A stretch of DNA of 64,000 bases from Aporhodopirellula aestuarii (GTDB taxonomy: Bacteria; Planctomycetota; Planctomycetia; Pirellulales; Pirellulaceae). The notes below the pieces were generated by a model. That model did no database searches. It saw only the letters and a list, made by a program, of their open reading frames with translations, and was not told where the DNA came from. The position numbers were made by a program, and so were the translations under genes. Below, piece after piece: positions 1-64,000 of this stretch (its first letter is position 1; every line of letters begins with the position of its first letter). Where the stretch lies: the NCBI RefSeq assembly GCF_023701485.1, contig NZ_JAMQBK010000078.1, forward strand, positions 121,788 to 185,787. The letters are read 5' to 3'.

Positions 1-257
1 TCACGATCAGCGGAATTGTCGTTACACCGAATCACTTCTATGTACCTGCCTAAAAGCAGTCTTTTCAAAATTAGACGGCAATGTCCGGTTCAGTCGCGCG
101 TCCAAAGGATCAGCCGGCATCACCAATGATTGGCACGTTAGTCAACCGGTTCTCAGATGGGTAACCCAAGCGTCCCGTGTGCAAACTGACTTCATCGAAT
201 TCAATTTGGCGGTTACCGACAGTCAGGCAAACCGTGCGGCGTTCGAACCGCCGTCCG

Positions 258-2474
258 TCAGCTCGACTGCACGGTGTCGTCGGTCTTTCGATGCACGATT
301 TTGGCTTTGGGTTTTTCGTTAACCGTACCGGGAACCAGCCACGGGCCTGCGCTGTGTTCGCGGATCAACCGCATCAGTTCCTCGCTGTCGATCGCTTCGA
401 CTTCGAGCAGCCTCTGCGTGACAGCCTCGAGGACCTCGCGCCGTTGCTGCAAAATCTCCCGCGTTTGAACGAGCATGTCTTCAACGATTCGCGACACTTC
501 CTTGTCGATCATCTTGGCCATCTCTTCGCTGTGCATGATCTGGTAATCACCCATGCCACCGCTATTCAAAAACGGTGACCGCGTGCTGCGCCGGAGATTG
601 ATTCGACCGAGCCGACTCATCCCGTAATCCATCACCATGCCGCGTGCCGTTTCGGTGCACCGCTCGAGGTCGTTTTGGGCACCTGTGCTGATATCTTGGA
701 AGATCATTTCCTCAGCGAGCGTTCCCGCCAACATGACTTTCATCTGACTTTCCAGCTCGCTCTTGGTCATCAAGAATCGCTCCGACTCAGGACGCTGCAT
801 CATGTAGCCGAGCGCGGCGAGCCCGCGAGGGATGATGCTGACCTTGTGCACCGGATCGGTGTTCGGCAACGCCGCGGCAACGATCGCGTGCCCCGATTCG
901 TGATACGCGACGCGAATTTTCTCGTCTTCGTTCATCACGCGGTTCTTCTTTTCGAGTCCCGCGGTAACCCGTTCAACGGCGTCGTTGAACTCCTCCATGC
1001 CGACTGCAGGACGCTCGTTGCGAGCCGCCAACAAGGCGGCTTCATTGACGAGGTTTGCCAGGTCGGCACCAACAAATCCGCTGGTGATCGACGCGATACT
1101 GCGGAGCTCGACCGATTCGTCGAGCTTGACGTTCTTGACGTGCACCGACAGGATCTGCTCACGCCCGGCAACGTCGGGACGATCGACAAGCACGTGGCGA
1201 TCGAAGCGACCAGGTCGCAACAACGCCGGGTCGAGTGTTTCGGGGCGGTTGGTCGCGGCGACCACGATCACTCCCGAGTTGGATCCGAATCCGTCCATCT
1301 CGACGAGCAATGCGTTAAGCGTTTGCTCGCGTTCATCGTGTCCACCCACGGTACTGCCGCTACGGCTCTTGCCGAGTGCGTCGAGCTCGTCGATGAAAAT
1401 GATGCATGGCGCACGATTGGTCGCTTGGGTGAACATGTCACGCACTCGCGCCGCGCCGACACCGACAAACATCTCAACAAAGTCACTCCCCGAGAGGCTG
1501 AAGAACGGCACTCCCGCTTCGCCGGCGATCGCTCGGGCGAGCAACGTTTTCCCGGTTCCTGGAGGGCCAACCAACAGAACACCTTTGGGAATGCGTCCAC
1601 CGAGTGATTGATATTTCTCACTATTGCGGAGGAAATCGACGACTTCGCGAACTTCATCGACAGCCTCCTCGATGCCCGCGACGTCCTCAAACGTGGTCGG
1701 CAAATCATCTTCGCTGTACAGTTTCCCACGGCTGCGTGAGAACGACATCGGCGACCCGACACCGCCCATCCGCCGCAGCATCACGATCCCAAGCGCGATC
1801 AGCACCCCGATCATCAACAGCTCGGGCCAGTGATTTTCAAGGAAACGGCTCGGCCGATCGTTGTCCCAGGAAACACCAGACTTTTCGAGCAGACTGATGA
1901 AGTCCGCGGCAATAGCGTCGTTGGGGTAACCACGAATCGTGATGAACTCCACCGTCGTGGGCTCGACCTTGGCATCGCTGGCACGACCGGTGAGCACGCG
2001 GTATTTGACCTTACCGGTGATCCGATCGTCCGCGACTCGAATCTCGGACGGACTGCTGTATTCGTAGGCGACTTTCCCGTCGACACCGGCGACCACGATT
2101 TTGGGCACCGCGGCGGTGGTCCGCCGGGTAACCGTTTGAATCGGTGCCGTCTCGGACTCGGACGCGTCGCCTTCGTCCGCTGAATCGGCCGAGGACACTT
2201 GGGCAACAGACTCGGTCGATGAATCGGAGGACGACGGGGACTCCGCCGGCGATTGCGATGCGTCTACTGACGATGCGTTTTCAGCGGACTCACGCAGATT
2301 GGCGGCCTGGGTAAGCAACTCCTTGAGTTGCGGGTAGGCGAGTCGTTTGCGGTTATCAGAAACGAGGAACGCGCTCACCAGCACGGCGACGGTGATCACG
2401 ATCAAGACGAACCAAATGTTGCCGCCACCTCGATGTTCGGAAGATCCACGTGAAGATTTCGGGTTGTCACTCAT
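258..2474 (-). CDS. ftsH: ATP-dependent zinc metalloprotease FtsH
   Basis: Membrane-anchored AAA+ protease that unfolds and degrades membrane and short-lived cytosolic proteins. The 738-residue protein has an N-terminal membrane helix (about residues 20-37), a second helix (about 217-233), Walker A GPPGTGKT (303-310), Walker B IIFIDELD (358-365), the second region of homology ending in RPGRFDR (420-425) and the zinc site HESGH (525-529) with the third ligand probably Asp602. These are all hallmarks of FtsH. It is longer than the roughly 640-residue E. coli protein because the segment between the two helices is enlarged and holds a Ser/Glu/Asp-rich stretch (about 66-110). The ATG at 2474 is the only start that keeps the first helix. 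It diverges from dxr. Identification is secure. Confidence 0.97.
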
Positions 2475-2676
2475 TCGAAAAGCTTGAAGAGGCGAAGGGA
2501 GGAAAAGGCTAAAGTTAACCGGCAGGGGCGATTTTTGGGCATCAGGAGCCGGAACGCGACCGTCCAGTCGTCATCCGCCGTGACACTGAAACGGTTATCC
2601 GGATTGTGATTCCGCGGCCGCTTGTGCATCATACGGGCCGCACAGGGTTTTGGTTAGAAATAAACAAGGTGGAAAA

Positions 2677-3993
2677 ATGAGGGACGGACGCCGGATCGCG
2701 ATCCTGGGAGCGACCGGCAGCATCGGGGCGGCCACGCTCGATGTCGTCGCTAGTCTTCAGAAACATGCGCCAACCGAGAACTGGGAGGTGCTCTCGGTTT
2801 CCGGACATAGCCGAGTCGACAAGCTCGTCGAGTCGGCGCGCGCCGCGCAGCCGGTGCCGCGAACGATCGTCGTCTCTGATGAACAAAACGCCACCCTCGC
2901 ACGCGAGGAAATCGCTCGCCACCAGTTGACCCGGCACTGCGAACTCGACGTAGGGCCCGACGCTTTGGTTCGCGCGGCCACCGATGTGGATGTCGACACC
3001 GTCGTGGCGGGGATCGTGGGTAGGGCGGGGCTGGAATCCACCCTCGCGGCTGTCGAAGCTGGTAAACGCGTAGGTCTGGCAAACAAGGAAACGCTGGTAA
3101 TCGCTGGCCCTGTGGTTACCGCCGCGGCCGCTCGCAGTGGATCGGAATTGCTTCCGATCGACAGCGAGCATTCTGCGATCTACCAGTGCCTCGCCGAAGC
3201 ACGCTGTCTGGCTGCGCACCGATCGCAGCCCAAGAATCCGCCAACTTCATCGATCAATCCGGCCGAGGCAACAACTGCCCCGCAAAGAATCGAATTCGGG
3301 TCCGCCGATCACTCGCTGCCCGGTGTCCGCCGTCTGATTCTGACCGCGAGCGGCGGCCCCTTCCTGGATTCGACGCGGGAAGAGATGGAAGCCGCCACGC
3401 CGAAAGAAGCGCTCAACCATCCCACTTGGGACATGGGCGAGAAAATCACGATCGACTCAGCCACGATGATGAACAAGAGCCTTGAGATCATCGAAGCGAA
3501 ATGGTTGTTCGATGTGCCGGCTGATCGGATCGAAGTCGTGATTCATCCGCAATCGATTATCCATTCCCTCGTCGAGTTTGAAGACGGCAGCGTGATCGCG
3601 CAGCTCAGCCCACCCGACATGCGGCTGCCGATTCAGTATGCTTTGACGTATCCCGATCGCCTGCCGTGCCCGGCGCCGCCGCTCGAACGCACCCAGCGAT
3701 GGGACATGAGCCTGATCCCGGTCGACCACGAGCGATTCCCAGCTTTGGAGCTCGGATTCGAAGTCGCACGGGTTGGCGGAACGGCCGGCGTCGTGCTCAA
3801 TGGAGCTAACGAAACGGCGGTTCCTCTGTTCCTGAGCGGAAAAATTCGCTTTACTGACATCGCTCGTTTGTGCAAACAGACGCTCCTCGACCACAATCAC
3901 GAGACTTCACCGAGCCTCACGCGGTTGCTCGAACTCGACACTTGGTCCCGCAAACGGGCCGCTCAACTCGCCGAAACCATTTCTGTGGCGTAG
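2677..3993 (+). CDS. dxr: 1-deoxy-D-xylulose 5-phosphate reductoisomerase
   Basis: Second enzyme of the MEP isoprenoid pathway: NADPH-dependent rearrangement and reduction of DXP to 2-C-methyl-D-erythritol 4-phosphate. Visible motifs are the NADPH-binding GATGSIG near the N-terminus, ANKETLV, the metal/substrate segment LLPIDSEHSA, the flexible loop region around TASGGPF, and NHPTWDMGEKITIDSATMMN. The ATG at 2677 is chosen because an AAGGTGG Shine-Dalgarno sequence lies 5-6 bases upstream; an upstream TTG at 2650 is in frame but unsupported. Residues following YQCLAEARC form a Pro/Ser/Asn-rich insertion of about 20-30 residues compared with the usual enzyme, just before the TASGGPF loop. It is followed 61 nt later by rseP, a common pairing in bacteria. 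Identification is secure. Confidence 0.96.
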   Translation: MRDGRRIAILGATGSIGAATLDVVASLQKHAPTENWEVLSVSGHSRVDKLVESARAAQPVPRTIVVSDEQNATLAREEIARHQLTRHCELDVGPDALVRAATDVDVDTVVAGIVGRAGLESTLAAVEAGKRVGLANKETLVIAGPVVTAAAARSGSELLPIDSEHSAIYQCLAEARCLAAHRSQPKNPPTSSINPAEATTAPQRIEFGSADHSLPGVRRLILTASGGPFLDSTREEMEAATPKEALNHPTWDMGEKITIDSATMMNKSLEIIEAKWLFDVPADRIEVVIHPQSIIHSLVEFEDGSVIAQLSPPDMRLPIQYALTYPDRLPCPAPPLERTQRWDMSLIPVDHERFPALELGFEVARVGGTAGVVLNGANETAVPLFLSGKIRFTDIARLCKQTLLDHNHETSPSLTRLLELDTWSRKRAAQLAETISVA

Positions 3994-4054
3994 TCGTAGT
4001 TTGACTTCGCCCTCCTGAATTCTTGCCTTTCCGATTTTTGCCGTAGCCCCACTT

Positions 4055-6175
4055 ATGTCATTGCTGTCTGATTTTTCCTGCCTCGCCACACTCTTGGCGG
4101 CCACGGATGAACCCGGTTTCCTCGCCTCGCTGTTGGGCGGAACCTGGCTGTGGACGAAGGTACTCGTCGGCATCGGATTGGTCATTTTCGTTCACGAACT
4201 CGGTCACTTCCTGGCCGCAAAACTTTTCGGCGTGAAATGCGAAAAGTTCTACGTGGGGTTCGACGTGCCGTTGCAAATCGGCCCGATCAAATTCCCCCGA
4301 ACGCTAGGCAAATTCACCTACGGTGAAACCGAATACGGCATCGGCATCATCCCGCTCGGCGGCTACGTCAAGATGCTCGGCCAAGACGACGATCCCCGCA
4401 AAGCCGAAGAAGAGGCCAAACGGATCCGCGAAGGTGGTGAAGGCGACGAGCCCGGCAAGCTCGATCCACGCAGCTATCCCGCGAAAACGGTATGGCAACG
4501 CATGATCATCATCAGCGCGGGCGTCGTGATGAACGTCATCACCGGGATCCTGTTCGCCGCGATCGCTTACTTTTACGGCGTTCCCTACACCCCAGCGATC
4601 GTCGGCGGTGTGACCCCCGGCGGGGCAGCTTGGACCGCGGGCGTTCAACCGGGCGGGTTGGTGACCTCGATCGCTGACTCCGAAGACGACGACCAAATGC
4701 ATTTCACCAAAATGCAAACGGCCATCATGACCGAAGGCATGGACAAGCCCGATGAGCCGATCGACGTGCGATTTTCCTACGGCTCCGAGACCCGCGAATA
4801 TTCACTGATGCCCCAACCGCACCCGCTCGAACCGAGCCTGCGGATGATCGGCATTCACGGCCCGATCAGCTCCAACTTGTTGCCAACAATCTACGCGATG
4901 CCGGGCAGTGTCGCTGCCAACGCGCTGACCGACGATGACGCCGGTGCCAAGGTTGTCGCCTGGAACGGCAGGGAAACCGATCCTGAATCGATGATGCCGA
5001 TCGCTCCCTTTCTGAACCAACTCTACAGCCAACCGACCAAGCCGATTGAGATCACTCTCGTGCGGCGTGATGGCGAAAAACACACGGTCACGCTCCCACC
5101 TCAAGCCGAAAAGGATTTTGGTATCCGCTTCCGGATCGGAAAGATCACCTCGATGATCAAGGACGGCCCCGCCGATAAAGCAGGGATGAAAGTCGGTGAC
5201 CAGATCGTCGCCATCAATGGCGATGAGGACATCGACGCCTACACGTTGCTGCTGCAATCCTGGCCAGCGGGCGAGGCCGTTGAAATCACCGTAGAACGCG
5301 GCAGCGGCAACTCAGCCGAAACGAAAACGCTCACAATCATCCCGAATGACGGGTTCCAAACCAAACCGCCCGTCTCCGAACTCGGCGAATCGATGGCCAG
5401 CACTCCGCTCGGATTGGCCTACAACCCGACCACAACCATCCAAGCTGTCACTCAAACCGACACCGACCTGCAGCCCGGTGATGAGGTGCGAGAGGTCCGA
5501 ATTCGGTTCCCTGACCCAGCCGCCCGCGAAGCACTCGCACGTCAACTCGGCGAACCCACCATGGTCAAACTGACCGAAGGCTGGGAACTCGGCGCGACCA
5601 TGCCGCTGGGTGTGTTAATGGAAACGGTCCAGGTGCTGCCCGTCGGCGCCGAAGTCCTCGTCAAAGCCACGCGTCCGCCTGAAGGCTCCGTCATCGAAGC
5701 GGCCATGAAGGTCCAAACGTCTGACCGAGACTGGTACGAACGCGGCTTAAATTTCAGCGAAATTGAACAGATCCAAACCGCTGATTCATTCGGAAACGCG
5801 CTGGCACTCGGTCTTCGCGAAGGCATCCGCGGACTCGAAAACGTCGGTCGTTTCCTGGGAATGTTGGTTTCAGGCAAGGTCCAAGCGAAATTCTTGGGCG
5901 GCCCGATTCGAATCGCACAAATGGCGAGCTACGAAGCCGAACGTGGCATCTCGGCCCAGCTGTTGTTCCTCACAATGCTGAGCATGAACCTCGCGATCCT
6001 GAACTTCCTACCGATCCCGGCTCTCGATGGCGGTCACATGTTGTTCCTCATCGCCGAAGCGATCCGAGGTAAAAAACTGGACGAAGCGTTGGAGATGCGA
6101 CTGACTTTTGCGGGTGTATTGGCGCTGCTCGCGCTGATGATCTTTGTCTTCGCCAACGACATTCTGCATCTCTAG
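4055..6175 (+). CDS. rseP: RseP-type site-2 intramembrane zinc metalloprotease
   Basis: M50 family protease of regulated intramembrane proteolysis, expected to cut anti-sigma factors or other membrane-tethered regulators. The HELGH zinc motif lies in the first transmembrane helix (residues 47-51) and the partner motif LDGGH at 657-661 in a C-terminal helix; both are intact. At 706 residues it is much longer than E. coli RseP (450). The extra length is in the periplasmic part, which holds a PDZ-like segment near 183-206, a clear PDZ segment near 369-420 (DGPADKAGMKVGDQIVAING), and a further PDZ-like region before the last helices. It follows dxr with a 61-nt gap, probably co-transcribed. The catalytic call is secure; the gene symbol rests on architecture. 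Confidence 0.93.
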   Translation: MSLLSDFSCLATLLAATDEPGFLASLLGGTWLWTKVLVGIGLVIFVHELGHFLAAKLFGVKCEKFYVGFDVPLQIGPIKFPRTLGKFTYGETEYGIGIIPLGGYVKMLGQDDDPRKAEEEAKRIREGGEGDEPGKLDPRSYPAKTVWQRMIIISAGVVMNVITGILFAAIAYFYGVPYTPAIVGGVTPGGAAWTAGVQPGGLVTSIADSEDDDQMHFTKMQTAIMTEGMDKPDEPIDVRFSYGSETREYSLMPQPHPLEPSLRMIGIHGPISSNLLPTIYAMPGSVAANALTDDDAGAKVVAWNGRETDPESMMPIAPFLNQLYSQPTKPIEITLVRRDGEKHTVTLPPQAEKDFGIRFRIGKITSMIKDGPADKAGMKVGDQIVAINGDEDIDAYTLLLQSWPAGEAVEITVERGSGNSAETKTLTIIPNDGFQTKPPVSELGESMASTPLGLAYNPTTTIQAVTQTDTDLQPGDEVREVRIRFPDPAAREALARQLGEPTMVKLTEGWELGATMPLGVLMETVQVLPVGAEVLVKATRPPEGSVIEAAMKVQTSDRDWYERGLNFSEIEQIQTADSFGNALALGLREGIRGLENVGRFLGMLVSGKVQAKFLGGPIRIAQMASYEAERGISAQLLFLTMLSMNLAILNFLPIPALDGGHMLFLIAEAIRGKKLDEALEMRLTFAGVLALLALMIFVFANDILHL

Positions 6176-6611
6176 ACCTGACACGGCACTACTGCGTGCC
6201 ACACCCCTCACGCGTCGAAACCGACCGTGGGGTGCGGTCCCTGTCCGACATAAGCCGAGTCGGGTTGCTAAGTCGGTGTGTGGAAACGCCAGCCTGAAGG
6301 CGGAACGGCGTTCTCGACCGGGCAAAAAAAATTGCTTTTTGTTCACCCCACCAACGGGACGCGGCGTCCCTCTAACCTAAGAAAACGCCCTTTTTTCAGC
6401 GAAATCGCGTGAAACTCAAGGGCTTGCGGGTCCGTTCCAGTTTCACGATTTAGGTCTTTCGGAAAAATCCCACTTTCGACTAAAGTTCGCCCTGGAAATA
6501 ACCCCGGCGCGGGAACCCGCTCTGTGCAGGACTGCCCAGAACCCTCGCCACTGTCGGTCGGCCCCTGTTAGGCGTCGACCGCTCGCACCCAAGGAATGGA
6601 GCGTTAGCACG
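6176..6611. other. Intergenic region with inverted repeat
   Basis: A 436-nt gap between rseP and the DUF4332 ATPase. I see no supported gene. It holds a short hairpin just after rseP (GGCA...TGCC near 6189), a GC-rich palindromic stretch around 6286-6320, and a perfect 9-bp inverted repeat CGTGAAACT (6408-6416) / AGTTTCACG (6439-6447), which may belong to the promoter region of the downstream gene. A GGAG Shine-Dalgarno-like sequence lies near 6597. Confidence 0.5.
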
Positions 6612-9600
6612 ATGTTGTTGGATCGCATTGAAATCGACAGTCACGGCCCGTTGAACCGAGTCGAACTGGGTCCCCTCTCTCACCACCTAAACGTGCTCGT
6701 CGGTGCTCCAGGGTCTGGAAAGACCGCCATCGGCCGCTTTATCCGTGATTCGCTGATCGACCGCGAATACCCAAGAGGAATGCTCAGTGGTTCCGCAGGC
6801 CGCGTCGTGTGGGTCGACAACAACGGCTGGATCCATTGCCGCCGCGAACAAGACGGCACGCCTGGCGGTCGCCGCAGCGTTGAATTTGAACCACGCAGCG
6901 AAACGGCAGGCATCTGGGACGGATACACCGAAGGTTGGTTCGACGGTCCGCACGCCAACGCCATTCACCGTGACGCCTACGGCTCCGAGATCGCATCGCA
7001 AACCGCCTCCGCCTATCGATCTTCGCTCGCATCGCGAACCCTCGGCGGAATCCGAATCCCCGAGTCGATCGTCGATGGCGTGATGGTCGACACGACCGTA
7101 AGCAGCGTCTCGCGAGTCGTCGCCTCGTGCGTTTCCGCAGGTCTCGATCGCGAAGATCTTGCCCGCCTGCCGTTCGAAAACGAAACCGCCCAATTCGCTC
7201 AGCAAGGATTCACCGACGCTCCCGTCCGTGATCGCGACGACCGTCAACGCCGCGCCCTCCGCAGCGAACTCGCCGACGTCGAAGCGGAACTCAGCAAACT
7301 CAGTGCCCTCGCCGATCGCAATCCAACCGAGGAAGCCGCGTCGCCCCTGACCAATGTCGACTACGATCGCCTCACCCGCGAACGTGACCAATGCGTTCGT
7401 CGCCGCGATGAACTGATCGCCCGGCGTGAAGAATCCATCCGTATCCGCGGTAGTCGCTACCGCGCCCCGGTCGCAAACTACACGAGTCCTTGGGGACCAA
7501 TCGACTCGCGGTACGCTTCCACGAACTGGGATGCAAACACCGCCCAACTACGTGCTCTCCATCAGCGTGCGGACTCACTGCGTTCACGCGCCGCGGAACT
7601 CCAACGCTGGATCGCCGAACTCGATTCGCAGTCCCACGCCCGCTCGGCTGTCGATGTGCCGTTTGCCGGTTACGACGTGCAACCACGATACAGTGCTGAC
7701 TACACGCTGCCACGTCACTGGCAATCCACCTCAACGGAACACCTGCAAAATAAGATCCGCCAAGCCGATCGTGAAATCGTCTCGCTCCGCCGCGTGCTCG
7801 CTGACGTCCGCGGACTGCGTGAGATGATCGGCACAACGATGCGGTCAACCACCCCGTACACCGAATCATACGATTGGCTCGACGACAGTTGGATGCAGGG
7901 CCGACGCTACGACCACTTCGTCCGTGCGATGGACCATTACCGCAGCGATCGACCGTGGGTCGACTTCTACGACCGGGCCTACCAACCACTACGACCGGTC
8001 GACGACCTTGCGATGCGAATCGAAGCCACCACTCGTCACCTCGATTGGTTGTTGTCGCGATTTGACGTTCCCGGATCGACAGTCGACTCCCGCCCATCGG
8101 ACCCTTACACGTGGCTCCATGAAAGCGAACGAGCTGGATTCATTGAAGAATCACTCCGCCGCGTCCGCAACCAACTCCGCCAACGAGACTTCTTCAACAC
8201 CGCGCACCTGGACGCGATCGTTGTGGAATTGACCCGTTCGCTCGATCATCTGATGTTGCAGCGTCGCCGTGTCGTGGAATCGCTCGCCGCACAGCACACC
8301 AATTCGAATCGTGATTTCACCGGCCTTTCGGGTCATCAGCTCGACTGGGTCAACGAACGCCGTTCCGCCAACGAAGAGCTTGCGAGCATCGAGAGTGAAC
8401 TTCGCCGCGTGCTCGACCAAACCGCGACGCTTCGCCATTCGCAACGTTACCTTCCGATCGTCGACCGCGCTTATCCGATCGGCACGGGCATCTACGACAG
8501 CCCGATCGGATCAACCTACGGAACCTACACCGGTCTGGATCAGGGCCAGTCCGAATCGCTGCGTGCGGAAGTTCGCTCGATGGATGCCGAAATCGCACGT
8601 TTCAACCAACGCCTCAGTGACCTCGACCTTCGAATCCGCGCGCTGCGTGCACGTCCGGCTGTCGCTCCAACGCCTTATGGCGACATCGCTCGCCTTCGCC
8701 GTCGCCGCGACGAACTGATCAGCCTGCTGAACCGACATCGCCCTGTCGCGCGCCGTGAATCATCACTCTGCGAGCTCGCGAGCCGATGGTTAATTCGACT
8801 TTCGGGCGGACGTCATCGGGTCGTGACTTGGTCCGTTTCCCCGACTGCGGTCGATCCCTACACAACACTCGAAACCGCGTCGGCGGATCGCGACAGCGCA
8901 CCCAACGGGCGCATCGAAGGTCGCCGCATTGGCGTCACCATCGATAACGTTGACGAACGCAACGTTCCCGCCGCCACCCGCGCAATTGCCTGCTTAGCCG
9001 TTCGCATGGCCGCCGGTGAATTGCTTGGACGGATGGGTCACGCCATCCCGCTCGTTCTCGAAACACACCGCGAACTATTCACCGCTGGCGAGCCGCAAAC
9101 CGCAGCTACAGACGGCTACGTGCCCGCGAGAGAAGCGGACGCGTATTCGCACTGGACTCGCGAAGGACTCTGCGGTGATTCGATCGCATCGGCGTTTGCA
9201 GACTACGCTGCGGCAGGTCGCCAAGTACTCGTGTTGACCGAGCACGCCCCACTCGCCGATGTGTTGCGTCGATCCGGTGCCCGTTTCTTCCAACTGCATA
9301 CGCAGCGAATCGTCCACCCACACCGACCGCTTTGGCGCAACGGTGAACGAAACGATCGCTACACCGGCCCTCATACGATCAACGTCGACGGACTCCCCGC
9401 CTCCAATGGCCACGAAACAATGGACTGGGCGGATGCCGGTTCGATCAACCGTGAATTTGATCACGCCTGGCGTGAAAGCGCCGGACTGCGAGACGAGGCA
9501 TCGTATTGTGCCACCGCAACGGACGCCCCGGGCGCTGGTGCGGCACACCGTGACGGCTACTACTACGCCGACAAAAGCTCAACGTATCCGGTCGCATCGA

Positions 9601-11249
9601 ACGTCAACGAAGTTTGCAGCGGCAACGCTGGCCAAATGGTTTCTCAAAGCCTCACCGCCCGGCACAACACTCCGGCAGATACGAACGACGTGCCATTTTT
9701 CCTCACGGTCGACAGCCCCATCGATGCCGCCCCTTCGATCGACGCCGTCGCCGCACAACGACTGCGTCGGATCGGCATTTCACACATCACTCACCTGATG
9801 AACCAAGACAGCAACCGTCTCGCCGACACGCTCGGCCTAGCCGGTGTCGATGCCAAGACGGTTCGTCGTTGGCAAGCCGAATGCCGGTTGATGTGCCGTG
9901 TCCCACAACTGCGTGGTTTTGATGCCCGCGTCCTCGTCGGGTGCGGAATCACCGACCCGGCTCAACTCGCCGCCATCCACCCGACCGATCTGCTCGAACG
10001 CGTCAAGACATTCCTGGCGACCGAACGAGGTCAACGCATTCTGTTGTCCGGCACGAGCTACGAGTTGTCACGCATCACGAGCTGGATCGCATCGGCCAAT
10101 CAAAGCGTTCACACCCACACCCGGGCTCGCACCGTCGAAGGCCGCCGAGTCCGCACCCGCGTCATCCGTGAAGACGGCGACGACACCATTCAAACAGCGT
10201 CACGACACAAAACGACGCCGCGCACCCGCTACGTCGAGAACGACGACGTCTACTTGACCGACGATGACTTCGACCAAGAACGATACGAAGTCGAAGTTGA
10301 ACGTCGTGCCGATCGTATCGTCGATGACCTCGACGAACTCGCCCGCGACTATGACGGCGGACGAGACCGAGATGCACACGCCAGCGGCGACAGCCGAAAT
10401 TCAGGAACCGATTCGTCCTCACGATCAAGCCGAACTTCGCGTGGAAATCGGTCGAGTGACAACGGTTCATCGAGTCGCTCATCGAGCCATTCCTCCGGCA
10501 CATACTCGTCTGATCGCGAAAGTAATCGCGGCGAACGCAACTCCCGACGACGACGCGAGCGATCAAGCGAATCTGACCGCAGCCGATCGGCTCGCGGCGA
10601 ACGTGAGAGTCGCCGCACTCGCCGAAGCGATTCGGACCATCGCGGCTCCAACCGTTCGGGCATTCACACCGTCGCCTCGGACACCACTCGCACAGACCGG
10701 GACTCGTCTTCGCGAAATGGTTCGTACGATCGAGAGTATCGTGAGCGAACCACAAACAGCGAACGGCAAACCACACGTTCGAGCGAACGCAACGAATCCA
10801 GTGAACGCGTTCTCAAGTTCTATCTTGAGCGGGCCAGTGATGTGGTGGACGCCCCATCGATCGGTCCTCGCATGGCAGAACGATTGAACAAGATCGGCAT
10901 CGAGACGGTCGATGACTTGCTCAACGCCGATCCGGCCGAAGTTGCCGCCGGACTCAAAAATCGTCGTATCGACGAGTCGACAGTGCTGGAATGGCAACAA
11001 CAAGCGACGCTGGTTTGCCGGGTTCCAATGATGCGAGGCCATGACGCTCAATTCCTCGTCGCCGCAGGCGTCACCACCCCAGAGGAACTCGCTGATTGCG
11101 ATCCAGTTTCTCTTTTCGCCACCGTCGAAGCCATCGCCAACTCAAACGAAGGCAAGCGGATCGTTCGTGGTGGCAAAGCACCTGACCTCGAAGAGGTTAC
11201 TGAATGGATCGAATTCGCTGCGGACCACCGCCCACTCAAAGCGGCCTAA
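6612..11249 (+). CDS. SMC/AAA-like ATPase with two DUF4332 modules and an Arg/Ser-rich linker
   Basis: A 1545-residue protein of unestablished function. The N-terminus has a P-loop GAPGSGKT (31-38) as in SMC/RecF/AAA_23-type ATPases. Long, charged helical regions follow (about 200-700) that look coiled-coil but are unusually rich in Arg, Tyr and Trp. An ABC-signature-like LSGGR is at 730-734 and a Walker-B-like hydrophobic strand ending in Glu817 (PLVLE) follows. Two related C-terminal modules (about 1035-1165 and 1405-1545) match the DUF4332 pattern, a helix-hairpin-helix-like fold with repeated (V/I)CRVPxxRGxDAxxLVxxG segments. Between them, about residues 1210-1400 are dominated by Ser, Arg, Asp and Glu with many RS/SR pairs. 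It stands alone, convergent with the next gene. A DNA-linked role is an inference from the HhH-like and SMC-like parts. Confidence 0.8.
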   Translation: MLLDRIEIDSHGPLNRVELGPLSHHLNVLVGAPGSGKTAIGRFIRDSLIDREYPRGMLSGSAGRVVWVDNNGWIHCRREQDGTPGGRRSVEFEPRSETAGIWDGYTEGWFDGPHANAIHRDAYGSEIASQTASAYRSSLASRTLGGIRIPESIVDGVMVDTTVSSVSRVVASCVSAGLDREDLARLPFENETAQFAQQGFTDAPVRDRDDRQRRALRSELADVEAELSKLSALADRNPTEEAASPLTNVDYDRLTRERDQCVRRRDELIARREESIRIRGSRYRAPVANYTSPWGPIDSRYASTNWDANTAQLRALHQRADSLRSRAAELQRWIAELDSQSHARSAVDVPFAGYDVQPRYSADYTLPRHWQSTSTEHLQNKIRQADREIVSLRRVLADVRGLREMIGTTMRSTTPYTESYDWLDDSWMQGRRYDHFVRAMDHYRSDRPWVDFYDRAYQPLRPVDDLAMRIEATTRHLDWLLSRFDVPGSTVDSRPSDPYTWLHESERAGFIEESLRRVRNQLRQRDFFNTAHLDAIVVELTRSLDHLMLQRRRVVESLAAQHTNSNRDFTGLSGHQLDWVNERRSANEELASIESELRRVLDQTATLRHSQRYLPIVDRAYPIGTGIYDSPIGSTYGTYTGLDQGQSESLRAEVRSMDAEIARFNQRLSDLDLRIRALRARPAVAPTPYGDIARLRRRRDELISLLNRHRPVARRESSLCELASRWLIRLSGGRHRVVTWSVSPTAVDPYTTLETASADRDSAPNGRIEGRRIGVTIDNVDERNVPAATRAIACLAVRMAAGELLGRMGHAIPLVLETHRELFTAGEPQTAATDGYVPAREADAYSHWTREGLCGDSIASAFADYAAAGRQVLVLTEHAPLADVLRRSGARFFQLHTQRIVHPHRPLWRNGERNDRYTGPHTINVDGLPASNGHETMDWADAGSINREFDHAWRESAGLRDEASYCATATDAPGAGAAHRDGYYYADKSSTYPVASNVNEVCSGNAGQMVSQSLTARHNTPADTNDVPFFLTVDSPIDAAPSIDAVAAQRLRRIGISHITHLMNQDSNRLADTLGLAGVDAKTVRRWQAECRLMCRVPQLRGFDARVLVGCGITDPAQLAAIHPTDLLERVKTFLATERGQRILLSGTSYELSRITSWIASANQSVHTHTRARTVEGRRVRTRVIREDGDDTIQTASRHKTTPRTRYVENDDVYLTDDDFDQERYEVEVERRADRIVDDLDELARDYDGGRDRDAHASGDSRNSGTDSSSRSSRTSRGNRSSDNGSSSRSSSHSSGTYSSDRESNRGERNSRRRRERSSESDRSRSARGERESRRTRRSDSDHRGSNRSGIHTVASDTTRTDRDSSSRNGSYDREYRERTTNSERQTTRSSERNESSERVLKFYLERASDVVDAPSIGPRMAERLNKIGIETVDDLLNADPAEVAAGLKNRRIDESTVLEWQQQATLVCRVPMMRGHDAQFLVAAGVTTPEELADCDPVSLFATVEAIANSNEGKRIVRGGKAPDLEEVTEWIEFAADHRPLKAA

Positions 11250-11300
11250 GCGACAACCGTTCGCGTGAGCACGCGAGCAACCTAACATGACGCCCAATGA

Positions 11301-11333
11301 CAGGGGCGAGGAACCGGTGGTTCTTCGTCCCTG
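11301..11333. terminator. Hairpin between convergent genes
   Basis: A 15-bp arm (11301-11315) and its near-perfect complement (11319-11333; 13 exact pairs and two G-T pairs) are separated by a 3-base loop. It sits between the ends of two convergent genes, where a bidirectional transcription stop is expected. There is no U-tract on either side, so a factor-independent terminator is not certain; it could instead be an intergenic palindromic repeat. Confidence 0.5.
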
Positions 11334-11398
11334 GCCTCGTTTGGAGCCAGCACTGGAAATCGCAATCGGTTTCGCCACCGACCCTCGCCTCGGCGAGC

Positions 11399-12919
11399 CT
11401 ACGCCAGCAGTCGATCTTTGATCCGGTGAACCGGTTCGGCCCAATTACCAAACTCGGATTGGCGACTGATCACGGTGTTGGGGTACCACGCCGTCGACAC
11501 GCCACTCATCAGCCATCGCCAATCCGGCACGCGGCCAAGCAATAAGTGCGTTCGCACGCCGAGGGCTCCGGCTAAGTGGGCGATGGCGGTGTCCGTGGTG
11601 ACGATCGCGTCGAGGTTGCACAGGACCGCGGCGGTATCCATGAATTGCCCCGTCGATTGGTCGAGCGTTTCTGGCAACCGGATGATCGAGTCTGAGAAAT
11701 CGACTTGATCCAATTGCTCGATGCCATGGCCGAACTGCATATTGACGACATCAAACTCACCCGACTCGACAATCGGCCTGAGCACTTCCAACTCCACGCT
11801 GCGATAAACGTCGGCGTGGTGTTCACGGTTCCCCTGCCAATTGATCCCGATGATCGGCTTGGCAAGCGCATCGCCCGTTTGCGACGCTGATGCACGCGCC
11901 GAGGTCAGCCAATCGGCCCACTTGCCAATCGCCGTATCCGAAACATTGAGATAGCCCGGCACACGCGATGGATTCGAACTCGCGACCTGAGCGGCATCAC
12001 CTTGGAACAACGACTCGCCGAAGTACATGGTTTGATCGCGCTGATACAAACCGTCGAGTATTTCCAGAAACGATCCCTGGTAGTCTGCCTGAGTCATGCT
12101 GCCATGCAACATCGACATTCCCGCCGCCAAGACATCGCCTCCACGATCCGCCGGGACCACCTCCGCGACGAATTCGTCGATGCCCGGGGCTGAGGAAAAC
12201 AGCGGAATGAGCTTTTCACTGCAAGTCACGATCACGGTCGCGCCGCCCGCTTTCAATGCCGCCGCGACGCGGATGAAATGGATTGCGTCGCCGAGGCCCT
12301 GCTCGGGATAGATCACCACGACTCGGTTTTCGAGCGACTGGCCGGTCCACACGGGAACATGAATCCCGGTCGCTCGCCATGCCTCGGTGACGGCGGACCG
12401 TGCCACACCAGGCATTCGCCATCGCCATCGAAACTCTTCAAACCCACGGCGGTAATCGCCCATCAGCAACGAGATCACGCCGAGGTTACGGTGCAGCTCC
12501 GCGTTATTCGGATCGATCTCCAAACCACGCGCATACCACTGCAGCCCACGTTCGACATCGCCATTCCACACCCACAGCGTGCCGCGATTTTTCAGCGCCG
12601 AAAGATATCCCGGCTGCAGGTCGAGAGCTTTCGCGAAGCACTGCTCGGCTTCGTCAATTTCACCCCGCATCCTCAACGAGTTGCCGAGGTTGTTCCACGC
12701 GATGGGGAATTGGCTTTTGATCTCCAAGGCTCGCCGGTACGACTCGATCGAACCGGCGAAATCCCTCAGATCAAATTGGGCGATCCCAAGATAAACCCAC
12801 GCTTCGGCGGAGTTTGGAATTTGAGCTAAAACGCCGCGATACAACTGCATCGCGGCGGGAACATTGCCACTCTGGTGAACCTGCCAGCCCTGCTGGAGAA
12901 CTTCGCCAATCGATGGCAT
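11399..12919 (-). CDS. TPR-repeat protein with glycosyltransferase (family 9/heptosyltransferase-like) domain
   Basis: Residues 1-170 or so are tandem tetratricopeptide repeats (recognisable AWVYLGIAQFDLRDFAGSIESYRRALEI and similar units). The C-terminal half resembles ADP-heptose:LPS heptosyltransferase-like domains, with a VIYPEQGLGDAIHFIR nucleotide-sugar segment and the VTTDTAIAHLAGALG signature, followed by WRWL. Such proteins are thought to transfer sugars to proteins or surface glycans, but the substrate here is unknown. Its ATG overlaps the stop codon of the upstream sigma factor gene by one base (TAATG), implying translational coupling. The family call is good; the biological role is open. 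Confidence 0.88.
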   Translation of the reverse strand: MPSIGEVLQQGWQVHQSGNVPAAMQLYRGVLAQIPNSAEAWVYLGIAQFDLRDFAGSIESYRRALEIKSQFPIAWNNLGNSLRMRGEIDEAEQCFAKALDLQPGYLSALKNRGTLWVWNGDVERGLQWYARGLEIDPNNAELHRNLGVISLLMGDYRRGFEEFRWRWRMPGVARSAVTEAWRATGIHVPVWTGQSLENRVVVIYPEQGLGDAIHFIRVAAALKAGGATVIVTCSEKLIPLFSSAPGIDEFVAEVVPADRGGDVLAAGMSMLHGSMTQADYQGSFLEILDGLYQRDQTMYFGESLFQGDAAQVASSNPSRVPGYLNVSDTAIGKWADWLTSARASASQTGDALAKPIIGINWQGNREHHADVYRSVELEVLRPIVESGEFDVVNMQFGHGIEQLDQVDFSDSIIRLPETLDQSTGQFMDTAAVLCNLDAIVTTDTAIAHLAGALGVRTHLLLGRVPDWRWLMSGVSTAWYPNTVISRQSEFGNWAEPVHRIKDRLLA

Positions 12920-14478
12920 TAATCCAAGAACCCAACCAAATCTTGGCTACGGCTAGGCTGCTGAAGCTTACGAACCGCCTTGGCTTCGATTTGCCGGATC
13001 CGCTCGCGGGTGACCTTGAAGATATGGCCAACTTCCTCGAGCGTGTAGCTGTAACCGTCACCCAAACCGTAACGCAGTTTAATGATCTCACGCTCACGAT
13101 AGGACAACGACTTCAGCACACCGGTGATCCGCTGGCGAAGCATTTCCTGAGTCGCACCGATTTGCGGGCTCTCAGCGGTTCCATCGGGGAGCAAGTCACC
13201 GAATTGGCTGTCTTCACTGTTACCGACCGGGCGATCCAACGAGATCGGGAATCGACTCATCGTGAGCACACGACGGGCTTCTTCCACCGTCACGTCGGCA
13301 CAACGGGCGGTCTCTTCGATCGAAGGCTCGCGGCCGAGTTCTTGCAACAACGCACGAGCGACGTTGCGAACGCGGCTCATCGTTTCAACCATGTGAACCG
13401 GAATCCGAATCGTCCGGCTTTGATCGGCAACCGCACGGGTGATCGCCTGACGAATCCACCAAGTCGCATAGGTGCAGAACTTGAATCCACGGCGATATTC
13501 GAACTTGTCAACGGCCCGCATCAAACCTGCGTTGCCTTCTTGGATCAAATCGAGGAACGACAAACCACGGTTGCGATACTTTTTGGCGATCGAAACGACG
13601 AGTCGCAAGTTACCTTCGCTCAGTTCACGTTTGGCTTGTTGGTATTCGCTGTACACACGGCCGAGCATTTGGCATCGGTTACGCAGCGACGTCGGTGTTT
13701 CTTGGCACGCGGTCAAGATCTGACGACGTTCATGCAGCAGCTGATCGCGAACTTCGCGGCCATGCTTGGTACGTTTTTGATCTGCGATCAGGGCGTCGAT
13801 CTCGTCGAGACGGCGTGAAAACTTTTCGAGCATCGCGATTCGAGTCTCGATCCGCTGAGTCCGCAGACCGAGTTCCTCGATCAAACGAACGGCGCGACGA
13901 CGACGACGTGCCAGAGCCCGCCACGCTTCGGCACGACGACGTGCAGGCGTGCTCTTGCTCATCGCAACCTTCCAGTCGTGCCGGTTACGGCTCAGGAGGG
14001 TTTGCAGGGTACGAAGGTTGTGTGGCAAACGGCCGACGATCTGGTCTTTCTCAAGACGATCGGTCACGCTGACCTGGACGGTGCGATCAAACGGCAACTG
14101 CCCGCGGTAGACTTTCTTGAGCGTCTTGTACGCTTCGACGAGAACGTAGTGGTTCTCGAGCAATTTCGTGCGGAAGCGTCGACGGGTCTCTTCGATCCGC
14201 TTTGCCAGTTCGATCTCTTCGCGGCGCGTCAGCAATGGGATCTCACCCATTTGCGTCAGGTACATGCGGACAGGATCGTCCGACCAGGTTTCCGATTCAT
14301 CGATCGCGATCAACTCATCGGGGCTCTCCAACTGCACCTGCCCGTCGCCAACGTCACTGACGTTAACGCCCGTGTCGTCCTCGTTGTCATCAACAGGAAG
14401 TTTACGGAAGCCACCTGAGACGACATCGGTGTTTGTTGCCGAAACATCGTCAAAATCATCCATTAACGGATCGAACAA
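12919..14478 (-). CDS. RNA polymerase sigma-70 factor, RpoD/SigA type
   Basis: A 519-residue sigma factor. Region 1.2 is at about 68-100 ([22 protein letters not shown]). Region 2 is at about 285-355, including [20 protein letters not shown] and [12 protein letters not shown] for -10 recognition and melting. Region 3 follows at about 362-440, and region 4 at about 445-508 with the helix-turn-helix [13 protein letters not shown] for -35 binding. The 190 residues between regions 1.2 and 2 form a basic, helical non-conserved region. The long acidic region 1.1 of classical RpoD is replaced by a short acidic N-terminus (1-60). It may be the housekeeping factor or a close group 2 relative; the window cannot decide, so no symbol is given. 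It is co-transcribed with the TPR-glycosyltransferase. Confidence 0.95.
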
Positions 14479-15367
14479 AGTATCAACTCCTTCAAGGTTG
14501 TGTGTCTATTTCTTATCGCTGAGGGATCCGTGCCAGGATTCCACCTGGACTCGTCCACCAATCGTGTTGAGCCGTTTGCAAACGAACTCTGCGTTATTTT
14601 TTGTCTACGTGCGGGTTAATCGAGTCCGAGTGTAATTCGACGAAACGTCAAAACGAGACGTGTTGCGACAGTTTGTTGGCGTTGACGAAGCGAAGCACAT
14701 CAACACGGATCATCTTGCCTTTAAATTCTTATTGCGTTTCGTTAATCAATCTTCTGGTACTGTCAATCTAGCACCCACATGCGAGCCCGCCGGAACGACC
14801 TCCTCAATTGGAAAAACATTCCGATTGGCTAAATTCCCCGATCTTGCCGAACGTAACATCTCCGAAAGCTGTGCCTTCGATTTGATAGAATGATAGCCCT
14901 ATGGATAACTTGCTTCGACGGACGAAGCGGACGGAGAAAACGACCCTTTTTCTTGAAAACCTTACCCCCTCATCCGAGTGTGGATGTGGATGTTCGAGCG
15001 TCAATTGCACCTTCTGATGCAACCAACGGTCGGTCTTCAAATACCATCCTGGCTAATCTGAGGAACCACGCACCGTAGGGTGGCGCGAACCCAATCCCGT
15101 TGGGTTGCGAAGACGAACGATAGTTCGTTGTGGTGGTTGTCGCGAATCATCGGTGAATGTCCGGCCAAATCCCCGCAATGCGGACACCTGACGGGAGCGA
15201 CTGGTCGTGTGTTAACCTCAGCACACGGCAATGTTAGTCTGTCGGAGCGACTGGTCTACCCGTGCAGCACACGAATTGTGAGCGTATCCGGGGGGGACGA
15301 TCGACCTTCCAGTTCAACTTACCTTCATTACTTACTCCTTCTTTCTCGATTTTGTTCAGGCCCGACG
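14479..15367. other. Long intergenic region with hairpins and direct repeat
   Basis: An 889-nt gap between the divergent sigma factor and zinc-ribbon genes, without a gene I can support. Visible structure includes two adjacent small hairpins (AACCCAA/TTGGGTT at 15088-15106 with a 5-base loop; ACGAAC/GTTCGT at 15113-15128 with a GATA loop) and a 13-bp direct repeat GGAGCGACTGGTC at 15194-15206 and 15244-15256. Promoters for both flanking genes must lie here. Confidence 0.5.
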
Positions 15368-15904
15368 ATGTATCAATTGACATGCCCCCACTGTGAGACG
15401 GCCAACCAGGTGTCAACGGCCAAAGCGGGCGGGCAGATCGAATGCTCAGCATGTCAGGGAACCATCCAGGTCCCCAAACTCGGCGAATTGCGAAGCCTAC
15501 CCACCGCCGAACCGAGCCCCCAAGAACGCGCCGCATCGACCGCTGCGGGCCTCTCGGGGGGGCGTTCAATGGCTTTCGCGGCACTCGGTCTGGTATGCCT
15601 GCTGAGCCTCCTTGGTGCCGCATTTTGTGGCGTCAATTGGTCCAATATCGAAGTCCCACTGACCACCGAACGGCACTTGGAAATGCTCGAAGAGTCGTAC
15701 GCCCAAGCCAACGCGGCGCAGATGATTCGCGAATTCGAAGACATCACGAAATATGGCGTCGACATTCCCAATCCGCTGGAATACCGGACGATCGAAATGA
15801 GGAAGCAAGCCTGGGGTCAAAAGACGATGGCCTTCGCCGTAGCCGCCCTCGTCGCTTTCTTGCTCGCGCTTTTCGTGGGCCGTAAACCTCGGACCGCGGC
15901 CTGA
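15368..15904 (+). CDS. Zinc-ribbon membrane protein, function unknown
   Basis: A 178-residue protein. The N-terminus is a zinc-ribbon-like module (CPHC at residues 6-9 and CSAC about 20 residues later), of the MJ0042/finger type often seen in planctomycete proteins. Two hydrophobic helices (about residues 62-86 and 155-172) flank a hydrophilic segment of roughly 65 residues. The ATG at 15368 is chosen because it starts directly with the zinc ribbon; the open frame reaches back to 15080 but the extra residues have no protein-like character. It is probably an inner-membrane protein. No specific function can be assigned. Confidence 0.75.
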   Translation: MYQLTCPHCETANQVSTAKAGGQIECSACQGTIQVPKLGELRSLPTAEPSPQERAASTAAGLSGGRSMAFAALGLVCLLSLLGAAFCGVNWSNIEVPLTTERHLEMLEESYAQANAAQMIREFEDITKYGVDIPNPLEYRTIEMRKQAWGQKTMAFAVAALVAFLLALFVGRKPRTAA

Positions 15905-16118
15905 GAAACGCCCCGGCATCGCCTCATTAACAACCGTCAATTGGCTATCCGAAATGCCGGAAGTTAGTGAGGTTTTGCCCACCCCGTCCGACGACGGCTA
16001 CAGGACACTTGGGGATCAGCTCATCTGACGCGTTTCGTGACAAAGCAACGGCGTGATTTGGATGCCTCTCGAGCTCATCGGTTGCCATCGCCAAACTAAA
16101 CCCGACTTATCAATCCCA

Positions 16119-16157
16119 ACAAAAAAACCTCGCGTGAATCTCATCACGCGAGGTTTC
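16119..16157 (-). terminator. Rho-independent terminator of the Cys-rich protein gene
   Basis: A perfect stem CCTCGCGTGA (16128-16137) / TCACGCGAGG (16144-16153), extended by two A-T pairs, is followed on the minus strand by a run of T (seven A at 16121-16127 on the plus strand). It lies about 35 bases beyond the stop codon of the minus-strand gene. On the plus strand it is followed by a weaker T-rich stretch, so it may also stop transcription from the zinc-ribbon gene. Confidence 0.88.
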
Positions 16158-16191
16158 GTTTTGGTGTGCTCTCGAATGACGAGAGTGGGGA

Positions 16192-16923
16192 TTAGATGTC
16201 GGTTGCGGCATCTGGTGTTGGAGCTGGAGGAGCTGGCGGTGCAGCTTCTTCAGCGTCGCTGCTGCTCGGTACCGCATCAGCTGCAGGAGCGTCAGGGGCG
16301 GCGTCGGCAGCGGGAGCGGCCGGAGCTGCGTCAGCAGTTGGAGCTTCGGCTGGAGCTGGAGGTGCCGAAGGAGCTGGAGGTGCGGAAGGAGCTGCGGCCT
16401 CGGCCGATTCGCCACCTACCGTCTCAACGCTACCAGGAACAAGAGTTTCACCCGGAGCAAGTTCGATACCTTCGCTACTGACCGAAGCACCAGCTTCAAC
16501 AGTTGCCGAACCTCCGCATCCGCAGCCAGCGCCTACTTCAACAGTCGCCGAACCACCGCATCCGCAGCCAGCGGCTACTTCAACAACGGCTTCGCCACAA
16601 CAAGGAGCCGGGGCTGGCTCGCAGCAAGGCACTGGTTCGCAGCATGGTGCTGGTTCGCAGCAAGGGGCTGGTTCGCAGCATGGAGCTGGTTCGCAGCAAG
16701 GAGCTGGTTCGCAGCAGCAAACGGGCTCGCAGCAATCGTTCGCCTTCAAAGCACGCAGCTTGGCGAACAAGCCACCGCCACCGCAACGAGTTGGCTGGCA
16801 ACAATCATTCTTTGCGAAAAGAGAGCTGAACAGACCACCAGCTTGTACCGGTGCGCTCAACGTCAACGTGGCGGCCATGACCAATGCGAAGGCGGCCGTT
16901 CCTTTCACCAAATTCCGAGTCAT
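16192..16923 (-). CDS. Secreted cysteine-rich repeat protein (CCEPAP repeats)
   Basis: A 243-residue protein with a clear signal peptide (basic start, hydrophobic core, cleavage near residues 27-29, PVQA/GG). After a Gly/Cys-rich segment come about seven tandem CCEP(A/V)P units (residues about 68-105) and then two GCGCGGSATVE repeats. The C-terminal third is Ala/Pro/Glu-rich low complexity. The density of paired cysteines suggests a disulphide-linked wall or matrix protein, or metal binding; planctomycetes are known for cysteine-rich cell-wall proteins. The antisense strand is also open through this region because of the repeat composition, but only this strand has a signal peptide and a terminator. 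Function is inferred, not demonstrated. Confidence 0.82.
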   Translation of the reverse strand: MTRNLVKGTAAFALVMAATLTLSAPVQAGGLFSSLFAKNDCCQPTRCGGGGLFAKLRALKANDCCEPVCCCEPAPCCEPAPCCEPAPCCEPAPCCEPVPCCEPAPAPCCGEAVVEVAAGCGCGGSATVEVGAGCGCGGSATVEAGASVSSEGIELAPGETLVPGSVETVGGESAEAAAPSAPPAPSAPPAPAEAPTADAAPAAPAADAAPDAPAADAVPSSSDAEEAAPPAPPAPTPDAATDI

Positions 16924-17654
16924 CTAATTCTCCCAAAAGGTTTCGGAGTTTTCGGTGCGATCCGAGTTCGCACACACAAAACAAACGAAGTGCTATCTAG
17001 CACCTCTGTGATTTCTGTCACGGGACGCGAACGCACGCTGCGGACGAGTCCAAACTCAGGAACAGCTTCTTTTTCTTCCCCTCGACGAGGAAGATGTGGA
17101 CGGCACGACAGCAATACCACTGAGATTCTGCTCCCAATTCGTGCCTACAGTAACTTCAGCGTCACCGATGTCAATTACCCAAACCTCCTAATTAGACAAC
17201 TCAGCACGCCCAAAAGCCCTGCTCTGAGTCCTCGAATTGCTCTTCACCGAACGCCCGCTGCGAATCGACAACAATCCCCGCAATCCGGCTGGGCAGGATG
17301 CGGCAGCAAAGCGAACTGGGGTGGGCCATCTCGATGACGACCGGCCGTCACCTCGCATCGCGGCCAAAAGAAACGACTCGCGACACCGCAAAACGTGTCA
17401 TCGAGCCGCAAAAGACGGCATTTTAGCCATTCAGAAAAAGACGTAGGCGTTCAGTAGGTAGCACGTTCGCCTGAACGTGAGCCACCGTCTGGCGACGGTA
17501 GCTACCGTTAAAACTAAATATGCTCTCGAGCGGTCGCGCCGCCGCATGACCTGATCGGCACCTGCGACCAACGCTTCTACCACTGATCAGCCCGGTGTGC
17601 CGGATGATTCGAAAAACATGGCGGCGATTTGGAATCCGTCGCCTCGGGACGACC
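16924..17654. other. Intergenic region with a copy of a 42-bp repeat
   Basis: A 731-nt gap upstream of the Cys-rich protein gene and downstream of the lipoprotein gene. No gene is supported. Near the lipoprotein end it contains one copy of a structured 42-bp repeat, described separately at 17448-17507. Confidence 0.5.
17448..17507. repeat. Intergenic structured repeat, copy A
   Basis: Two consecutive stem-loops: CGTTCAG (17448-17454) / CTGAACG (17471-17477), and ACCGTC (17484-17489) / GACGGT (17494-17499). The 42 bases at 17464-17505 align without gaps to 49830-49871 with 36 identities. Both copies lie in intergenic DNA downstream of genes. Confidence 0.65.
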
Positions 17655-18290
17655 TCAGCGGACCGGATTGGCTTCCGCGGAAGCGGGCGAGGTAGCGGTT
17701 TGGGTGCTCGGTTCGCCGCCGAGAATTTTCGCCATGTGCTCACCATTTTCGAAGTCGAGAACCAACGGCGGCTCGTCAGCACTCATTTCGAGAATCAAAC
17801 CGGAAATCTTCCAATTGTTGTCCTGCAACACCACCGACCACACGACTTGGTAGCTCTGTGGCGGAGAAACGGGAGCTCCCGCGGCGTTCAGAGCCGCCGG
17901 TTCGGTCCAAATGCAGTGCACCAATCGTCCGGTGAAACCTTCGGCGGCAACCGTCTCGTCGACCGGCATCGGCGTGCTGCGGGTGATTTTGAAATGAGCG
18001 TCAGGCGACCCGATCGGTTGGACAACTTGACCGATTCGGTTCAATTCGGATTGCGCCCGGTCAGTTAGCAATGCCATCGCATTATGGTTTTCGCCACCGC
18101 GGCGAATTCGATCTAGGAAATGGCTAACAACGGCTTCCGCCTCGGAGGCTTGCGGAGCGTTCTGACGGGTCGCCGTTGAACTCGCGTTGGTCGCCACCGC
18201 TTGCGTCGCATCTTGCTTGCTACAGCCGGCCTGCAAGACGACAAAAGTGAGGGCGAGCACGCATCCGGTACTAAGAATATGACGCTTCAT
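17655..18290 (-). CDS. Putative lipoprotein, function unknown
   Basis: A 211-residue protein starting MKRHILSTGC with a lipoprotein signal peptide and lipobox LQAGC (Cys23). The mature part has an Ala/Ser/Thr-rich linker and then a folded domain of about 130 residues, with the segments VVSHFLDRIRRGGENHNAMALLTDRAQ and a later VWSVVLQDNNWKISGLILEM. This resembles NTF2/DUF4864-like folds in which a helical region precedes a curved sheet; that comparison is tentative. The ATG at 18290 is chosen over the one at 18320 because it gives a compact signal peptide. It is divergent from the kinase gene. Confidence 0.75.
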   Translation of the reverse strand: MKRHILSTGCVLALTFVVLQAGCSKQDATQAVATNASSTATRQNAPQASEAEAVVSHFLDRIRRGGENHNAMALLTDRAQSELNRIGQVVQPIGSPDAHFKITRSTPMPVDETVAAEGFTGRLVHCIWTEPAALNAAGAPVSPPQSYQVVWSVVLQDNNWKISGLILEMSADEPPLVLDFENGEHMAKILGGEPSTQTATSPASAEANPVR

Positions 18291-18744
18291 TTGATTGGTA
18301 ACCGCTCTGAGTCCGTTCATTTGGTTGGGAAAGCACGATCGAATCGGGCGATCGTTCCATCCCTGTACGTGGACCAGCGGTTGGACGTCAAGACGATCCC
18401 AACGGTTTCTACACCGTGTTCGCTGCGAGCAGACCCAGCTCCGAACATCTCAATAATCACAAATTGCCCATGCATCCCGTCCGGCGGCGGTTCGAAAGGG
18501 CAATGACGCTACCAAGCTGCGTTCGCAACACGCTTACACCAACGCGAACAATTAACCATTGACTGAACCGTGATCAGTTTGATCCAACCGGTTGCTCAGG
18601 TTGGCATTGCAGCTCTCGTGAAACGCTGTTTACTAGTGTCTAGCTAGTGTACACTGCAGGGGGTTCTGAACCGGTACGATTCAGCTGCGGGTTTCCCCCC
18701 AATTCGATCATTCGATCCCTTCACTTTCCATATTTCTTGCCCGC
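18291..18744. promoter_or_regulatory. Divergent intergenic region with repeated CTAGTGT motif
   Basis: A 454-nt gap between the lipoprotein and kinase genes. About 90 bases before the kinase start the heptamer CTAGTGT occurs twice (18633-18639 and 18644-18650), the second copy running into the palindrome AGTGTACACT (18646-18655). The position is suitable for an operator. No gene is supported in the gap. Confidence 0.4.
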
Positions 18745-21700
18745 ATGCTCCCAGTGAAAGAGTTTCTTGGAACGAAACGATACGAACTCAGGGGCGTGAT
18801 CGGCCGCGGCGGAATGGGCGTCGTTTACCGAGCTTACGATCGTGAGCGAGGCGACTTTGTTGCCCTTAAGACGATTCGAGAAATCGATCCGTCATCGATC
18901 TACCATTTTAAAAATGAATTCCGCTCGCTCGCTGAGTTGGTGCACCCCAACCTGCTGCCGCTCTATGAACTGGAGTCTGACGGTGAGCATTGGTTCTTCA
19001 CCATGGAGCTGGCGGAAGACGCAATCGACTTCTACACGCACGTGCGCGCGATCAAGAGTTTGGCGTTTGGCATGACCGAACGCTACGACAGTGCCCCTCC
19101 AATCAACCACTCCGCCCCAACCGGCAGCGACAAATCCTCAGGCTCCAACGAAACTTTCCTGGATCCAATTACGTCTCCGGTTAGCCAGGACACGCAAGCG
19201 TGTCATGAAGATACGGACAGCGAATCGCGGGAGAGCTGTCCTCCGCGAACCACACCGTCCCCCCTACCCGATGAAATCTACGACCGCATTCGAGATGCGA
19301 TGCGACAACTCGTCGATGGTGTGTGTGCCCTACATGATGCGGGAAATCTGCACCGCGACTTGAAACCGGCAAATGTATTCGTCCGCGCAAATGGGCGTGT
19401 CGTCTTGTTAGACTTCGGATTGGTCGCGGAGTTGGCCAGCATTCCCCGATCCGATCCGAACGATGAAAAAGCCCCCGAGTCATCGAACGATCCGCAGCCC
19501 CTCTCCCATCAGTCACTCAGTGGCCGGATTACGGGAACGGCCAAATACATGGCGCCCGAGCAAGCGGCGGCGGGACGGTTGACGACGAGCAGCGATTGGT
19601 ACGCCGTCGGAGTGATGTTGTTCCAAGCCATCACGGGCCAACTTCCGTTCGACGGCTCGCGAAACGAAGTGCTTTACAACAAGCAAAACCTCGACGCCCC
19701 CGCGCCGTCGGATCTGATGCCGGGCGTCCCCGACGATCTCAACAGCCTCTGCATCGATCTCTTGCGACGAGACCCTAACGATCGTCCGACGGGGCCCGAG
19801 ATTGCAGCCCGACTGTCGCCCGACAAGCCCCCGGCAGAGGCGTCGATTGAAAACTCGCACCCTGTTGAACTCCCCTTTGTCGGACGCGTCGAGCACCTTG
19901 CCAAACTGCGAGGGGCGTTTGAACAAACGCGACAAGGTTCCACTGCGGTGGTCCGTGTTCACGGACGTTCCGGAGCGGGCAAATCGGCCCTCGTCCAACA
20001 CTTCTTGGACAAGGTACAGTTCGATCCGGACACCGTCGTGCTATCTGGTCGGTGTTATGAACAAGAATCGGTGCCGTATAAAGCGGTCGATAACCTGATC
20101 GACGCATTGGCTCGCTATCTGATGCAATTGCCCGCCGCTGAAGTCAGGTCATGGTTACCCGATTCCATTGCCGCGTTGGCTCGCATCTTTCCTGTGCTGC
20201 AGCGAGTCGACTTAATCGCAGCGGCAGACCCTTCGGCCGCAAATGTGCCTGACCTTCGTGAACTGCGTCGGCGGGCCTTCCATGCACTGGCGCAATTACT
20301 TCGGGCAATCAGCAGTCAAAACAACCTCATCTTGTCGATCGATGATTTGCAATGGGGCGATGTCGACAGTGCGTACTTACTCGCGGAATTGCTGCAACCC
20401 GCCAACGCGCCGAGGATGTTGGTCGTTCTGAGTTACCGGAGCGAGTACATCGTCTCGAGCCCCTGCTTGATCGCGTTAGACGAACAGATCGGACCGACGT
20501 TGCAACAAACCGAATTGCCCGTCGCGGAGTTAACGAAAGACGAAACACGTGCGTTAGCGGAAGAACTGCTCAATCACGCATCGTCATCGAACCCTGATTC
20601 GATCGATTGGATCATCCGCGAGTCACAGGGCAGCCCTTTATTCGTTTACGAACTCGTTGGATACGTTGCCGGGGGCAGCAACCTCGGCAACGATTCACGT
20701 GAACTCAACCTCGACGATGTGCTCTGGAATCGCATCAAGGAATTGCCCGAAGCGTCCCGAAAATTGTTGGAAATCATTTCGGTAGCGGGACAACCCATTC
20801 CCGCCTGCGACGCACATGCTGCGGTCGGCTCGCGCACCCCGTTAATTGCATCCCTCCGCAACCTGCGCGGAGAACGTTTGATCCGCAGCACCGGACCACG
20901 TGTCATCGACCAAGTCGAAACCTTTCACGACCGGATCCGCGAAAGCGTTGTCTCGCATTTACCGAGCCCCGATCGTAAGAACTGCCACGCTTCGCTCGCC
21001 AAGACACTCAGGGAATCTCGCAGCGCAGACACGGAAACCATCGCCGTCCATCTCCACAAATCGGATCAGTACGAAGAAGCGGCTAAGTTTTACGCATCCG
21101 CGGCGGACGAATCCGCCCGCGCACTTGCGTTCGACCGAGCAGCCAACCTGTACCGACTGTCATTGACCGCCCGCGCACCGAACGGTGAGGCAGCCTGTTC
21201 GCTGTACACCAAATACGGAGACACGCTCGCCAACGCCGGGCGCCCGCATCCCTCCGCGTCGCAGTACCTCATCGCTGCGGAGTTATCCGATGGAGCGACA
21301 CGGATCGACCTGGAACGAAAAGCCGCTTACCAACTTTGTGCCGGCGGCCACCTTGACCAAGGCCGTGAAGTGCTCGGTCGCGTCCTCGGACGCGTCGGAA
21401 TGCAGCTGCCCAACTCACAGAAAAAGGCTCTCGCGCTGTTGCTGTGGCGACGTTTGAAACTCCGCGTGCGTGGCACACAATACAGCACCGAATCCGCGAT
21501 CACGGCCGATCAAAAAGACAAGATCAACGTCACTTGGTCAGCTTCCGCTGGAATGGGGACAAAGAACATTGTTGTGTCTCCCGCGTTCCAAACGCTGAAC
21601 CTGTTACTGTCTCTCAAAAGCGGTGACCAGTTCAGCATCGCTCGCGCGTTGTGCTGGGAAGCGGTCTACACGGCTCACGATGGTGTCGGTGCAATGCGTT

Positions 21701-22665
21701 ATTCACGCAAGCTGATTGACCAAGCCGCCGAAATTGCCGCCCAACTCGAGTTGCCCTACATCAACGCGATGGTCGAACTGGCCGAAGGAGCATGCGGTTT
21801 CTTAACCGGCCGATGGCATACCGGCAGCACCCGCTGCGACCGCGCCAGCAGCATCCTGACCGAACGCTGCACCGGCACCTCTTGGGAACTCGGCCAAGCC
21901 GCCACCTACATGCTATGGTGCATGTCATGGGAAGGTCGTTTCGGCGAAATGTCGCGTCGTTCGGCAACGATTCTCGAAGACGTGCGCGACCGCGGTGACT
22001 TAACCACCGCCGCGAATCTCAATTCGTACATGACGCCGTTATCCCATCTCACCGCAGGGGACGTCGACGCGGCTCGAGCGAGTTTGGCCGAATCACTCGC
22101 CCAGTGGTCTCGCAAGGAATACAACATTCAGAACATGACCGCATTGATGGGCGGCGCGTGCGTTCACCTCTACGCCGGCGAATACGCTCAGGCACACGAA
22201 CGGATGGTCAATGAATGGAACGACCTCAAACGCAGCCTGATCCTGCAAGCACAAGTTTGCGCGGTCGTGCTCCCTGAACTTCGCATCCGCAGTGCCCTGG
22301 GAAGCTACGTTCACCAAACCGAAGATCCGAAACTACTACGCGACGCGGAACTCTTTCTTCGTAAGATGAACCGCAAACGCGTCCCGTATGCCGCCGCCAT
22401 GTCAGCGCCGCTGTACGCGGCATTGAGCTATATCACAGGCGATCGATCGCGAGCGATCTCCCAACTACGCGAAGGGATCGAACTCCTTCAGGCCCAAGAC
22501 ATGAACCTGTTTGCCGCTGCCACGCGGTTCCGCTACGGGCAGCTACTTGGCCCGGGCAACGGCGGAGATCATCAGGAGGAAGCCGTGACTTGGATGCGAT
22601 CTGTCGGCGTCCAAGATCCGATCGCAATGATCACGGCTTACACCCCCGCGTTCCCGAAGTTCTAG
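18745..22665 (+). CDS. Serine/threonine protein kinase fused to STAND-like ATPase and TPR region
   Basis: A 1306-residue signalling protein. The kinase domain spans about 14-370: glycine loop GRGGMGVVYRA (20-30), Lys42 in VALK, catalytic HRDLKPANVF (His203, Asp205), DFGLV, and GTAKYMAPEQ. All catalytic residues are present, so it should be active. An insertion of about 70 Ser/Pro/Asp-rich residues lies between the small-lobe/alphaD region and the catalytic loop. A second P-loop GRSGAGKS (407-414) begins an AAA_16/STAND-type ATPase with SIDDLQWGD as its Walker B. The remaining 500 or so residues are helical, TPR-like. This is the kinase-ATPase-TPR arrangement known in planctomycetes and myxobacteria. 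No membrane helix is evident. It is followed in the same direction by the oxidoreductase fusion. Confidence 0.9.
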   Translation: MLPVKEFLGTKRYELRGVIGRGGMGVVYRAYDRERGDFVALKTIREIDPSSIYHFKNEFRSLAELVHPNLLPLYELESDGEHWFFTMELAEDAIDFYTHVRAIKSLAFGMTERYDSAPPINHSAPTGSDKSSGSNETFLDPITSPVSQDTQACHEDTDSESRESCPPRTTPSPLPDEIYDRIRDAMRQLVDGVCALHDAGNLHRDLKPANVFVRANGRVVLLDFGLVAELASIPRSDPNDEKAPESSNDPQPLSHQSLSGRITGTAKYMAPEQAAAGRLTTSSDWYAVGVMLFQAITGQLPFDGSRNEVLYNKQNLDAPAPSDLMPGVPDDLNSLCIDLLRRDPNDRPTGPEIAARLSPDKPPAEASIENSHPVELPFVGRVEHLAKLRGAFEQTRQGSTAVVRVHGRSGAGKSALVQHFLDKVQFDPDTVVLSGRCYEQESVPYKAVDNLIDALARYLMQLPAAEVRSWLPDSIAALARIFPVLQRVDLIAAADPSAANVPDLRELRRRAFHALAQLLRAISSQNNLILSIDDLQWGDVDSAYLLAELLQPANAPRMLVVLSYRSEYIVSSPCLIALDEQIGPTLQQTELPVAELTKDETRALAEELLNHASSSNPDSIDWIIRESQGSPLFVYELVGYVAGGSNLGNDSRELNLDDVLWNRIKELPEASRKLLEIISVAGQPIPACDAHAAVGSRTPLIASLRNLRGERLIRSTGPRVIDQVETFHDRIRESVVSHLPSPDRKNCHASLAKTLRESRSADTETIAVHLHKSDQYEEAAKFYASAADESARALAFDRAANLYRLSLTARAPNGEAACSLYTKYGDTLANAGRPHPSASQYLIAAELSDGATRIDLERKAAYQLCAGGHLDQGREVLGRVLGRVGMQLPNSQKKALALLLWRRLKLRVRGTQYSTESAITADQKDKINVTWSASAGMGTKNIVVSPAFQTLNLLLSLKSGDQFSIARALCWEAVYTAHDGVGAMRYSRKLIDQAAEIAAQLELPYINAMVELAEGACGFLTGRWHTGSTRCDRASSILTERCTGTSWELGQAATYMLWCMSWEGRFGEMSRRSATILEDVRDRGDLTTAANLNSYMTPLSHLTAGDVDAARASLAESLAQWSRKEYNIQNMTALMGGACVHLYAGEYAQAHERMVNEWNDLKRSLILQAQVCAVVLPELRIRSALGSYVHQTEDPKLLRDAELFLRKMNRKRVPYAAAMSAPLYAALSYITGDRSRAISQLREGIELLQAQDMNLFAAATRFRYGQLLGPGNGGDHQEEAVTWMRSVGVQDPIAMITAYTPAFPKF

Positions 22666-22843
22666 CCCACCCCTAATCAGGCAACTGCACCCCACCACAG
22701 AAGCGACATGCGTTATGCTGGTCGTCTCCAACGAGTCGCCTCCTGTCTTCCGGCACAAAGACAGATCGCACCGTCTTTAAGACGTTGAAGTCAGACACGC
22801 GACCAAACGACTATCAATTACCTCTTTTGGTCAGGAACGCAGA

Positions 22844-25800
22844 ATGGGAAAGCAAAAGATTGCGGTACTGGGCGGCGGGCTAGGTGCGTTGAGCACCGTT
22901 TACGGACTGACCCAGACGCCGAATTGGCAAGACCAATACGATATCACCGTTTACCAAGTCGGATGGCGATTGGGTGGCAAGGGTGCCAGCGGCCGCAATT
23001 TGGATGAAGGCAAAGGCGCACGAATCGAGGAGCACGGGCTCCACATCTGGTTCGGTTTCTACAACAACGCCTTTCGGATGATGATCGACACCTATCGTGA
23101 ATTTCATCAGAAACAACTCGCCCCCGATTCGCCCTATCAAACCGTCAACGAAGACTTCCCGGCGTTCAAACCGCTGAACATGGTCACCGTGATGGAAAAC
23201 GTTTCCTCCGGGTGGCAACCGTGGACGAATTACATCCCCACCAACGACGAACCGCTCGGTAGCGACAACGAAGAGTGGTCGCCATGGACACTAATGAAAA
23301 CTCTCGCGGCGTGGCTCCGCCGGATCTTTGACGATTTCATTTCGAACAATGATCTTTCCGCCGTCGTCGCGAAAACGGACGCCAGCAAGGTTTCGCTGGA
23401 AGGTTGGGTCAAAGCAGAAATACGCAGCCTCGACTCGTCTTTGCAACGAACCGAAGACCTTGCCGGGGTCAGCCTGCTGCATCTATCTGAACGTTTGATT
23501 CATCGGATGAGCGATGATCCTCAGCAGCATTCGGCACACCAATACAATCTGATCGATTGGCTCTTGACCAAACTTCGCGACGAGATCGAGCACCTTCTCA
23601 ATGGTGCATTGGCCAGCAATACCGAACTGCGGCGTCTCTTCATCGCACTCGATCTCGGGTCGTCGGTATTCCGGGGCGCCGTCCGCGATGGAGTCTTCCG
23701 ACACGGTTGGGACGTGATCGACAAATATGACTTTCGCGAATGGCTCAATCTCAACGGTTGCCATTCGTCTGACTCAGCGCCGGTGCGTGCCGCCTACTCA
23801 CTCGTCTTCGCATACGTCGGTGGCGACACCGAGAAACCGAACTTTGCCGCCGGCGCATGCACACGTGCCTTCGCCCGGATTTTGCTGACCTACAAATCCG
23901 CAATTCTTTGGAAGATGCAAGCTGGCATGGGCGACATCGTCTTCTCGCCGCTGTACCTCGTCCTCAAAGAGAAAGGCGTGAAGTTTGAGTTCTTCCATAA
24001 AGTATCCGATCTCAAACTCAACGCCGATAAAACCGCGATCAGCGAAATCGAAATGGAGATCCAAGGCACCCTCAAACCCGAATGCAAGGGAACTTACGAC
24101 CCGTTTGTGTGGGTGCACGGCTGTCCGTGTTGGCCGAGCACGCCGCGATACGACCAGATCGAACAAGGCGAGCAATGGAAAGCCAAAGGCCTGAACCCGG
24201 AATCGTTTTGGTGCGGGCCACCTGCGGTCAAAACACGCTCGTTGGTGGCGGGACAGGATTTCGATCAAGTCGTTCTCGGGATTTCGATCGCCGCGTTGCC
24301 ACACGTCGCGGGGGAACTAATCGCCCACGACAAACGATGGAAAAACATGGTCGATAAAGTCCTGACTGTGCAAACCCAGGCCTGCCAACTTTGGTTCAAC
24401 GAAACGACCGACCAGATGGGCTGGGAACCGTGGTATCCGGCGCCGGGGCAAGGAGAGAATCCGCCACGCGAACAAGCCCTGGTCGGTGCGTTCGAAGAAC
24501 CGCTCGACACATGGTCGGACATGTCACAAGTGATCCCGGCAGAGCGGTGGGCACCGGAAGATCAAGTGCAGAGCATTGCCTATTTCTGCGGTGCGATGAA
24601 AGACGCGGACACCTTTCCACCAACACCGCCACCGAACGACTGCGGGTTTGTGCAACAGCAAACCGAGATCGTGAAAGACAACACTCGAACAATGTTGTCG
24701 CAACACGCGAGACCCTTCTGGCCTGCGGCAACCCAACCGACGAATCCCGATGCGTTGAACTGGGACGTCTTGGTGGATTCATCCGGTGGCGTCGGCGAGG
24801 CGCGGCTCGATGCCCAGTACGTTCGAGCAAATATTGCTCCGACGGAGCGTTATGTTTTGTCGGTAAAAGGCAGCACCGAGTATCGACTGCGGCCCGACGA
24901 GAGCGGCTACACAAATCTCGTGATCGCGGGTACGTGGACCTACAACGGACTCAATGTCGGCTGCGTCGAAGCGGCCGTGATGTCGGGTCTGGCTGCAGCC
25001 GCGGCGATCGAAAGTTCTGAAAAATGCAGCCTTACCAGCACCGATCACTCTAACGCTCAACCTTCGAAACCGAACTACGTCGTCCGCGGTGGAGAAATCG
25101 CTTTCCCGGGGGCTTACGATTTCCCAAACGTCACGCTCAGCGCGTTTGCGATGCAATCAACATGGTCGGCGTTACAGAAACTCTGCGACCAATCACTCAA
25201 CGGTCCGACCGGCAGCGACGGGATATACCAACCCTTGCTCCCGGGATTCATCATGATGGCGGCCGACTTTCCCGTCATTCGAGTCAACCCCGGGCAAGCC
25301 AACGAATTCGGATCCCCAGAGGTCGACATCAACCTCGCGTTTCCAGTCGTGAAGCTAAAGAAACGCGGCCCGATCCAGTTGGTCGAACAAATCGCTTGGT
25401 TCTTTCCCTACGTGTTCGTGAACAACTCGTGGGCGACGGTCTCGGGTCGTGAGGCATACGGCTTTCCCAAACAGGATGCCCGACTGACGGTTCCGCGCAC
25501 GCCCTCCGACCCGGCGGTCTATCGCGTGGAAGCCCGGTACGTCGAAACTTTTGGCCCGACGGCGATGACGCAACAAGGCGTGCTTCTGGAAATGAAACGA
25601 CAAGGCGACCAGCTGTTCGGTTCACCTTCGGCGGATCTCGGCAATTTCGCGGGCGCGATGCAGGCTCTGCTGCAACCGTTGCTTTCGGCAACCGGCGAGA
25701 TCACGCTACCCGGTATCGGCATCATCGTTCAAGCCTTAGAGATGCTCGTCGACCCAACCGTCCCATTCATCTTCCTGAAACAATTCGCGGAAGTCGACAG

Positions 25801-26026
25801 CCGCGAAAAAGCGTGCTTCCAATCGATCGTCGAAGCGCCGCTGAAGATTAAACGGTTCCACAGTGCGGGAATCCTACCCGGGAAATATCAACTCACCGCG
25901 TGCGATTACGCCAGCCATCCGATCGTCAGCGATCTGGGAATGCAAGCGGTGTCGCAGGAAAGTCTCGCAGCTGTCACAATGACGGTCGATGCTGAGTTAC
26001 AACTTGGACGGACCGTATGCCACTAA
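22844..26026 (+). CDS. FAD-dependent amine-oxidase/desaturase-like protein fused to acetoacetate-decarboxylase-like domain
   Basis: A 1060-residue two-domain protein. Residues 1-720 begin with a dinucleotide fold (AVLGGGLGALSTVYGL) and EEHGLHIWFGFYNNAFRMM, a segment resembling the carotene-desaturase/amine-oxidase family; near 680-710 is a C-terminal FAD motif (LVIAGTWTYNGLNVGCVEAAVMSG). Residues from about 743 to 1060 resemble acetoacetate decarboxylase-like proteins, with GREAYGFPK (868-876) where Lys876 aligns by eye with the Schiff-base lysine region. The fusion suggests sequential oxidation and decarboxylation (or another lysine-enamine reaction) of one substrate, which is unknown. The start is supported by an AGGA sequence about 10 bases upstream. 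It is 37 nt from the DUF3237 gene, so an operon is likely. Confidence 0.82.
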   Translation: MGKQKIAVLGGGLGALSTVYGLTQTPNWQDQYDITVYQVGWRLGGKGASGRNLDEGKGARIEEHGLHIWFGFYNNAFRMMIDTYREFHQKQLAPDSPYQTVNEDFPAFKPLNMVTVMENVSSGWQPWTNYIPTNDEPLGSDNEEWSPWTLMKTLAAWLRRIFDDFISNNDLSAVVAKTDASKVSLEGWVKAEIRSLDSSLQRTEDLAGVSLLHLSERLIHRMSDDPQQHSAHQYNLIDWLLTKLRDEIEHLLNGALASNTELRRLFIALDLGSSVFRGAVRDGVFRHGWDVIDKYDFREWLNLNGCHSSDSAPVRAAYSLVFAYVGGDTEKPNFAAGACTRAFARILLTYKSAILWKMQAGMGDIVFSPLYLVLKEKGVKFEFFHKVSDLKLNADKTAISEIEMEIQGTLKPECKGTYDPFVWVHGCPCWPSTPRYDQIEQGEQWKAKGLNPESFWCGPPAVKTRSLVAGQDFDQVVLGISIAALPHVAGELIAHDKRWKNMVDKVLTVQTQACQLWFNETTDQMGWEPWYPAPGQGENPPREQALVGAFEEPLDTWSDMSQVIPAERWAPEDQVQSIAYFCGAMKDADTFPPTPPPNDCGFVQQQTEIVKDNTRTMLSQHARPFWPAATQPTNPDALNWDVLVDSSGGVGEARLDAQYVRANIAPTERYVLSVKGSTEYRLRPDESGYTNLVIAGTWTYNGLNVGCVEAAVMSGLAAAAAIESSEKCSLTSTDHSNAQPSKPNYVVRGGEIAFPGAYDFPNVTLSAFAMQSTWSALQKLCDQSLNGPTGSDGIYQPLLPGFIMMAADFPVIRVNPGQANEFGSPEVDINLAFPVVKLKKRGPIQLVEQIAWFFPYVFVNNSWATVSGREAYGFPKQDARLTVPRTPSDPAVYRVEARYVETFGPTAMTQQGVLLEMKRQGDQLFGSPSADLGNFAGAMQALLQPLLSATGEITLPGIGIIVQALEMLVDPTVPFIFLKQFAEVDSREKACFQSIVEAPLKIKRFHSAGILPGKYQLTACDYASHPIVSDLGMQAVSQESLAAVTMTVDAELQLGRTVCH

Positions 26027-26063
26027 TTCATCAATCCCCCAAACGACTGCGTAGGATTCAATC

Positions 26064-26534
26064 ATGATCGACTACAAAATGGAGCCCCTTTTTTCCTATA
26101 CCGCGACGGTCGGTAATCCGGAGATCGTCGGCCCCGTGCCCGGTGGAGTGCGTGTGAACTTTAACGTGACCGGCGGTGTGGTTTGCGGCGATAAAATTTC
26201 GGGCAAAATCCTGCCCGCCGGAGGGGATTGGTTATTGATGCGAAACGACGGAGTCGCCGATGTCGACGTTCGCCTGACCATTCGCACCGAAGATGACGCA
26301 TTGATCAATGTGCATTATCACGGCATGGCCGACTTGGGCGAAAACGGGTTCGAAGAGTTCATGGCTGGGCGAGCCCCGGTACCCGGCACACCGCTTCGGA
26401 TTTTTCCTCGATTCCATGTCGCCGCCGAGAAGTACAGCTGGCTCAATCGCCTCGCGTGCATCGGCGTCGGTGAAGCCCACGTGGATTTCGCGACGGAATC
26501 GAAAATGATCTTCGACATTTACGCGGTGAACTGA
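26064..26534 (+). CDS. DUF3237 family protein
   Basis: A 156-residue protein whose sequence fits DUF3237, a small beta-barrel family: GGVRVNFNVTGGVVCGDKISGKILPAGGDWLLMRNDGVADVDVRLTIRTED is written here only as its landmarks GGVRVNF, GDKISGKILPAGGDWL and DVRLTIRTED. It lacks a signal peptide and is presumably cytosolic. Members are uncharacterised, though they are often found near oxidoreductases acting on organic substrates. It lies 37 nt after the FAD/decarboxylase fusion, so it probably acts in the same pathway. The start is preceded by a weak AGGA sequence. Confidence 0.82.
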   Translation: MIDYKMEPLFSYTATVGNPEIVGPVPGGVRVNFNVTGGVVCGDKISGKILPAGGDWLLMRNDGVADVDVRLTIRTEDDALINVHYHGMADLGENGFEEFMAGRAPVPGTPLRIFPRFHVAAEKYSWLNRLACIGVGEAHVDFATESKMIFDIYAVN

Positions 26535-26769
26535 CCGCGGGTCGGGATGTAACGATTGCATCGGTCACGCGGCGGAAAATCCGTTCAGTAGTGCATAAAA
26601 CACGAAACAGCCGGTAATGCGCGACCGAACAGGACGATTGATCCTCTTGAGTGGCGCAATCGTTTATCAAGGGCGATTGCCCACAACCGTCGCAACTGTT
26701 GCGGCGAGCTGTGGACAAAGGATTGTCTGCAGGGGCATGATTGCAGGCGCCGTCCAGGAGGGACTCCAC

Positions 26770-27957
26770 ATGTCGACTATCCAGCGACTCACGATTTTTT
26801 TGACACTCGCGACTGGAATTGCCGCCACGGCGTTTTTCCCGTCCGGCACCGTCAACGCTCAAGGCATCTACTTGACCGGGGTTGGTCCGGTGAACCGTTC
26901 GATGGCAGGCGCCGGAACCGCAGCCCCGCTTGACGCGGTCGGTGCTTTGGCTTGGAACCCGGCTTCGATCTCCGGCTTGGCCAATAACGAAGTCGGTTTC
27001 GGCGTCGAACTTTTGTTGGCCGACGTTGAGCTTACGTCGAGCCTCGGTGGTGGCACCGAGGGAGACGCCGGTGCCGCGGCGGTCCCATCGATCGGATGGG
27101 TCCACCGCATGGATGATTCTCGTTGGACGGTCGGTCTCGGGCTCGCCGGTGTCGCGGGTTTCACCAACAACCAACCTGCCGGTAACCCGATTCTGGGTGG
27201 AACCCCCGCGTACGCGATGTCGGAATTCCTGCAGATCGCACCGACGGTTTCCTATCTGGTTACCGACAAACTCTCAATCGGTTTTGCGCCGCTGATCAAC
27301 CTGGGTGAAGTCGGATTTGACCCGATCGGCCCCTCGGTCATCACACCGACCGCCGAAACATCCCAAGGTAACCGCAAACATTGGGGCATCGGATTCCAGG
27401 CAGGTGTGTATTACATCACCGACAATCATTTTCATTTCGGAGCGAGTTTCCGCAGCCCGCAGTGGATGGAGGATTTCCGCTTCTTCACTCCGAGCGGCCT
27501 CGTCAAATTTGACCTCGACCTGCCGATGATCGTTTCGCTGGGCACGGCCTACACAGGATGGGAAGATTGGACGTTTGCCGCCGACTTCCGCTACATCGGA
27601 TACGATGACGCGGACGGTTTCAGCGAATTGGGGTGGAGCAATTTGTTCGCCGCCGCGTTCGGCGTTCAGAAACAGGTTTCCGACCGCATCTATCTACGCA
27701 GCGGAATCAACTTCAATCAATCACCGATTCATGAAAGCGATGTCGCCCTCAACGTGATCAGTCCGTTGATTCAGCAATACAACATCGCTACGGGCGGCTC
27801 GTACCGTTTCGCTAAGAATGTCGATCTCAACCTGTCGTACGTCTATCTCGGCAAAAACGATGTGACGGGAACCGTACCGACGGGCGGCGGTCCGGTCACC
27901 GTGACCAACGAGGTTTCCGCTCACTCGCTGATCGCGGGCGTGACGGTTCGCTATTAA
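26770..27957 (+). CDS. FadL/OmpP1/TodX-type outer membrane transport protein
   Basis: A 395-residue outer-membrane beta-barrel for uptake of hydrophobic compounds. A signal peptide (about residues 1-33, ending VNAQ) is followed by the FadL-like N-terminus GIYLTGVGPVNRSMAGAGTA, DAVGALAWNPASISGL, and then alternating amphipathic strands ending in an aromatic/basic C-terminus (GVTVRY) typical of barrels. The start at 26770 is decided by a strong AGGAGGG Shine-Dalgarno sequence about 7 bases upstream; upstream ATG codons in frame lack one. It is 235 nt after the DUF3237 gene on the same strand, consistent with transport of a lipophilic substrate for the enzymes upstream. Confidence 0.88.
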   Translation: MSTIQRLTIFLTLATGIAATAFFPSGTVNAQGIYLTGVGPVNRSMAGAGTAAPLDAVGALAWNPASISGLANNEVGFGVELLLADVELTSSLGGGTEGDAGAAAVPSIGWVHRMDDSRWTVGLGLAGVAGFTNNQPAGNPILGGTPAYAMSEFLQIAPTVSYLVTDKLSIGFAPLINLGEVGFDPIGPSVITPTAETSQGNRKHWGIGFQAGVYYITDNHFHFGASFRSPQWMEDFRFFTPSGLVKFDLDLPMIVSLGTAYTGWEDWTFAADFRYIGYDDADGFSELGWSNLFAAAFGVQKQVSDRIYLRSGINFNQSPIHESDVALNVISPLIQQYNIATGGSYRFAKNVDLNLSYVYLGKNDVTGTVPTGGGPVTVTNEVSAHSLIAGVTVRY

Positions 27958-27989
27958 GCCCCGTGCGATCGTCGTCTTCGGGTGACTGC

Positions 27990-28031
27990 AAAAAAACGGC
28001 ACACGAACCCAAATGCCGGGTTCGTGTGCCG
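27990..28031 (-). terminator. Rho-independent terminator of glgC
   Basis: A 13-14 bp perfect stem (27997-28010 with 28018-28031) and a 7-base loop are followed on the minus strand by seven T residues (A at 27990-27996 on the plus strand). It lies about 50 bases after the glgC stop and between convergent genes, so it may also insulate the FadL-like gene. Confidence 0.92.
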
Positions 28032-28080
28032 ATCGGTGAACACGATTGGCGGCCGTCATGAAATCATGGCGGCGAAACGA

Positions 28081-29364
28081 CTAATTCTGGAAGTCGTTCG
28101 CGATCTGACCTTCTTTGACCACAATGCTGATGCCGTCGCGAATTTGCAGCGGATCGTCTTCGCCCTGATGGTCCACACCGGCCGCGTTGGTGATGCGAAC
28201 ATTGGTTCCGATCCGACAGTTCTTGTCGAGAATCGCACCAGAGATATAACTGCCCGCGCCTACTCCGAGAGGCAGCTTGCCTTCACGTTGAGTTCCACGC
28301 ATCTCGATGAAGTCAGCTCCCATCACAACGCTGTCCTTGATCGTGACGTTGTCGCCGATCACGGTTCGCAGACCGATGACGCTGTTTTCGATCGTAACAT
28401 TGTCACCGATACAACATCCGTCGGCGATGAGGCTGCCGGTGATGGTCGCGTTACCCATGATTGTGGGCGGCAAGAAACGCGGGCGGCTGTAAATGGGTGC
28501 GTTTCGGTTGCGAATATCAAATGGCGGATTCTTGCTGGCCAGCGAGAGGTTCGCTTCGTAGAACGAACGGATCGTTCCAATGTCTTCCCAGTAGCCATCG
28601 AACAAGTGCAACTGGACTTTGTGCGTGTTAATCGCTTCCGGGAATACCTCTTTTCCGAAGTCACTGTGCAGACTGTTTTCGAGCAGGTCGACCATCAAAT
28701 CTTTGTCGAAAATGTACAACCCCATGCTGGCGAGCAGATCACGACCTTGGCTTGGGATACCGCGTGCATCGATCCAGCTTGGCTCCATGCGAACCTTCGC
28801 GATTTCTTCTTCGGTTTGCGGCTTTTCGACGAATCCGCGGACCTGCCCGGAATCATCGACCTGCATGATTCCCAGCGCCGAAGCGTCTTTGCGTGTGACA
28901 GGGATTCCCGCGATGGTCGCTGCCGCGCCGGATTCGATGTGCGTTTTCATCATGTCCCGGAAATCCATCCGGTAGAGCTGATCGCCCGACAGAATCAAAA
29001 CGTGCTTGATCCAACTTTCACGCAGGTGCACGAGATTCTTTCGCACCGCGTCGGCGGTTCCCTGATACCAATCCGTTCCCGAATTGACGGTTTGCTGGGC
29101 GGCGAGCAGTTCGACAAATCCGCCACTGAAGTGGTCGAAGGTGTAGGTTTGCCGGAGGTGCCGGTGCAAACTCTCCGAGAGGAACTGCGTCAACACGTAA
29201 GCCCGATTCAAGCCGCTGTTAATGCAGTTACTGATCGGGATGTCGATCAATCGATACTTCGCCGCCAAGGGCACAGCAGGCTTGGCCCGGATCTTGGTAA
29301 GCGGAAAGAGCCGGGTGCCGCGTCCGCCACCAAGAATCAACGCGATCGTGTTACTGAGGTCCAT
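28081..29364 (-). CDS. glgC: Glucose-1-phosphate adenylyltransferase
   Basis: Makes ADP-glucose from ATP and glucose 1-phosphate, the committed step of bacterial glycogen synthesis. The N-terminus has the pyrophosphorylase signature [20 protein letters not shown] and [14 protein letters not shown]; the middle carries FVEKPQ and DMGLYIF-type segments (seen as [10 protein letters not shown]). The C-terminus is a left-handed beta-helix with hexapeptide-like repeats ([16 protein letters not shown]). Its 427 residues match the family. It stands downstream of the ferredoxin-NADP reductase gene (27 nt apart, same strand), so they may form an operon, and ends with a strong terminator. Confidence 0.96.
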
Positions 29365-29391
29365 GTTGTCTACCCTGTGAGGAAGGTGTGC

Positions 29392-30474
29392 TTACCAATA
29401 CTTTTCAAAACGAATCGTCCCCGCCCGATGTTCCTGTACATCATCGCGGAATCCTGCCGCTCGCAATAACGGTAGCATACCAGGATTCTCGGGTGTATCA
29501 GCACCGGGGGGAATGTATCCAATCATGTCGGGATTCCCGCAAAGGAACACATGAGTGTTTGATGGCTCGAGCGGGTCTTCGGCAATCTCGGACAGTTTGC
29601 CGCTCGTGAACATCGACTGCAAATATTGCTTGCCGACAAAATTCGGATGATCGGGTTGAAGGTTTTCCGGTTCACGAGTGGTCAGCGGAAGATACAGATA
29701 GTTGGGGTACTGCCGCATCAGCACTTCGTGCTCATTCTTGTAAGCACAGTCATGATGATATCTCACACTCGTGGCGATGATCACGCGGCCACGGTGCCCC
29801 GTCGCGAGCAGCTTCGCCGCCATCGCGTTGTGCGGCGCTTCGCCCGTTCCGGTACCAAGAAACAACATCGTGTCGTCGGGCTTGTATTCACCGAGTTGGT
29901 ACTTGCCAGTAATCTTCCGCTCCATCACAACGCGGTCGCCGACTGATTTCCCAAACAATCGCGGCGTCAATGCGGGCGGTTTGCTGACCACGGTGGCCCC
30001 ACGACGAACCAACGTGATGTAGAACTCGAGGTAATCCACCGAATCCTGAGTCGCCAGCATCCCGTGTTCGTCCAACATTGGACACGAAATCGAATAAGCT
30101 CGTCGCACGATCTTACGTGCTTTGTTGATCGGAACGTCTTCCGGTTGGGTGCCGATCAGTCGAGGCTCCCAGTTCCCCAACCCGAGCGCGACATATTGTC
30201 CCGGTTCGAATTTCGGGATCGGGGCATCGGGACGGATCCGAAATTTGGCCAAATCCTCGGTCGCATCGATGCGGCCGATAATCGTCGCGTTGTAAAACCG
30301 TTCCCGTAATAGTCGCTGCTCCTCAGCATTGGGCGGCTTCTCGAGCGGTCCAACACCGGAGCCCTCCTCCGCCGCGATCCTCGTTCGTGTTTGCTCGCCT
30401 ACAGGTGCACGAACACCTGAGGGAGTTTGATCGTCGTTCGGGTTGGGATTGTCGGAAGCACTCACGAAGCTCAT
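29392..30474 (-). CDS. Ferredoxin-NADP(+) reductase-like flavoprotein
   Basis: A 360-residue FAD/NADP oxidoreductase. An N-terminal 55-residue extension of low complexity precedes the FAD-binding barrel with RAYS (125-128), and the NADP-binding domain has GTGTGEAP (207-214) and later VFLCGNPDMIG. The C-terminus ends RFEKYW, with an aromatic residue placed where the Fpr-type enzymes stack on FAD. It would shuttle electrons between NADPH and ferredoxin or flavodoxin. The electron partner cannot be told from the window. It is upstream of glgC on the same strand. Confidence 0.92.
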   Translation of the reverse strand: MSFVSASDNPNPNDDQTPSGVRAPVGEQTRTRIAAEEGSGVGPLEKPPNAEEQRLLRERFYNATIIGRIDATEDLAKFRIRPDAPIPKFEPGQYVALGLGNWEPRLIGTQPEDVPINKARKIVRRAYSISCPMLDEHGMLATQDSVDYLEFYITLVRRGATVVSKPPALTPRLFGKSVGDRVVMERKITGKYQLGEYKPDDTMLFLGTGTGEAPHNAMAAKLLATGHRGRVIIATSVRYHHDCAYKNEHEVLMRQYPNYLYLPLTTREPENLQPDHPNFVGKQYLQSMFTSGKLSEIAEDPLEPSNTHVFLCGNPDMIGYIPPGADTPENPGMLPLLRAAGFRDDVQEHRAGTIRFEKYW

Positions 30475-30738
30475 TCCTTTCGCGATTCATGGCGCGGGCG
30501 GGGGCACGAACCGGTTACTATAATGCAATGAGACGGCGTGATGGGGAGTCGGCCGCGAGGATTCTGTCTCCCCTGGAACAAAAACCGTCTTGGCAAACCT
30601 AGCCATTCATTGCCGCATTTCTTCGTTCTTTTTGGAGCTTCGATCATGCTCTCCTGTTTTCACTTCGAATGTTCTACGCCACACCAGCGGGAAAAGCTGC
30701 TCGTGGCGACAAAACGACTCATCCCCTCGCTCGGTACG

Positions 30739-32166
30739 ATGCGATGCCGCCACGGAAGAACGCTGCTGCTTTTCTTGAGCGTATCGATCTTGCTCGGCAC
30801 GAACGCGTGCGTCGCCGAAACGTGGACCAGCCTCAGCGGTGACCGCTCGATCGAAGCTGAAATGGTCGGCATGTGGGACAACCAAGTCGTGCTGCTCTTG
30901 TCCAGCGGACAACGCATCAACGTTCCCCTAAACAGCTTTGAAGCGACCAGCCGTATCCAAGCGGGCAAGATCGCTGAACGACTTGAGCAACAACGCGCGG
31001 CGCTGACCGAAGAGATCAAACGTGTCGCGGCCGCCGAAGCCGCACCGGCCCCCGAGCCGATCCCGACGCCGCCCGACGCCCCGCCGTACTCGCCGCCCAA
31101 CGCGAACATGGCGCCCGACCAAGCCTTCGACACAATCGCCCAACAAATTCGCAACGGACATCTCGTAGTCGTGTACGACGCACTGCCGCCAAAGTATCGC
31201 CGACAAATTGACCAACTGGCCCAACTCACCACCACCAAACTCGACCCAAACGCAATCACCGAACCGCTCGGCCAGCTCTACCAACTCGCTGATCTGATCG
31301 TCACGCGGCAAAATTGGATTCTCTCGCACCCCCGTCTTCGTGATCCCGCAGGCGACGCCGACGATTTGACTCTGGCAGGCGAAACTTTCACCAAACTCGT
31401 CTTGCCCGCCGCGGGCTTGCTACAGTCCGGTTTGACCCCCGACGGTGTCTCAATCGACACGATCCGCAGCAACGGCTTCGGCGAATGGCTGCACGAACGA
31501 GACGCGGCGATCGCACCGTATCTCGCCGTGCTGTTGGAAACGTACAGCATGCCGAAATCCCAATGGAGGCTGCTCAAAGCAACCGAAGACACCGCGATCC
31601 TCGAAACTGAAGGCCCGGTGAGCAACAACCAATCACCTGCAGGTTCCAACAGCAGACGGATCGAGTTGACCAAAGTTGACGGCTTTTGGATCCCGGCGGC
31701 AGTTGCCAAAGGATTCGAAGATTGGATCACGCAACAAACCGAAATGCTCACGGCCTATGACGACGCCAGCATGAGCCTCTCGGATTGGATAGGGGGCAGC
31801 TACGTCAGCGTCCCCACGACACCGACCCGGCCACAATCCAATCCGTACGATGACTCGGGCTATGGCCCTGACGATTACGACATGTCACAGTACGATGAGG
31901 GTCCCGACGAGTACATGGACTCTTACGAAGATGATGATTTCGGGTACTCCGGTGGCCCAGGCTACTCCAGCTCAGTCAAAGCGAGAATGATTGAACCACC
32001 AGCGATCACGCCCGAGATGATCGGCAGCATTTTGCAATCGGTCGGTGGGTTCGCATCGATCGCCGCGCCGCTTCAATCCGCTACCGACGCGGCATCCTTC
32101 CATCAAGCAGCCGACCAGATCGTCGGATCGATCGAAGGAATCTTGGCGATGGTCAGCGGCGGGTGA
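30739..32166 (+). CDS. Secreted SHD1-domain protein, function unknown
   Basis: A 475-residue exported protein. The signal peptide (MRCRHGRTLLLFLSVSILLG, cleavage near CVAE) is followed by an SHD1 (SLA1 homology 1-like) domain, TWTSLSGDRSIEAEMVGMWD then VVLLLSSGQRINVPLNSF, a module abundant in planctomycetes. A Glu/Ala/Pro-rich helix and linker lead to a helical domain and then an Asp/Tyr/Ser-rich tail (about residues 365-415). ATG 30739 gives the most compact signal peptide; an ATG at 30646 has a better GGAG sequence upstream and would give a 31-residue longer n-region. Its stop codon overlaps the start region of hemG, so the two are translationally coupled. Function not known. Confidence 0.8.
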   Translation: MRCRHGRTLLLFLSVSILLGTNACVAETWTSLSGDRSIEAEMVGMWDNQVVLLLSSGQRINVPLNSFEATSRIQAGKIAERLEQQRAALTEEIKRVAAAEAAPAPEPIPTPPDAPPYSPPNANMAPDQAFDTIAQQIRNGHLVVVYDALPPKYRRQIDQLAQLTTTKLDPNAITEPLGQLYQLADLIVTRQNWILSHPRLRDPAGDADDLTLAGETFTKLVLPAAGLLQSGLTPDGVSIDTIRSNGFGEWLHERDAAIAPYLAVLLETYSMPKSQWRLLKATEDTAILETEGPVSNNQSPAGSNSRRIELTKVDGFWIPAAVAKGFEDWITQQTEMLTAYDDASMSLSDWIGGSYVSVPTTPTRPQSNPYDDSGYGPDDYDMSQYDEGPDEYMDSYEDDDFGYSGGPGYSSSVKARMIEPPAITPEMIGSILQSVGGFASIAAPLQSATDAASFHQAADQIVGSIEGILAMVSGG

Positions 32167-33662
32167 GCATGACGGTTCCCCGAATCGCCATCATCGGCGG
32201 CGGGCTCTCTGGGCTCGCCGTGGCAACACACCTTCGTCTACTTTCGGCGGCTGAGGCTGCGCCTGTCGCGATAACAGTATTCGAAGCCTCCGATCGCATC
32301 GGAGGTGTGATCCACACCGAACGGATCGTCACCGAAAGCGGTGAGGAATTCATCGTCGATCACGGCGCCGACATGTTCGCAATGCAGCCGCCCGCAGCGA
32401 TCGAGCTTTGTCGCCGACTCGGTGTGGAAGATCGCCTGTTGCGTCCCAACCCGGAGGGCCGCGGTGCGATGATCGCGCGGGGTAACGGACTGATTCCGAT
32501 CCCCGAAGGCTTCGTGCTGATGCGTCCGACCAAACTCATGTCGATGCTGACAACGCCTCTGCTTTCACCGATCGGAAAAATCCGCTTGCTGGCCGAACGC
32601 TTCGTTCGCCGCCGGGCAGCCAACGTGTCCGACGAAAGCGTCGGTTCTTTCGTTAAACGTCGGCTCGGAAGTGAATGCCTCGACAATATCGTGGCTCCCC
32701 TGGTTGCTGGGATTTATACCGCGGACGTGCATCGGCTCAGCATGGCAGCGACGATGAAGCCGATTTGGGACATGGAATCCAACGACGGTTCGCTCGCTCG
32801 CGCGACGATGAGACGGATCCGTGCAGGCGACGACTCGACCGAGCGCGGCAGCAGTGGTGCGCGTTACGAACAATTCCGTGCGTTCCCCGGGGGTATGATT
32901 GAACTGATCCAAACGCTCGCCGAGGCGGTCGGCCCCGAACACATTCGCACCCAATCAAAAATTGAATCGATGTGCCATACCGATGCCGGTATCCGCCTCG
33001 ACCCGTGCGGCGAGCTGTTCGACGCGGTCGTGCTGACCGCGCCGGCACCGGTGTCCGCCCATCTGCTCACGCAATTGCAGCCGTCGCTCGGCGTAACCGC
33101 CCAATCCGACGCCGTTGCTGAAGTCGCCGATAACTTGCTCGGGATTCCGTATGCGTCGACGGCAATCGTCGTGATGGCGATTCCCCGAACGCGAATCTCG
33201 CGGATGCCCAAAACCTTTGGGATCGTTGTCCCACCTCGTGAAAACCGTTCGGTGCTCGCGGTGAGTTTCGCGAGCGAAAAGTACGCCGGCCGCGCGCCAC
33301 AAGATTACGTCATCGTCCGCGCCTTCGTCGGCGGAATGCTTCATCCGGAAATCCTCGCTAACGAAGACGACGCGATTATTGAGATCGTTGCCCAGGAACT
33401 CGGTGACCTGATTGGCCTCGACACGTCGCAACGAATGCAACAATTCGCCGCGTTCGTCAAAGTCGTCCGGTGGAACAACGCGATGCCTCAATACGAAGTC
33501 GGCCATCTCGACCGAGCCGCCGCGATCCAATCGGGCATGAGCAAAATTCCCGGCGTTGAACTGATGACAAACGCCATCGGCGGAGTCGGCATCGCCCCTG
33601 TGATCGGCGCTGCCCAGCGGACAGCCCAAAAGCTTCTCGCCAGCTTCGCCGCAGCGGATTGA
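32163..33662 (+). CDS. Protoporphyrinogen oxidase (HemG/HemY type)
   Basis: An oxygen-dependent flavoprotein of haem biosynthesis that oxidises (copro)protoporphyrinogen. The N-terminal FAD fold IAIIGGGLSGLAVATHL (GGGLSG at about 12-17), FEASDRIGGVIHT, the DHGADMF segment and a C-terminal flavin-contact region (IPGVELMTNAIGGVGIAPVIGAA) fit PPOX. The 499 residues match the family. The frame opens at a GTG (32163) that overlaps the previous stop; an ATG at 32169 is the alternative. In bacteria of this type the substrate could be coproporphyrinogen rather than protoporphyrinogen; the sequence alone cannot decide, so no symbol is given. Confidence 0.92.
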   Translation: MSMTVPRIAIIGGGLSGLAVATHLRLLSAAEAAPVAITVFEASDRIGGVIHTERIVTESGEEFIVDHGADMFAMQPPAAIELCRRLGVEDRLLRPNPEGRGAMIARGNGLIPIPEGFVLMRPTKLMSMLTTPLLSPIGKIRLLAERFVRRRAANVSDESVGSFVKRRLGSECLDNIVAPLVAGIYTADVHRLSMAATMKPIWDMESNDGSLARATMRRIRAGDDSTERGSSGARYEQFRAFPGGMIELIQTLAEAVGPEHIRTQSKIESMCHTDAGIRLDPCGELFDAVVLTAPAPVSAHLLTQLQPSLGVTAQSDAVAEVADNLLGIPYASTAIVVMAIPRTRISRMPKTFGIVVPPRENRSVLAVSFASEKYAGRAPQDYVIVRAFVGGMLHPEILANEDDAIIEIVAQELGDLIGLDTSQRMQQFAAFVKVVRWNNAMPQYEVGHLDRAAAIQSGMSKIPGVELMTNAIGGVGIAPVIGAAQRTAQKLLASFAAAD

Positions 33663-33852
33663 CCCGCCCGGAGCAACCTTCGTTTCTCTCGCTCAGCGAC
33701 ACAGAAAACCGATAACACGTTAAATAGCAGGTTTTCGCTCGAATCTGCGGTCGGGACAGAACACGTGACGGCTCGAAAAAATCTCACGAATCCCGCTCGA
33801 TTCCGTCGCGAACCCACTAGGCTCAGACGGCTCGGATGTCTAAACTGTTCCT

Positions 33853-33871
33853 AACGAGAATCATTCTCAAC
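33853..33871 (+). promoter_or_regulatory. Fur box upstream of feoAB
   Basis: The 19-mer centred on position 33862 contains the perfect palindrome GAGAATCATTCTC (33856-33868), closely matching the core of the classical Fur box (GATAATGATAATCATTATC). It lies about 50 bases before feoA, the expected place for iron-dependent repression. Confidence 0.85.
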
Positions 33872-33919
33872 TAGAAACGCAGCGTCATTCGCCCCGATTC
33901 CATTGGCAGCCCCACGCTT

Positions 33920-34150
33920 ATGTTCAGCGAAATCACTTTGGATCACTTCATCGGTACCGCCGGTGAAATCGCACGCTTGGATCTTCCCGAGGCGTGCGCG
34001 ATTCGTTTGAAATCACTCGGCTTGTTCGAAGGGCAGTATGTCCAACTCGCCCGCAGCGGCAATCCGATGATCGTGAAAGCGGCTGGCGGCAAAATCGCCG
34101 TCGCTGGTGATATCGCCAAAGGCATCTACATGCGAGTGGCTCATTCATGA
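33920..34150 (+). CDS. feoA: Ferrous iron transport protein A
   Basis: A 76-residue SH3-like protein that assists FeoB-mediated Fe(II) uptake. It shows the FeoA pattern: a small-residue start (GTAGEIARLD), RLKSLGLFEGQYVQLARSG, and a final VAGDIAKGIYMRV. Its stop overlaps the feoB start by four bases (ATGA), so the genes are coupled. A Fur box lies upstream. Small but well supported by sequence and context. Confidence 0.94.
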   Translation: MFSEITLDHFIGTAGEIARLDLPEACAIRLKSLGLFEGQYVQLARSGNPMIVKAAGGKIAVAGDIAKGIYMRVAHS

Positions 34151-36207
34151 GCACTTCGGTCGACTCGACCGAATCGGATCACTTAGGCACGTCGGGACAA
34201 AAGAAATCAGGCGACAAAGTCGTCGCGATGTTGGGCAATCCCAACGTCGGCAAGACGTCGATATTTAATCGCCTTACCAACCTGCTCGCGAAAACGTCGA
34301 ATTTTCCTGGCACGACGATCGATCGCCGGATTGGGCGGGTCGAGCTGAGCGACAAAAAATCGATCACGCTGGTCGACCTGCCTGGGATGTATTCGCTCGA
34401 GGCTACTTCCCCGGAAGAAGAAGTCGCTCGCGATTTCGTGCTCGGTCAATCCGATGAAGCCCCCGACGCGGTCTTGATCGTCGTCGATGCAACCAATCTG
34501 CAGCGGACTTTGTTCGTCGCCCGACAAGCGTTACAGCAAAGTCGTCCGACGGTGGTTGCGGTTAATTTCATTGAGGCGGCGCGGCGTCGTGGAATCGAGA
34601 TCGACCTCAACATTCTCAGCCGCAAATTGGGCTGTCCCGTCGTCGGCGTCTCGGCAAGAACAGGCGAAGGGTTCGACCGTCTAAAGTCCCAACTCGCGAT
34701 CGTACTGGCCGGCCCCGCACTGCCGCTTCTGATCCAAGGCGGCTCTCCCGAATGCCCGCCTACGCCTGCCGAAAATGTTCTGACGGTTATCTCCGATGAC
34801 GAATCGTGTGGGTCCTGCCGTGTGTGTCCGTTTGCCGACGGACACTTGTGGGCGGCCGCGTTGGCTCGCGAAAGTATCCGTGATGGGTCAGTTGTCTCCG
34901 ATGAAACCGCTGACCGCGTTGACCAATTTTTGACCCATCGATTCATTGGTCCGGTCGTGTTTGCCATCGTGATGGTGTTGGCATTTTCGCTCGTATTCTC
35001 ATTCGCCCAAGTCCCAATGGAATGGCTCGACAACGGGTTCGGGATGTTGGCGACTTGGGTCAGCCGTTTTCTGCCCGAAGGCGATTTCCAGAGTCTCGTC
35101 GTTGACGGGATCATCGGCGGTGTCGGCGGAGTGATGGTCTTCCTGCCACAGATCTTCATCCTGTTCTTCATGCTGGCGATCTTGGAAGATTCCGGCTACC
35201 TCGCTCGCGCCGTCGTGGTCGTCGATCGCTGGATGCGGCGGGTCGGCCTGCCGGGACAAGCATTCGTGCCCTTGCTAGCCGCTCACGCCTGCGCGATTCC
35301 CGCCATCATGGCGACGAAAGTGATCGAGAATCGCCGCGATCGTTTGGCCGCGATCATGGTCATCCCCTTGATGACCTGCTCCGCCCGATTGCCCGTTTAC
35401 ACGATGATCGCCGCGATGCTGTTCCCGAGCAATCCGATGTACGCTGCGATCTTGTTTGCATCGGCCTACGTGCTCGGCATGGTAGCCGCGTTTGCGATCG
35501 CATTCCTTTTGAAACTCACGATCCTGCCAGGCGAACCTTCTCCGTTGATCCTGGATCTGCCTCCCTATCGGGCGCCGTCGATCCGCAACGCTCTTCGTTA
35601 CGCATACGAACGAGGCTGGACGTTCTTGCGAGATGCGGGCACCGTCATCCTGATGATTTCGATTGTCATTTGGGCTCTGTCGACCTACCCCAAACTCTCC
35701 GACGAACGCTTCGCTGATGAAATGGCTTCCCGCAGCGTCGCGGTCGAACAACTCAGCGAATCGGAACTCGATGGTGTTCGCGCAGCCGCTGATCAAGAGC
35801 ACGCGATCATCGGTCGGTTGGGCCGCGTGGTCGCCCCCGTATTCGAGCCGCTCGGATTCGACTGGAAGATTAGCGTCGGCGTGATGACGAGTTTTGCGGC
35901 GCGAGAAGTCGTCGTGTCCACACTCTCGATCCTTTACGGGCTCGGCCCCGAACCCGAAGAAGAGTCCAGCCTGCAAAACCGCTTGCAAGCGGCGAAGTAT
36001 CCTGACGGAAGTCCCGTGTTCACCACGGCAACCTGCGTCAGCTTGCTGGTTTTCTTCGTGCTGGCGATGCAGTGCTTGCCGACCCAAGCCGTGACCAAGA
36101 AAGAGACCGGGTCGTGGAAATGGGCGGCATTTCAATTTGTCTACATGACAATGCTCGCCTACGCCGCGGCATTCGTCGCGTACCAAACCATCTCGCTGGT
36201 GAGCTAG
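34147..36207 (+). CDS. feoB: Ferrous iron transport protein B
   Basis: A 686-residue Fe(II) transporter of the inner membrane. The N-terminal G-protein domain has G1 GNPNVGKT (30-37), the FPGTTID segment, and G3 VDLPGMYSL; the membrane part has the Nramp-unrelated FeoB core with about ten helices and the conserved LAAHACAIPAIMATK and LMTCSARLPVY segments. A cysteine pair plus one (CGSCRVC, about residue 220) sits between the two parts, a possible redox or metal site. Probably expressed in iron limitation from the Fur-box promoter. FeoC is absent. Confidence 0.97.
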   Translation: MSTSVDSTESDHLGTSGQKKSGDKVVAMLGNPNVGKTSIFNRLTNLLAKTSNFPGTTIDRRIGRVELSDKKSITLVDLPGMYSLEATSPEEEVARDFVLGQSDEAPDAVLIVVDATNLQRTLFVARQALQQSRPTVVAVNFIEAARRRGIEIDLNILSRKLGCPVVGVSARTGEGFDRLKSQLAIVLAGPALPLLIQGGSPECPPTPAENVLTVISDDESCGSCRVCPFADGHLWAAALARESIRDGSVVSDETADRVDQFLTHRFIGPVVFAIVMVLAFSLVFSFAQVPMEWLDNGFGMLATWVSRFLPEGDFQSLVVDGIIGGVGGVMVFLPQIFILFFMLAILEDSGYLARAVVVVDRWMRRVGLPGQAFVPLLAAHACAIPAIMATKVIENRRDRLAAIMVIPLMTCSARLPVYTMIAAMLFPSNPMYAAILFASAYVLGMVAAFAIAFLLKLTILPGEPSPLILDLPPYRAPSIRNALRYAYERGWTFLRDAGTVILMISIVIWALSTYPKLSDERFADEMASRSVAVEQLSESELDGVRAAADQEHAIIGRLGRVVAPVFEPLGFDWKISVGVMTSFAAREVVVSTLSILYGLGPEPEEESSLQNRLQAAKYPDGSPVFTTATCVSLLVFFVLAMQCLPTQAVTKKETGSWKWAAFQFVYMTMLAYAAAFVAYQTISLVS

Positions 36208-36219
36208 CAATCGCGTCGG

Positions 36220-36290
36220 TCATGCCGCTCGCATTCGCATCGACATGGCGGGGCAATCCATGGGTAGCGAATGCGAAGCAGCAATCCGAA
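36220..36290. terminator. Inverted repeat between convergent feoB and HD-GYP genes
   Basis: A 10-bp inverted repeat TCGCATTCGC / GCGAATGCGA lies in the 94-nt gap between the two stop codons. It is suited to a bidirectional stop, but the arms are about 35 bases apart and there is no clear T-run, so the assignment is tentative. Confidence 0.4.
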
Positions 36291-36301
36291 CGCGTCTTTA
36301 A

Positions 36302-37618
36302 TCAGTCAAAAATGAGCTCGTCCGCAGGGCTCCAACGCATCGTCTCCATCAGTTCCCGGGGCAAACGGGCTTGGTTACGAGAAGGATCCGCCACCGGCTG
36401 AATCATCGCTTCGGTTTCCATCGACAAATCGATGCGGGTACCGTCTTCGCATTGCAAGACCGGATTCGCATAACCTTCGAGCGGTCGACGAATCACTTCA
36501 GCGACACGATCTTCGTTCAGTTGAACGCGGCTCCCCAACGGGAACAACGATTCAACTCGAAGGAACGCCCGCACCACCTCAGGATCAAAGATCTGATATC
36601 GGGCCTGATACAAAATGATGCCGAGCGCGTCATGAGGAACCAATGCGCTCCGGAAGCTTGTGCCGGTTGTCAGCCGAAGAAATGTATCGCAAACGTTGAG
36701 AATCCGGGCATACAGGTTGGCGCGTTTGCCTTCGATGCCGAATGGGTATCCCGATCCGTCAAATTGTTCGTGAACTTGTTCAATCGCGATCAAAACTGAG
36801 TGCGGAATCTCGGAGACCTCACGCAAGCAGTTCGACGAATTGATCGGATGCTTGCGGTACTCCCACATTTCTTCATCGTTGAGCGGCCCACGGCCGGGGA
36901 TAACGAGTGCTGGGTTCATCGTATATAGGCCGATGTCGTGCAGCAGTCCCGTCGTTCCGATTTCGAGAATGGTCGGGCCGTCGAGACCGAGTTCAGTCCC
37001 AACCGCCATTCCTAATACGCTCAGCCTGACGCTGCGGTCGGTCAAAGACATCGCTTCTTTTGCCGTCACAATATCGGCTACGGTTTGATCGTGATCGTCG
37101 ACGATCGCGCTGGCGAATGCGGCGGATAGATTATTGAGCGCCTCAATAGTTTGCAATTTACGCTCGGTGATATCCAAACGTATCTGCTCAAACTCGTCCC
37201 GCGCCAATTTCACATGGCCCCGAAGCAACTCGCGACGAGACAGGTTGATGGGTTCGTGATGCCGATTTACCAGATTTTCCTTCAACGGCACACCTTTGGG
37301 CCATCGCGAAGGATGTTCGGGACGAAACGCTTGTTCCTTTTGATTTGGACTACTCGACACACGTCGTTTCTGGGACGAACCTGTGGGATCCTGTCGTCGC
37401 AGCGCATCGACTTCGTCAACGCTGACGGCGAGCTCCTCGATTTGGCGATCGATCAGACCTTGAATCAGTTCAGCAGTGATCGTCGTACCGGCTCCGAGAA
37501 GAAGCAGGCCGTTGTCGTCTTCGAGCGGAAAGCGACAGATTGCGCCGACGTGTAGCTCGTCTACCGGCACCATCACCATGTCGCTTTTCCCTTTCGCAGC
37601 TTTCACCGCGTTAATCAT
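36302..37618 (-). CDS. HD-GYP domain protein with altered catalytic motif
   Basis: A 438-residue protein. An N-terminal domain (about 15-70) of the DUF3391-like or PilZ-adjacent type precedes a low-complexity segment, then the HD-GYP domain: HDIG at 227-230, KHPI about 256-259, and HEQFDGSGYP at 283-292. HD-GYP proteins hydrolyse cyclic di-GMP. Here the usual HDIGK is HDIGL, and the usual HHE is VHE, so two residues that commonly bind the metal centre are changed; the GYP motif itself is intact. Activity may be reduced, altered or lost. No response-regulator receiver domain is present. It is divergent from the DUF900 gene. Confidence 0.85.
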   Translation of the reverse strand: MINAVKAAKGKSDMVMVPVDELHVGAICRFPLEDDNGLLLLGAGTTITAELIQGLIDRQIEELAVSVDEVDALRRQDPTGSSQKRRVSSSPNQKEQAFRPEHPSRWPKGVPLKENLVNRHHEPINLSRRELLRGHVKLARDEFEQIRLDITERKLQTIEALNNLSAAFASAIVDDHDQTVADIVTAKEAMSLTDRSVRLSVLGMAVGTELGLDGPTILEIGTTGLLHDIGLYTMNPALVIPGRGPLNDEEMWEYRKHPINSSNCLREVSEIPHSVLIAIEQVHEQFDGSGYPFGIEGKRANLYARILNVCDTFLRLTTGTSFRSALVPHDALGIILYQARYQIFDPEVVRAFLRVESLFPLGSRVQLNEDRVAEVIRRPLEGYANPVLQCEDGTRIDLSMETEAMIQPVADPSRNQARLPRELMETMRWSPADELIFD

Positions 37619-37946
37619 CGTTTGCCCCGATAATAAGGAAATGGACCCGTCGTTGCCCGAGAAATGCCATCATCTCGCGCGCATCGCCGTCTAGATAAAC
37701 GGTAGGTTTCTTCTCCCGCGAAATTTGCGCACTTAACAATTCTGCCCCAACAATCACGCAATCGGCCGGAGATCCGATTCCGAAAGTAGTGGTCCTGCCG
37801 ACTAAAGGAGTGCGTCTCCCCTCCCGCCATGCACCGCCCGCGACCCAATCAACATGGACTCCTCGCCCCCCGATCGCTTACAAGCAGGGCTGTCGTGTTA
37901 ATGACGACATCTGGAATGCAACAATACGGCGTTTTGAGAGCACGCA
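37619..37946. other. Divergent intergenic region
   Basis: A 328-nt gap between the HD-GYP and DUF900 genes that must carry both promoters. I see no supported gene, hairpin or operator in it. Confidence 0.4.
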
Positions 37947-39893
37947 ATGGACTGGCGCATCAATCAAATGTGGCTTGCAGGGGCTGTGATCGTTTTAGTC
38001 GGGGGATGCACGCGCGCCCCCGCGCCGATGGCGGAGAACAGTTCGTCCGCCCACGAAATCGAGCTTCCCTCCGAATTTTCGACACCGCATCAATTCGGCG
38101 AGTCGAATTCGCTGACCATTGATCAACCGCCGACCGTGGAAGAACCGCCAGCGGCCGAAAATTCACCGCCCGCCGAGGCCCTCCCACAGCAACACCCGTC
38201 CCTTCGACCGGATGTCGAAGTCGGCCCGGTATCCCCGAGACAGGTAACGAATTCCGGCTACGACTCGTCCTTTCAATCCGACTCCACGCCAGATATCGCT
38301 TCGGATCCCAAACGCGAAAGCAACCCGTACCACAAGAAATCCAGAGGCCCCTACTCCTCGAAATCGTCCGAGTCACTCGGATGGGCACTGCCGTCCGAGC
38401 AATCCCATCCGCAAGCCGTATCCCGTGAACCTGCCGCATCCCACACAGCCGCGGCAACATCCGCTCCTGACATAAGTAACAACGGGGTCGGCTACGGTTC
38501 GATGGACAACGTGGCGACCGGAAGTGCCAACAAGATGATCTCTGGCGAGACAGCCCGCATCGAAATGGCGTTCGAAGAGGCTGCCGCTGGAGAGATGGCA
38601 ATGGACCAACTCGGCCCCGCCGGTATGGCTGCCGACGAAGCCGAACTTGCCACCGGTGCAAGTGTCTCGAACGAAGACGACCTCCCGTTTCAGAGCATCA
38701 ACGTGCTCTACGCGACCGACCGAAAACAAGACACCCGTCCGCTCGCGGCCTATCAACTCACCGGACAACGACAACTCGTGAGTCTTCTCGGGATTGGTGT
38801 TGCCGTCACCGCAGCACTGAGTTTGCTCGCCTGGCTGCTGCGTCGTCCTGCCACCGCGAAACTTTCGGCCGGGCTCACGTGCGTCATGTCCGCCGCCGCG
38901 GCGGGCGTGTTTTTCACCGGCGCCGCAACGATCGAAAAACACGGCGTCACCTATACCGGTGACCGCGGCCAATTAGTCCGCGGCGTGTGCCGCGTGACGA
39001 TCCCCAAAACGCATACGCGTGGGACCGTCGAACGTCCAAGCCTGCTCAAATTCGAAGTCTCCGAAAACCAATCCAAACACGTCGTATTGACGAGTGTTGA
39101 CGAACTCGACGGTGACGCGTTCACCCGACGGATGAGCGAAGAACTCGAAGCGGCCGAGCAACCTGACCTGATGGTGTTCATTCACGGCTACAACGTCGAC
39201 TTCGAATCCGCCGTTTTGCGAACCGCTCAAATCGCCGTCGACCTTCCCTTTCGCGGCGTGCCGGTTTGTTATAGCTGGCCAAGCCAAGGGACGTTGCTCG
39301 GCTACCCCGTCGACGAGAACAACGCCGCTTGGACCGTCGGGCATCTCAAAGAATTTTTGAACGAATTGGTCGACGAGAGCGGAGCCAAATCGATTCACGT
39401 CGTCGCGCACAGCATGGGCAACCGCGCGATGACGGCAGCGATGCAGCAAATGTCGCTGTCGCGCCAGGACGACGAACCGATCTTCGACCGCGTCGTACTC
39501 GCCGCTCCCGACGTCGACGCCGATCTGTTTCGCAAAGATCTCGCCGGTGCACTGACTGAAGTCGCCGAGCAGGTCACCCTGTACGCTTCATCCGACGATC
39601 AAGCGCTTGTGGCATCCAAAGCCGTCCACGGTTATCCCCGAGCCGGGGAGACAGGCGAATTTCTCGTCGTCGTTCCTGGAGTCGACACCATTGACGTTTC
39701 CGGGATCGATCTGAGTTTGCTCGGGCATAGCTATTACGGTGATAGCGAACCGATCTTGCGAGACCTCTACGAAGTCTTGCTCTCGCGACTGCCCGCCTAC
39801 AAACGCAGCTCGCTGATTTCGAAGGATTATCAATCTCAAGTTTATTGGCAACTCGCCCACGGCGGCACGTTAGCGAGTGGCGTTACCCAGTGA
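37947..39893 (+). CDS. Lipoprotein with DUF900 alpha/beta-hydrolase domain
   Basis: A 648-residue protein. The lipobox VLVGGC (Cys21) is followed by about 230 residues of Pro/Ser/Glu-rich low complexity, then two hydrophobic helices (about 275-297 and 310-332) and a DUF900/esterase-type domain. The hydrolase domain has LMVFIHGYNVDFESA, CYSWPSQG and the nucleophile elbow VVAHSMGN with Ser489; the aspartate and histidine probably follow in DVDADLF and GHSYYGDS. Secreted or membrane-tethered lipase/esterase is the likely activity; the substrate is unknown. A lipid anchor together with internal membrane helices is unusual and suggests the catalytic domain faces a defined compartment. Confidence 0.83.
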   Translation: MDWRINQMWLAGAVIVLVGGCTRAPAPMAENSSSAHEIELPSEFSTPHQFGESNSLTIDQPPTVEEPPAAENSPPAEALPQQHPSLRPDVEVGPVSPRQVTNSGYDSSFQSDSTPDIASDPKRESNPYHKKSRGPYSSKSSESLGWALPSEQSHPQAVSREPAASHTAAATSAPDISNNGVGYGSMDNVATGSANKMISGETARIEMAFEEAAAGEMAMDQLGPAGMAADEAELATGASVSNEDDLPFQSINVLYATDRKQDTRPLAAYQLTGQRQLVSLLGIGVAVTAALSLLAWLLRRPATAKLSAGLTCVMSAAAAGVFFTGAATIEKHGVTYTGDRGQLVRGVCRVTIPKTHTRGTVERPSLLKFEVSENQSKHVVLTSVDELDGDAFTRRMSEELEAAEQPDLMVFIHGYNVDFESAVLRTAQIAVDLPFRGVPVCYSWPSQGTLLGYPVDENNAAWTVGHLKEFLNELVDESGAKSIHVVAHSMGNRAMTAAMQQMSLSRQDDEPIFDRVVLAAPDVDADLFRKDLAGALTEVAEQVTLYASSDDQALVASKAVHGYPRAGETGEFLVVVPGVDTIDVSGIDLSLLGHSYYGDSEPILRDLYEVLLSRLPAYKRSSLISKDYQSQVYWQLAHGGTLASGVTQ

Positions 39894-40063
39894 GCAACGG
39901 GCGCAGAAATCCCTGCGTTTATACCGCCTGGTGGCCAATCAACGCGAAAAACCGCGTTTTGCAGGCCCGAATTCCGCGAACCTTCCCCCACCAGCTTACG
40001 TCTGATAGAATACCCTGAGAGTACGAGCGGCGGTGAAACGCCGTTTGTGTTCTCCCAAGCAAA

Positions 40064-40434
40064 GGGGGCGACTTGGAATCGACCGGATGACAAGAAGCGA
40101 ATACCTGCGTGTCGTGGTTGATCAGAAGGCCACGTAAAAATCTGATCAAAAATTTTAGTTGCAGAAGAAAACTTTGCACTCGCCGCCTAAGAACAGGTAG
40201 CGCGGACTGAGGGGGATCGCCAGAGTCGCCCGAATGTCCGTCACAATTCTGGATCGTCCGCCGTCCTACTCGAGACGCGGTGGATTAAAAAAGATTCGAG
40301 TTAGCCGATCGGGGAGCCTGTCAGGTAGCGCCTCGTGAAGCGAAATGCTCGCAAGAGCACAAATAGCTTGACTACACATGTAGACGGTGTCGTGGATGCA
40401 TCGCGGGACGGGAGTTCAATCCTCCCCGCCTCCA
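40064..40434 (+). ncRNA. ssrA: Transfer-messenger RNA (tmRNA)
   Basis: A 371-nt tmRNA that rescues stalled ribosomes by trans-translation. The tRNA-like ends pair over seven bases (GGGGGCG 40064-40070 with CGCCTCC 40427-40433), including the G3-U70 wobble pair that marks alanyl-tRNA identity, with discriminator A40434; CCA is not encoded. The T arm (40410-40426, loop TTCAATC) is complete. After a pseudoknot-forming segment, the tag reading frame at 40161-40190 encodes AEENFALAA and a stop, a typical degradation tag ending ALAA, with a TTTTAGTT stretch before the resume codon as in E. coli. A Rho-independent terminator follows. Confidence 0.97.
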
Positions 40435-40442
40435 CTCTCAAG

Positions 40443-40477
40443 AGCCTGCTCTTCCCTGCGAAGAGCAGGCTTTTTTT
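40443..40477 (+). terminator. Rho-independent terminator of ssrA
   Basis: A perfect 12-bp stem (40443-40454 with 40460-40471), a 5-base loop and seven T residues (40471-40477), starting nine bases after the tmRNA end. Confidence 0.97.
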
Positions 40478-40700
40478 GTGGCTTGCCGGCATCGGGTTCG
40501 TCTAATCTGGACCACCCGTTGACGTTCCGGCAGCTCTTGCAATTTGATCCCACAACCGCATTCGTGAAAGACTGCTGGAAATCGCGGAGTCAGCCAGTCG
40601 ATTGCTTCACAGCATCCCCCAGAGAAAAATGTCTCAATCTGGGTCGTGGCGGACAGCGACTCAATTGAAAAACAGATCGAATCGGGACGGGACACGACGT

Positions 40701-41051
40701 ATGAAGATCTCTGCAGTTACGTTGCCGACAAATTGCATGTCAGACTCAGTGCGATTTTACCAACGGTCGGGATTCGAACTTCAACGTGGTGGCGCCCACG
40801 CTTCGTTCAGCACGTTTCGCGTCGGTGAACAACATATCAATCTCAGGTTGGTCAATCGTGAGACGCCAACTCAAAATGAGTCGCTTGTCATCTTTTTCGT
40901 CGATGATGTCGATGCCAAGTATCAATCGTTCCTGGACGCCGGTTTGATGCCTGACTTCGAACCGCGAGACGCCCCCTGGGGCGAACGATACTTTCACATT
41001 TGTGATCCCTACGGGAATACACTCAGTTTCGCCCGTCCGATTGCGAGCTAG
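40701..41051 (+). CDS. VOC family (glyoxalase/bleomycin-resistance-like) protein
   Basis: A 116-residue single-domain vicinal oxygen chelate protein: MSDSVRFYQRSGFEL, VIFFVDDVDAKYQSFLDAGL, and DPYGNTLSFARP are the usual landmarks. Metal-dependent dioxygenases, isomerases and antibiotic-binding proteins share this fold, so function cannot be given. The ATG at 40701 starts directly with the domain; the upstream part of the open frame does not look like protein. It is 223 nt past the tmRNA terminator. Confidence 0.85.
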   Translation: MKISAVTLPTNCMSDSVRFYQRSGFELQRGGAHASFSTFRVGEQHINLRLVNRETPTQNESLVIFFVDDVDAKYQSFLDAGLMPDFEPRDAPWGERYFHICDPYGNTLSFARPIAS

Positions 41052-41272
41052 CAAAACTCTCGTTCGCGAGTGTCCCCCCAACTGTCAATTGAATCGCGTT
41101 TCGCGATTTGGGACGTCGACACGAAGACTCGCCCCGGTCTGCTCCATGTTGCTAGGCTGCTGGCCCCCCACCGACTTCTTCTGGCTCTCGTGTCGGACGG
41201 TAACTTTGGCATACGGAGTGCATGCGGTAGCAAACACATTTGCGTGATTACTTAACGCTCCAGGATGCAAGT

Positions 41273-42112
41273 ATGTCCACAGGTCTTAAACCAACCTCCT
41301 TTGCCGCGACCGACATCGGGGTGACACGAGACACCAATGAAGATCGTTTCTTATGCGATGATTCGTTGAAGCTGTACGTCGTCGCGGACGGGATGGGTGG
41401 TCATGCCTGCGGTGACATCGCCGCAGAATTGGCGGTCGATGCGGTGGCCGAATTTGTTCGCTCGGGTGAAAAAATGCTGGCCAGTTCCATCGACCCGAAG
41501 GACGACGTTGCCTTCCGCACGGAATTGGTCGAAGCGGCCGTCGAACACGCCGCAGCGGCGGTTCATCATGCTCGCAACAATCAACCGGGGTGCGAAGACA
41601 TGGGAACGACACTGACCCTGCTGCTACTCGTCGATCAAGACGCCTTCATCGCGCATATCGGCGACAGCCGAGCGTATCGGATTCGCAAGGGCCAGGTGGA
41701 ACGTCTTACCAACGATCACACGCTACAAGCAACGTTAGTTGCCGACGGCGTCGCCCCTGAAACGATCAGCGACCGCTACGGTCACATGCTTGTCCGTTCG
41801 ATCGGCGGCGACCCGAGCCCTAAAGTCGACGTGCGTGTCGAAACACTACGCACCGGCGATCGGTTCCTCTTATGCACCGATGGACTGAGCAACCAATTCA
41901 CCGATGAAGAACTCGCGGTGATGGTCGATGAGGAGCAAACCTTGGAAACGATCGTCGAAAATTTAATCTACGTCGGCAAACTGCTGGGAGGACGCGACAA
42001 TCTCACCGCAGTATTGGTCGAAACCAAATCGCAAGCCACTCCCGAGTCGCCCTGCCCGCTCGTAGACCACGTCGCCCAATGGTTCCATCGTGCAATCCAT
42101 ATGATGGATTGA
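41273..42112 (+). CDS. PP2C-family serine/threonine protein phosphatase
   Basis: A 279-residue metal-dependent phosphatase that would reverse Ser/Thr kinase signalling. The family motifs are complete: ATDIGVTRDTNEDRF, VADGMGGHACGD, ASIGDSRAYRI-type segment (seen as IGDSRAYRIRKG), LTNDHTLQA, CTDGLSNQFTDEEL and GRDNLTAVLV with the metal-binding aspartates present. There is no membrane helix, so it is cytosolic. The ATG at 41273 is chosen over a TTG at 41240. It has no adjacent kinase; the kinase fusion at 18745-22665 is a possible but unproven partner. Confidence 0.94.
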   Translation: MSTGLKPTSFAATDIGVTRDTNEDRFLCDDSLKLYVVADGMGGHACGDIAAELAVDAVAEFVRSGEKMLASSIDPKDDVAFRTELVEAAVEHAAAAVHHARNNQPGCEDMGTTLTLLLLVDQDAFIAHIGDSRAYRIRKGQVERLTNDHTLQATLVADGVAPETISDRYGHMLVRSIGGDPSPKVDVRVETLRTGDRFLLCTDGLSNQFTDEELAVMVDEEQTLETIVENLIYVGKLLGGRDNLTAVLVETKSQATPESPCPLVDHVAQWFHRAIHMMD

Positions 42113-42255
42113 TTCATCGAGCGTCGAATGACGAACAGCATACGGTTTCGATATCGATGCGGCGGTCCCGTAGAAATTGGCCGGGTCGCTCGAGCACGAC
42201 AAATGTAGCGGCGTTCTTTAGCCACCGCGACGAATCACTATCCGATGAGCTTCAT

Positions 42256-43239
42256 TCAGGCTGCCGTCCCCGGGTGCACCTCGCGATACGGCAACAGGCG
42301 GCTGATCAACAACCGCTCAAGCGGGATCGATCCCAGACCGTTTTGGACAACTGTTTGCAAGTCATGCGTCCGCACGATCGCGACCGCTTCGCCATGACGT
42401 GAGACAAGAAACTCGTCCTCCAACACACCTGACAACTGACCCAACGCATTGCCCGCGTCCCACTGGTCACTGATCACCGGCAACGGGCTCGCGGGTATGG
42501 CGCCGATCACGTTCCCTCTCGCATCCAGCAGTGTCGCCTTGCTGGACCTTGCAACCCGCTCGGCTCCCGCAGTTTGCATCGCGAGTTCCGCACTGCCGGC
42601 TAAGAACACGAATCCGGCGACGAGGACGAGGATCAAGTTCCCCGTCATGATGCCGAGAAAACCTAATGCGACGGCTGCGACCCGGCCTACTCCGACGGCA
42701 ACTCGTGTGGCTTTTGAATAAGGCAACGCCATCGCGAGGATCGCACGCAGAACACGCCCGCCATCCATCGGGAATGCCGGAATCATGTTGAACACCACCA
42801 ACGCTCCATTGACCCAGGCGAGATCGAAAAGGAAATCCGCGACCGCAATCGGAAGCACCGAAGATCCGCCCAAAATGGTTAGGCCGACAACCAAGAGCGT
42901 TGCAATCACGACGTTAACCGCCGGCCCCGCCACCGCGATCGCGAGTTCTTGTCGGGGGTTTCTCGGCATGCGTTCCAGGCTGGCAACCCCGCCGATAGGC
43001 AGCAGCGTGATGTCGCGAGTGTGAATTCCGTAATGACGTGCGGTGAGAGCGTGGCCGTATTCGTGGAGCACGACACATGCGAAAATAGCGAGCACGAACA
43101 AGACTGCCACGACGGCAGCGAGAGTACCGCTACCGGCAGCCATCTGTGAAAAATAGATCCAGATAGGCAAAAGTAAAAACGTCCAGTGAATTCGCACGTC
43201 AATGCCGGCGAATCGTCCCAAATGCCACGAGTTATTCAT
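42256..43239 (-). CDS. M50 site-2 protease family protein with CBS-like C-terminus
   Basis: A 327-residue intramembrane metalloprotease of the SpoIVFB-like group. The HEYGH zinc motif is at 59-63, the second motif NMIPAFPMDGGR at 151-162 carries the aspartate ligand, and about six hydrophobic helices surround them. The C-terminal part (about 235-315) resembles a CBS pair, as in related archaeal and bacterial S2P proteins, where it senses nucleotides. Substrate unknown. Convergent with the PP2C gene, divergent from the methyltransferase. Confidence 0.92.
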   Translation of the reverse strand: MNNSWHLGRFAGIDVRIHWTFLLLPIWIYFSQMAAGSGTLAAVVAVLFVLAIFACVVLHEYGHALTARHYGIHTRDITLLPIGGVASLERMPRNPRQELAIAVAGPAVNVVIATLLVVGLTILGGSSVLPIAVADFLFDLAWVNGALVVFNMIPAFPMDGGRVLRAILAMALPYSKATRVAVGVGRVAAVALGFLGIMTGNLILVLVAGFVFLAGSAELAMQTAGAERVARSSKATLLDARGNVIGAIPASPLPVISDQWDAGNALGQLSGVLEDEFLVSRHGEAVAIVRTHDLQTVVQNGLGSIPLERLLISRLLPYREVHPGTAA

Positions 43240-43672
43240 CTACAAAGCCTTCCTAATACGAGTAGTGAAAGACCTCCAGTGCACTGCACGTGCCAATTGC
43301 GATTCGCCTGGATTTTGAAACGAGCCTTGATGGAGGCATCACCGCGACATTATTGGGACCGGCCCAGCACCTGAACGAGGGAGTCGCTTGCGAGTTCGAC
43401 CCGAAATCCCAACCGCAGACAATCGTTATCAATCAACTTGCCGGTTTGGAATTGGCGCGGTCCAGTTAGTGCTTTGTCAGCGTTAAAATTCCGTGTGGAA
43501 CCGGACGATTTGCGACGTTCCGCTAAGACTTTTAGGCGTACGACACGAACCCTCCGGTGCAGGCAACGCCGAGTTCAGGTTGGAAGAAGCATTAGGAACC
43601 GAGTGGGATCCGTTTTCATCAATGGATCACCCAAGTCTGACTACCACGCGTCAACTCATACGAGAATTTCGG
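43240..43672. other. Divergent intergenic region
   Basis: A 433-nt gap between the M50 protease and methyltransferase genes. The open frame of the methyltransferase reaches back to 43493 but with no protein-like features. No repeat, hairpin or RNA is evident; promoters for both genes are expected here. Confidence 0.4.
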
Positions 43673-44458
43673 ATGAATCACCAAGAGATACTGGCCCACA
43701 ATCGTGATGCATGGAACAGGAACGTCGAAGACGGCGATCGATGGACGAGTCCAGTGAGTACCGAAACGATTGCAAAAGCTCGCTTGGGTGATTTCCGCAT
43801 TGTTTTGACGCCTACCAAACCGGTTCCCGCAAATTGGTTCCCTCGGCTTAAGCAGACGAAAACTCTCTGTCTTGCATCTGGCGGAGGACAGCAGGCTCCG
43901 ATTCTGGCAGCGGCAGGGGCGATCGTCACCGTGCTGGACAATTCGCCCCGACAACTGGATCAAGACCGTTTTGTTGCCAGTCGAGACAAACTCGAACTGC
44001 AGTTTATCGAAGGCGACATGGCGGACCTCTCTCGATTCCCCAGCGAATCGTTCGACATGATCTTTCACCCATGCTCGAATTCGTTTGTGCGACGGGTTCG
44101 ACCGGTCTGGCAAGAGTGCTTTCGGGTGTTGCGAACCGGTGGCGTGTTGATGGCGGGGTTCACCAACGCGGTGCGATACATTTTCGACGATGAGCGGAAA
44201 GAGAATGGGAATCTCGAAGTTTGCTATTCGCTGCCCTATTCAGACTGCGATCATCTGGAGGAACCTCACATCCAGGCGTCAATCAAAGCAGGCAAACCAC
44301 TCGAGTTTGGCCACACACTGACCGATCAAATCGGTGGACAATTGGAGGCTGGTTTTATGTTGAACGGGTTCTATGAAGACCGGTTCGCGTCTACCGATCA
44401 AGATCCGCTGTCGCGGTTTCTCGATACGTTTATCGCAACCCGTGCGATCAAGCCGTGA
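43673..44458 (+). CDS. Class I SAM-dependent methyltransferase
   Basis: A 261-residue methyltransferase of the type 11/25 group. The start at MNHQEILAHNRDAWN and the segment KTLCLASGGGQQAPILAAAGAIVTVLD, with its glycine-rich loop and acidic end, form the SAM-binding motif; a later IFHPCSNSFV and VLRTGGVLMAGF match motifs II-III. Substrate not identifiable. The ATG at 43673 is preferred to upstream starts because the N-terminus then matches the typical HNRxAWN opening of this group. It precedes the RND genes by 289 nt and is probably independent. Confidence 0.88.
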   Translation: MNHQEILAHNRDAWNRNVEDGDRWTSPVSTETIAKARLGDFRIVLTPTKPVPANWFPRLKQTKTLCLASGGGQQAPILAAAGAIVTVLDNSPRQLDQDRFVASRDKLELQFIEGDMADLSRFPSESFDMIFHPCSNSFVRRVRPVWQECFRVLRTGGVLMAGFTNAVRYIFDDERKENGNLEVCYSLPYSDCDHLEEPHIQASIKAGKPLEFGHTLTDQIGGQLEAGFMLNGFYEDRFASTDQDPLSRFLDTFIATRAIKP

Positions 44459-44681
44459 TCCAAACTCGCGCGATCGAATTACCGACATCGGGCAAATGCG
44501 CTCATCAGCCCGGCGTGTACAGAAGGACGCCAGTACAAAGAATTCGTTTTGCCGGACGTGCCATCTGTGGACAGAATCTGTCCATCGTAGTGGTGAATGT
44601 CTTTCTCTTCGGAAGCTGTATTGATATCGCGCTGCGTCATCGAATCCGTTAAACACGGCAAAAACCTAGTCGTGGGGTGAA

Positions 44682-44697
44682 CGGTACGGATCGTGCA
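44682..44697 (+). promoter_or_regulatory. Candidate sigma-54 promoter for the RND pump genes
   Basis: CGGTACGGATCGTGCA has GG and GC doublets ten bases apart, the hallmark -24/-12 spacing, and matches nine of the twelve fixed positions of TGGCACGNNNNTTGCA. Its start point would be about 40 bases before the adaptor gene at 44748. An NtrC-type activator is encoded nearby at 49890-51302. Confidence 0.5.
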
Positions 44698-44747
44698 TTT
44701 GCAGTCTGGAGACCCAAGGACGACTCCCCTTTGCACAACGGCCCGAG

Positions 44748-46250
44748 ATGAGCATCAAGACCACCGCCCCTGCCGAAGCCGATCACGTGAAGCCAGGGGT
44801 GATGCAGTCGTTAACCCGATTCGGCCCTACGCTCTTTGTCCTGGCCGTGATGGGAGTCGGGTGGTTGGCGGTGCATGAAATCAATACCAGCGGTGTTTCG
44901 GATGAAGAGCCCGCAGAAGCGGAGGCTTCCTCACCGAATGTGATCGTATTGCCCGCAGGAAAATTGAATGCAGCCAAGCTTGTGTCCATGCCCGCGGGGA
45001 TTCATCCAGTCAAACACGTCCATACGATTCCCGGACGTATTCGCTACGACGAAACCAAACACGTCGACGTGAAAGCGCCGATGGATGGAATTTTGGCAGA
45101 AGTCTTGATCACACCGGGCGAAGACGTCGAGTGCGGCCAGTTGATCGCCGTGCTGCGCAGCACCGAGATAGGGCGAGCACGTGCCGAAATCCTGAAACGT
45201 CAGAAACAACTCGAGATCGCCCAACAGGTTTTGCAACGTGAAGTCACTCTCGCGAGAAACATGAGTGATCTATCTGTGAGGTTGGACGAAGGACAACCGG
45301 TCGAGGTGATCGAGGAAGCCTTCCGCGGCCTTTCGCTGGGACGCTATCGACAGGACATCTTGTCCGCCTACGGTAAAAAGCAACTGGCTGCGGAATTGCT
45401 CGACAAGATCCAACCTCTCGCTGATTCGGGTTCGGTATCAGGGCGAACGATTCGGGAGCGTCAGGCGGAACGCCAGTTAGCGGAAACTGAGTTTCGGACC
45501 GCTCGTGATCAAGCAACCTATGAGGTCAACCAAGCCTTGATGATTGCGGAGGGTGACGTGGCGGAGGCGAATCGGCAACTCGATCTTGCCTGGCAGGCTG
45601 TCGAATCGTTGCTCGGATACAAGGAAGACCGATCGTCGGTAGTTTTGAACGACGTCGAGTCGTTGTCGCGTCTCGAGGTTCGCGCACCTCTCTCCGGTAC
45701 GGTCGAATCACGTGCGTTTGCCAACAACGAGCGAGTCTCTCGAGGCGATTCGCTGATTGTGCTCGCCGACACCAAATCGCTGTACGTCGCGGCCAACATA
45801 CGCGAGAGCGATTGGTCGGCCGTGTCTCTCGCCGAAGGAACGCCGGTGAGCGTGATGATCCCTGCGTTGAATGACCGTGTCTTTGAAGCACGCATTCGCT
45901 ACTTCGGTCGCGAGGTGCAAGCCGATACCAATTCGGTACCGCTGATTGCCACGATTCAAAACAACGAGCATCTTCTGCGGCCGGGGATGTTCGTGCGGGT
46001 CACGATTCCGATCGGAGAGAGTCGAGAAGCACTTTCGGTGAAACCCGAATCGGTTGTCCAACACGAGAATCAGTCGTTTGTCTTTGTGACCACGGACGAT
46101 CGTGCGTTCCAGCGAGTGGATGTTTCAACGGGCCAAGCTTCCGACGATTGGGTGGAAGTGACCGAGGGACTGCGTCCCGGTCAACTCGTCGTGACCGAAG
46201 GTGCTTTCCTGCTGAAGTCGGAGTTGTTGCTGCAAGGCGAGGGCGACTAA
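44748..46250 (+). CDS. Efflux RND periplasmic adaptor subunit (HlyD/CusB family)
   Basis: A 500-residue adaptor linking an inner-membrane RND pump to an outer-membrane channel. A single N-terminal helix (about 25-45) is followed by a lipoyl-like half (VDVKAPMDGILAEVLITPGEDVECGQLIAVLRS), a long helical hairpin, the second lipoyl half (LEVRAPLSGTVESRAFANNERVSRGD) and a beta-barrel/membrane-proximal domain. It is 87 nt from the permease gene, in the same operon. The HlyD-CusB type is clear; the metal specificity is not. A candidate sigma-54 promoter lies upstream. Confidence 0.9.
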   Translation: MSIKTTAPAEADHVKPGVMQSLTRFGPTLFVLAVMGVGWLAVHEINTSGVSDEEPAEAEASSPNVIVLPAGKLNAAKLVSMPAGIHPVKHVHTIPGRIRYDETKHVDVKAPMDGILAEVLITPGEDVECGQLIAVLRSTEIGRARAEILKRQKQLEIAQQVLQREVTLARNMSDLSVRLDEGQPVEVIEEAFRGLSLGRYRQDILSAYGKKQLAAELLDKIQPLADSGSVSGRTIRERQAERQLAETEFRTARDQATYEVNQALMIAEGDVAEANRQLDLAWQAVESLLGYKEDRSSVVLNDVESLSRLEVRAPLSGTVESRAFANNERVSRGDSLIVLADTKSLYVAANIRESDWSAVSLAEGTPVSVMIPALNDRVFEARIRYFGREVQADTNSVPLIATIQNNEHLLRPGMFVRVTIPIGESREALSVKPESVVQHENQSFVFVTTDDRAFQRVDVSTGQASDDWVEVTEGLRPGQLVVTEGAFLLKSELLLQGEGD

Positions 46251-46337
46251 CGAGGGCGATCGCTCTGCGATCCGATTTCAGCCGCTATTTGCAATGTTCG
46301 AACGCCCCCGCGTTCGGTCGCTCCCTCGATTAACAAC

Positions 46338-49300
46338 ATGCTCACAAAACTCATTGAATTTTCGGTCGTTAACCGCGGCCTCGTCATCATCCTGACGCTG
46401 TTGATGGCCGGTGCCGGCGTCTACTCGGCACTCAAATTGCCAATCGACGCGGTGCCGGATATGACGAACGTCCAGGTCCAAGTCGTCACCGATGCTGGTT
46501 CGTTGTCACCGGTCGAGGTGGAACGGTACGTAACCTATCCGGTCGAGAACACGATGGGCGGTTTGCCTGACGTGGAGGAACTCCGCAGCGTTTCCAAGTT
46601 TGGCATTTCCGTCGTCACGATCGTTTTCGAGGAAGGCACCGATATCTATCGCGCCCGTCAACTCGTGGCAGAGCGATTGCCGGACGCCGCCGCGGTCATT
46701 CCGCCGGGATACGGAACTCCGACGGTCGGTCCGCTAACAACAGCTCTCGGTGAGATCCTGCAGTTCGAAGTTCGTAGCGAACGGCACTCGCCGATGGAGC
46801 TGCGGACGATCTTGGAATGGGATATCTCGCCGCGTTTGCGTGAAGTCGCCGGGGTGACGGAAATCAACACCCACGGAGGCTACTACAAGACGTTCGAGGT
46901 GCAGCCGGATCCAGATCGGATGACGAGTTATGGCATTCCGATGGATCTGCTGTTTTCGCGTTTGCAAAATAACAACAACACGTCAGGCGGCGGGTACGTC
47001 ATCCACCACGGCGAGCAACGGTTCATCCGAGGCGTTTCGCTATTGAAGTGCGCCGCCGACATCGAATCGGTGGTGATCCGTCGTGAACCCGATGGCAATC
47101 CGATTTTGGTACGTGATATCGCCACAGTCAGCATCCAACCGATGACCCGCCAAGGTGCCGTGACACGAGATGGCCGGGGCGAAATCGTCACGGGGTTGGT
47201 GATGATGCTGATCGGCGAGAATTCACGCGAAGTCGTCACTGCGGCGAAGCAACGTTTGAAGCAAATCGAAGCGACGTTGCCCGATGGCGTGCGATTGGAA
47301 GTCACCTATGACCGTGCGGCACTGATCGGTCGCACGCTCAAAACCGTGCTGACCAACCTGACCGAAGGCGGCATGCTCGTCATCATCGTGCTGTTGTTCA
47401 TGCTCGGAAACCTACGTGCCGGGATCATTGTCGCCTTGGCGATCCCGCTGTCGATGTTGTTCGCGACCAATGTGATGCTAGCCGGAGGTGTGACCGCCAG
47501 TTTGATGAGCCTCGGCGCGATCGACTTCGGTTTGATCGTCGACAGTAGCGTCATCATGGTCGAAAACTGCATTCGCAAACTGTCGCACGACAATGGCGAA
47601 TCGAAACACGAAGACATCATTCGCGATGCGGCCGTCGAGGTTCGCAAGCCGACCATGTTCGGCGAATTGATCATCGCAGTCGTCTTTTTGCCGATTTTGC
47701 TGCTAGAGGGAACCGAAGGCAAATTATTCCGTCCGATGGCATTGACGGTGCTATTTGCGTTGGGCGGGTCGATGATCCTATCGTTGACGTTCATGCCCGC
47801 GATGGCATCAATCTTCTTGCCGAAGAAAATGCGAGAGGATGAAGTTTTTCTCGTCCGCATCGTCAAATGGATCTATGAACCGATCGTGACCCGAGCAATC
47901 AGGCACCCGGTCGTGACCATCGCCACAACACTCACGCTGTTTTCGGTGAGCTTGCCGATGGGGCGTCATCTTGGGGCCGAGTTCATGCCGCGATTGGAAG
48001 AAGGCGATCTGTTGGTCGAAGCCTTGCGACTCCCCAGCGCGACGCTGGAGGGTTCGGTCACGATGTCGACGCAGATCGAGAACATTCTGAAGAAGTACCC
48101 CGAAGTGAAAACGGTGTTTTCAAAGACCGGCCGTCCCGAAATTGCAAACGACGTGATGGGCGTTCATCAAACCGATGTGTGGGTATTGTTGAATCCGGTC
48201 GCCGATTGGCCAACGCCGAAGACCAGAAATGAACTCATCAACGAGATGTCGGAGGAACTGAACGCAAACGTTCCAGGCGTCGCGTTCGGTTTCACCCAAC
48301 CGATCGAGATGCGAGTGGACGAGTTGGTCGCGGGAGTGAAAGCCGACGTAGCGGTATTGCTCTATGGCGATGCCCTGGAGGTATTGGCGAGCAAGGGCAA
48401 GGAGATCGAAGCGGCCTTGAAGGCAATCGACGGGGCCGTCGATGTGAAAGCGGACTATCAAGCGAACTTGTCGACGTTAACGCTCGAGACGAAACCGGAG
48501 GCGCTGGCTCAATATGGAATCGACGCGCAAGTCGTGTTGGACGTCGTGTCTTCGCTCGGAGGACATCAAGTGGGGCAGATTTTCGAGGGACGGGCACGCT
48601 ATCCGATTCTGGTCCGTGTGCCGCAACAATGGCGCGAAAATCTGTCGCTGCTCGAACAGGTCCCCGTGACGGATTCCAACGGCAATGCCGTTCCACTGAA
48701 AGAACTGACAGAGATCCGCCTCGAGGAAACCCCGCCAACGATCGAACATGAAGGAAACCGTCGTCGCACGTTCATCTCCGCGAATGTCCGCGGCCGAGAT
48801 GTCGCGACGTTTGTTACCGAAGCACAACGTGTTATCCCTGCGAAAGTTGACATCCCGGCAGGCTATGAAATTCGCTGGGGTGGCGATTTTGAAAACCTGC
48901 AATCAGCCAGCCGTCGACTCGCAATCATCACACCGATCGTGCTCATCGTGATCATGCTGTTATTGCACACGAGTCTGGGATCATTGCGGCTCGCGTTCCT
49001 GATCTTCTTGGCCGTGCCGATGGCCGCGTCGGGTGGTGTGATCGCACTGTATGTTCGTGAGATGCCGTTCAGCATCTCCGCCGGGGTGGGCTTCATCGCC
49101 TTGTTCGGTGTAGCCGTGCTCAATGGTTTGGTGTGGGTCAGCGCGGCCGAACATCTTCGTGCGACCGGCATACCTCTTGGGGACGTCGCACATGAAACGG
49201 CATTGGTCCGTTTGCGGCCCGTGCTGATGACGGCGTTGGTCGCCAGCCTCGGATTCCTGCCGATGGCGATGTCGACCAGCGACGGTGCCGAGATGCAGCG

Positions 49301-49448
49301 TCCCTTGGCGACGGTCGTGATCGGCGGATTGATCACCTCCACGCTGCTGACATCGCTCTTCGTACCAACGGTTTATCCCTGGTTCGCGAGTGGACTCAAA
49401 CCGATCAAACTCACGCACCACGGTGAACCAGAACCCACGCTGCACTAA
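46338..49448 (+). CDS. Heavy-metal efflux RND permease (CzcA/CusA family)
   Basis: A 1036-residue inner-membrane, proton-driven pump. Its helix 4 motif GAIDFGLIVDSSVIMVEN carries both aspartates of the heavy-metal (HME) RND group, and TQPIEMRVDELVAGVKADVAV is close to the CzcA pattern. Two sets of six helices flank two large periplasmic loops, and the length matches the family. Divalent Co/Zn/Cd/Ni or monovalent Cu/Ag export are both possible; the CzcA-like loop favours divalent metals, but I did not verify methionine ligands. No outer-membrane factor (CzcC/TolC type) is encoded beside it. Confidence 0.94.
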   Translation: MLTKLIEFSVVNRGLVIILTLLMAGAGVYSALKLPIDAVPDMTNVQVQVVTDAGSLSPVEVERYVTYPVENTMGGLPDVEELRSVSKFGISVVTIVFEEGTDIYRARQLVAERLPDAAAVIPPGYGTPTVGPLTTALGEILQFEVRSERHSPMELRTILEWDISPRLREVAGVTEINTHGGYYKTFEVQPDPDRMTSYGIPMDLLFSRLQNNNNTSGGGYVIHHGEQRFIRGVSLLKCAADIESVVIRREPDGNPILVRDIATVSIQPMTRQGAVTRDGRGEIVTGLVMMLIGENSREVVTAAKQRLKQIEATLPDGVRLEVTYDRAALIGRTLKTVLTNLTEGGMLVIIVLLFMLGNLRAGIIVALAIPLSMLFATNVMLAGGVTASLMSLGAIDFGLIVDSSVIMVENCIRKLSHDNGESKHEDIIRDAAVEVRKPTMFGELIIAVVFLPILLLEGTEGKLFRPMALTVLFALGGSMILSLTFMPAMASIFLPKKMREDEVFLVRIVKWIYEPIVTRAIRHPVVTIATTLTLFSVSLPMGRHLGAEFMPRLEEGDLLVEALRLPSATLEGSVTMSTQIENILKKYPEVKTVFSKTGRPEIANDVMGVHQTDVWVLLNPVADWPTPKTRNELINEMSEELNANVPGVAFGFTQPIEMRVDELVAGVKADVAVLLYGDALEVLASKGKEIEAALKAIDGAVDVKADYQANLSTLTLETKPEALAQYGIDAQVVLDVVSSLGGHQVGQIFEGRARYPILVRVPQQWRENLSLLEQVPVTDSNGNAVPLKELTEIRLEETPPTIEHEGNRRRTFISANVRGRDVATFVTEAQRVIPAKVDIPAGYEIRWGGDFENLQSASRRLAIITPIVLIVIMLLLHTSLGSLRLAFLIFLAVPMAASGGVIALYVREMPFSISAGVGFIALFGVAVLNGLVWVSAAEHLRATGIPLGDVAHETALVRLRPVLMTALVASLGFLPMAMSTSDGAEMQRPLATVVIGGLITSTLLTSLFVPTVYPWFASGLKPIKLTHHGEPEPTLH

Positions 49449-49577
49449 TGCTTGATCCGCATTGAAAAATAGCGGTGAACCCCGACGGCTGGCGTTATCT
49501 CGCGATAGGGCGGAAGAGATCCGGTTCAGGTCCGCCACAAGTGCAGTTTAGACGAAGCTCTCACTGGACAGCGACAC

Positions 49578-49746
49578 CTCTCACGTAGCTCGGTCTCGGG
49601 GACGGTGATTGTTCTAGTACTTTTTATATCGGAACGGCGCGAGCCGTCCGGTCCCGAGTTACCGGACGGCTCGCGTCGTTCCGCTACATTTGAAATCCCG
49701 CAGTAATTAAATCGATGTCCCGAGGGACCGAGCTACGTGAGAGACG
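49578..49746. repeat. Nested inverted-repeat element (MITE/REP-like)
   Basis: Outer arms at 49578-49603 and 49717-49746 are inverted copies containing CTCTCACGTAGCTCGGTC, with one or two small differences near their inner ends. Between them an inner hairpin has 22-base arms (49631-49652 and 49661-49682; 21 matches) around an 8-base loop. Such nested, non-coding palindromes of about 170 bp suggest a miniature mobile or REP-type element. No target duplication or transposase was found. Confidence 0.65.
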
Positions 49747-49809
49747 AAAGCTTCAATACGTGTGCTAAAAAGCGGCATTGTCAAGACGAAAGCATTTTGG
49801 AACAGGAGT

Positions 49810-49871
49810 AGGTTCTTGATACGTCGCTGCGTTCGCCAGAACCTGGTCCACCGACTGGCGACGGTGGCTAC
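49810..49871. repeat. Intergenic structured repeat, copy B
   Basis: Two stem-loops: AGGTTCT (49810-49816) / AGAACCT (49838-49844), and CCACCG (49848-49853) / CGGTGG (49862-49867). The 42 bases from 49830 align with copy A (17464-17505) at 36 positions. Stem 1 has different bases in both arms compared with copy A yet still pairs. Confidence 0.65.
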
Positions 49872-49889
49872 AGCGCTAATATCAATGCA

Positions 49890-51302
49890 CTAGGCGTAGT
49901 CGGTGGCGTCGATGCCGAGTGATTTAAGCTTGCTGCGAAGCGTGACACGAGAGATGCCTAGCAACGTGGCGGCTTTGAGTTGATTCCCGGCGGTATGCCG
50001 GAGGACTTGCCGAAACAATTGCCCTTCCACTTTGGCGATCGCCTCGGCGTGCAGATTGTCGGTGCCTCTTTCGAGCCTGTCGGCGATGAACGAGCGGCTC
50101 AACAACTCGTCCCCGCTATCGCTGTCAAAAAGTTTGGTGTCCGCTTCGGCGAGAGGCGGCACAAATTCCGGCAGCAGCACGTTTCCACGTGCGACGAGCA
50201 ACGATTGCTTCATCACACTCTCAAGCTCACGCACGTTGCCGGGCCAATGATAGCGTTGCAAGACTTCGAGCGTTCCGGGAGCCAATCCACGGATATCTTT
50301 TCCGAACTCTTCGCTGTATTTGCGAAGGAAGTATTCGGCTAAGACCCTCAGATCATCATCCCGCTCTCGCAGTGGCGGGAGATGGATGGTCACGACGCTC
50401 AGCCGGAAGTACAGGTCTGATCGAAACAGCCCTTCGGTGACCAATCGTTTCAAATCGTGATTAGTTGCCGCAATGATTCGTGCGTCAACTTTGATCGGCG
50501 TATTTCCGCCCACCCGCTCGAACGTTTGATCTTGCAGCACGCGCAGCAACTTGCCCTGCGTCATCGGGGACATATCGCCGACTTCGTCCAAGAACAACGT
50601 ACCGTTATCGGCTTGCTCCAATTTTCCGATACGTTGCCGATGGGCGTCGGTGAAGGCACCTTTTTCATGGCCAAAGATTTCACTTTCGAGGAGTGCGTCC
50701 GGGATCGCGGCACAGTTGATCGCCTGGAACGGACCGTTCGCGCGGCCGCTATGATGATAGATCGCTTGTGCGACGACCTCCTTGCCGGTGCCACTTTCTC
50801 CTTGCAAGAGTACGGTCAGATTTTGCGATGCCACACGCCCGATCGCCTTGTAGACCTCCTTCATCGCGTTGCAGCGACCGACGATCGCATCGGCTACGGT
50901 ATCTTCTTCATCGGCAAGTACCGGTTGAACACGTATCATGCGGCTGAGATTGAACGCTTTGTCGAGCAACGTCCGGATTTCGGCCAGTTCGAGCGGCTTG
51001 AACAAATAGTCGTATGCGCCGAGTTTCGTCGCTTCGATGGCTGATTCAACGGTGCCGTGCCCGGTGATAAAAATAACCGGAACACGCGAGTCGATTTCCC
51101 GCAGGCGTTTGAAACAATCGAGCCCGGAAGCATCGGGAAGGCTGAGATCGATCACGACGACATCCGGTTTGGCTTCCGTAAAGGTCGCTTCGCCGGTCGC
51201 GGCATCTTTCGCCGTCAGCACCGTTGTCGAGTCGCTCGTGAAGGCTCGTTCGAACGCTTTGAGAATGGGGACTTCATCATCAATGACTAGAAGCGTTTGC
51301 AT
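49890..51302 (-). CDS. Sigma-54-dependent response regulator (NtrC family)
   Basis: A 470-residue activator. The receiver domain (1-120) has the phosphoacceptor Asp52 in VVVIDLSLPDASG, and T80/K102-like residues follow. The AAA+ domain has Walker A GESGTGKE (168-175) and the sigma-54-contact loop GAFTDA (215-220), and the C-terminus is a Fis-type helix-turn-helix (NQLKAATLLGISRVTLRSKL). The start codon overlaps the histidine kinase stop by one base (TAATG). With the kinase it forms a two-component system, probably acting on the RND operon through the candidate sigma-54 promoter at 44682. Confidence 0.94.
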   Translation of the reverse strand: MQTLLVIDDEVPILKAFERAFTSDSTTVLTAKDAATGEATFTEAKPDVVVIDLSLPDASGLDCFKRLREIDSRVPVIFITGHGTVESAIEATKLGAYDYLFKPLELAEIRTLLDKAFNLSRMIRVQPVLADEEDTVADAIVGRCNAMKEVYKAIGRVASQNLTVLLQGESGTGKEVVAQAIYHHSGRANGPFQAINCAAIPDALLESEIFGHEKGAFTDAHRQRIGKLEQADNGTLFLDEVGDMSPMTQGKLLRVLQDQTFERVGGNTPIKVDARIIAATNHDLKRLVTEGLFRSDLYFRLSVVTIHLPPLRERDDDLRVLAEYFLRKYSEEFGKDIRGLAPGTLEVLQRYHWPGNVRELESVMKQSLLVARGNVLLPEFVPPLAEADTKLFDSDSGDELLSRSFIADRLERGTDNLHAEAIAKVEGQLFRQVLRHTAGNQLKAATLLGISRVTLRSKLKSLGIDATDYA

Positions 51303-52666
51303 TATTGTTCCATCGTGGGAGTCGCCAGCGTTCGCTTAGCGGCGTCCGAATGAGAAGTGGATGGATATTCGTTTGCCATACTTGGTTGAGTGGGCCGTTT
51401 AGCGAGGGGGAGCATCAGCTCAAATTTGGCCCCGCCGGTCATTCGATTCACGCCCGTCAGTTTGCCTTGGTGAGCCTCCGCGATTCGGCGACAAATGCCC
51501 AATCCTAAACCCACGCCGCCGGCCTTGGTCGTCACGAACGGGGTGAACAACCTTCCCAATACGCTCTCGCAAATTCCGCTGCCGTCATCGCAGACTGAAA
51601 TCACCACGTCTGCTTCCCGTTGGGCGATCGCAATGGAAAGCTCGCCTCCGTCTGGCATCGCATCGAGTGCGTTAAGAGCCAAATTTAAGAACAGCTGCTG
51701 GATCTGGGCTGCGTCACCGTTAACACAGATAGCTTGATCAGGCACGTCCATCTTCAGTGTCACCTTCTGTTTGACGCATCGACCTTCGATCAGTTGAATT
51801 GTTCGACGAAGAGCATCCTGAATCGCAAAGTCTTTGAACTCACTCGTTTCGGGACGGGCGTAATCGAGCAGGCTATTGACGGAACGTTCCATCCGTCGGA
51901 TTTCTTGTTCGACTAATTGCAGATCGTCCGTTGGCAATCCTTCGTCAGCGAATTTGGTGCGATTGACTTGGATCAGCATCTTGATTGAAGTCAGCGGGTT
52001 ACGAATTTCGTGAGCGACGCCGGTTGCGAGTTGGGCAAGCGTTGCCATCTGCTGGGCCCGCAACGCCTCCGTCTGTCGTGCCATGTTGATGCGTTCTCGT
52101 TCGGCGTGTTCGGCTTGGGTTAAATCACGCACGATGGCGATACGAGTGGACCCGCTAGCTGACGGGTACTCGCTGACTGACACTTGAGCAGGAAATGATT
52201 CGCCGTCGATACGCTGAGCGTCGAGTCTAAAGTCCGAAGGCAATTCATCAATCGCTGCTGGAATGCTCGGAATCAACGATCGTATCGAAAGCTCCATCAA
52301 AGCTTCAGCGTCAACGCCAAACAATTCCGTCGCGGCACGATTACACGACAAAATTTGGCCCTGCGGATCGAACGTCAAAATGCTCTCGCCGGCATTGGCG
52401 ACAATGGTTTCACTGCGTTCGTGTTCTTGGATCGCGATTCGCCGCAGCGGCCCGATAATCACCATCCACAAGACGGGGGCGCACACCAACGTCAACAAGA
52501 CGGCATCAACGACCGCTTCGAAGGCGTAGCTGAGTTCGCCCGGCATGAGGTATGGCAAGGCCAGCATCACTGCGACTTCGCCGGCGAAAAACAACGTCAG
52601 CACCAAACCCAAAATCCGCATTGGAGAACGCAGGATCGTTGTCAGGGCCAAGATTCGATTGGGCAT
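51302..52666 (-). CDS. PAS-containing sensor histidine kinase
   Basis: A 454-residue membrane sensor. Two hydrophobic helices (about 18-40 and 50-72) leave only a short periplasmic loop, so the signal may be sensed in the membrane or cytosol. A PAS domain (about 85-185) precedes the dimerisation/phosphoacceptor box ATGVAHEIRNPLTS (His219), then N box, DDGSGI and GGVGLGLGI ATP-binding motifs. The start at 52666 (MPNRILALTT) is chosen because the frame upstream, to 52873, has no signal or domain. It is coupled to the NtrC-type regulator by a one-base overlap. ZraS/AtoS-like organisation. Confidence 0.92.
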   Translation of the reverse strand: MPNRILALTTILRSPMRILGLVLTLFFAGEVAVMLALPYLMPGELSYAFEAVVDAVLLTLVCAPVLWMVIIGPLRRIAIQEHERSETIVANAGESILTFDPQGQILSCNRAATELFGVDAEALMELSIRSLIPSIPAAIDELPSDFRLDAQRIDGESFPAQVSVSEYPSASGSTRIAIVRDLTQAEHAERERINMARQTEALRAQQMATLAQLATGVAHEIRNPLTSIKMLIQVNRTKFADEGLPTDDLQLVEQEIRRMERSVNSLLDYARPETSEFKDFAIQDALRRTIQLIEGRCVKQKVTLKMDVPDQAICVNGDAAQIQQLFLNLALNALDAMPDGGELSIAIAQREADVVISVCDDGSGICESVLGRLFTPFVTTKAGGVGLGLGICRRIAEAHQGKLTGVNRMTGGAKFELMLPLAKRPTQPSMANEYPSTSHSDAAKRTLATPTMEQ

Positions 52667-53093
52667 AAGCAGGAATTGATGCAGACGCGGAAATGGGCTC
52701 CCTGGCGGATGCCCGGTTCGCGGTAGGGCATGATTGTCTCGAGGCCGAATCGTCCTCCCGCATTTGTAGTTTAACACTGGCTCGGCCATTTGGAGTCCCG
52801 TCGCGCATCGGGGTAAGAACCATCGCAAAATCGATGGTCCCCTCGTGGCTACGGCAAGCAAGAGTTGTGCCACGTCCGTATTGTGCCGTTTCGCCCCGAA
52901 TGTGGTGCGGACAGATACACCGGTGGATAGATACTATCCATCAGGTGGCAAGATCATTTCCGCGAACGGGTACCGCGGAGGTTCCCATTGCCCGTTGACG
53001 ACACGACGAGCGTAGCAGGAAATCGTTAACACTCGACGTCCAAACCAACGATGCGTCATTCGGCCTCAGTTGCCGCGTCTCGAGAGTTGCGTG
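52667..53093. other. Intergenic region
   Basis: A 427-nt gap between the M56 protease end and the histidine kinase start (both on the minus strand). It should contain the kinase promoter. I see no gene, hairpin or repeat that I can support. Confidence 0.4.
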
Positions 53094-54185
53094 TCAGTCG
53101 CTGTCGGACATCCATTCATGAACATGCACCCGATTTTCGAACGCTTCGAAATCTCGCACGTGGACGTCAAACGCATTATGCAACGCGCGTGCGGTCCACG
53201 ATGGCCAGGGTGACCAATCGCTTCGATTCGATGCCATCACATTGGTCGGCAACCAAACCTGTTGCACCAACGCGACCACCACGACGAGGCAAATGGTCGC
53301 GAGGATGGGCCGACGCGATTTGGCTTTTCTTGGTTTTTGCGCCAACTCGACCAAGCGGTCACATCGCTTGACGAGGGTGCTCTTCCGATTGCCAAACGCC
53401 AGCGTTCCGCGGGGAACGTTCGTGCACGATGCGCTGCCGCAACGTTCGGAAACTTTGGCGAGCGTCCGTAAGTACGCACCAAATTTGCCGCATGCCGTTG
53501 CCGCCACCTCGTCACACAAGAACTCACGGGTCAATTCCGCGTCTCGTGCCGCGATCCAAACGGCAGGATGAAACCAAAACACCGTCGAGCAAACGCCCTG
53601 CAAAAAATGCTGCATCGGATGCTGCGTCCGAAGATGCTCAATCTCGTGCAGCAAAACATGCCTGAGCGTCGTGTCGTCTTCCGACATCAAAGTCTCCGGA
53701 ATCACGATCGTCGGACGATGCAACTGCCAGCAAAAAGGTCCTTGGATATCGGATGATGTCAGCACACACAGGTGGGGATTGGACGGAAGCTGCAAACGAG
53801 CAAGCAACTCCTCTTGATCGATGGATTCGCAACGATGATTCAAGAAGCGAACTAATTGGCCGCATAAGATCGCTTTGCGGGCCAGCGAGAGAGCAGCTCC
53901 AATCGCCCAAACCGTGAGCAGTCCGATGGCGAGTCGGCCTTGCCAAGTAACGAACGCAACCGTGACCTCCCGCGGACCGAGATCAGGAAAATGAAACAGG
54001 CGTCGGTGTGGCAGCAAGACTCCGGCAGCAATCATCGCGATGATCGAAACAAAGCAGCACGTCCACAAGCGACTTGCCGAGCGAACGTTGCCGACCCATC
54101 GTTGAAGGCCAACACACACCGCAACGACGATGGCGGTTTGGACACAGAGCGTCGATGCGACTTCGAACAAGAGGGAGGTATTCAT
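53094..54185 (-). CDS. M56 (BlaR1-type) membrane metalloprotease
   Basis: A 363-residue membrane protein of the BlaR1/MecR1 family. About four helices (8-26, 43-59, 86-101 and a C-terminal one near 305-323) flank a cytosolic zinc protease domain with HEIEH (His180, Glu181, His184). It lacks the penicillin-binding sensor domain of true BlaR1; the C-terminus is short and Trp/His-rich. It would cleave or relieve the adjacent BlaI-like repressor. Its ATG overlaps the repressor stop by one base (TAATG). The signal is unknown. Confidence 0.9.
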   Translation of the reverse strand: MNTSLLFEVASTLCVQTAIVVAVCVGLQRWVGNVRSASRLWTCCFVSIIAMIAAGVLLPHRRLFHFPDLGPREVTVAFVTWQGRLAIGLLTVWAIGAALSLARKAILCGQLVRFLNHRCESIDQEELLARLQLPSNPHLCVLTSSDIQGPFCWQLHRPTIVIPETLMSEDDTTLRHVLLHEIEHLRTQHPMQHFLQGVCSTVFWFHPAVWIAARDAELTREFLCDEVAATACGKFGAYLRTLAKVSERCGSASCTNVPRGTLAFGNRKSTLVKRCDRLVELAQKPRKAKSRRPILATICLVVVVALVQQVWLPTNVMASNRSDWSPWPSWTARALHNAFDVHVRDFEAFENRVHVHEWMSDSD

Positions 54186-54568
54186 TACGAATCGCCGAGT
54201 TTCGCGGCGGCCTGTTTAACCGCGTCGATGTCTTCCGGAGAAACCGCTTCGGACTGCAGCAGGCTGAGAACGAGTGATCTCGCGGAGCCGCCGAACAGTT
54301 GGTCTGTCAGTGACTTCAGCATTCCTTCACGCACTTGATCGCGACTGACTCGGGCCGTGTAGGTAAAGGCTCGACCGATTTTCTTGCCGCGACGGATGAC
54401 TTTCTTGTCTTCGAGAATTTTCATCGTCGTCATCACTGTCGTGTACGCCAGATCGCGGTCGATCGCACCGACGACGTCGTTAACCGTGACGGGTTCGCGG
54501 TCCCAGACCACGTCCATCACTTCGGCTTCACATTTGGTCAATTCAACGAGTTTTTTGGATCGTGGCAT
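54185..54568 (-). CDS. BlaI/MecI/CopY-family transcriptional repressor
   Basis: A 127-residue winged-helix repressor: LTKCEAEVMDVVWDREPVTVNDVVGAIDRDLAYTTVMTTMKILEDKKVIRR matches the BlaI DNA-binding domain (given here by its landmarks AEVMDVVW, AYTTVMTTMKIL and KKVIRRGK). The C-terminal half has the dimerisation region. The ATG at 54568 (MPRSKKL) is the usual start; the upstream extension is not protein-like. No TACAnnTGTA operator was found in the 92-nt gap before it, though a degenerate one is possible. Coupled to the M56 protease gene. Confidence 0.92.
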   Translation of the reverse strand: MPRSKKLVELTKCEAEVMDVVWDREPVTVNDVVGAIDRDLAYTTVMTTMKILEDKKVIRRGKKIGRAFTYTARVSRDQVREGMLKSLTDQLFGGSARSLVLSLLQSEAVSPEDIDAVKQAAAKLGDS

Positions 54569-54660
54569 ATTCGAGAAAGAGATGACGGAACGCGGAGAGA
54601 TGAATTGGAAGGGTGAATCGGATCGGTGAGGAGACGTTGCCCGCTCGCTCAATCGTACCA

Positions 54661-55560
54661 TTAGTTTTCTCGTAGTTTGGCCCAATGGTGATATTCCCAG
54701 GGGCTGACATCTTCGTTGACGAAAGTCACGTGGCCATCACCCCACAGGAAATTCGCACCCCCGGGATGTCGACTGGAGTGATCGCATTCGTCCGCCAGCG
54801 GATTGTTGATACCTTCGAGTGCCGAGCCGACCAGACGGGCGGCGGCATCTTCACCCGCGAGCATGACGCCCAACCAAGTCGAAGGAACTTGCGCCATCGT
54901 CCGTTCGCCAACGATGATTGTGTTTGAGAGCCCACGCTGGAAGTCGCGAAATCGTACCGCTCGATTTTCCAAAAACGCTCCGTCACCGATTTGCGCGGGG
55001 ATCGTATCATCCGCTTCGAGCGTACCGAACATCCCGACATAGTTCGCCGTCGGCAATTGGAGCAACGCGGTCGGTTCCGGCGAGACACTTTGTGCCATTG
55101 CTGCGCGACCGAGATTATCATCCTCCTCGTCTTCGCTACCTTCGAATAACGTGAACATCGGCTCGGTAATGTCCGACGGGCAAAGCATCATCGCAAGGCT
55201 GGTCGTGCGAGCGATGTCGTGACGCGAATGATTGACGGTCAACGTAACATCAATTTGGCTGGCCAATGCATTTTCTTCAATGTATGGCAGCAGAGCGACG
55301 GCCCAACCGTAGGCGGATGTCTTGCTTTTGTCGAACGTCCATCCGGGAGGTAACTGCCGTTTCGCCGAATGGTGGTTGTGGAGGGCCATCCCCAATTCAC
55401 GCAGATGGTCTGTGCACTGCACGCGACGCGCGGCTTCACGAGCCGTACCAAGTGCCGGCAAGATCAACGCTAGCAGGATGCCGATCATGGACACCGTCAC
55501 GAGCAGTTCAAGCACCGTGAATCCGTGGCGTTTGTTCACGAGTTCGCGTTTAGCGTTCAC
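54661..55560 (-). CDS. DUF1559 prepilin-like protein
   Basis: A 299-residue protein of the DUF1559 family, which is highly expanded in planctomycetes. It begins with a class III/type II pseudopilin leader GFTVLELLVTVSMIGILLAL, the cleavage site being Gly-Phe, followed by the SAR-like region CTDHLRELGMALHNHH, and ends with the family's signature HPGGANFLWGDGHVTFVNE near the C-terminus. A GTG at 55560 with AGGA upstream is chosen; an ATG at 55659 would add 33 unlikely residues. Probably exported through a type II/IV-pilus-like system. Precedes the blaI gene by 92 nt on the same strand. Confidence 0.88.
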   Translation of the reverse strand: MNAKRELVNKRHGFTVLELLVTVSMIGILLALILPALGTAREAARRVQCTDHLRELGMALHNHHSAKRQLPPGWTFDKSKTSAYGWAVALLPYIEENALASQIDVTLTVNHSRHDIARTTSLAMMLCPSDITEPMFTLFEGSEDEEDDNLGRAAMAQSVSPEPTALLQLPTANYVGMFGTLEADDTIPAQIGDGAFLENRAVRFRDFQRGLSNTIIVGERTMAQVPSTWLGVMLAGEDAAARLVGSALEGINNPLADECDHSSRHPGGANFLWGDGHVTFVNEDVSPWEYHHWAKLREN

Positions 55561-55816
55561 CGACCATCCTGTTCGTAGAGAGTTCACATCAGTGTGATGC
55601 GAGTCAAGATACGAAGGACTTAGTTTTTTGGCAAGGTCAGTCGACGACCGTAAAACCATCGTTTTAGGCTGCCCTAACTACGCAATCCACCGTAGTTGGG
55701 TCTGGATCTGCCAACAATCGAGACTTCGCGGCAGAGCCAAACGCAACCCGAGGCGATAAATCGCCACAAAGACGACACGATGAAACGCCGCCTACGAAAA
55801 TCGCGACTCACCGCGT

Positions 55817-56179
55817 CTACTTTCCGCGACGTTTGGTCGGCTTCAGTTTCTTCCAGACCTTTTTGCCGCAACGGTGGTCCAAAAGAACGAGCTGCCGACG
55901 TCTCGTGTCGATGGTCACAACGTCGCCGCGGCAGTTCTTTACATACACAAACGGCAGGCAGACCTCGAGCACCTTCAGGGGCACACCAGCGTTCGATGGC
56001 ATGTACCGGAACTGCACCGGTTCGTCCGGAGCAAGCGAGATCGGCGAGCAACTCCACATGAAGGAAGGTAGCTCGACCATCTCATGGAAGACGGTGACAA
56101 AATCACCGCGTGTGATGTCCTCACCAGCAATGCGGGCAGCGACGGTGGTGTCATACCCACGTTGGGATGCAACTTTCAT
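55817..56179 (-). CDS. Small basic protein, function unknown
   Basis: A 120-residue protein not recognised. It begins MKVASQRGYDTTVAARIAGEDI, has a SFMWSCSPISL segment, a run of beta-like hydrophobic strands (VLEVCLPFVYVKN, VVTIDTRRRQLVLLD) and a very basic tail (KKVWKKLKPTKRRGK). No signal peptide or membrane helix. It resembles a small beta-barrel nucleic-acid-binding protein in composition, which is only an inference. A hairpin (GGGAGCGA 56233-56240 / TCGCTCCC 56245-56252) lies in its leader. The opposite-strand frame through this region lacks supporting features. Confidence 0.6.
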   Translation of the reverse strand: MKVASQRGYDTTVAARIAGEDITRGDFVTVFHEMVELPSFMWSCSPISLAPDEPVQFRYMPSNAGVPLKVLEVCLPFVYVKNCRGDVVTIDTRRRQLVLLDHRCGKKVWKKLKPTKRRGK

Positions 56180-56232
56180 AACAACTCTATGGAACAAAAA
56201 ACAGGAAGCGTGTTTCAAAGCAATGAGACAGC

Positions 56233-56252
56233 GGGAGCGACAAATCGCTCCC
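56233..56252 (-). other. Leader hairpin before the small basic protein gene
   Basis: An 8-bp perfect stem GGGAGCGA / TCGCTCCC with a CAAA loop, about 55-75 bases upstream of the start at 56179. No T-run follows. It may be a leader structure or the end of a palindromic repeat. Confidence 0.45.
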
Positions 56253-56315
56253 ACCAGCAATTACGAATTGATTTGATAAAACACACGCATCGTTCGTTCT
56301 CAGATTGAAAGTGAA

Positions 56316-56345
56316 GCCGGTGCAAGCAGAGAGAGAGGCACCGGC
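56316..56345 (-). terminator. Hairpin downstream of the antiporter gene
   Basis: An 8-bp perfect stem GCCGGTGC (56316-56323) / GCACCGGC (56338-56345), 85-115 bases after the antiporter stop codon. The following minus-strand sequence is only weakly T-rich (TTCACTTTC), so the terminator call is tentative. Confidence 0.45.
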
Positions 56346-56429
56346 GGTGACATTCGCCTATGCCACTTAGACATCTCGTGAGCCGAGATGTTCGCAGGCA
56401 AATGTTTCTTTTTCACACCCCGCATCGAG

Positions 56430-58244
56430 CTATGCGGAGTCGTCAGCTTCGGATGGAGACGACGAGTCGGTCGTCTCGATAGCGACTGCCGCTTCTGTGG
56501 TAGAAGCGTGTTCCGGGGCGGGAGCGGGTTGCGGCAGGATGGTCATGCCAAGATTCTCGATCGTCCCGTCTTCCGCGATCTCTCGCACGTGAAAAGCGAC
56601 TTGGTCAAAACTGACTTCCGCACCAGGCTTGACGTCCGCTTCCTTCAATCGCCCAAGGATCAGTTCACTGAGCGTCTCGTCGGCATCACGGCCGAGTTGC
56701 AGACCATAACATTGCTCGAGGTCACTCACCCGGATACTGCCACGCAGTGGAAACTCCATTTGATGAGGTAAACTCACGACTGTGCTGTCATGACTCGCAA
56801 AGAGCCGATCGACCATCGCCCGCACTTGCGGACGCAGCACCACGATCACGTGATCACCGTTGTGGATGCGTGTCCGACCTTGTGGCAGGATCGTTTGCTC
56901 CTCACGCACAATCAACGCGATCACGACGCCTTCGGGGATCGCGAGATCACGGATCAGGCAACCTTCCGCTTTGCAACCTTTGTCGACGAAATAGTCGACG
57001 ATGTCACCATCGACGTTTCGTAGTGAGCTGATCTCAAGGGTGACCGGAGGCGGTCGTCGACTCGGTATATCCACTTTCAAATAGCGAGCCACCGCGGGAA
57101 GCGTCCAACCTTGGACGAGGGCGGAGACCAAGACGACGAAAAATACCGTGTCGAAAATCACTTCCGCCGCCGGCATTCCGGCCAGCATCGGGAACGTCGC
57201 CAAGGTGATCGGGACGGCTCCCTTGAGCCCCACCCATGAAAGGAACGTCAGTTCTCGGGCGGAGAAACGAAACGCCCAACCGCACAGGAAGACGGCGATC
57301 GGCCGCGCGACGAAAAAAAGGACCATGGATATTAAAAGTGCCGGGATCGCGACTGCGAACAGGCGGCTCGGAAACGAGAGGATGCCCAACGCGGTAAACA
57401 TCAGGATTTGGCAGATCCAGGCAAGCGCGTCGTGGAAGAGCAAGATGCCGCGGTGGAAGACCGGCCGCCGGTTCCCGATCACAATTCCCGTCAGGTAGAC
57501 GGCCAAAAATCCGCTGCCACCAAACGCTGCCGCGAATCCGAATGAAAACAGCCCCAAACCCGTCGCCATCACCGGATACAGACCGGCCGCGTGGAGCTGG
57601 ATGTGATTGAGCATCCACGATCCCGCCCACCCGACGAGCAAACCGACAATCGTTCCGACCACAATTTGGTTTAAGAACAAAACCAACAAACCGGCGCCGA
57701 TCGGCACCGCCCCCGTCAACACTTGGATCAGCCCGACGGTCAAAAAGATCGCCATCGGATCGTTCGATCCGCTCTCCACTTCCAGCGTATTGGCCAATCG
57801 CGGACGGATATTCACGCCACCTCCTCGCAGCACCGCGAACACGACCGACGCGTCCGTCGATCCGACAATGCTCCCCAGGAGCAAGCCTTGCATCAGCGAA
57901 AGTCCGAGGATCCACGACGCTGCCAATCCCGTCACCACCGCAGTGATGAAAACGCCAAGCGTGGCTAGCAAACTGGCGGGCTTCCAAGCCGACCGAATCG
58001 AGTGGTACGGCGTCCGGACCCCGCCATCAAAAAGGATGAGGCACAACGCGACGGTCCCGATCCCGTACGCGATCGAGTAGTTTTCGAACTCGATGCCGCC
58101 GATGCCTTCGGATCCCGCAAGCATCCCGATCACCAAGAACACGAACAAAACGGGCACACCCATCCGTGCTGAAAACTTGTTCGAGGCGATCCCGAGTAAA
58201 AGCAACGTGCCGGTAATCAGGATCAGTGTTTCAATACTTAGCAT
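56430..58244 (-). CDS. CPA1-family cation/proton antiporter (NhaP2/CvrA type) with RCK_C domain
   Basis: A 604-residue protein. The N-terminal half has about 12 helices with the CPA1 signature GSTDASVVFAVLRG and ESGSNDPMAIFLTV, which carries the conserved Asp; the C-terminal half contains a TrkA-C/RCK_C segment (GVVIALIVREEQTILPQGRTRI) and a further region similar to the transporter-associated domain (CorC_HlyC-like). This matches the K+(or Na+)/H+ antiporter NhaP2 type, thought to limit cytoplasmic K+. The ATG at 58244 is supported by a GAGGTGAT Shine-Dalgarno sequence; a TTG at 58262 is unlikely. Confidence 0.93.
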   Translation of the reverse strand: MLSIETLILITGTLLLLGIASNKFSARMGVPVLFVFLVIGMLAGSEGIGGIEFENYSIAYGIGTVALCLILFDGGVRTPYHSIRSAWKPASLLATLGVFITAVVTGLAASWILGLSLMQGLLLGSIVGSTDASVVFAVLRGGGVNIRPRLANTLEVESGSNDPMAIFLTVGLIQVLTGAVPIGAGLLVLFLNQIVVGTIVGLLVGWAGSWMLNHIQLHAAGLYPVMATGLGLFSFGFAAAFGGSGFLAVYLTGIVIGNRRPVFHRGILLFHDALAWICQILMFTALGILSFPSRLFAVAIPALLISMVLFFVARPIAVFLCGWAFRFSARELTFLSWVGLKGAVPITLATFPMLAGMPAAEVIFDTVFFVVLVSALVQGWTLPAVARYLKVDIPSRRPPPVTLEISSLRNVDGDIVDYFVDKGCKAEGCLIRDLAIPEGVVIALIVREEQTILPQGRTRIHNGDHVIVVLRPQVRAMVDRLFASHDSTVVSLPHQMEFPLRGSIRVSDLEQCYGLQLGRDADETLSELILGRLKEADVKPGAEVSFDQVAFHVREIAEDGTIENLGMTILPQPAPAPEHASTTEAAVAIETTDSSSPSEADDSA

Positions 58245-58825
58245 CGGCAGATCACCTCGCAAACGAACGCTAACCTTCTTCGCTCAAAATAGAGCGACTC
58301 GGTCAAAAAACAACACGTCTCAAACTGCGCGAATTCCATGTCACGCACCGGACACCGGTGAACAAAACCAAACTTCCATGTGTGGTTCGCCGCTGTCAGC
58401 GAACTTGGGATCCGATGGATTCCGTTCCAAGCAAGAGTTAATCAGGTCTGCTTCGTTACGTTCCGCTGCTCCCGTTTGCCACCCGAACTGATTCACCGCT
58501 CAGGGATTCAACCACTCGCTGTTGTAGGCAACTGACGCATCAATTCACAACGGGTCGTGCCCTGATGGGTGCTCAAGTGTGGTTGTCGTTCCACACGGTC
58601 ACGCCTAGCCAAGTAACTTGCGCACTAGACACAGAGCGACTCGCGGTTCAATGCATTGACCGCGGGAATGTCAGCGGGACGATGCTCGGGTTCTTTTGTC
58701 CGAGCTTCATCGGCGAGATCAACGTCGCCGGAATCGGATGTGTTCGAAAAAGTTGAACTCGATCAACAGTCTCAATACAAACAGAAATAGCACCGAGCCA
58801 AAATCGCGACTGTGCCAAACGCGTG
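58245..58825. other. Intergenic region
   Basis: A 581-nt gap upstream of the antiporter gene and downstream of the lptE-like gene. No supported gene, RNA or strong hairpin is seen. The antiporter promoter must lie here. Confidence 0.4.
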
Positions 58826-59389
58826 CTACCAGCGTATTTCCATCTGGCTGACGATGCGTCCTGCGAGATCTTCGATCGCTTGTTGCATCGCCATGTCAAC
58901 GCTTTGGCCCGCCTCGGGGACAAACCGCTCGTCTTGGCTGAACAGGATCGTCAGGTCGTCGGTCGGCACCACCGAGTTATTGAGCAGTAACCGCCCGGCA
59001 CGGTCAGACCACGACGCACGGACTTGAATCGCCGCATCGAGGGCCCGAGGGTAGTCGGCGTCGGTTTCCGTAAGGACGCGTTTGGTTTCCCCGATGATTT
59101 CGCACTTCAACGTCGTGTCGGCAAACGGATCCGCGGTCACTTTATACGGCGTTCGCAATTCGATTTCGCGAATCAACGCTTCGGTCAGACGCAGCCCCAA
59201 GTCGTGGCGGAAGGTCGCGTCGCGGACCACGGGGACGTGGACGGTTTGGATACCGGGCGGAAACAAAGCTGCGTTCCCGAACTGGTACGGCGCACAACCG
59301 ACGACGACCGTGAGAACAAGCAACACGATCGCGATCGATCTCGAACCCCATTTTGCAGTCGCCAAGTGAGCAATCTCTATGAGGTTCAC
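58826..59389 (-). CDS. LptE-family LPS-assembly lipoprotein
   Basis: A 187-residue lipoprotein with lipobox VVVGC (Cys32). The mature part has the LptE-like pattern: YQFGNAALFPPGIQTVHVPVVRD, LRLTEALIREIELRT and a C-terminal helix. LptE plugs the LptD channel that inserts lipopolysaccharide. The family call is by resemblance to the planctomycete/chlamydial-type DUF (LptE/RlpB) group and is not proven. Its start overlaps the stop of the bamD-like gene by four bases, so it is the last gene of the recO operon. Confidence 0.8.
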   Translation of the reverse strand: MNLIEIAHLATAKWGSRSIAIVLLVLTVVVGCAPYQFGNAALFPPGIQTVHVPVVRDATFRHDLGLRLTEALIREIELRTPYKVTADPFADTTLKCEIIGETKRVLTETDADYPRALDAAIQVRASWSDRAGRLLLNNSVVPTDDLTILFSQDERFVPEAGQSVDMAMQQAIEDLAGRIVSQMEIRW

Positions 59390-60654
59390 CGGAGCATCGT
59401 TCCATTGTCGTCACCGGACTGCGATTCGAACTTGGTCACCAAGGGTGGTGAACGGCGAGAATCGGGGAACACGGCCTTGAGCCAGCCCAATCGTTGCTGT
59501 GGAATGGGCGGGCGAGTGGTTGTTTTTTCGAGACGTTCACGAGCCTTGTCGGCGATCGGCGTGCTCGGATAGTCGTCGAGGATTTTTTGGTAGTACTCCG
59601 AGGCGGCGCGGTTCTCGCCTTTCTTCTCTCGGTATTGTGCCCGAGCGTACAAGTGTTCGCTGCGGCGGTAGGCCACTTCGGCGGACGCCCGAGCGATCAT
59701 GTCGGCGGTTTCTTGCTCTCGCATCTTGTCAGGAAAACGTTGGCGAGTCTGGTTGACCAGTTTTTCGGCCTCCTCGAGCATCAATCCGCTGTATTGCGGG
59801 CCTGCGTAGACCTCGAGTTTCGCCCGGATGCCCAACAAATGAGCGACGAAGAAGTGTTCGCTGTCGGGGAATGTTTCGCGAAGGTCGGTGAGGAACTCAT
59901 CGGCCATCTCGTAATTGCCTTGACGAATGTATTCTGCAGCCGCGGCCATTGTCGCGTCGTCAGCCAATCGTCCGGTCGGATCGTCGTAACGGATTTGGTC
60001 GAGCACGCGGATCGCGTGCCCATCCACGTCGAGCCGTGGCCGGGTCGGATCGAACAAATTGATCGACCACCAGCTACGCGTGTTTGCTTTTTCGGTGTCG
60101 ATCCAATACTGCGTGATCTCAAACAGACGGGCGGCTACCCGGTCGTTGTGACGGTTGCGGGGATATTCTTTTTGTAGTTTTTGATAAACGTCCGTCGCCG
60201 CCACCAGTTTATCTGCAAAGAACAGACTTTCCGCTTGCATGAACATGGCGTCTTGCGAGAGCGCGGAACCTGGCTCGGCATCAGCGGCGCGAGCAAAGAG
60301 TTTTGCAGCCCGGGCGAATTCGGCTTTCTCGAGCCCCTCGGCTTCACCGTCACGGGCAACCGTTTTGACTTCGTTCGCGGCAGCTCGAAAGATCCCGTCT
60401 GCTTCCTGATACAAATCACGAGCCTTCGCCGCATCGGGCTGTTCACGCCCGGTGATAAATCGGCCGAATCGATCGGCGGTCTTTTGGGTGGACTCCCACA
60501 ACGAGTCGTCACTCTCTTGGGCGTGCATTGAGGACAACGACACCACCGCAAGCAGCCCGGTTAAACATACGGTGAGGATTCGAACGCCGGTCCTCGGAGC
60601 TGGAATGCTGAGAAACGTCGCGGTCGTCGCTGGGATGTTATTGGGGTCAGGCAT
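59386..60654 (-). CDS. BamD/YfiO-like TPR outer-membrane assembly protein
   Basis: A 422-residue secreted TPR protein. After an N-terminal hydrophobic signal (about 26-46, ending MHAQ) come repeats such as LSQDAMFMQAESLFFADKLVAATDVYQKLQKEYPRN and YYQKILDDYPSTPIADKARE, characteristic of the YfiO/BamD/YbgF (CpoB) group. It is larger than BamD (245 residues) and has no lipobox cysteine. Outer-membrane protein assembly is the probable role, supported by the overlapping lptE-like gene. It lies 42 nt after recO in the same direction. Confidence 0.82.
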   Translation of the reverse strand: MPDPNNIPATTATFLSIPAPRTGVRILTVCLTGLLAVVSLSSMHAQESDDSLWESTQKTADRFGRFITGREQPDAAKARDLYQEADGIFRAAANEVKTVARDGEAEGLEKAEFARAAKLFARAADAEPGSALSQDAMFMQAESLFFADKLVAATDVYQKLQKEYPRNRHNDRVAARLFEITQYWIDTEKANTRSWWSINLFDPTRPRLDVDGHAIRVLDQIRYDDPTGRLADDATMAAAAEYIRQGNYEMADEFLTDLRETFPDSEHFFVAHLLGIRAKLEVYAGPQYSGLMLEEAEKLVNQTRQRFPDKMREQETADMIARASAEVAYRRSEHLYARAQYREKKGENRAASEYYQKILDDYPSTPIADKARERLEKTTTRPPIPQQRLGWLKAVFPDSRRSPPLVTKFESQSGDDNGTMLR

Positions 60655-60696
60655 CGATGTTCCATCATCATTGTCGAGTCGTCAGCACGCGTGTTC

Positions 60697-61587
60697 CTAC
60701 CGCCCGCGAATCGACGCTGGGAGGAAGGCTTGCATTCGGAGAGATCGACCGAGCAAGGTTTGCATATACCGACTGATTAAACCACGCAGTTCGGGATACG
60801 AAGTTTCGCTCACCCGTGGCAACAGCGAACCAAGCGGAAAAACCGTTTCTTTCTCAATCGGTCGGCCCGTAGAATCGCTGTTATCACTTTCATCGGCAGA
60901 GTGCCCGAGAGGCTGTAGCAAACCATCGAGACATTCGAGAGTCGCTGTCGAAACCAAAACGAGAGACGATTGTCGGACTCGGCAAGTTTCACAGACGACG
61001 CCTCCACCATCGAGCGAGAACGCGATCTTTGGTTTTCTCCGCGATCGGCGATGACTTGCCGCACCGGAGGACGGATCGAATGCGTCGAGTTTCACGCCGC
61101 AAACCGTACAGGCTCGCGTCGCCGGTGCGTGTCCGAGCAAACGCAGACATTGACAATCGTATGCCAACAACGTTTCGGCGATCGGTCCGTCACCATCGAT
61201 CAGCCCCAAGGTCGCCAGGGTCAAATCGAACAGTTCTTCGTGCTTCTCATCATCGTCGAGCCACCACCTGAGCGTTTCGGCGACATAGTATCCCGCATAA
61301 GTTCGGGCCAAAGATCGTTCACCCGCTCGAAATCGTCTCCGAAGCTTGGATTCCGTCAGCAAATCGAGCGTGTCACCGGCCTTCGCGATCAGCGTGATCC
61401 GACATACAGACAGCAGGTCCAAAGAACCTTCGAACGGCCCCTTGAGCCGCCGGGCACCTTTGGCGAGCGCCGAAATGCGTCCTAGATCGCGAGTCAGCAA
61501 CGTGACCACGAGACTCGTCTCGCTGAATTCGACCAGTCGTATAACGATGGCGGTGGTCGAATGATGGTGAGAGGCGGTTGTTTTCAA
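60697..61587 (-). CDS. recO: DNA repair protein RecO
   Basis: RecO promotes RecA loading through RecFOR and anneals single strands. The 296-residue protein starts with the OB-fold segment AIVIRLVEFSETSLVVTLLTRDLGRISALAKGARR, the classic RecO opening, and carries a zinc finger with CTVCG and CETC. An insertion rich in basic residues lies between the two cysteine pairs. The ATG overlaps the upstream TPR gene by four bases. Identification is good though the middle part is divergent. Confidence 0.92.
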   Translation of the reverse strand: MKTTASHHHSTTAIVIRLVEFSETSLVVTLLTRDLGRISALAKGARRLKGPFEGSLDLLSVCRITLIAKAGDTLDLLTESKLRRRFRAGERSLARTYAGYYVAETLRWWLDDDEKHEELFDLTLATLGLIDGDGPIAETLLAYDCQCLRLLGHAPATRACTVCGVKLDAFDPSSGAASHRRSRRKPKIAFSLDGGGVVCETCRVRQSSLVLVSTATLECLDGLLQPLGHSADESDNSDSTGRPIEKETVFPLGSLLPRVSETSYPELRGLISRYMQTLLGRSLRMQAFLPASIRGR

Positions 61588-61940
61588 AGATCGTCGTCTT
61601 CGTCCACACCGTTGTCGGCTGATTCGCCCCGGCTGCCCAGCGACGCCAGCAATTCGCTCATCTCCGCCGCCGCGTGTGAATTGCCTTGCCGGCGGGCTTC
61701 GTCGATCCCATCCCGCAACATCGTGCGGGCTTCGTTGATTCGCCCCAATTCGACGAGTTGTTGTCCGGCCATGAAAAAGGCGGGCACGTACGGCTCGGAG
61801 TCACGCGTTAGCTCGCCCAATTTCTCCAAACTCTTCTCGTGGTTTCCTTCGCTACGGTGTTCCATCGCCAGCGAATAACGCAGGAACGTGTCGGTGGGAT
61901 CGTCCAGGAGCATCGCTTCGATTTTTTCGCGTCGAGACAT
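61584..61940 (-). CDS. Small TPR protein
   Basis: A 118-residue protein with about two tetratricopeptide repeats (TFLRYSLAMEHRSEGNHEKSLEKLGELTRDSEPYV and AFFMAGQQLVELGRINEARTMLRDGIDEA) and an acidic tail (SADNGVDEDDDL). It has no signal peptide. It is the first gene of the recO operon and overlaps recO by four bases. TPRs mediate protein contacts; the partner is unknown. Confidence 0.83.
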   Translation of the reverse strand: MSRREKIEAMLLDDPTDTFLRYSLAMEHRSEGNHEKSLEKLGELTRDSEPYVPAFFMAGQQLVELGRINEARTMLRDGIDEARRQGNSHAAAEMSELLASLGSRGESADNGVDEDDDL

Positions 61941-62175
61941 TTGGCGTTCGAGGGAAGGCGTGATTTTGAAAAGTCAAACGGGCAGCGGGCTGTCGAGATC
62001 GGCGAGAACGGCCGTCAAACGGCTGCACGGTCGTGGTTATGCCTGACTTTCATTGCCGTCACAACCAGGTTTCTTTGTCAAATCCGTACAGTCCGCAAGA
62101 TTGATTCAAAAAGGACGACCGATTCGGCCGATATCACGATGGAACACCCCTTTCGTGCCTCGAGGCGAGAATCTA

Positions 62176-64000
62176 ATGAACCGCAACGCCCTTTTGTCTT
62201 ATTTGAGCCCGCCCAGGCGATCACGCGGTATGGCCGCGTTGCTCGCAGCCGCGGTCGTAACCAGCTCTGTCGGTTTGGGAAACGCGAGCGTCGCCTCCGC
62301 TCAAACTTTTGAGAACTCGTCCCAGATTCAGCAGGTCGTCGGCAAGCAATTGTCCACCACCCGCCGGTCGGGCAATTCCAACTACGCCCGCGCCGGCGGA
62401 TTGCTAGGCAACCTGTTCGGTGGCGGCTCGTCGAGCAGCAGCTCCAGCAGCAGCAAGAGCGACGAGCCGTATCGTCACGCAACACCCGTACCGAACGATC
62501 GGAACGTCGATTGGAGCGGTATTCCATACCACGATCCCAACGGCGGACGCACTGCTGCGAGCCAACCGGCGCCGATTCGCGACCCTGGCGCCAGCAGTCG
62601 CCAACTCGCTCAGCCTCAACGCACACCTGCCTCGAGCGCTGACGTTGCCCGCAGCACCCGCACATCGGTGCCAACACCACAACCGATCACCCAAACGACG
62701 CCTCGCAAGCTGAGCAGCACCGATACGGCACAAAGCACCAGCAGCAGCCGTCCCGCCCCGCTGTCGGCTTCGCGTAGCAGCCGTCGCCCGATTAGCGTTC
62801 AGCCCACCACTTCGGAACCGACTCGCATCGACGCGAACACTCCCGAGTTGGTCAAGAGCGTGACGCCGCGGGTTCTCAACACCACGCCTGATAACGTCGA
62901 GCTGGTCCCGCGGGTAAGCCGCAAGATCGTCAAGAACACCACACCAACGCTTCCAGCGGCTCCAGCCAAATCGGAAACGAAAACCGAAGCCGTACCGGCT
63001 AAGGAATCCGTCGCGAAGAGCGAAAGTGGTTCTTCACGTCGCGCTTCGACCCCAGAAGCGGCTCCGAAGAAAGTCGAAACGCCGGAAGCCAAAGCTCCTC
63101 GCGTTGCCAGCCGCGAAGTCGCGCAAGTCGCTCCTCGCGTGGCTGCAACTGCGCCTGCCCCAGTCGCTGAGAAGCCGGCCGCCGAGAAACCCGCCGCTGC
63201 ACCGGAGCAGAAACCAGCGATTGCTGCCAGCCCAGCCGTCGTCGAAGAAAAGGTCGCCAAAGAAACGGTCGCCGCTACAGTTCCTGCGGCACCCGCACCT
63301 GTGGCCCCCACCGCACCTGCCGTACCCAAGACGCAGATCTCCTCGATTACACTCGGTGAAGCACGTCAAGCCAACATCGCTTCGATCAACCCACCGGCAT
63401 CGCTCGGAACACCGACGACTGCCGCCGACAATTCGGCTGGCATGAGCTTGCCCGGCGAAACAAGCGTGCACTCGGCATCGAGCCGCCCGCAAGCACCAAG
63501 TACCCAAGCCGCAGCAGCACCTCAGCCGCAGTACAACCGGATGAACACGTTCGGGAACAACCAAGACGGTGGGCGTTCAGCCGGCGCCTTGGCCAGCACC
63601 AATCCTAACGGTGTGGCTCTGCACCCGATCAGTGATCGCTTGCCAATCGAAGTCGAAAACGAATCACCTGAAGCCATGCGGGCACAGCACGACTCCCAGT
63701 TCATGGCACACCACGATGCGTTTGCACCTCGCAATCCAACGATGACCAGCCCCACCACACCGAACTATCGCAGTGCCGGTTTTGGTCAAGGCAGCAACTC
63801 GTTCGGCCCACCGATGGCCACGCAGTCGACGGTCGCACAACAGCATCCTAATGCGATGCGAAACCAACTCGGAACTCCTGCTCCGACCGCTAACGCGATG
63901 ACCACGCCGCAAACTCCGGCGATCAACGTCATGCCTAATTCGAACATGACCGAAATGGAATTGCCCGTGATCCGCATCCTGACCGCTGGCCCACGCCGCG
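62176..64000 (+). CDS. Large Pro/Ala/Ser-rich exported protein (partial, continues beyond window)
   Basis: An open frame of at least 608 residues that runs off the window end. It begins MNRNALLSYLSPPRRS with a signal peptide (hydrophobic segment about residues 19-38, cleavage near ASAQ), then a 550-residue low-complexity region rich in Ser, Ala, Pro, Thr and Asn with VAEKPAAEKPAA-like stretches. The last visible residues, ELPVIRILTAGPRR, resemble the start of DUF11 (conserved repeat domain) blocks found in large planctomycete envelope proteins, so DUF11 repeats may follow; this is a guess. Divergent from the recO operon. The start is the only ATG giving a signal peptide. Confidence 0.8.
   Translation, partial: MNRNALLSYLSPPRRSRGMAALLAAAVVTSSVGLGNASVASAQTFENSSQIQQVVGKQLSTTRRSGNSNYARAGGLLGNLFGGGSSSSSSSSSKSDEPYRHATPVPNDRNVDWSGIPYHDPNGGRTAASQPAPIRDPGASSRQLAQPQRTPASSADVARSTRTSVPTPQPITQTTPRKLSSTDTAQSTSSSRPAPLSASRSSRRPISVQPTTSEPTRIDANTPELVKSVTPRVLNTTPDNVELVPRVSRKIVKNTTPTLPAAPAKSETKTEAVPAKESVAKSESGSSRRASTPEAAPKKVETPEAKAPRVASREVAQVAPRVAATAPAPVAEKPAAEKPAAAPEQKPAIAASPAVVEEKVAKETVAATVPAAPAPVAPTAPAVPKTQISSITLGEARQANIASINPPASLGTPTTAADNSAGMSLPGETSVHSASSRPQAPSTQAAAAPQPQYNRMNTFGNNQDGGRSAGALASTNPNGVALHPISDRLPIEVENESPEAMRAQHDSQFMAHHDAFAPRNPTMTSPTTPNYRSAGFGQGSNSFGPPMATQSTVAQQHPNAMRNQLGTPAPTANAMTTPQTPAINVMPNSNMTEMELPVIRILTAGPRR

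Follow-up and report, generated by a model that had tools for sequence, protein, structure and literature searches.

A YhaN-related protein with two DUF4332 modules and eroded ATP-cycling motifs in Aporhodopirellula aestuarii, a probable SMC-like scaffold

What does the 1545-aa protein do that is encoded at 6612..11249 (+) of the window, the whole 64,000-nucleotide stretch of Aporhodopirellula aestuarii DNA analysed here? SMC/Rad50-type proteins are thought to work through ATP cycling, and the original prediction had read this one as an SMC-like ATPase, conceivably an organiser of DNA or RNA, its two DUF4332 modules joined by an RS-rich linker. The open reading frame was confirmed, and the genome holds one full-length copy; two further proteins match with similarity confined to DUF4332. 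We argue that the protein is probably a paralogue of YhaN (SbcE, SMC/Rad50-like) that carries two C-terminal DUF4332 helix-hairpin-helix (HhH) modules, has lost its ATP-cycling motifs and serves as a scaffold.

A search for relatives returned five close loci (L004-L008); at L004 the tblastn match reaches residue 1252, yet the ORF is full length. Those relatives that carry a name belong to Rhodopirellula and Neorhodopirellula, both Pirellulaceae. With residues 1-200 as the query, 17 of the 60 genomes of the window's family match, its own included, and we took regions from the 16 others; those of L045 and L048 are truncated where their contigs stop. With PF14229 (DUF4332), 24 of 149 genomes of the phylum match, and so do four of 14 well-known control genomes, so DUF4332 is widespread. 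Ten loci (L049-L058) were taken from the 23 other PF14229-matching genomes. Four of them (L049-L052) encode a YhaN-like head with two DUF4332 modules and two (L053 and L054) a YhaN with a membrane hairpin, identified by eye, and one module; all six belong to a single other family (f2) within the class. The last four (L055-L058), from other Planctomycetota families, are hydrophobic membrane-protein-like frames of 460-788 aa with a C-terminal DUF4332 match.

Searches with the target alone (Pfam, NCBIfam, PADLOC, PDB) gave DUF4332/HhH matches and weak P-loop or coil matches. The PADLOC matches to GajA and PtuA (E 0.012 to 0.034) are confined to residues 1-58, and we do not count them as a sign of a defence role. 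AAA_27 (PF13514), the Pfam family of YhaN heads, does not match the target at E ≤ 1, and the target is not among the four AAA_27 places of its own genome. The family is over its cut-off in the DUF4332-bearing L042, L044, L049 and L053 and below it in L034, L038-L041, L046 and L051, and it is unspecific, with matches in 13 of 14 control genomes. AAA_23 is over its cut-off in L041, L044, L049, L051 and L053 and below it in the target, and at E ≤ 1 it matches three of six close members (best E 0.0034). An AlphaFold model of residues 1-1195, built from only six sequences, has a mean pLDDT of 43.9 and shows helices in the coil region.

The genome encodes a canonical YhaN elsewhere (L063:2054-6208 (-); AAA_27 at 52.9 bits, LSRGT, LVLDD and, by eye, a membrane hairpin), as well as an SMC (L064:1508-5185 (-), LSGGE). 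This YhaN also has a charged, R/D/K/N-rich coil insert and a long acidic, proline-rich C-terminal tail. Profile comparison with hhalign joins the target to YhaN in steps: the seven closest members align with ten less-decayed relatives at E 7e-101 over 1041 columns, and these ten align with a YhaN set including L053/L054 at E 9e-71, DUF4332 contributing to both scores. The N-lobe of the seven members (residues 1-100) matches YhaN at E 5.6e-7, and their C-lobe matches YhaN directly only weakly (probability 12%). Against the genome's SMC, all matches lie at the P-loop, with probabilities of 30% over 15 columns for seven members, 53% over 27 for 14 and 95% over 46 for the ten less-decayed relatives. 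This chain of comparisons shows the target's predicted head to be of YhaN-type descent, reached through intermediates, and an SMC-like ancestry, in line with the original proposal, is thereby supported indirectly. On this basis we divide the head, all features of the gene lying on the same (+) strand, into an SMC/YhaN-type N-lobe (residues 1-200; 6612..7211), recognised by hhalign against YhaN and by weak AAA_23 matches, an interrupted coiled-coil region (residues 201-712; 7212..8747), recognised by the helices of the low-confidence model and by its length in comparison, and a C-lobe (residues 713-925; 8748..9386), recognised by alignment with YhaN and the relatives.

ABC/SMC-type ATPases share a Walker A motif (GxxGxGK[ST]), an LSGG- or LSRG-like signature that precedes the Walker B helix, and a Walker B motif (hhhhD) followed by a catalytic acid. 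We compared these motifs in a joint alignment of 29 proteins that includes the genome's own YhaN. The P-loop GAPGSGKT (residues 31-38; 6702..6725) is present as predicted and conforms to the Walker A pattern; GK[ST] occurs in all 29 proteins, and the first Gly is missing in L036, L038 and L039. The string LSGGR (residues 730-734; 8799..8813), which had been taken for the ABC signature, proved to align with the pre-signature motif LTDGK of the genome's YhaN, about 50 residues before the signature site. At that site (residues 784-791; 8961..8984) the target reads NVPAATRA, as against LSRGTGEA in YhaN, and its Walker B site (IPLVLETH, residues 812-819; 9045..9068) has LVLET where YhaN (LPLVLDDV) has LVLDD. 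The H-loop equivalent, VLTEH (residues 874-878; 9231..9245), was placed by alignment, and its histidine is not conserved, varying within the target's clade. The ATPase half of the original prediction is hence doubtful, its P-loop standing and its signature and Walker B being degenerate.

The distribution of these changes is ordered. An LS[RS]GT signature is found in nine of the 29 proteins (YhaN, L044, L045 and L049-L054), and no row of the target's 16-row clade has LS.GT; L041, within it, retains LSG. The Walker B Asp is replaced in all 14 rows of a clade nested within these 16, by E-T in 13 and by E-I in one; L040 and L043, which belong to the 16, retain D-D. In a tree of 27 rows, calculated with the signature and Walker B columns excluded and rooted on YhaN (a long branch), L053 and L054, support is 100/99 for the 16-row clade and 96/95 for the nested 14-row clade. 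This nesting and its support imply that, within the target's clade, the signature was lost before Walker B changed. LS.GT is likewise absent from four rows beyond the clade, L042, L046, L047 and L048, of which L042 (LSDGG) and L046 (LSAAG) come near it, and Walker B reads I-S-G in L042 and N-D in L044/L045. The aligned sequences indicate that motif erosion also arose separately outside the target's clade.

Both C-terminal stretches exceed the Pfam cut-off for PF14229 (103.3 and 54.2 bits separately and 146.4 bits in total, cut-off 23.2), which confirms the two DUF4332 modules. A profile built in this analysis sets their bounds at residues 1028-1165 (module 1; 9693..10106) and 1402-1545 (module 2; 10815..11246), and module 1 has PSIDA at the position corresponding to PSIGP in module 2. 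Predicted from 12 sequences, module 2 is all-helical (pLDDT 91.7, pTM 0.86). Foldseek returned 244 matches for this model at E ≤ 10 (best E 0.25) and none at E ≤ 0.001; its high-probability partial matches are to HhH domains, those of Y-family polymerases and, at a probability of at least 0.9, the N-domains of RadA and RAD51C. All 33 profile matches at E ≤ 0.1 are DNA polymerase IV/Dbh (best E 9.5e-4), and together with the RadA and RAD51C partial matches they bear out the suggestion that DUF4332 is HhH-like. By this likeness the modules may bind DNA; the lack of a Foldseek match at E ≤ 0.001 and the PSIDA of module 1 count against it.

No other region of the protein is as well conserved as module 1, whose mean pairwise identity is 0.94, 0.82 and 0.70 in sets of 7, 12 and 16 members. 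The corresponding values are 0.75, 0.67 and 0.62 for module 2, which lies above the coil, C-lobe and linker each time, and 0.84, 0.70 and 0.57 for residues 1-112, which fall below module 2 only in the set of 16. In the seven Rhodopirellula-type members identity is 0.64 for residues 113-200, 0.63 for the C-lobe, 0.50 for the coil, 0.48 for the spacer and 0.47 for the linker. Among eight less-decayed two-module proteins the order is module 2 (0.44), residues 1-112 (0.35) and module 1 (0.31); since this set has diverged further, the strong constraint on module 1 is possibly, though not necessarily, peculiar to the decayed clade. Comparison across the family shows a predicted head that retained its P-loop and lost first its signature and then Walker B, and a module 1 conserved above all other regions.

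We propose that the protein most likely acts as an SMC-like scaffold that cycles ATP slowly or not at all. Its head may bind nucleotide with little or no turnover and would serve as a dimerising rod or scaffold, and the HhH modules would be its working ends, binding DNA (or RNA) or a partner bound to nucleic acid. The linker, rich in Ser, Arg, Asp and Glu, would be a disordered polyampholytic tether that evolves fast and allows module 2 to extend away from module 1, and the likely role would be the bridging or marking of DNA, at the nucleoid or at damage sites, instead of motor work. We count in favour of this scaffold that the genome has a separate canonical YhaN and SMC, and that L038 keeps head lobes and modules with merely 14 aa between the lobes. 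The L038 protein (L038:4721-7387 (-), 889 aa) has both head lobes and both modules and is without the coil and the S/R linker. Our confidence is lowered by the conservation of residues 1-112, which contain the P-loop and exceed module 2 in the sets of 7 and 12, as would fit a nucleotide site still in use, and by the motif decay outside the clade.

The linker between the modules (residues 1166-1401; 10107..10814) has 236 aa, with fractions of 0.19 Ser and 0.22 Arg (S+R 0.40), and is densest at about residues 1246-1399 (10347-10808), where S+R peaks at 0.59 per 100 aa. We sampled about 5% of the genome (464 kb, made up of the window and 400 kb taken from two contigs), and among 266 mechanically picked, non-overlapping ORFs of at least 150 aa this gene is the single one that reaches S+R of at least 0.50 over 100 aa. 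A genome-wide S/R richness as the cause is ruled out on this sample, and DNA tandem repeats, looked for as a source of the linker, were not found. The predicted Ser/Arg dominance is thus real, and the many RS/SR pairs that had been pointed out are what the composition gives: there are 19 in the whole linker as against 19.0 ± 3.6 after shuffling, and 18 as against 20.0 ± 3.6 in residues 1228-1400. Six of 24 relatives show an RS/SR excess at p<0.05; the pooled Stouffer z of 4.06 for the 16 linkers longer than 80 aa is overstated, the rows being related and composition varying along the linker. With 20% D+E and a net charge of +4 the linker is polyampholytic, unlike a basic RS domain.

Linker length ranges from 8 to 276 aa in the 24 complete proteins with two modules. 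Linker S+R is at least 0.40 in ten (nine in the 16-row clade, plus L042), 0.20-0.40 in 12, 0.14 in L038 and 0.12 in L039, as compared with 0.145-0.214 outside the linker of each protein. The Ser/Arg composition therefore recurs among homologues and is not a one-off, and it is lower in the rest. The same head and modules occur with a linker of 8 aa (L039), with the low S+R of L038 and with S/N/G-rich (L046) or G/N-rich (L037) linkers, and these homologues, of the kind that the original prediction had named as refuting it, weaken the RS-domain idea. In all three pairs tested the dense part of the linker has the highest dN of eight regions; against L004 it is 0.45, as compared with 0.05 for residues 1-200 and 0.01 for the first DUF4332 module. 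For this part dN stays below dS in the comparisons with L004 and L005, and dS is saturated in that with L007. Seven of the 24 linkers (L008, L034-L037, L041 and L042) contain a DVVR[MLI]-like motif, which is absent from that of the window protein; in 500 rounds of shuffling it was met in a mean of 0.1 and at most two linkers, with the pattern itself written post hoc. It is possibly a protein-binding motif. Linkers that carry it otherwise align poorly.

A reading of the linker that fits either view of the head is that its composition is the drift of a disordered, low-complexity tether in which the Ser/Arg bias provides only flexibility and solubility. We regard this as a serious, if tentative, possibility: the high dN, the variable length, the exchange of S/R for S/G/N or its absence and the chance level of RS/SR pairs in the target all favour it, whereas the recurrence of high S+R in ten linkers, a dN that stays below dS against L004 and L005 (dS being saturated in the third pair) and the DVVR[MLI]-like motif, with its post hoc pattern and its absence from the window protein, speak against it.

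The surroundings of the gene and its possible partners bear on a second alternative, that of a working YhaN/SbcE-type repair factor whose YhaO-like nuclease is encoded elsewhere and whose nucleotide site is altered but active. YhaN pairs with YhaO in an SbcCD-like complex, and the gene for a YhaO-like nuclease lies beside that of YhaN. To go by its title, a 2010 study by Krishnamurthy reportedly describes SbcE/YhaN as an SMC-like protein of double-strand-break repair in Bacillus subtilis. Among PMC9470157, PMC3896406, PMC9769723 and PMC4205851, two cite that study. An M50-peptidase gene lies upstream of the target at a distance of 436 nt, and a TPR gene is convergent to the target. Gene order around the target is kept only in L004 and L005, and an operon with the peptidase gene or a nuclease was rejected on this order, the gap and the orientation. 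The flanks of L006-L008 contain no window gene, of those tested, besides the target. Two genes nearby encode a sigma-70 family factor (12919-14478 (-)), whose counterpart in L004 is 98.8% identical, and a large protein (18745-22665 (+)) in which kinase and AAA_16 domains are combined.

The ORF upstream of the genome's canonical YhaN (L063:6136-7476 (-)) has FIHASDFHL near its start and looks YhaO-like by eye. A metallophosphoesterase motif scan was negative in all 32 sources (the first 30 kb of the window and 31 loci) and is weak, having missed an ORF (L053:2028-3443 (+)) that lies upstream of the YhaN with one module in L053 and scores 19.1 bits for Metallophos, below the cut-off of 21.5. The upstream ORFs of L049 (L049:6609-7703 (-)) and L051 (L051:6704-7855 (-)) share 25% identity (E 3e-23) and match nothing in Pfam at E 0.01; that of L049 is only faintly like that of L053 (22% over 82 aa, E 0.007). 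Since the L053 ORF is sub-threshold and the other two lack a Pfam match, decay may have touched the nuclease partner too, and to judge from these sequences all three are possible decayed nuclease partners. AAA_27 matches occur in all 14 relatives' genomes examined, one match being the relative itself in three of them; given its presence in 13 of 14 control genomes, AAA_27 is no proof of a YhaN in each relative's genome.

We consider the working repair factor rather unlikely. The YhaN lineage given by the profile chain agrees with it, as do the conservation of residues 1-112, the YhaO-like ORF adjoining the canonical YhaN and the Metallophos-like ORF of L053, and the E-T pair, which replaces D-D or D-E in all but one of the 14 rows, may be an altered but working Walker B. 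Against it stand the canonical YhaN already present in the genome, the lost signature and the lack of an adjacent nuclease gene, with the tested window genes absent from the L006-L008 flanks. Still less probable is a pseudo-ATPase SMC-like lineage whose HhH modules, one of them almost invariant, do the work on a kinase-tunable, S/R-rich tether, which would make it a bacterial counterpart of the SR-type regulated proteins that organise nucleic acids. Least credible of all is an active SMC-like ATPase organising DNA or RNA under the control of a phosphorylatable, condensate-forming RS domain, for which the intact P-loop and well-conserved N-terminus, the outlying and recurrent S/R composition, the RS/SR excess of six linkers, the Ser/Thr kinase-like gene at 18745-22665 and the listing in PMC4205851 of B. 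subtilis SbcE/YhaN among the interactors of the Ser/Thr kinase YabT can be cited, and against which the degenerate signature and Walker B, the chance-level RS/SR pairs of the target, the loss or other composition of the linker in relatives and its polyampholytic charge all count.

In the literature searched (DUF4332, RS domains in bacteria or Planctomycetes, and related topics) the target family was not found among the matches listed; DUF4332 is mentioned in one figure legend, and no work on RS domains in bacteria or Planctomycetes was found. The apparent stepwise loss of the signature and Walker B acids, under continued constraint on the P-loop and an HhH module, offers a natural test of a motor-less SMC-like body. 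The locus also illustrates that an LSGGR string does not by itself identify an ABC signature and that bacterial tethers can be rich in Ser and Arg without being RS domains.

Eukaryotic RS domains are rich in Ser and Arg and contain RS/SR repeats; the target linker shares the Ser and Arg richness and differs in having no RS/SR excess, 20% D+E and a composition not kept in all relatives. With the HhH domains of RadA, RAD51C and Y-family polymerases, DUF4332 (PF14229) shares its helix-hairpin-helix start, whereas there is no significant structural match and the alignments cover about half the module or are poorer-fitting wholes. The target resembles YhaN/SbcE in head architecture, in motif order and in having a coil between the lobes. 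Unlike it, the target has no LSRGT signature and no LVLDD Walker B, has a coil region of 516 aa (831 aa in the genome's own YhaN), bears two DUF4332 modules and has no nuclease gene found alongside. L049-L054 likewise combine a YhaN-type head with DUF4332 at the C-terminus, present twice in L049-L052 and once in L053/L054; in contrast to the target, LS[RS]GT and the Walker B Asp are intact in all six, and the linkers of L049-L052 are 62-108 aa long with S+R of 0.21-0.31.
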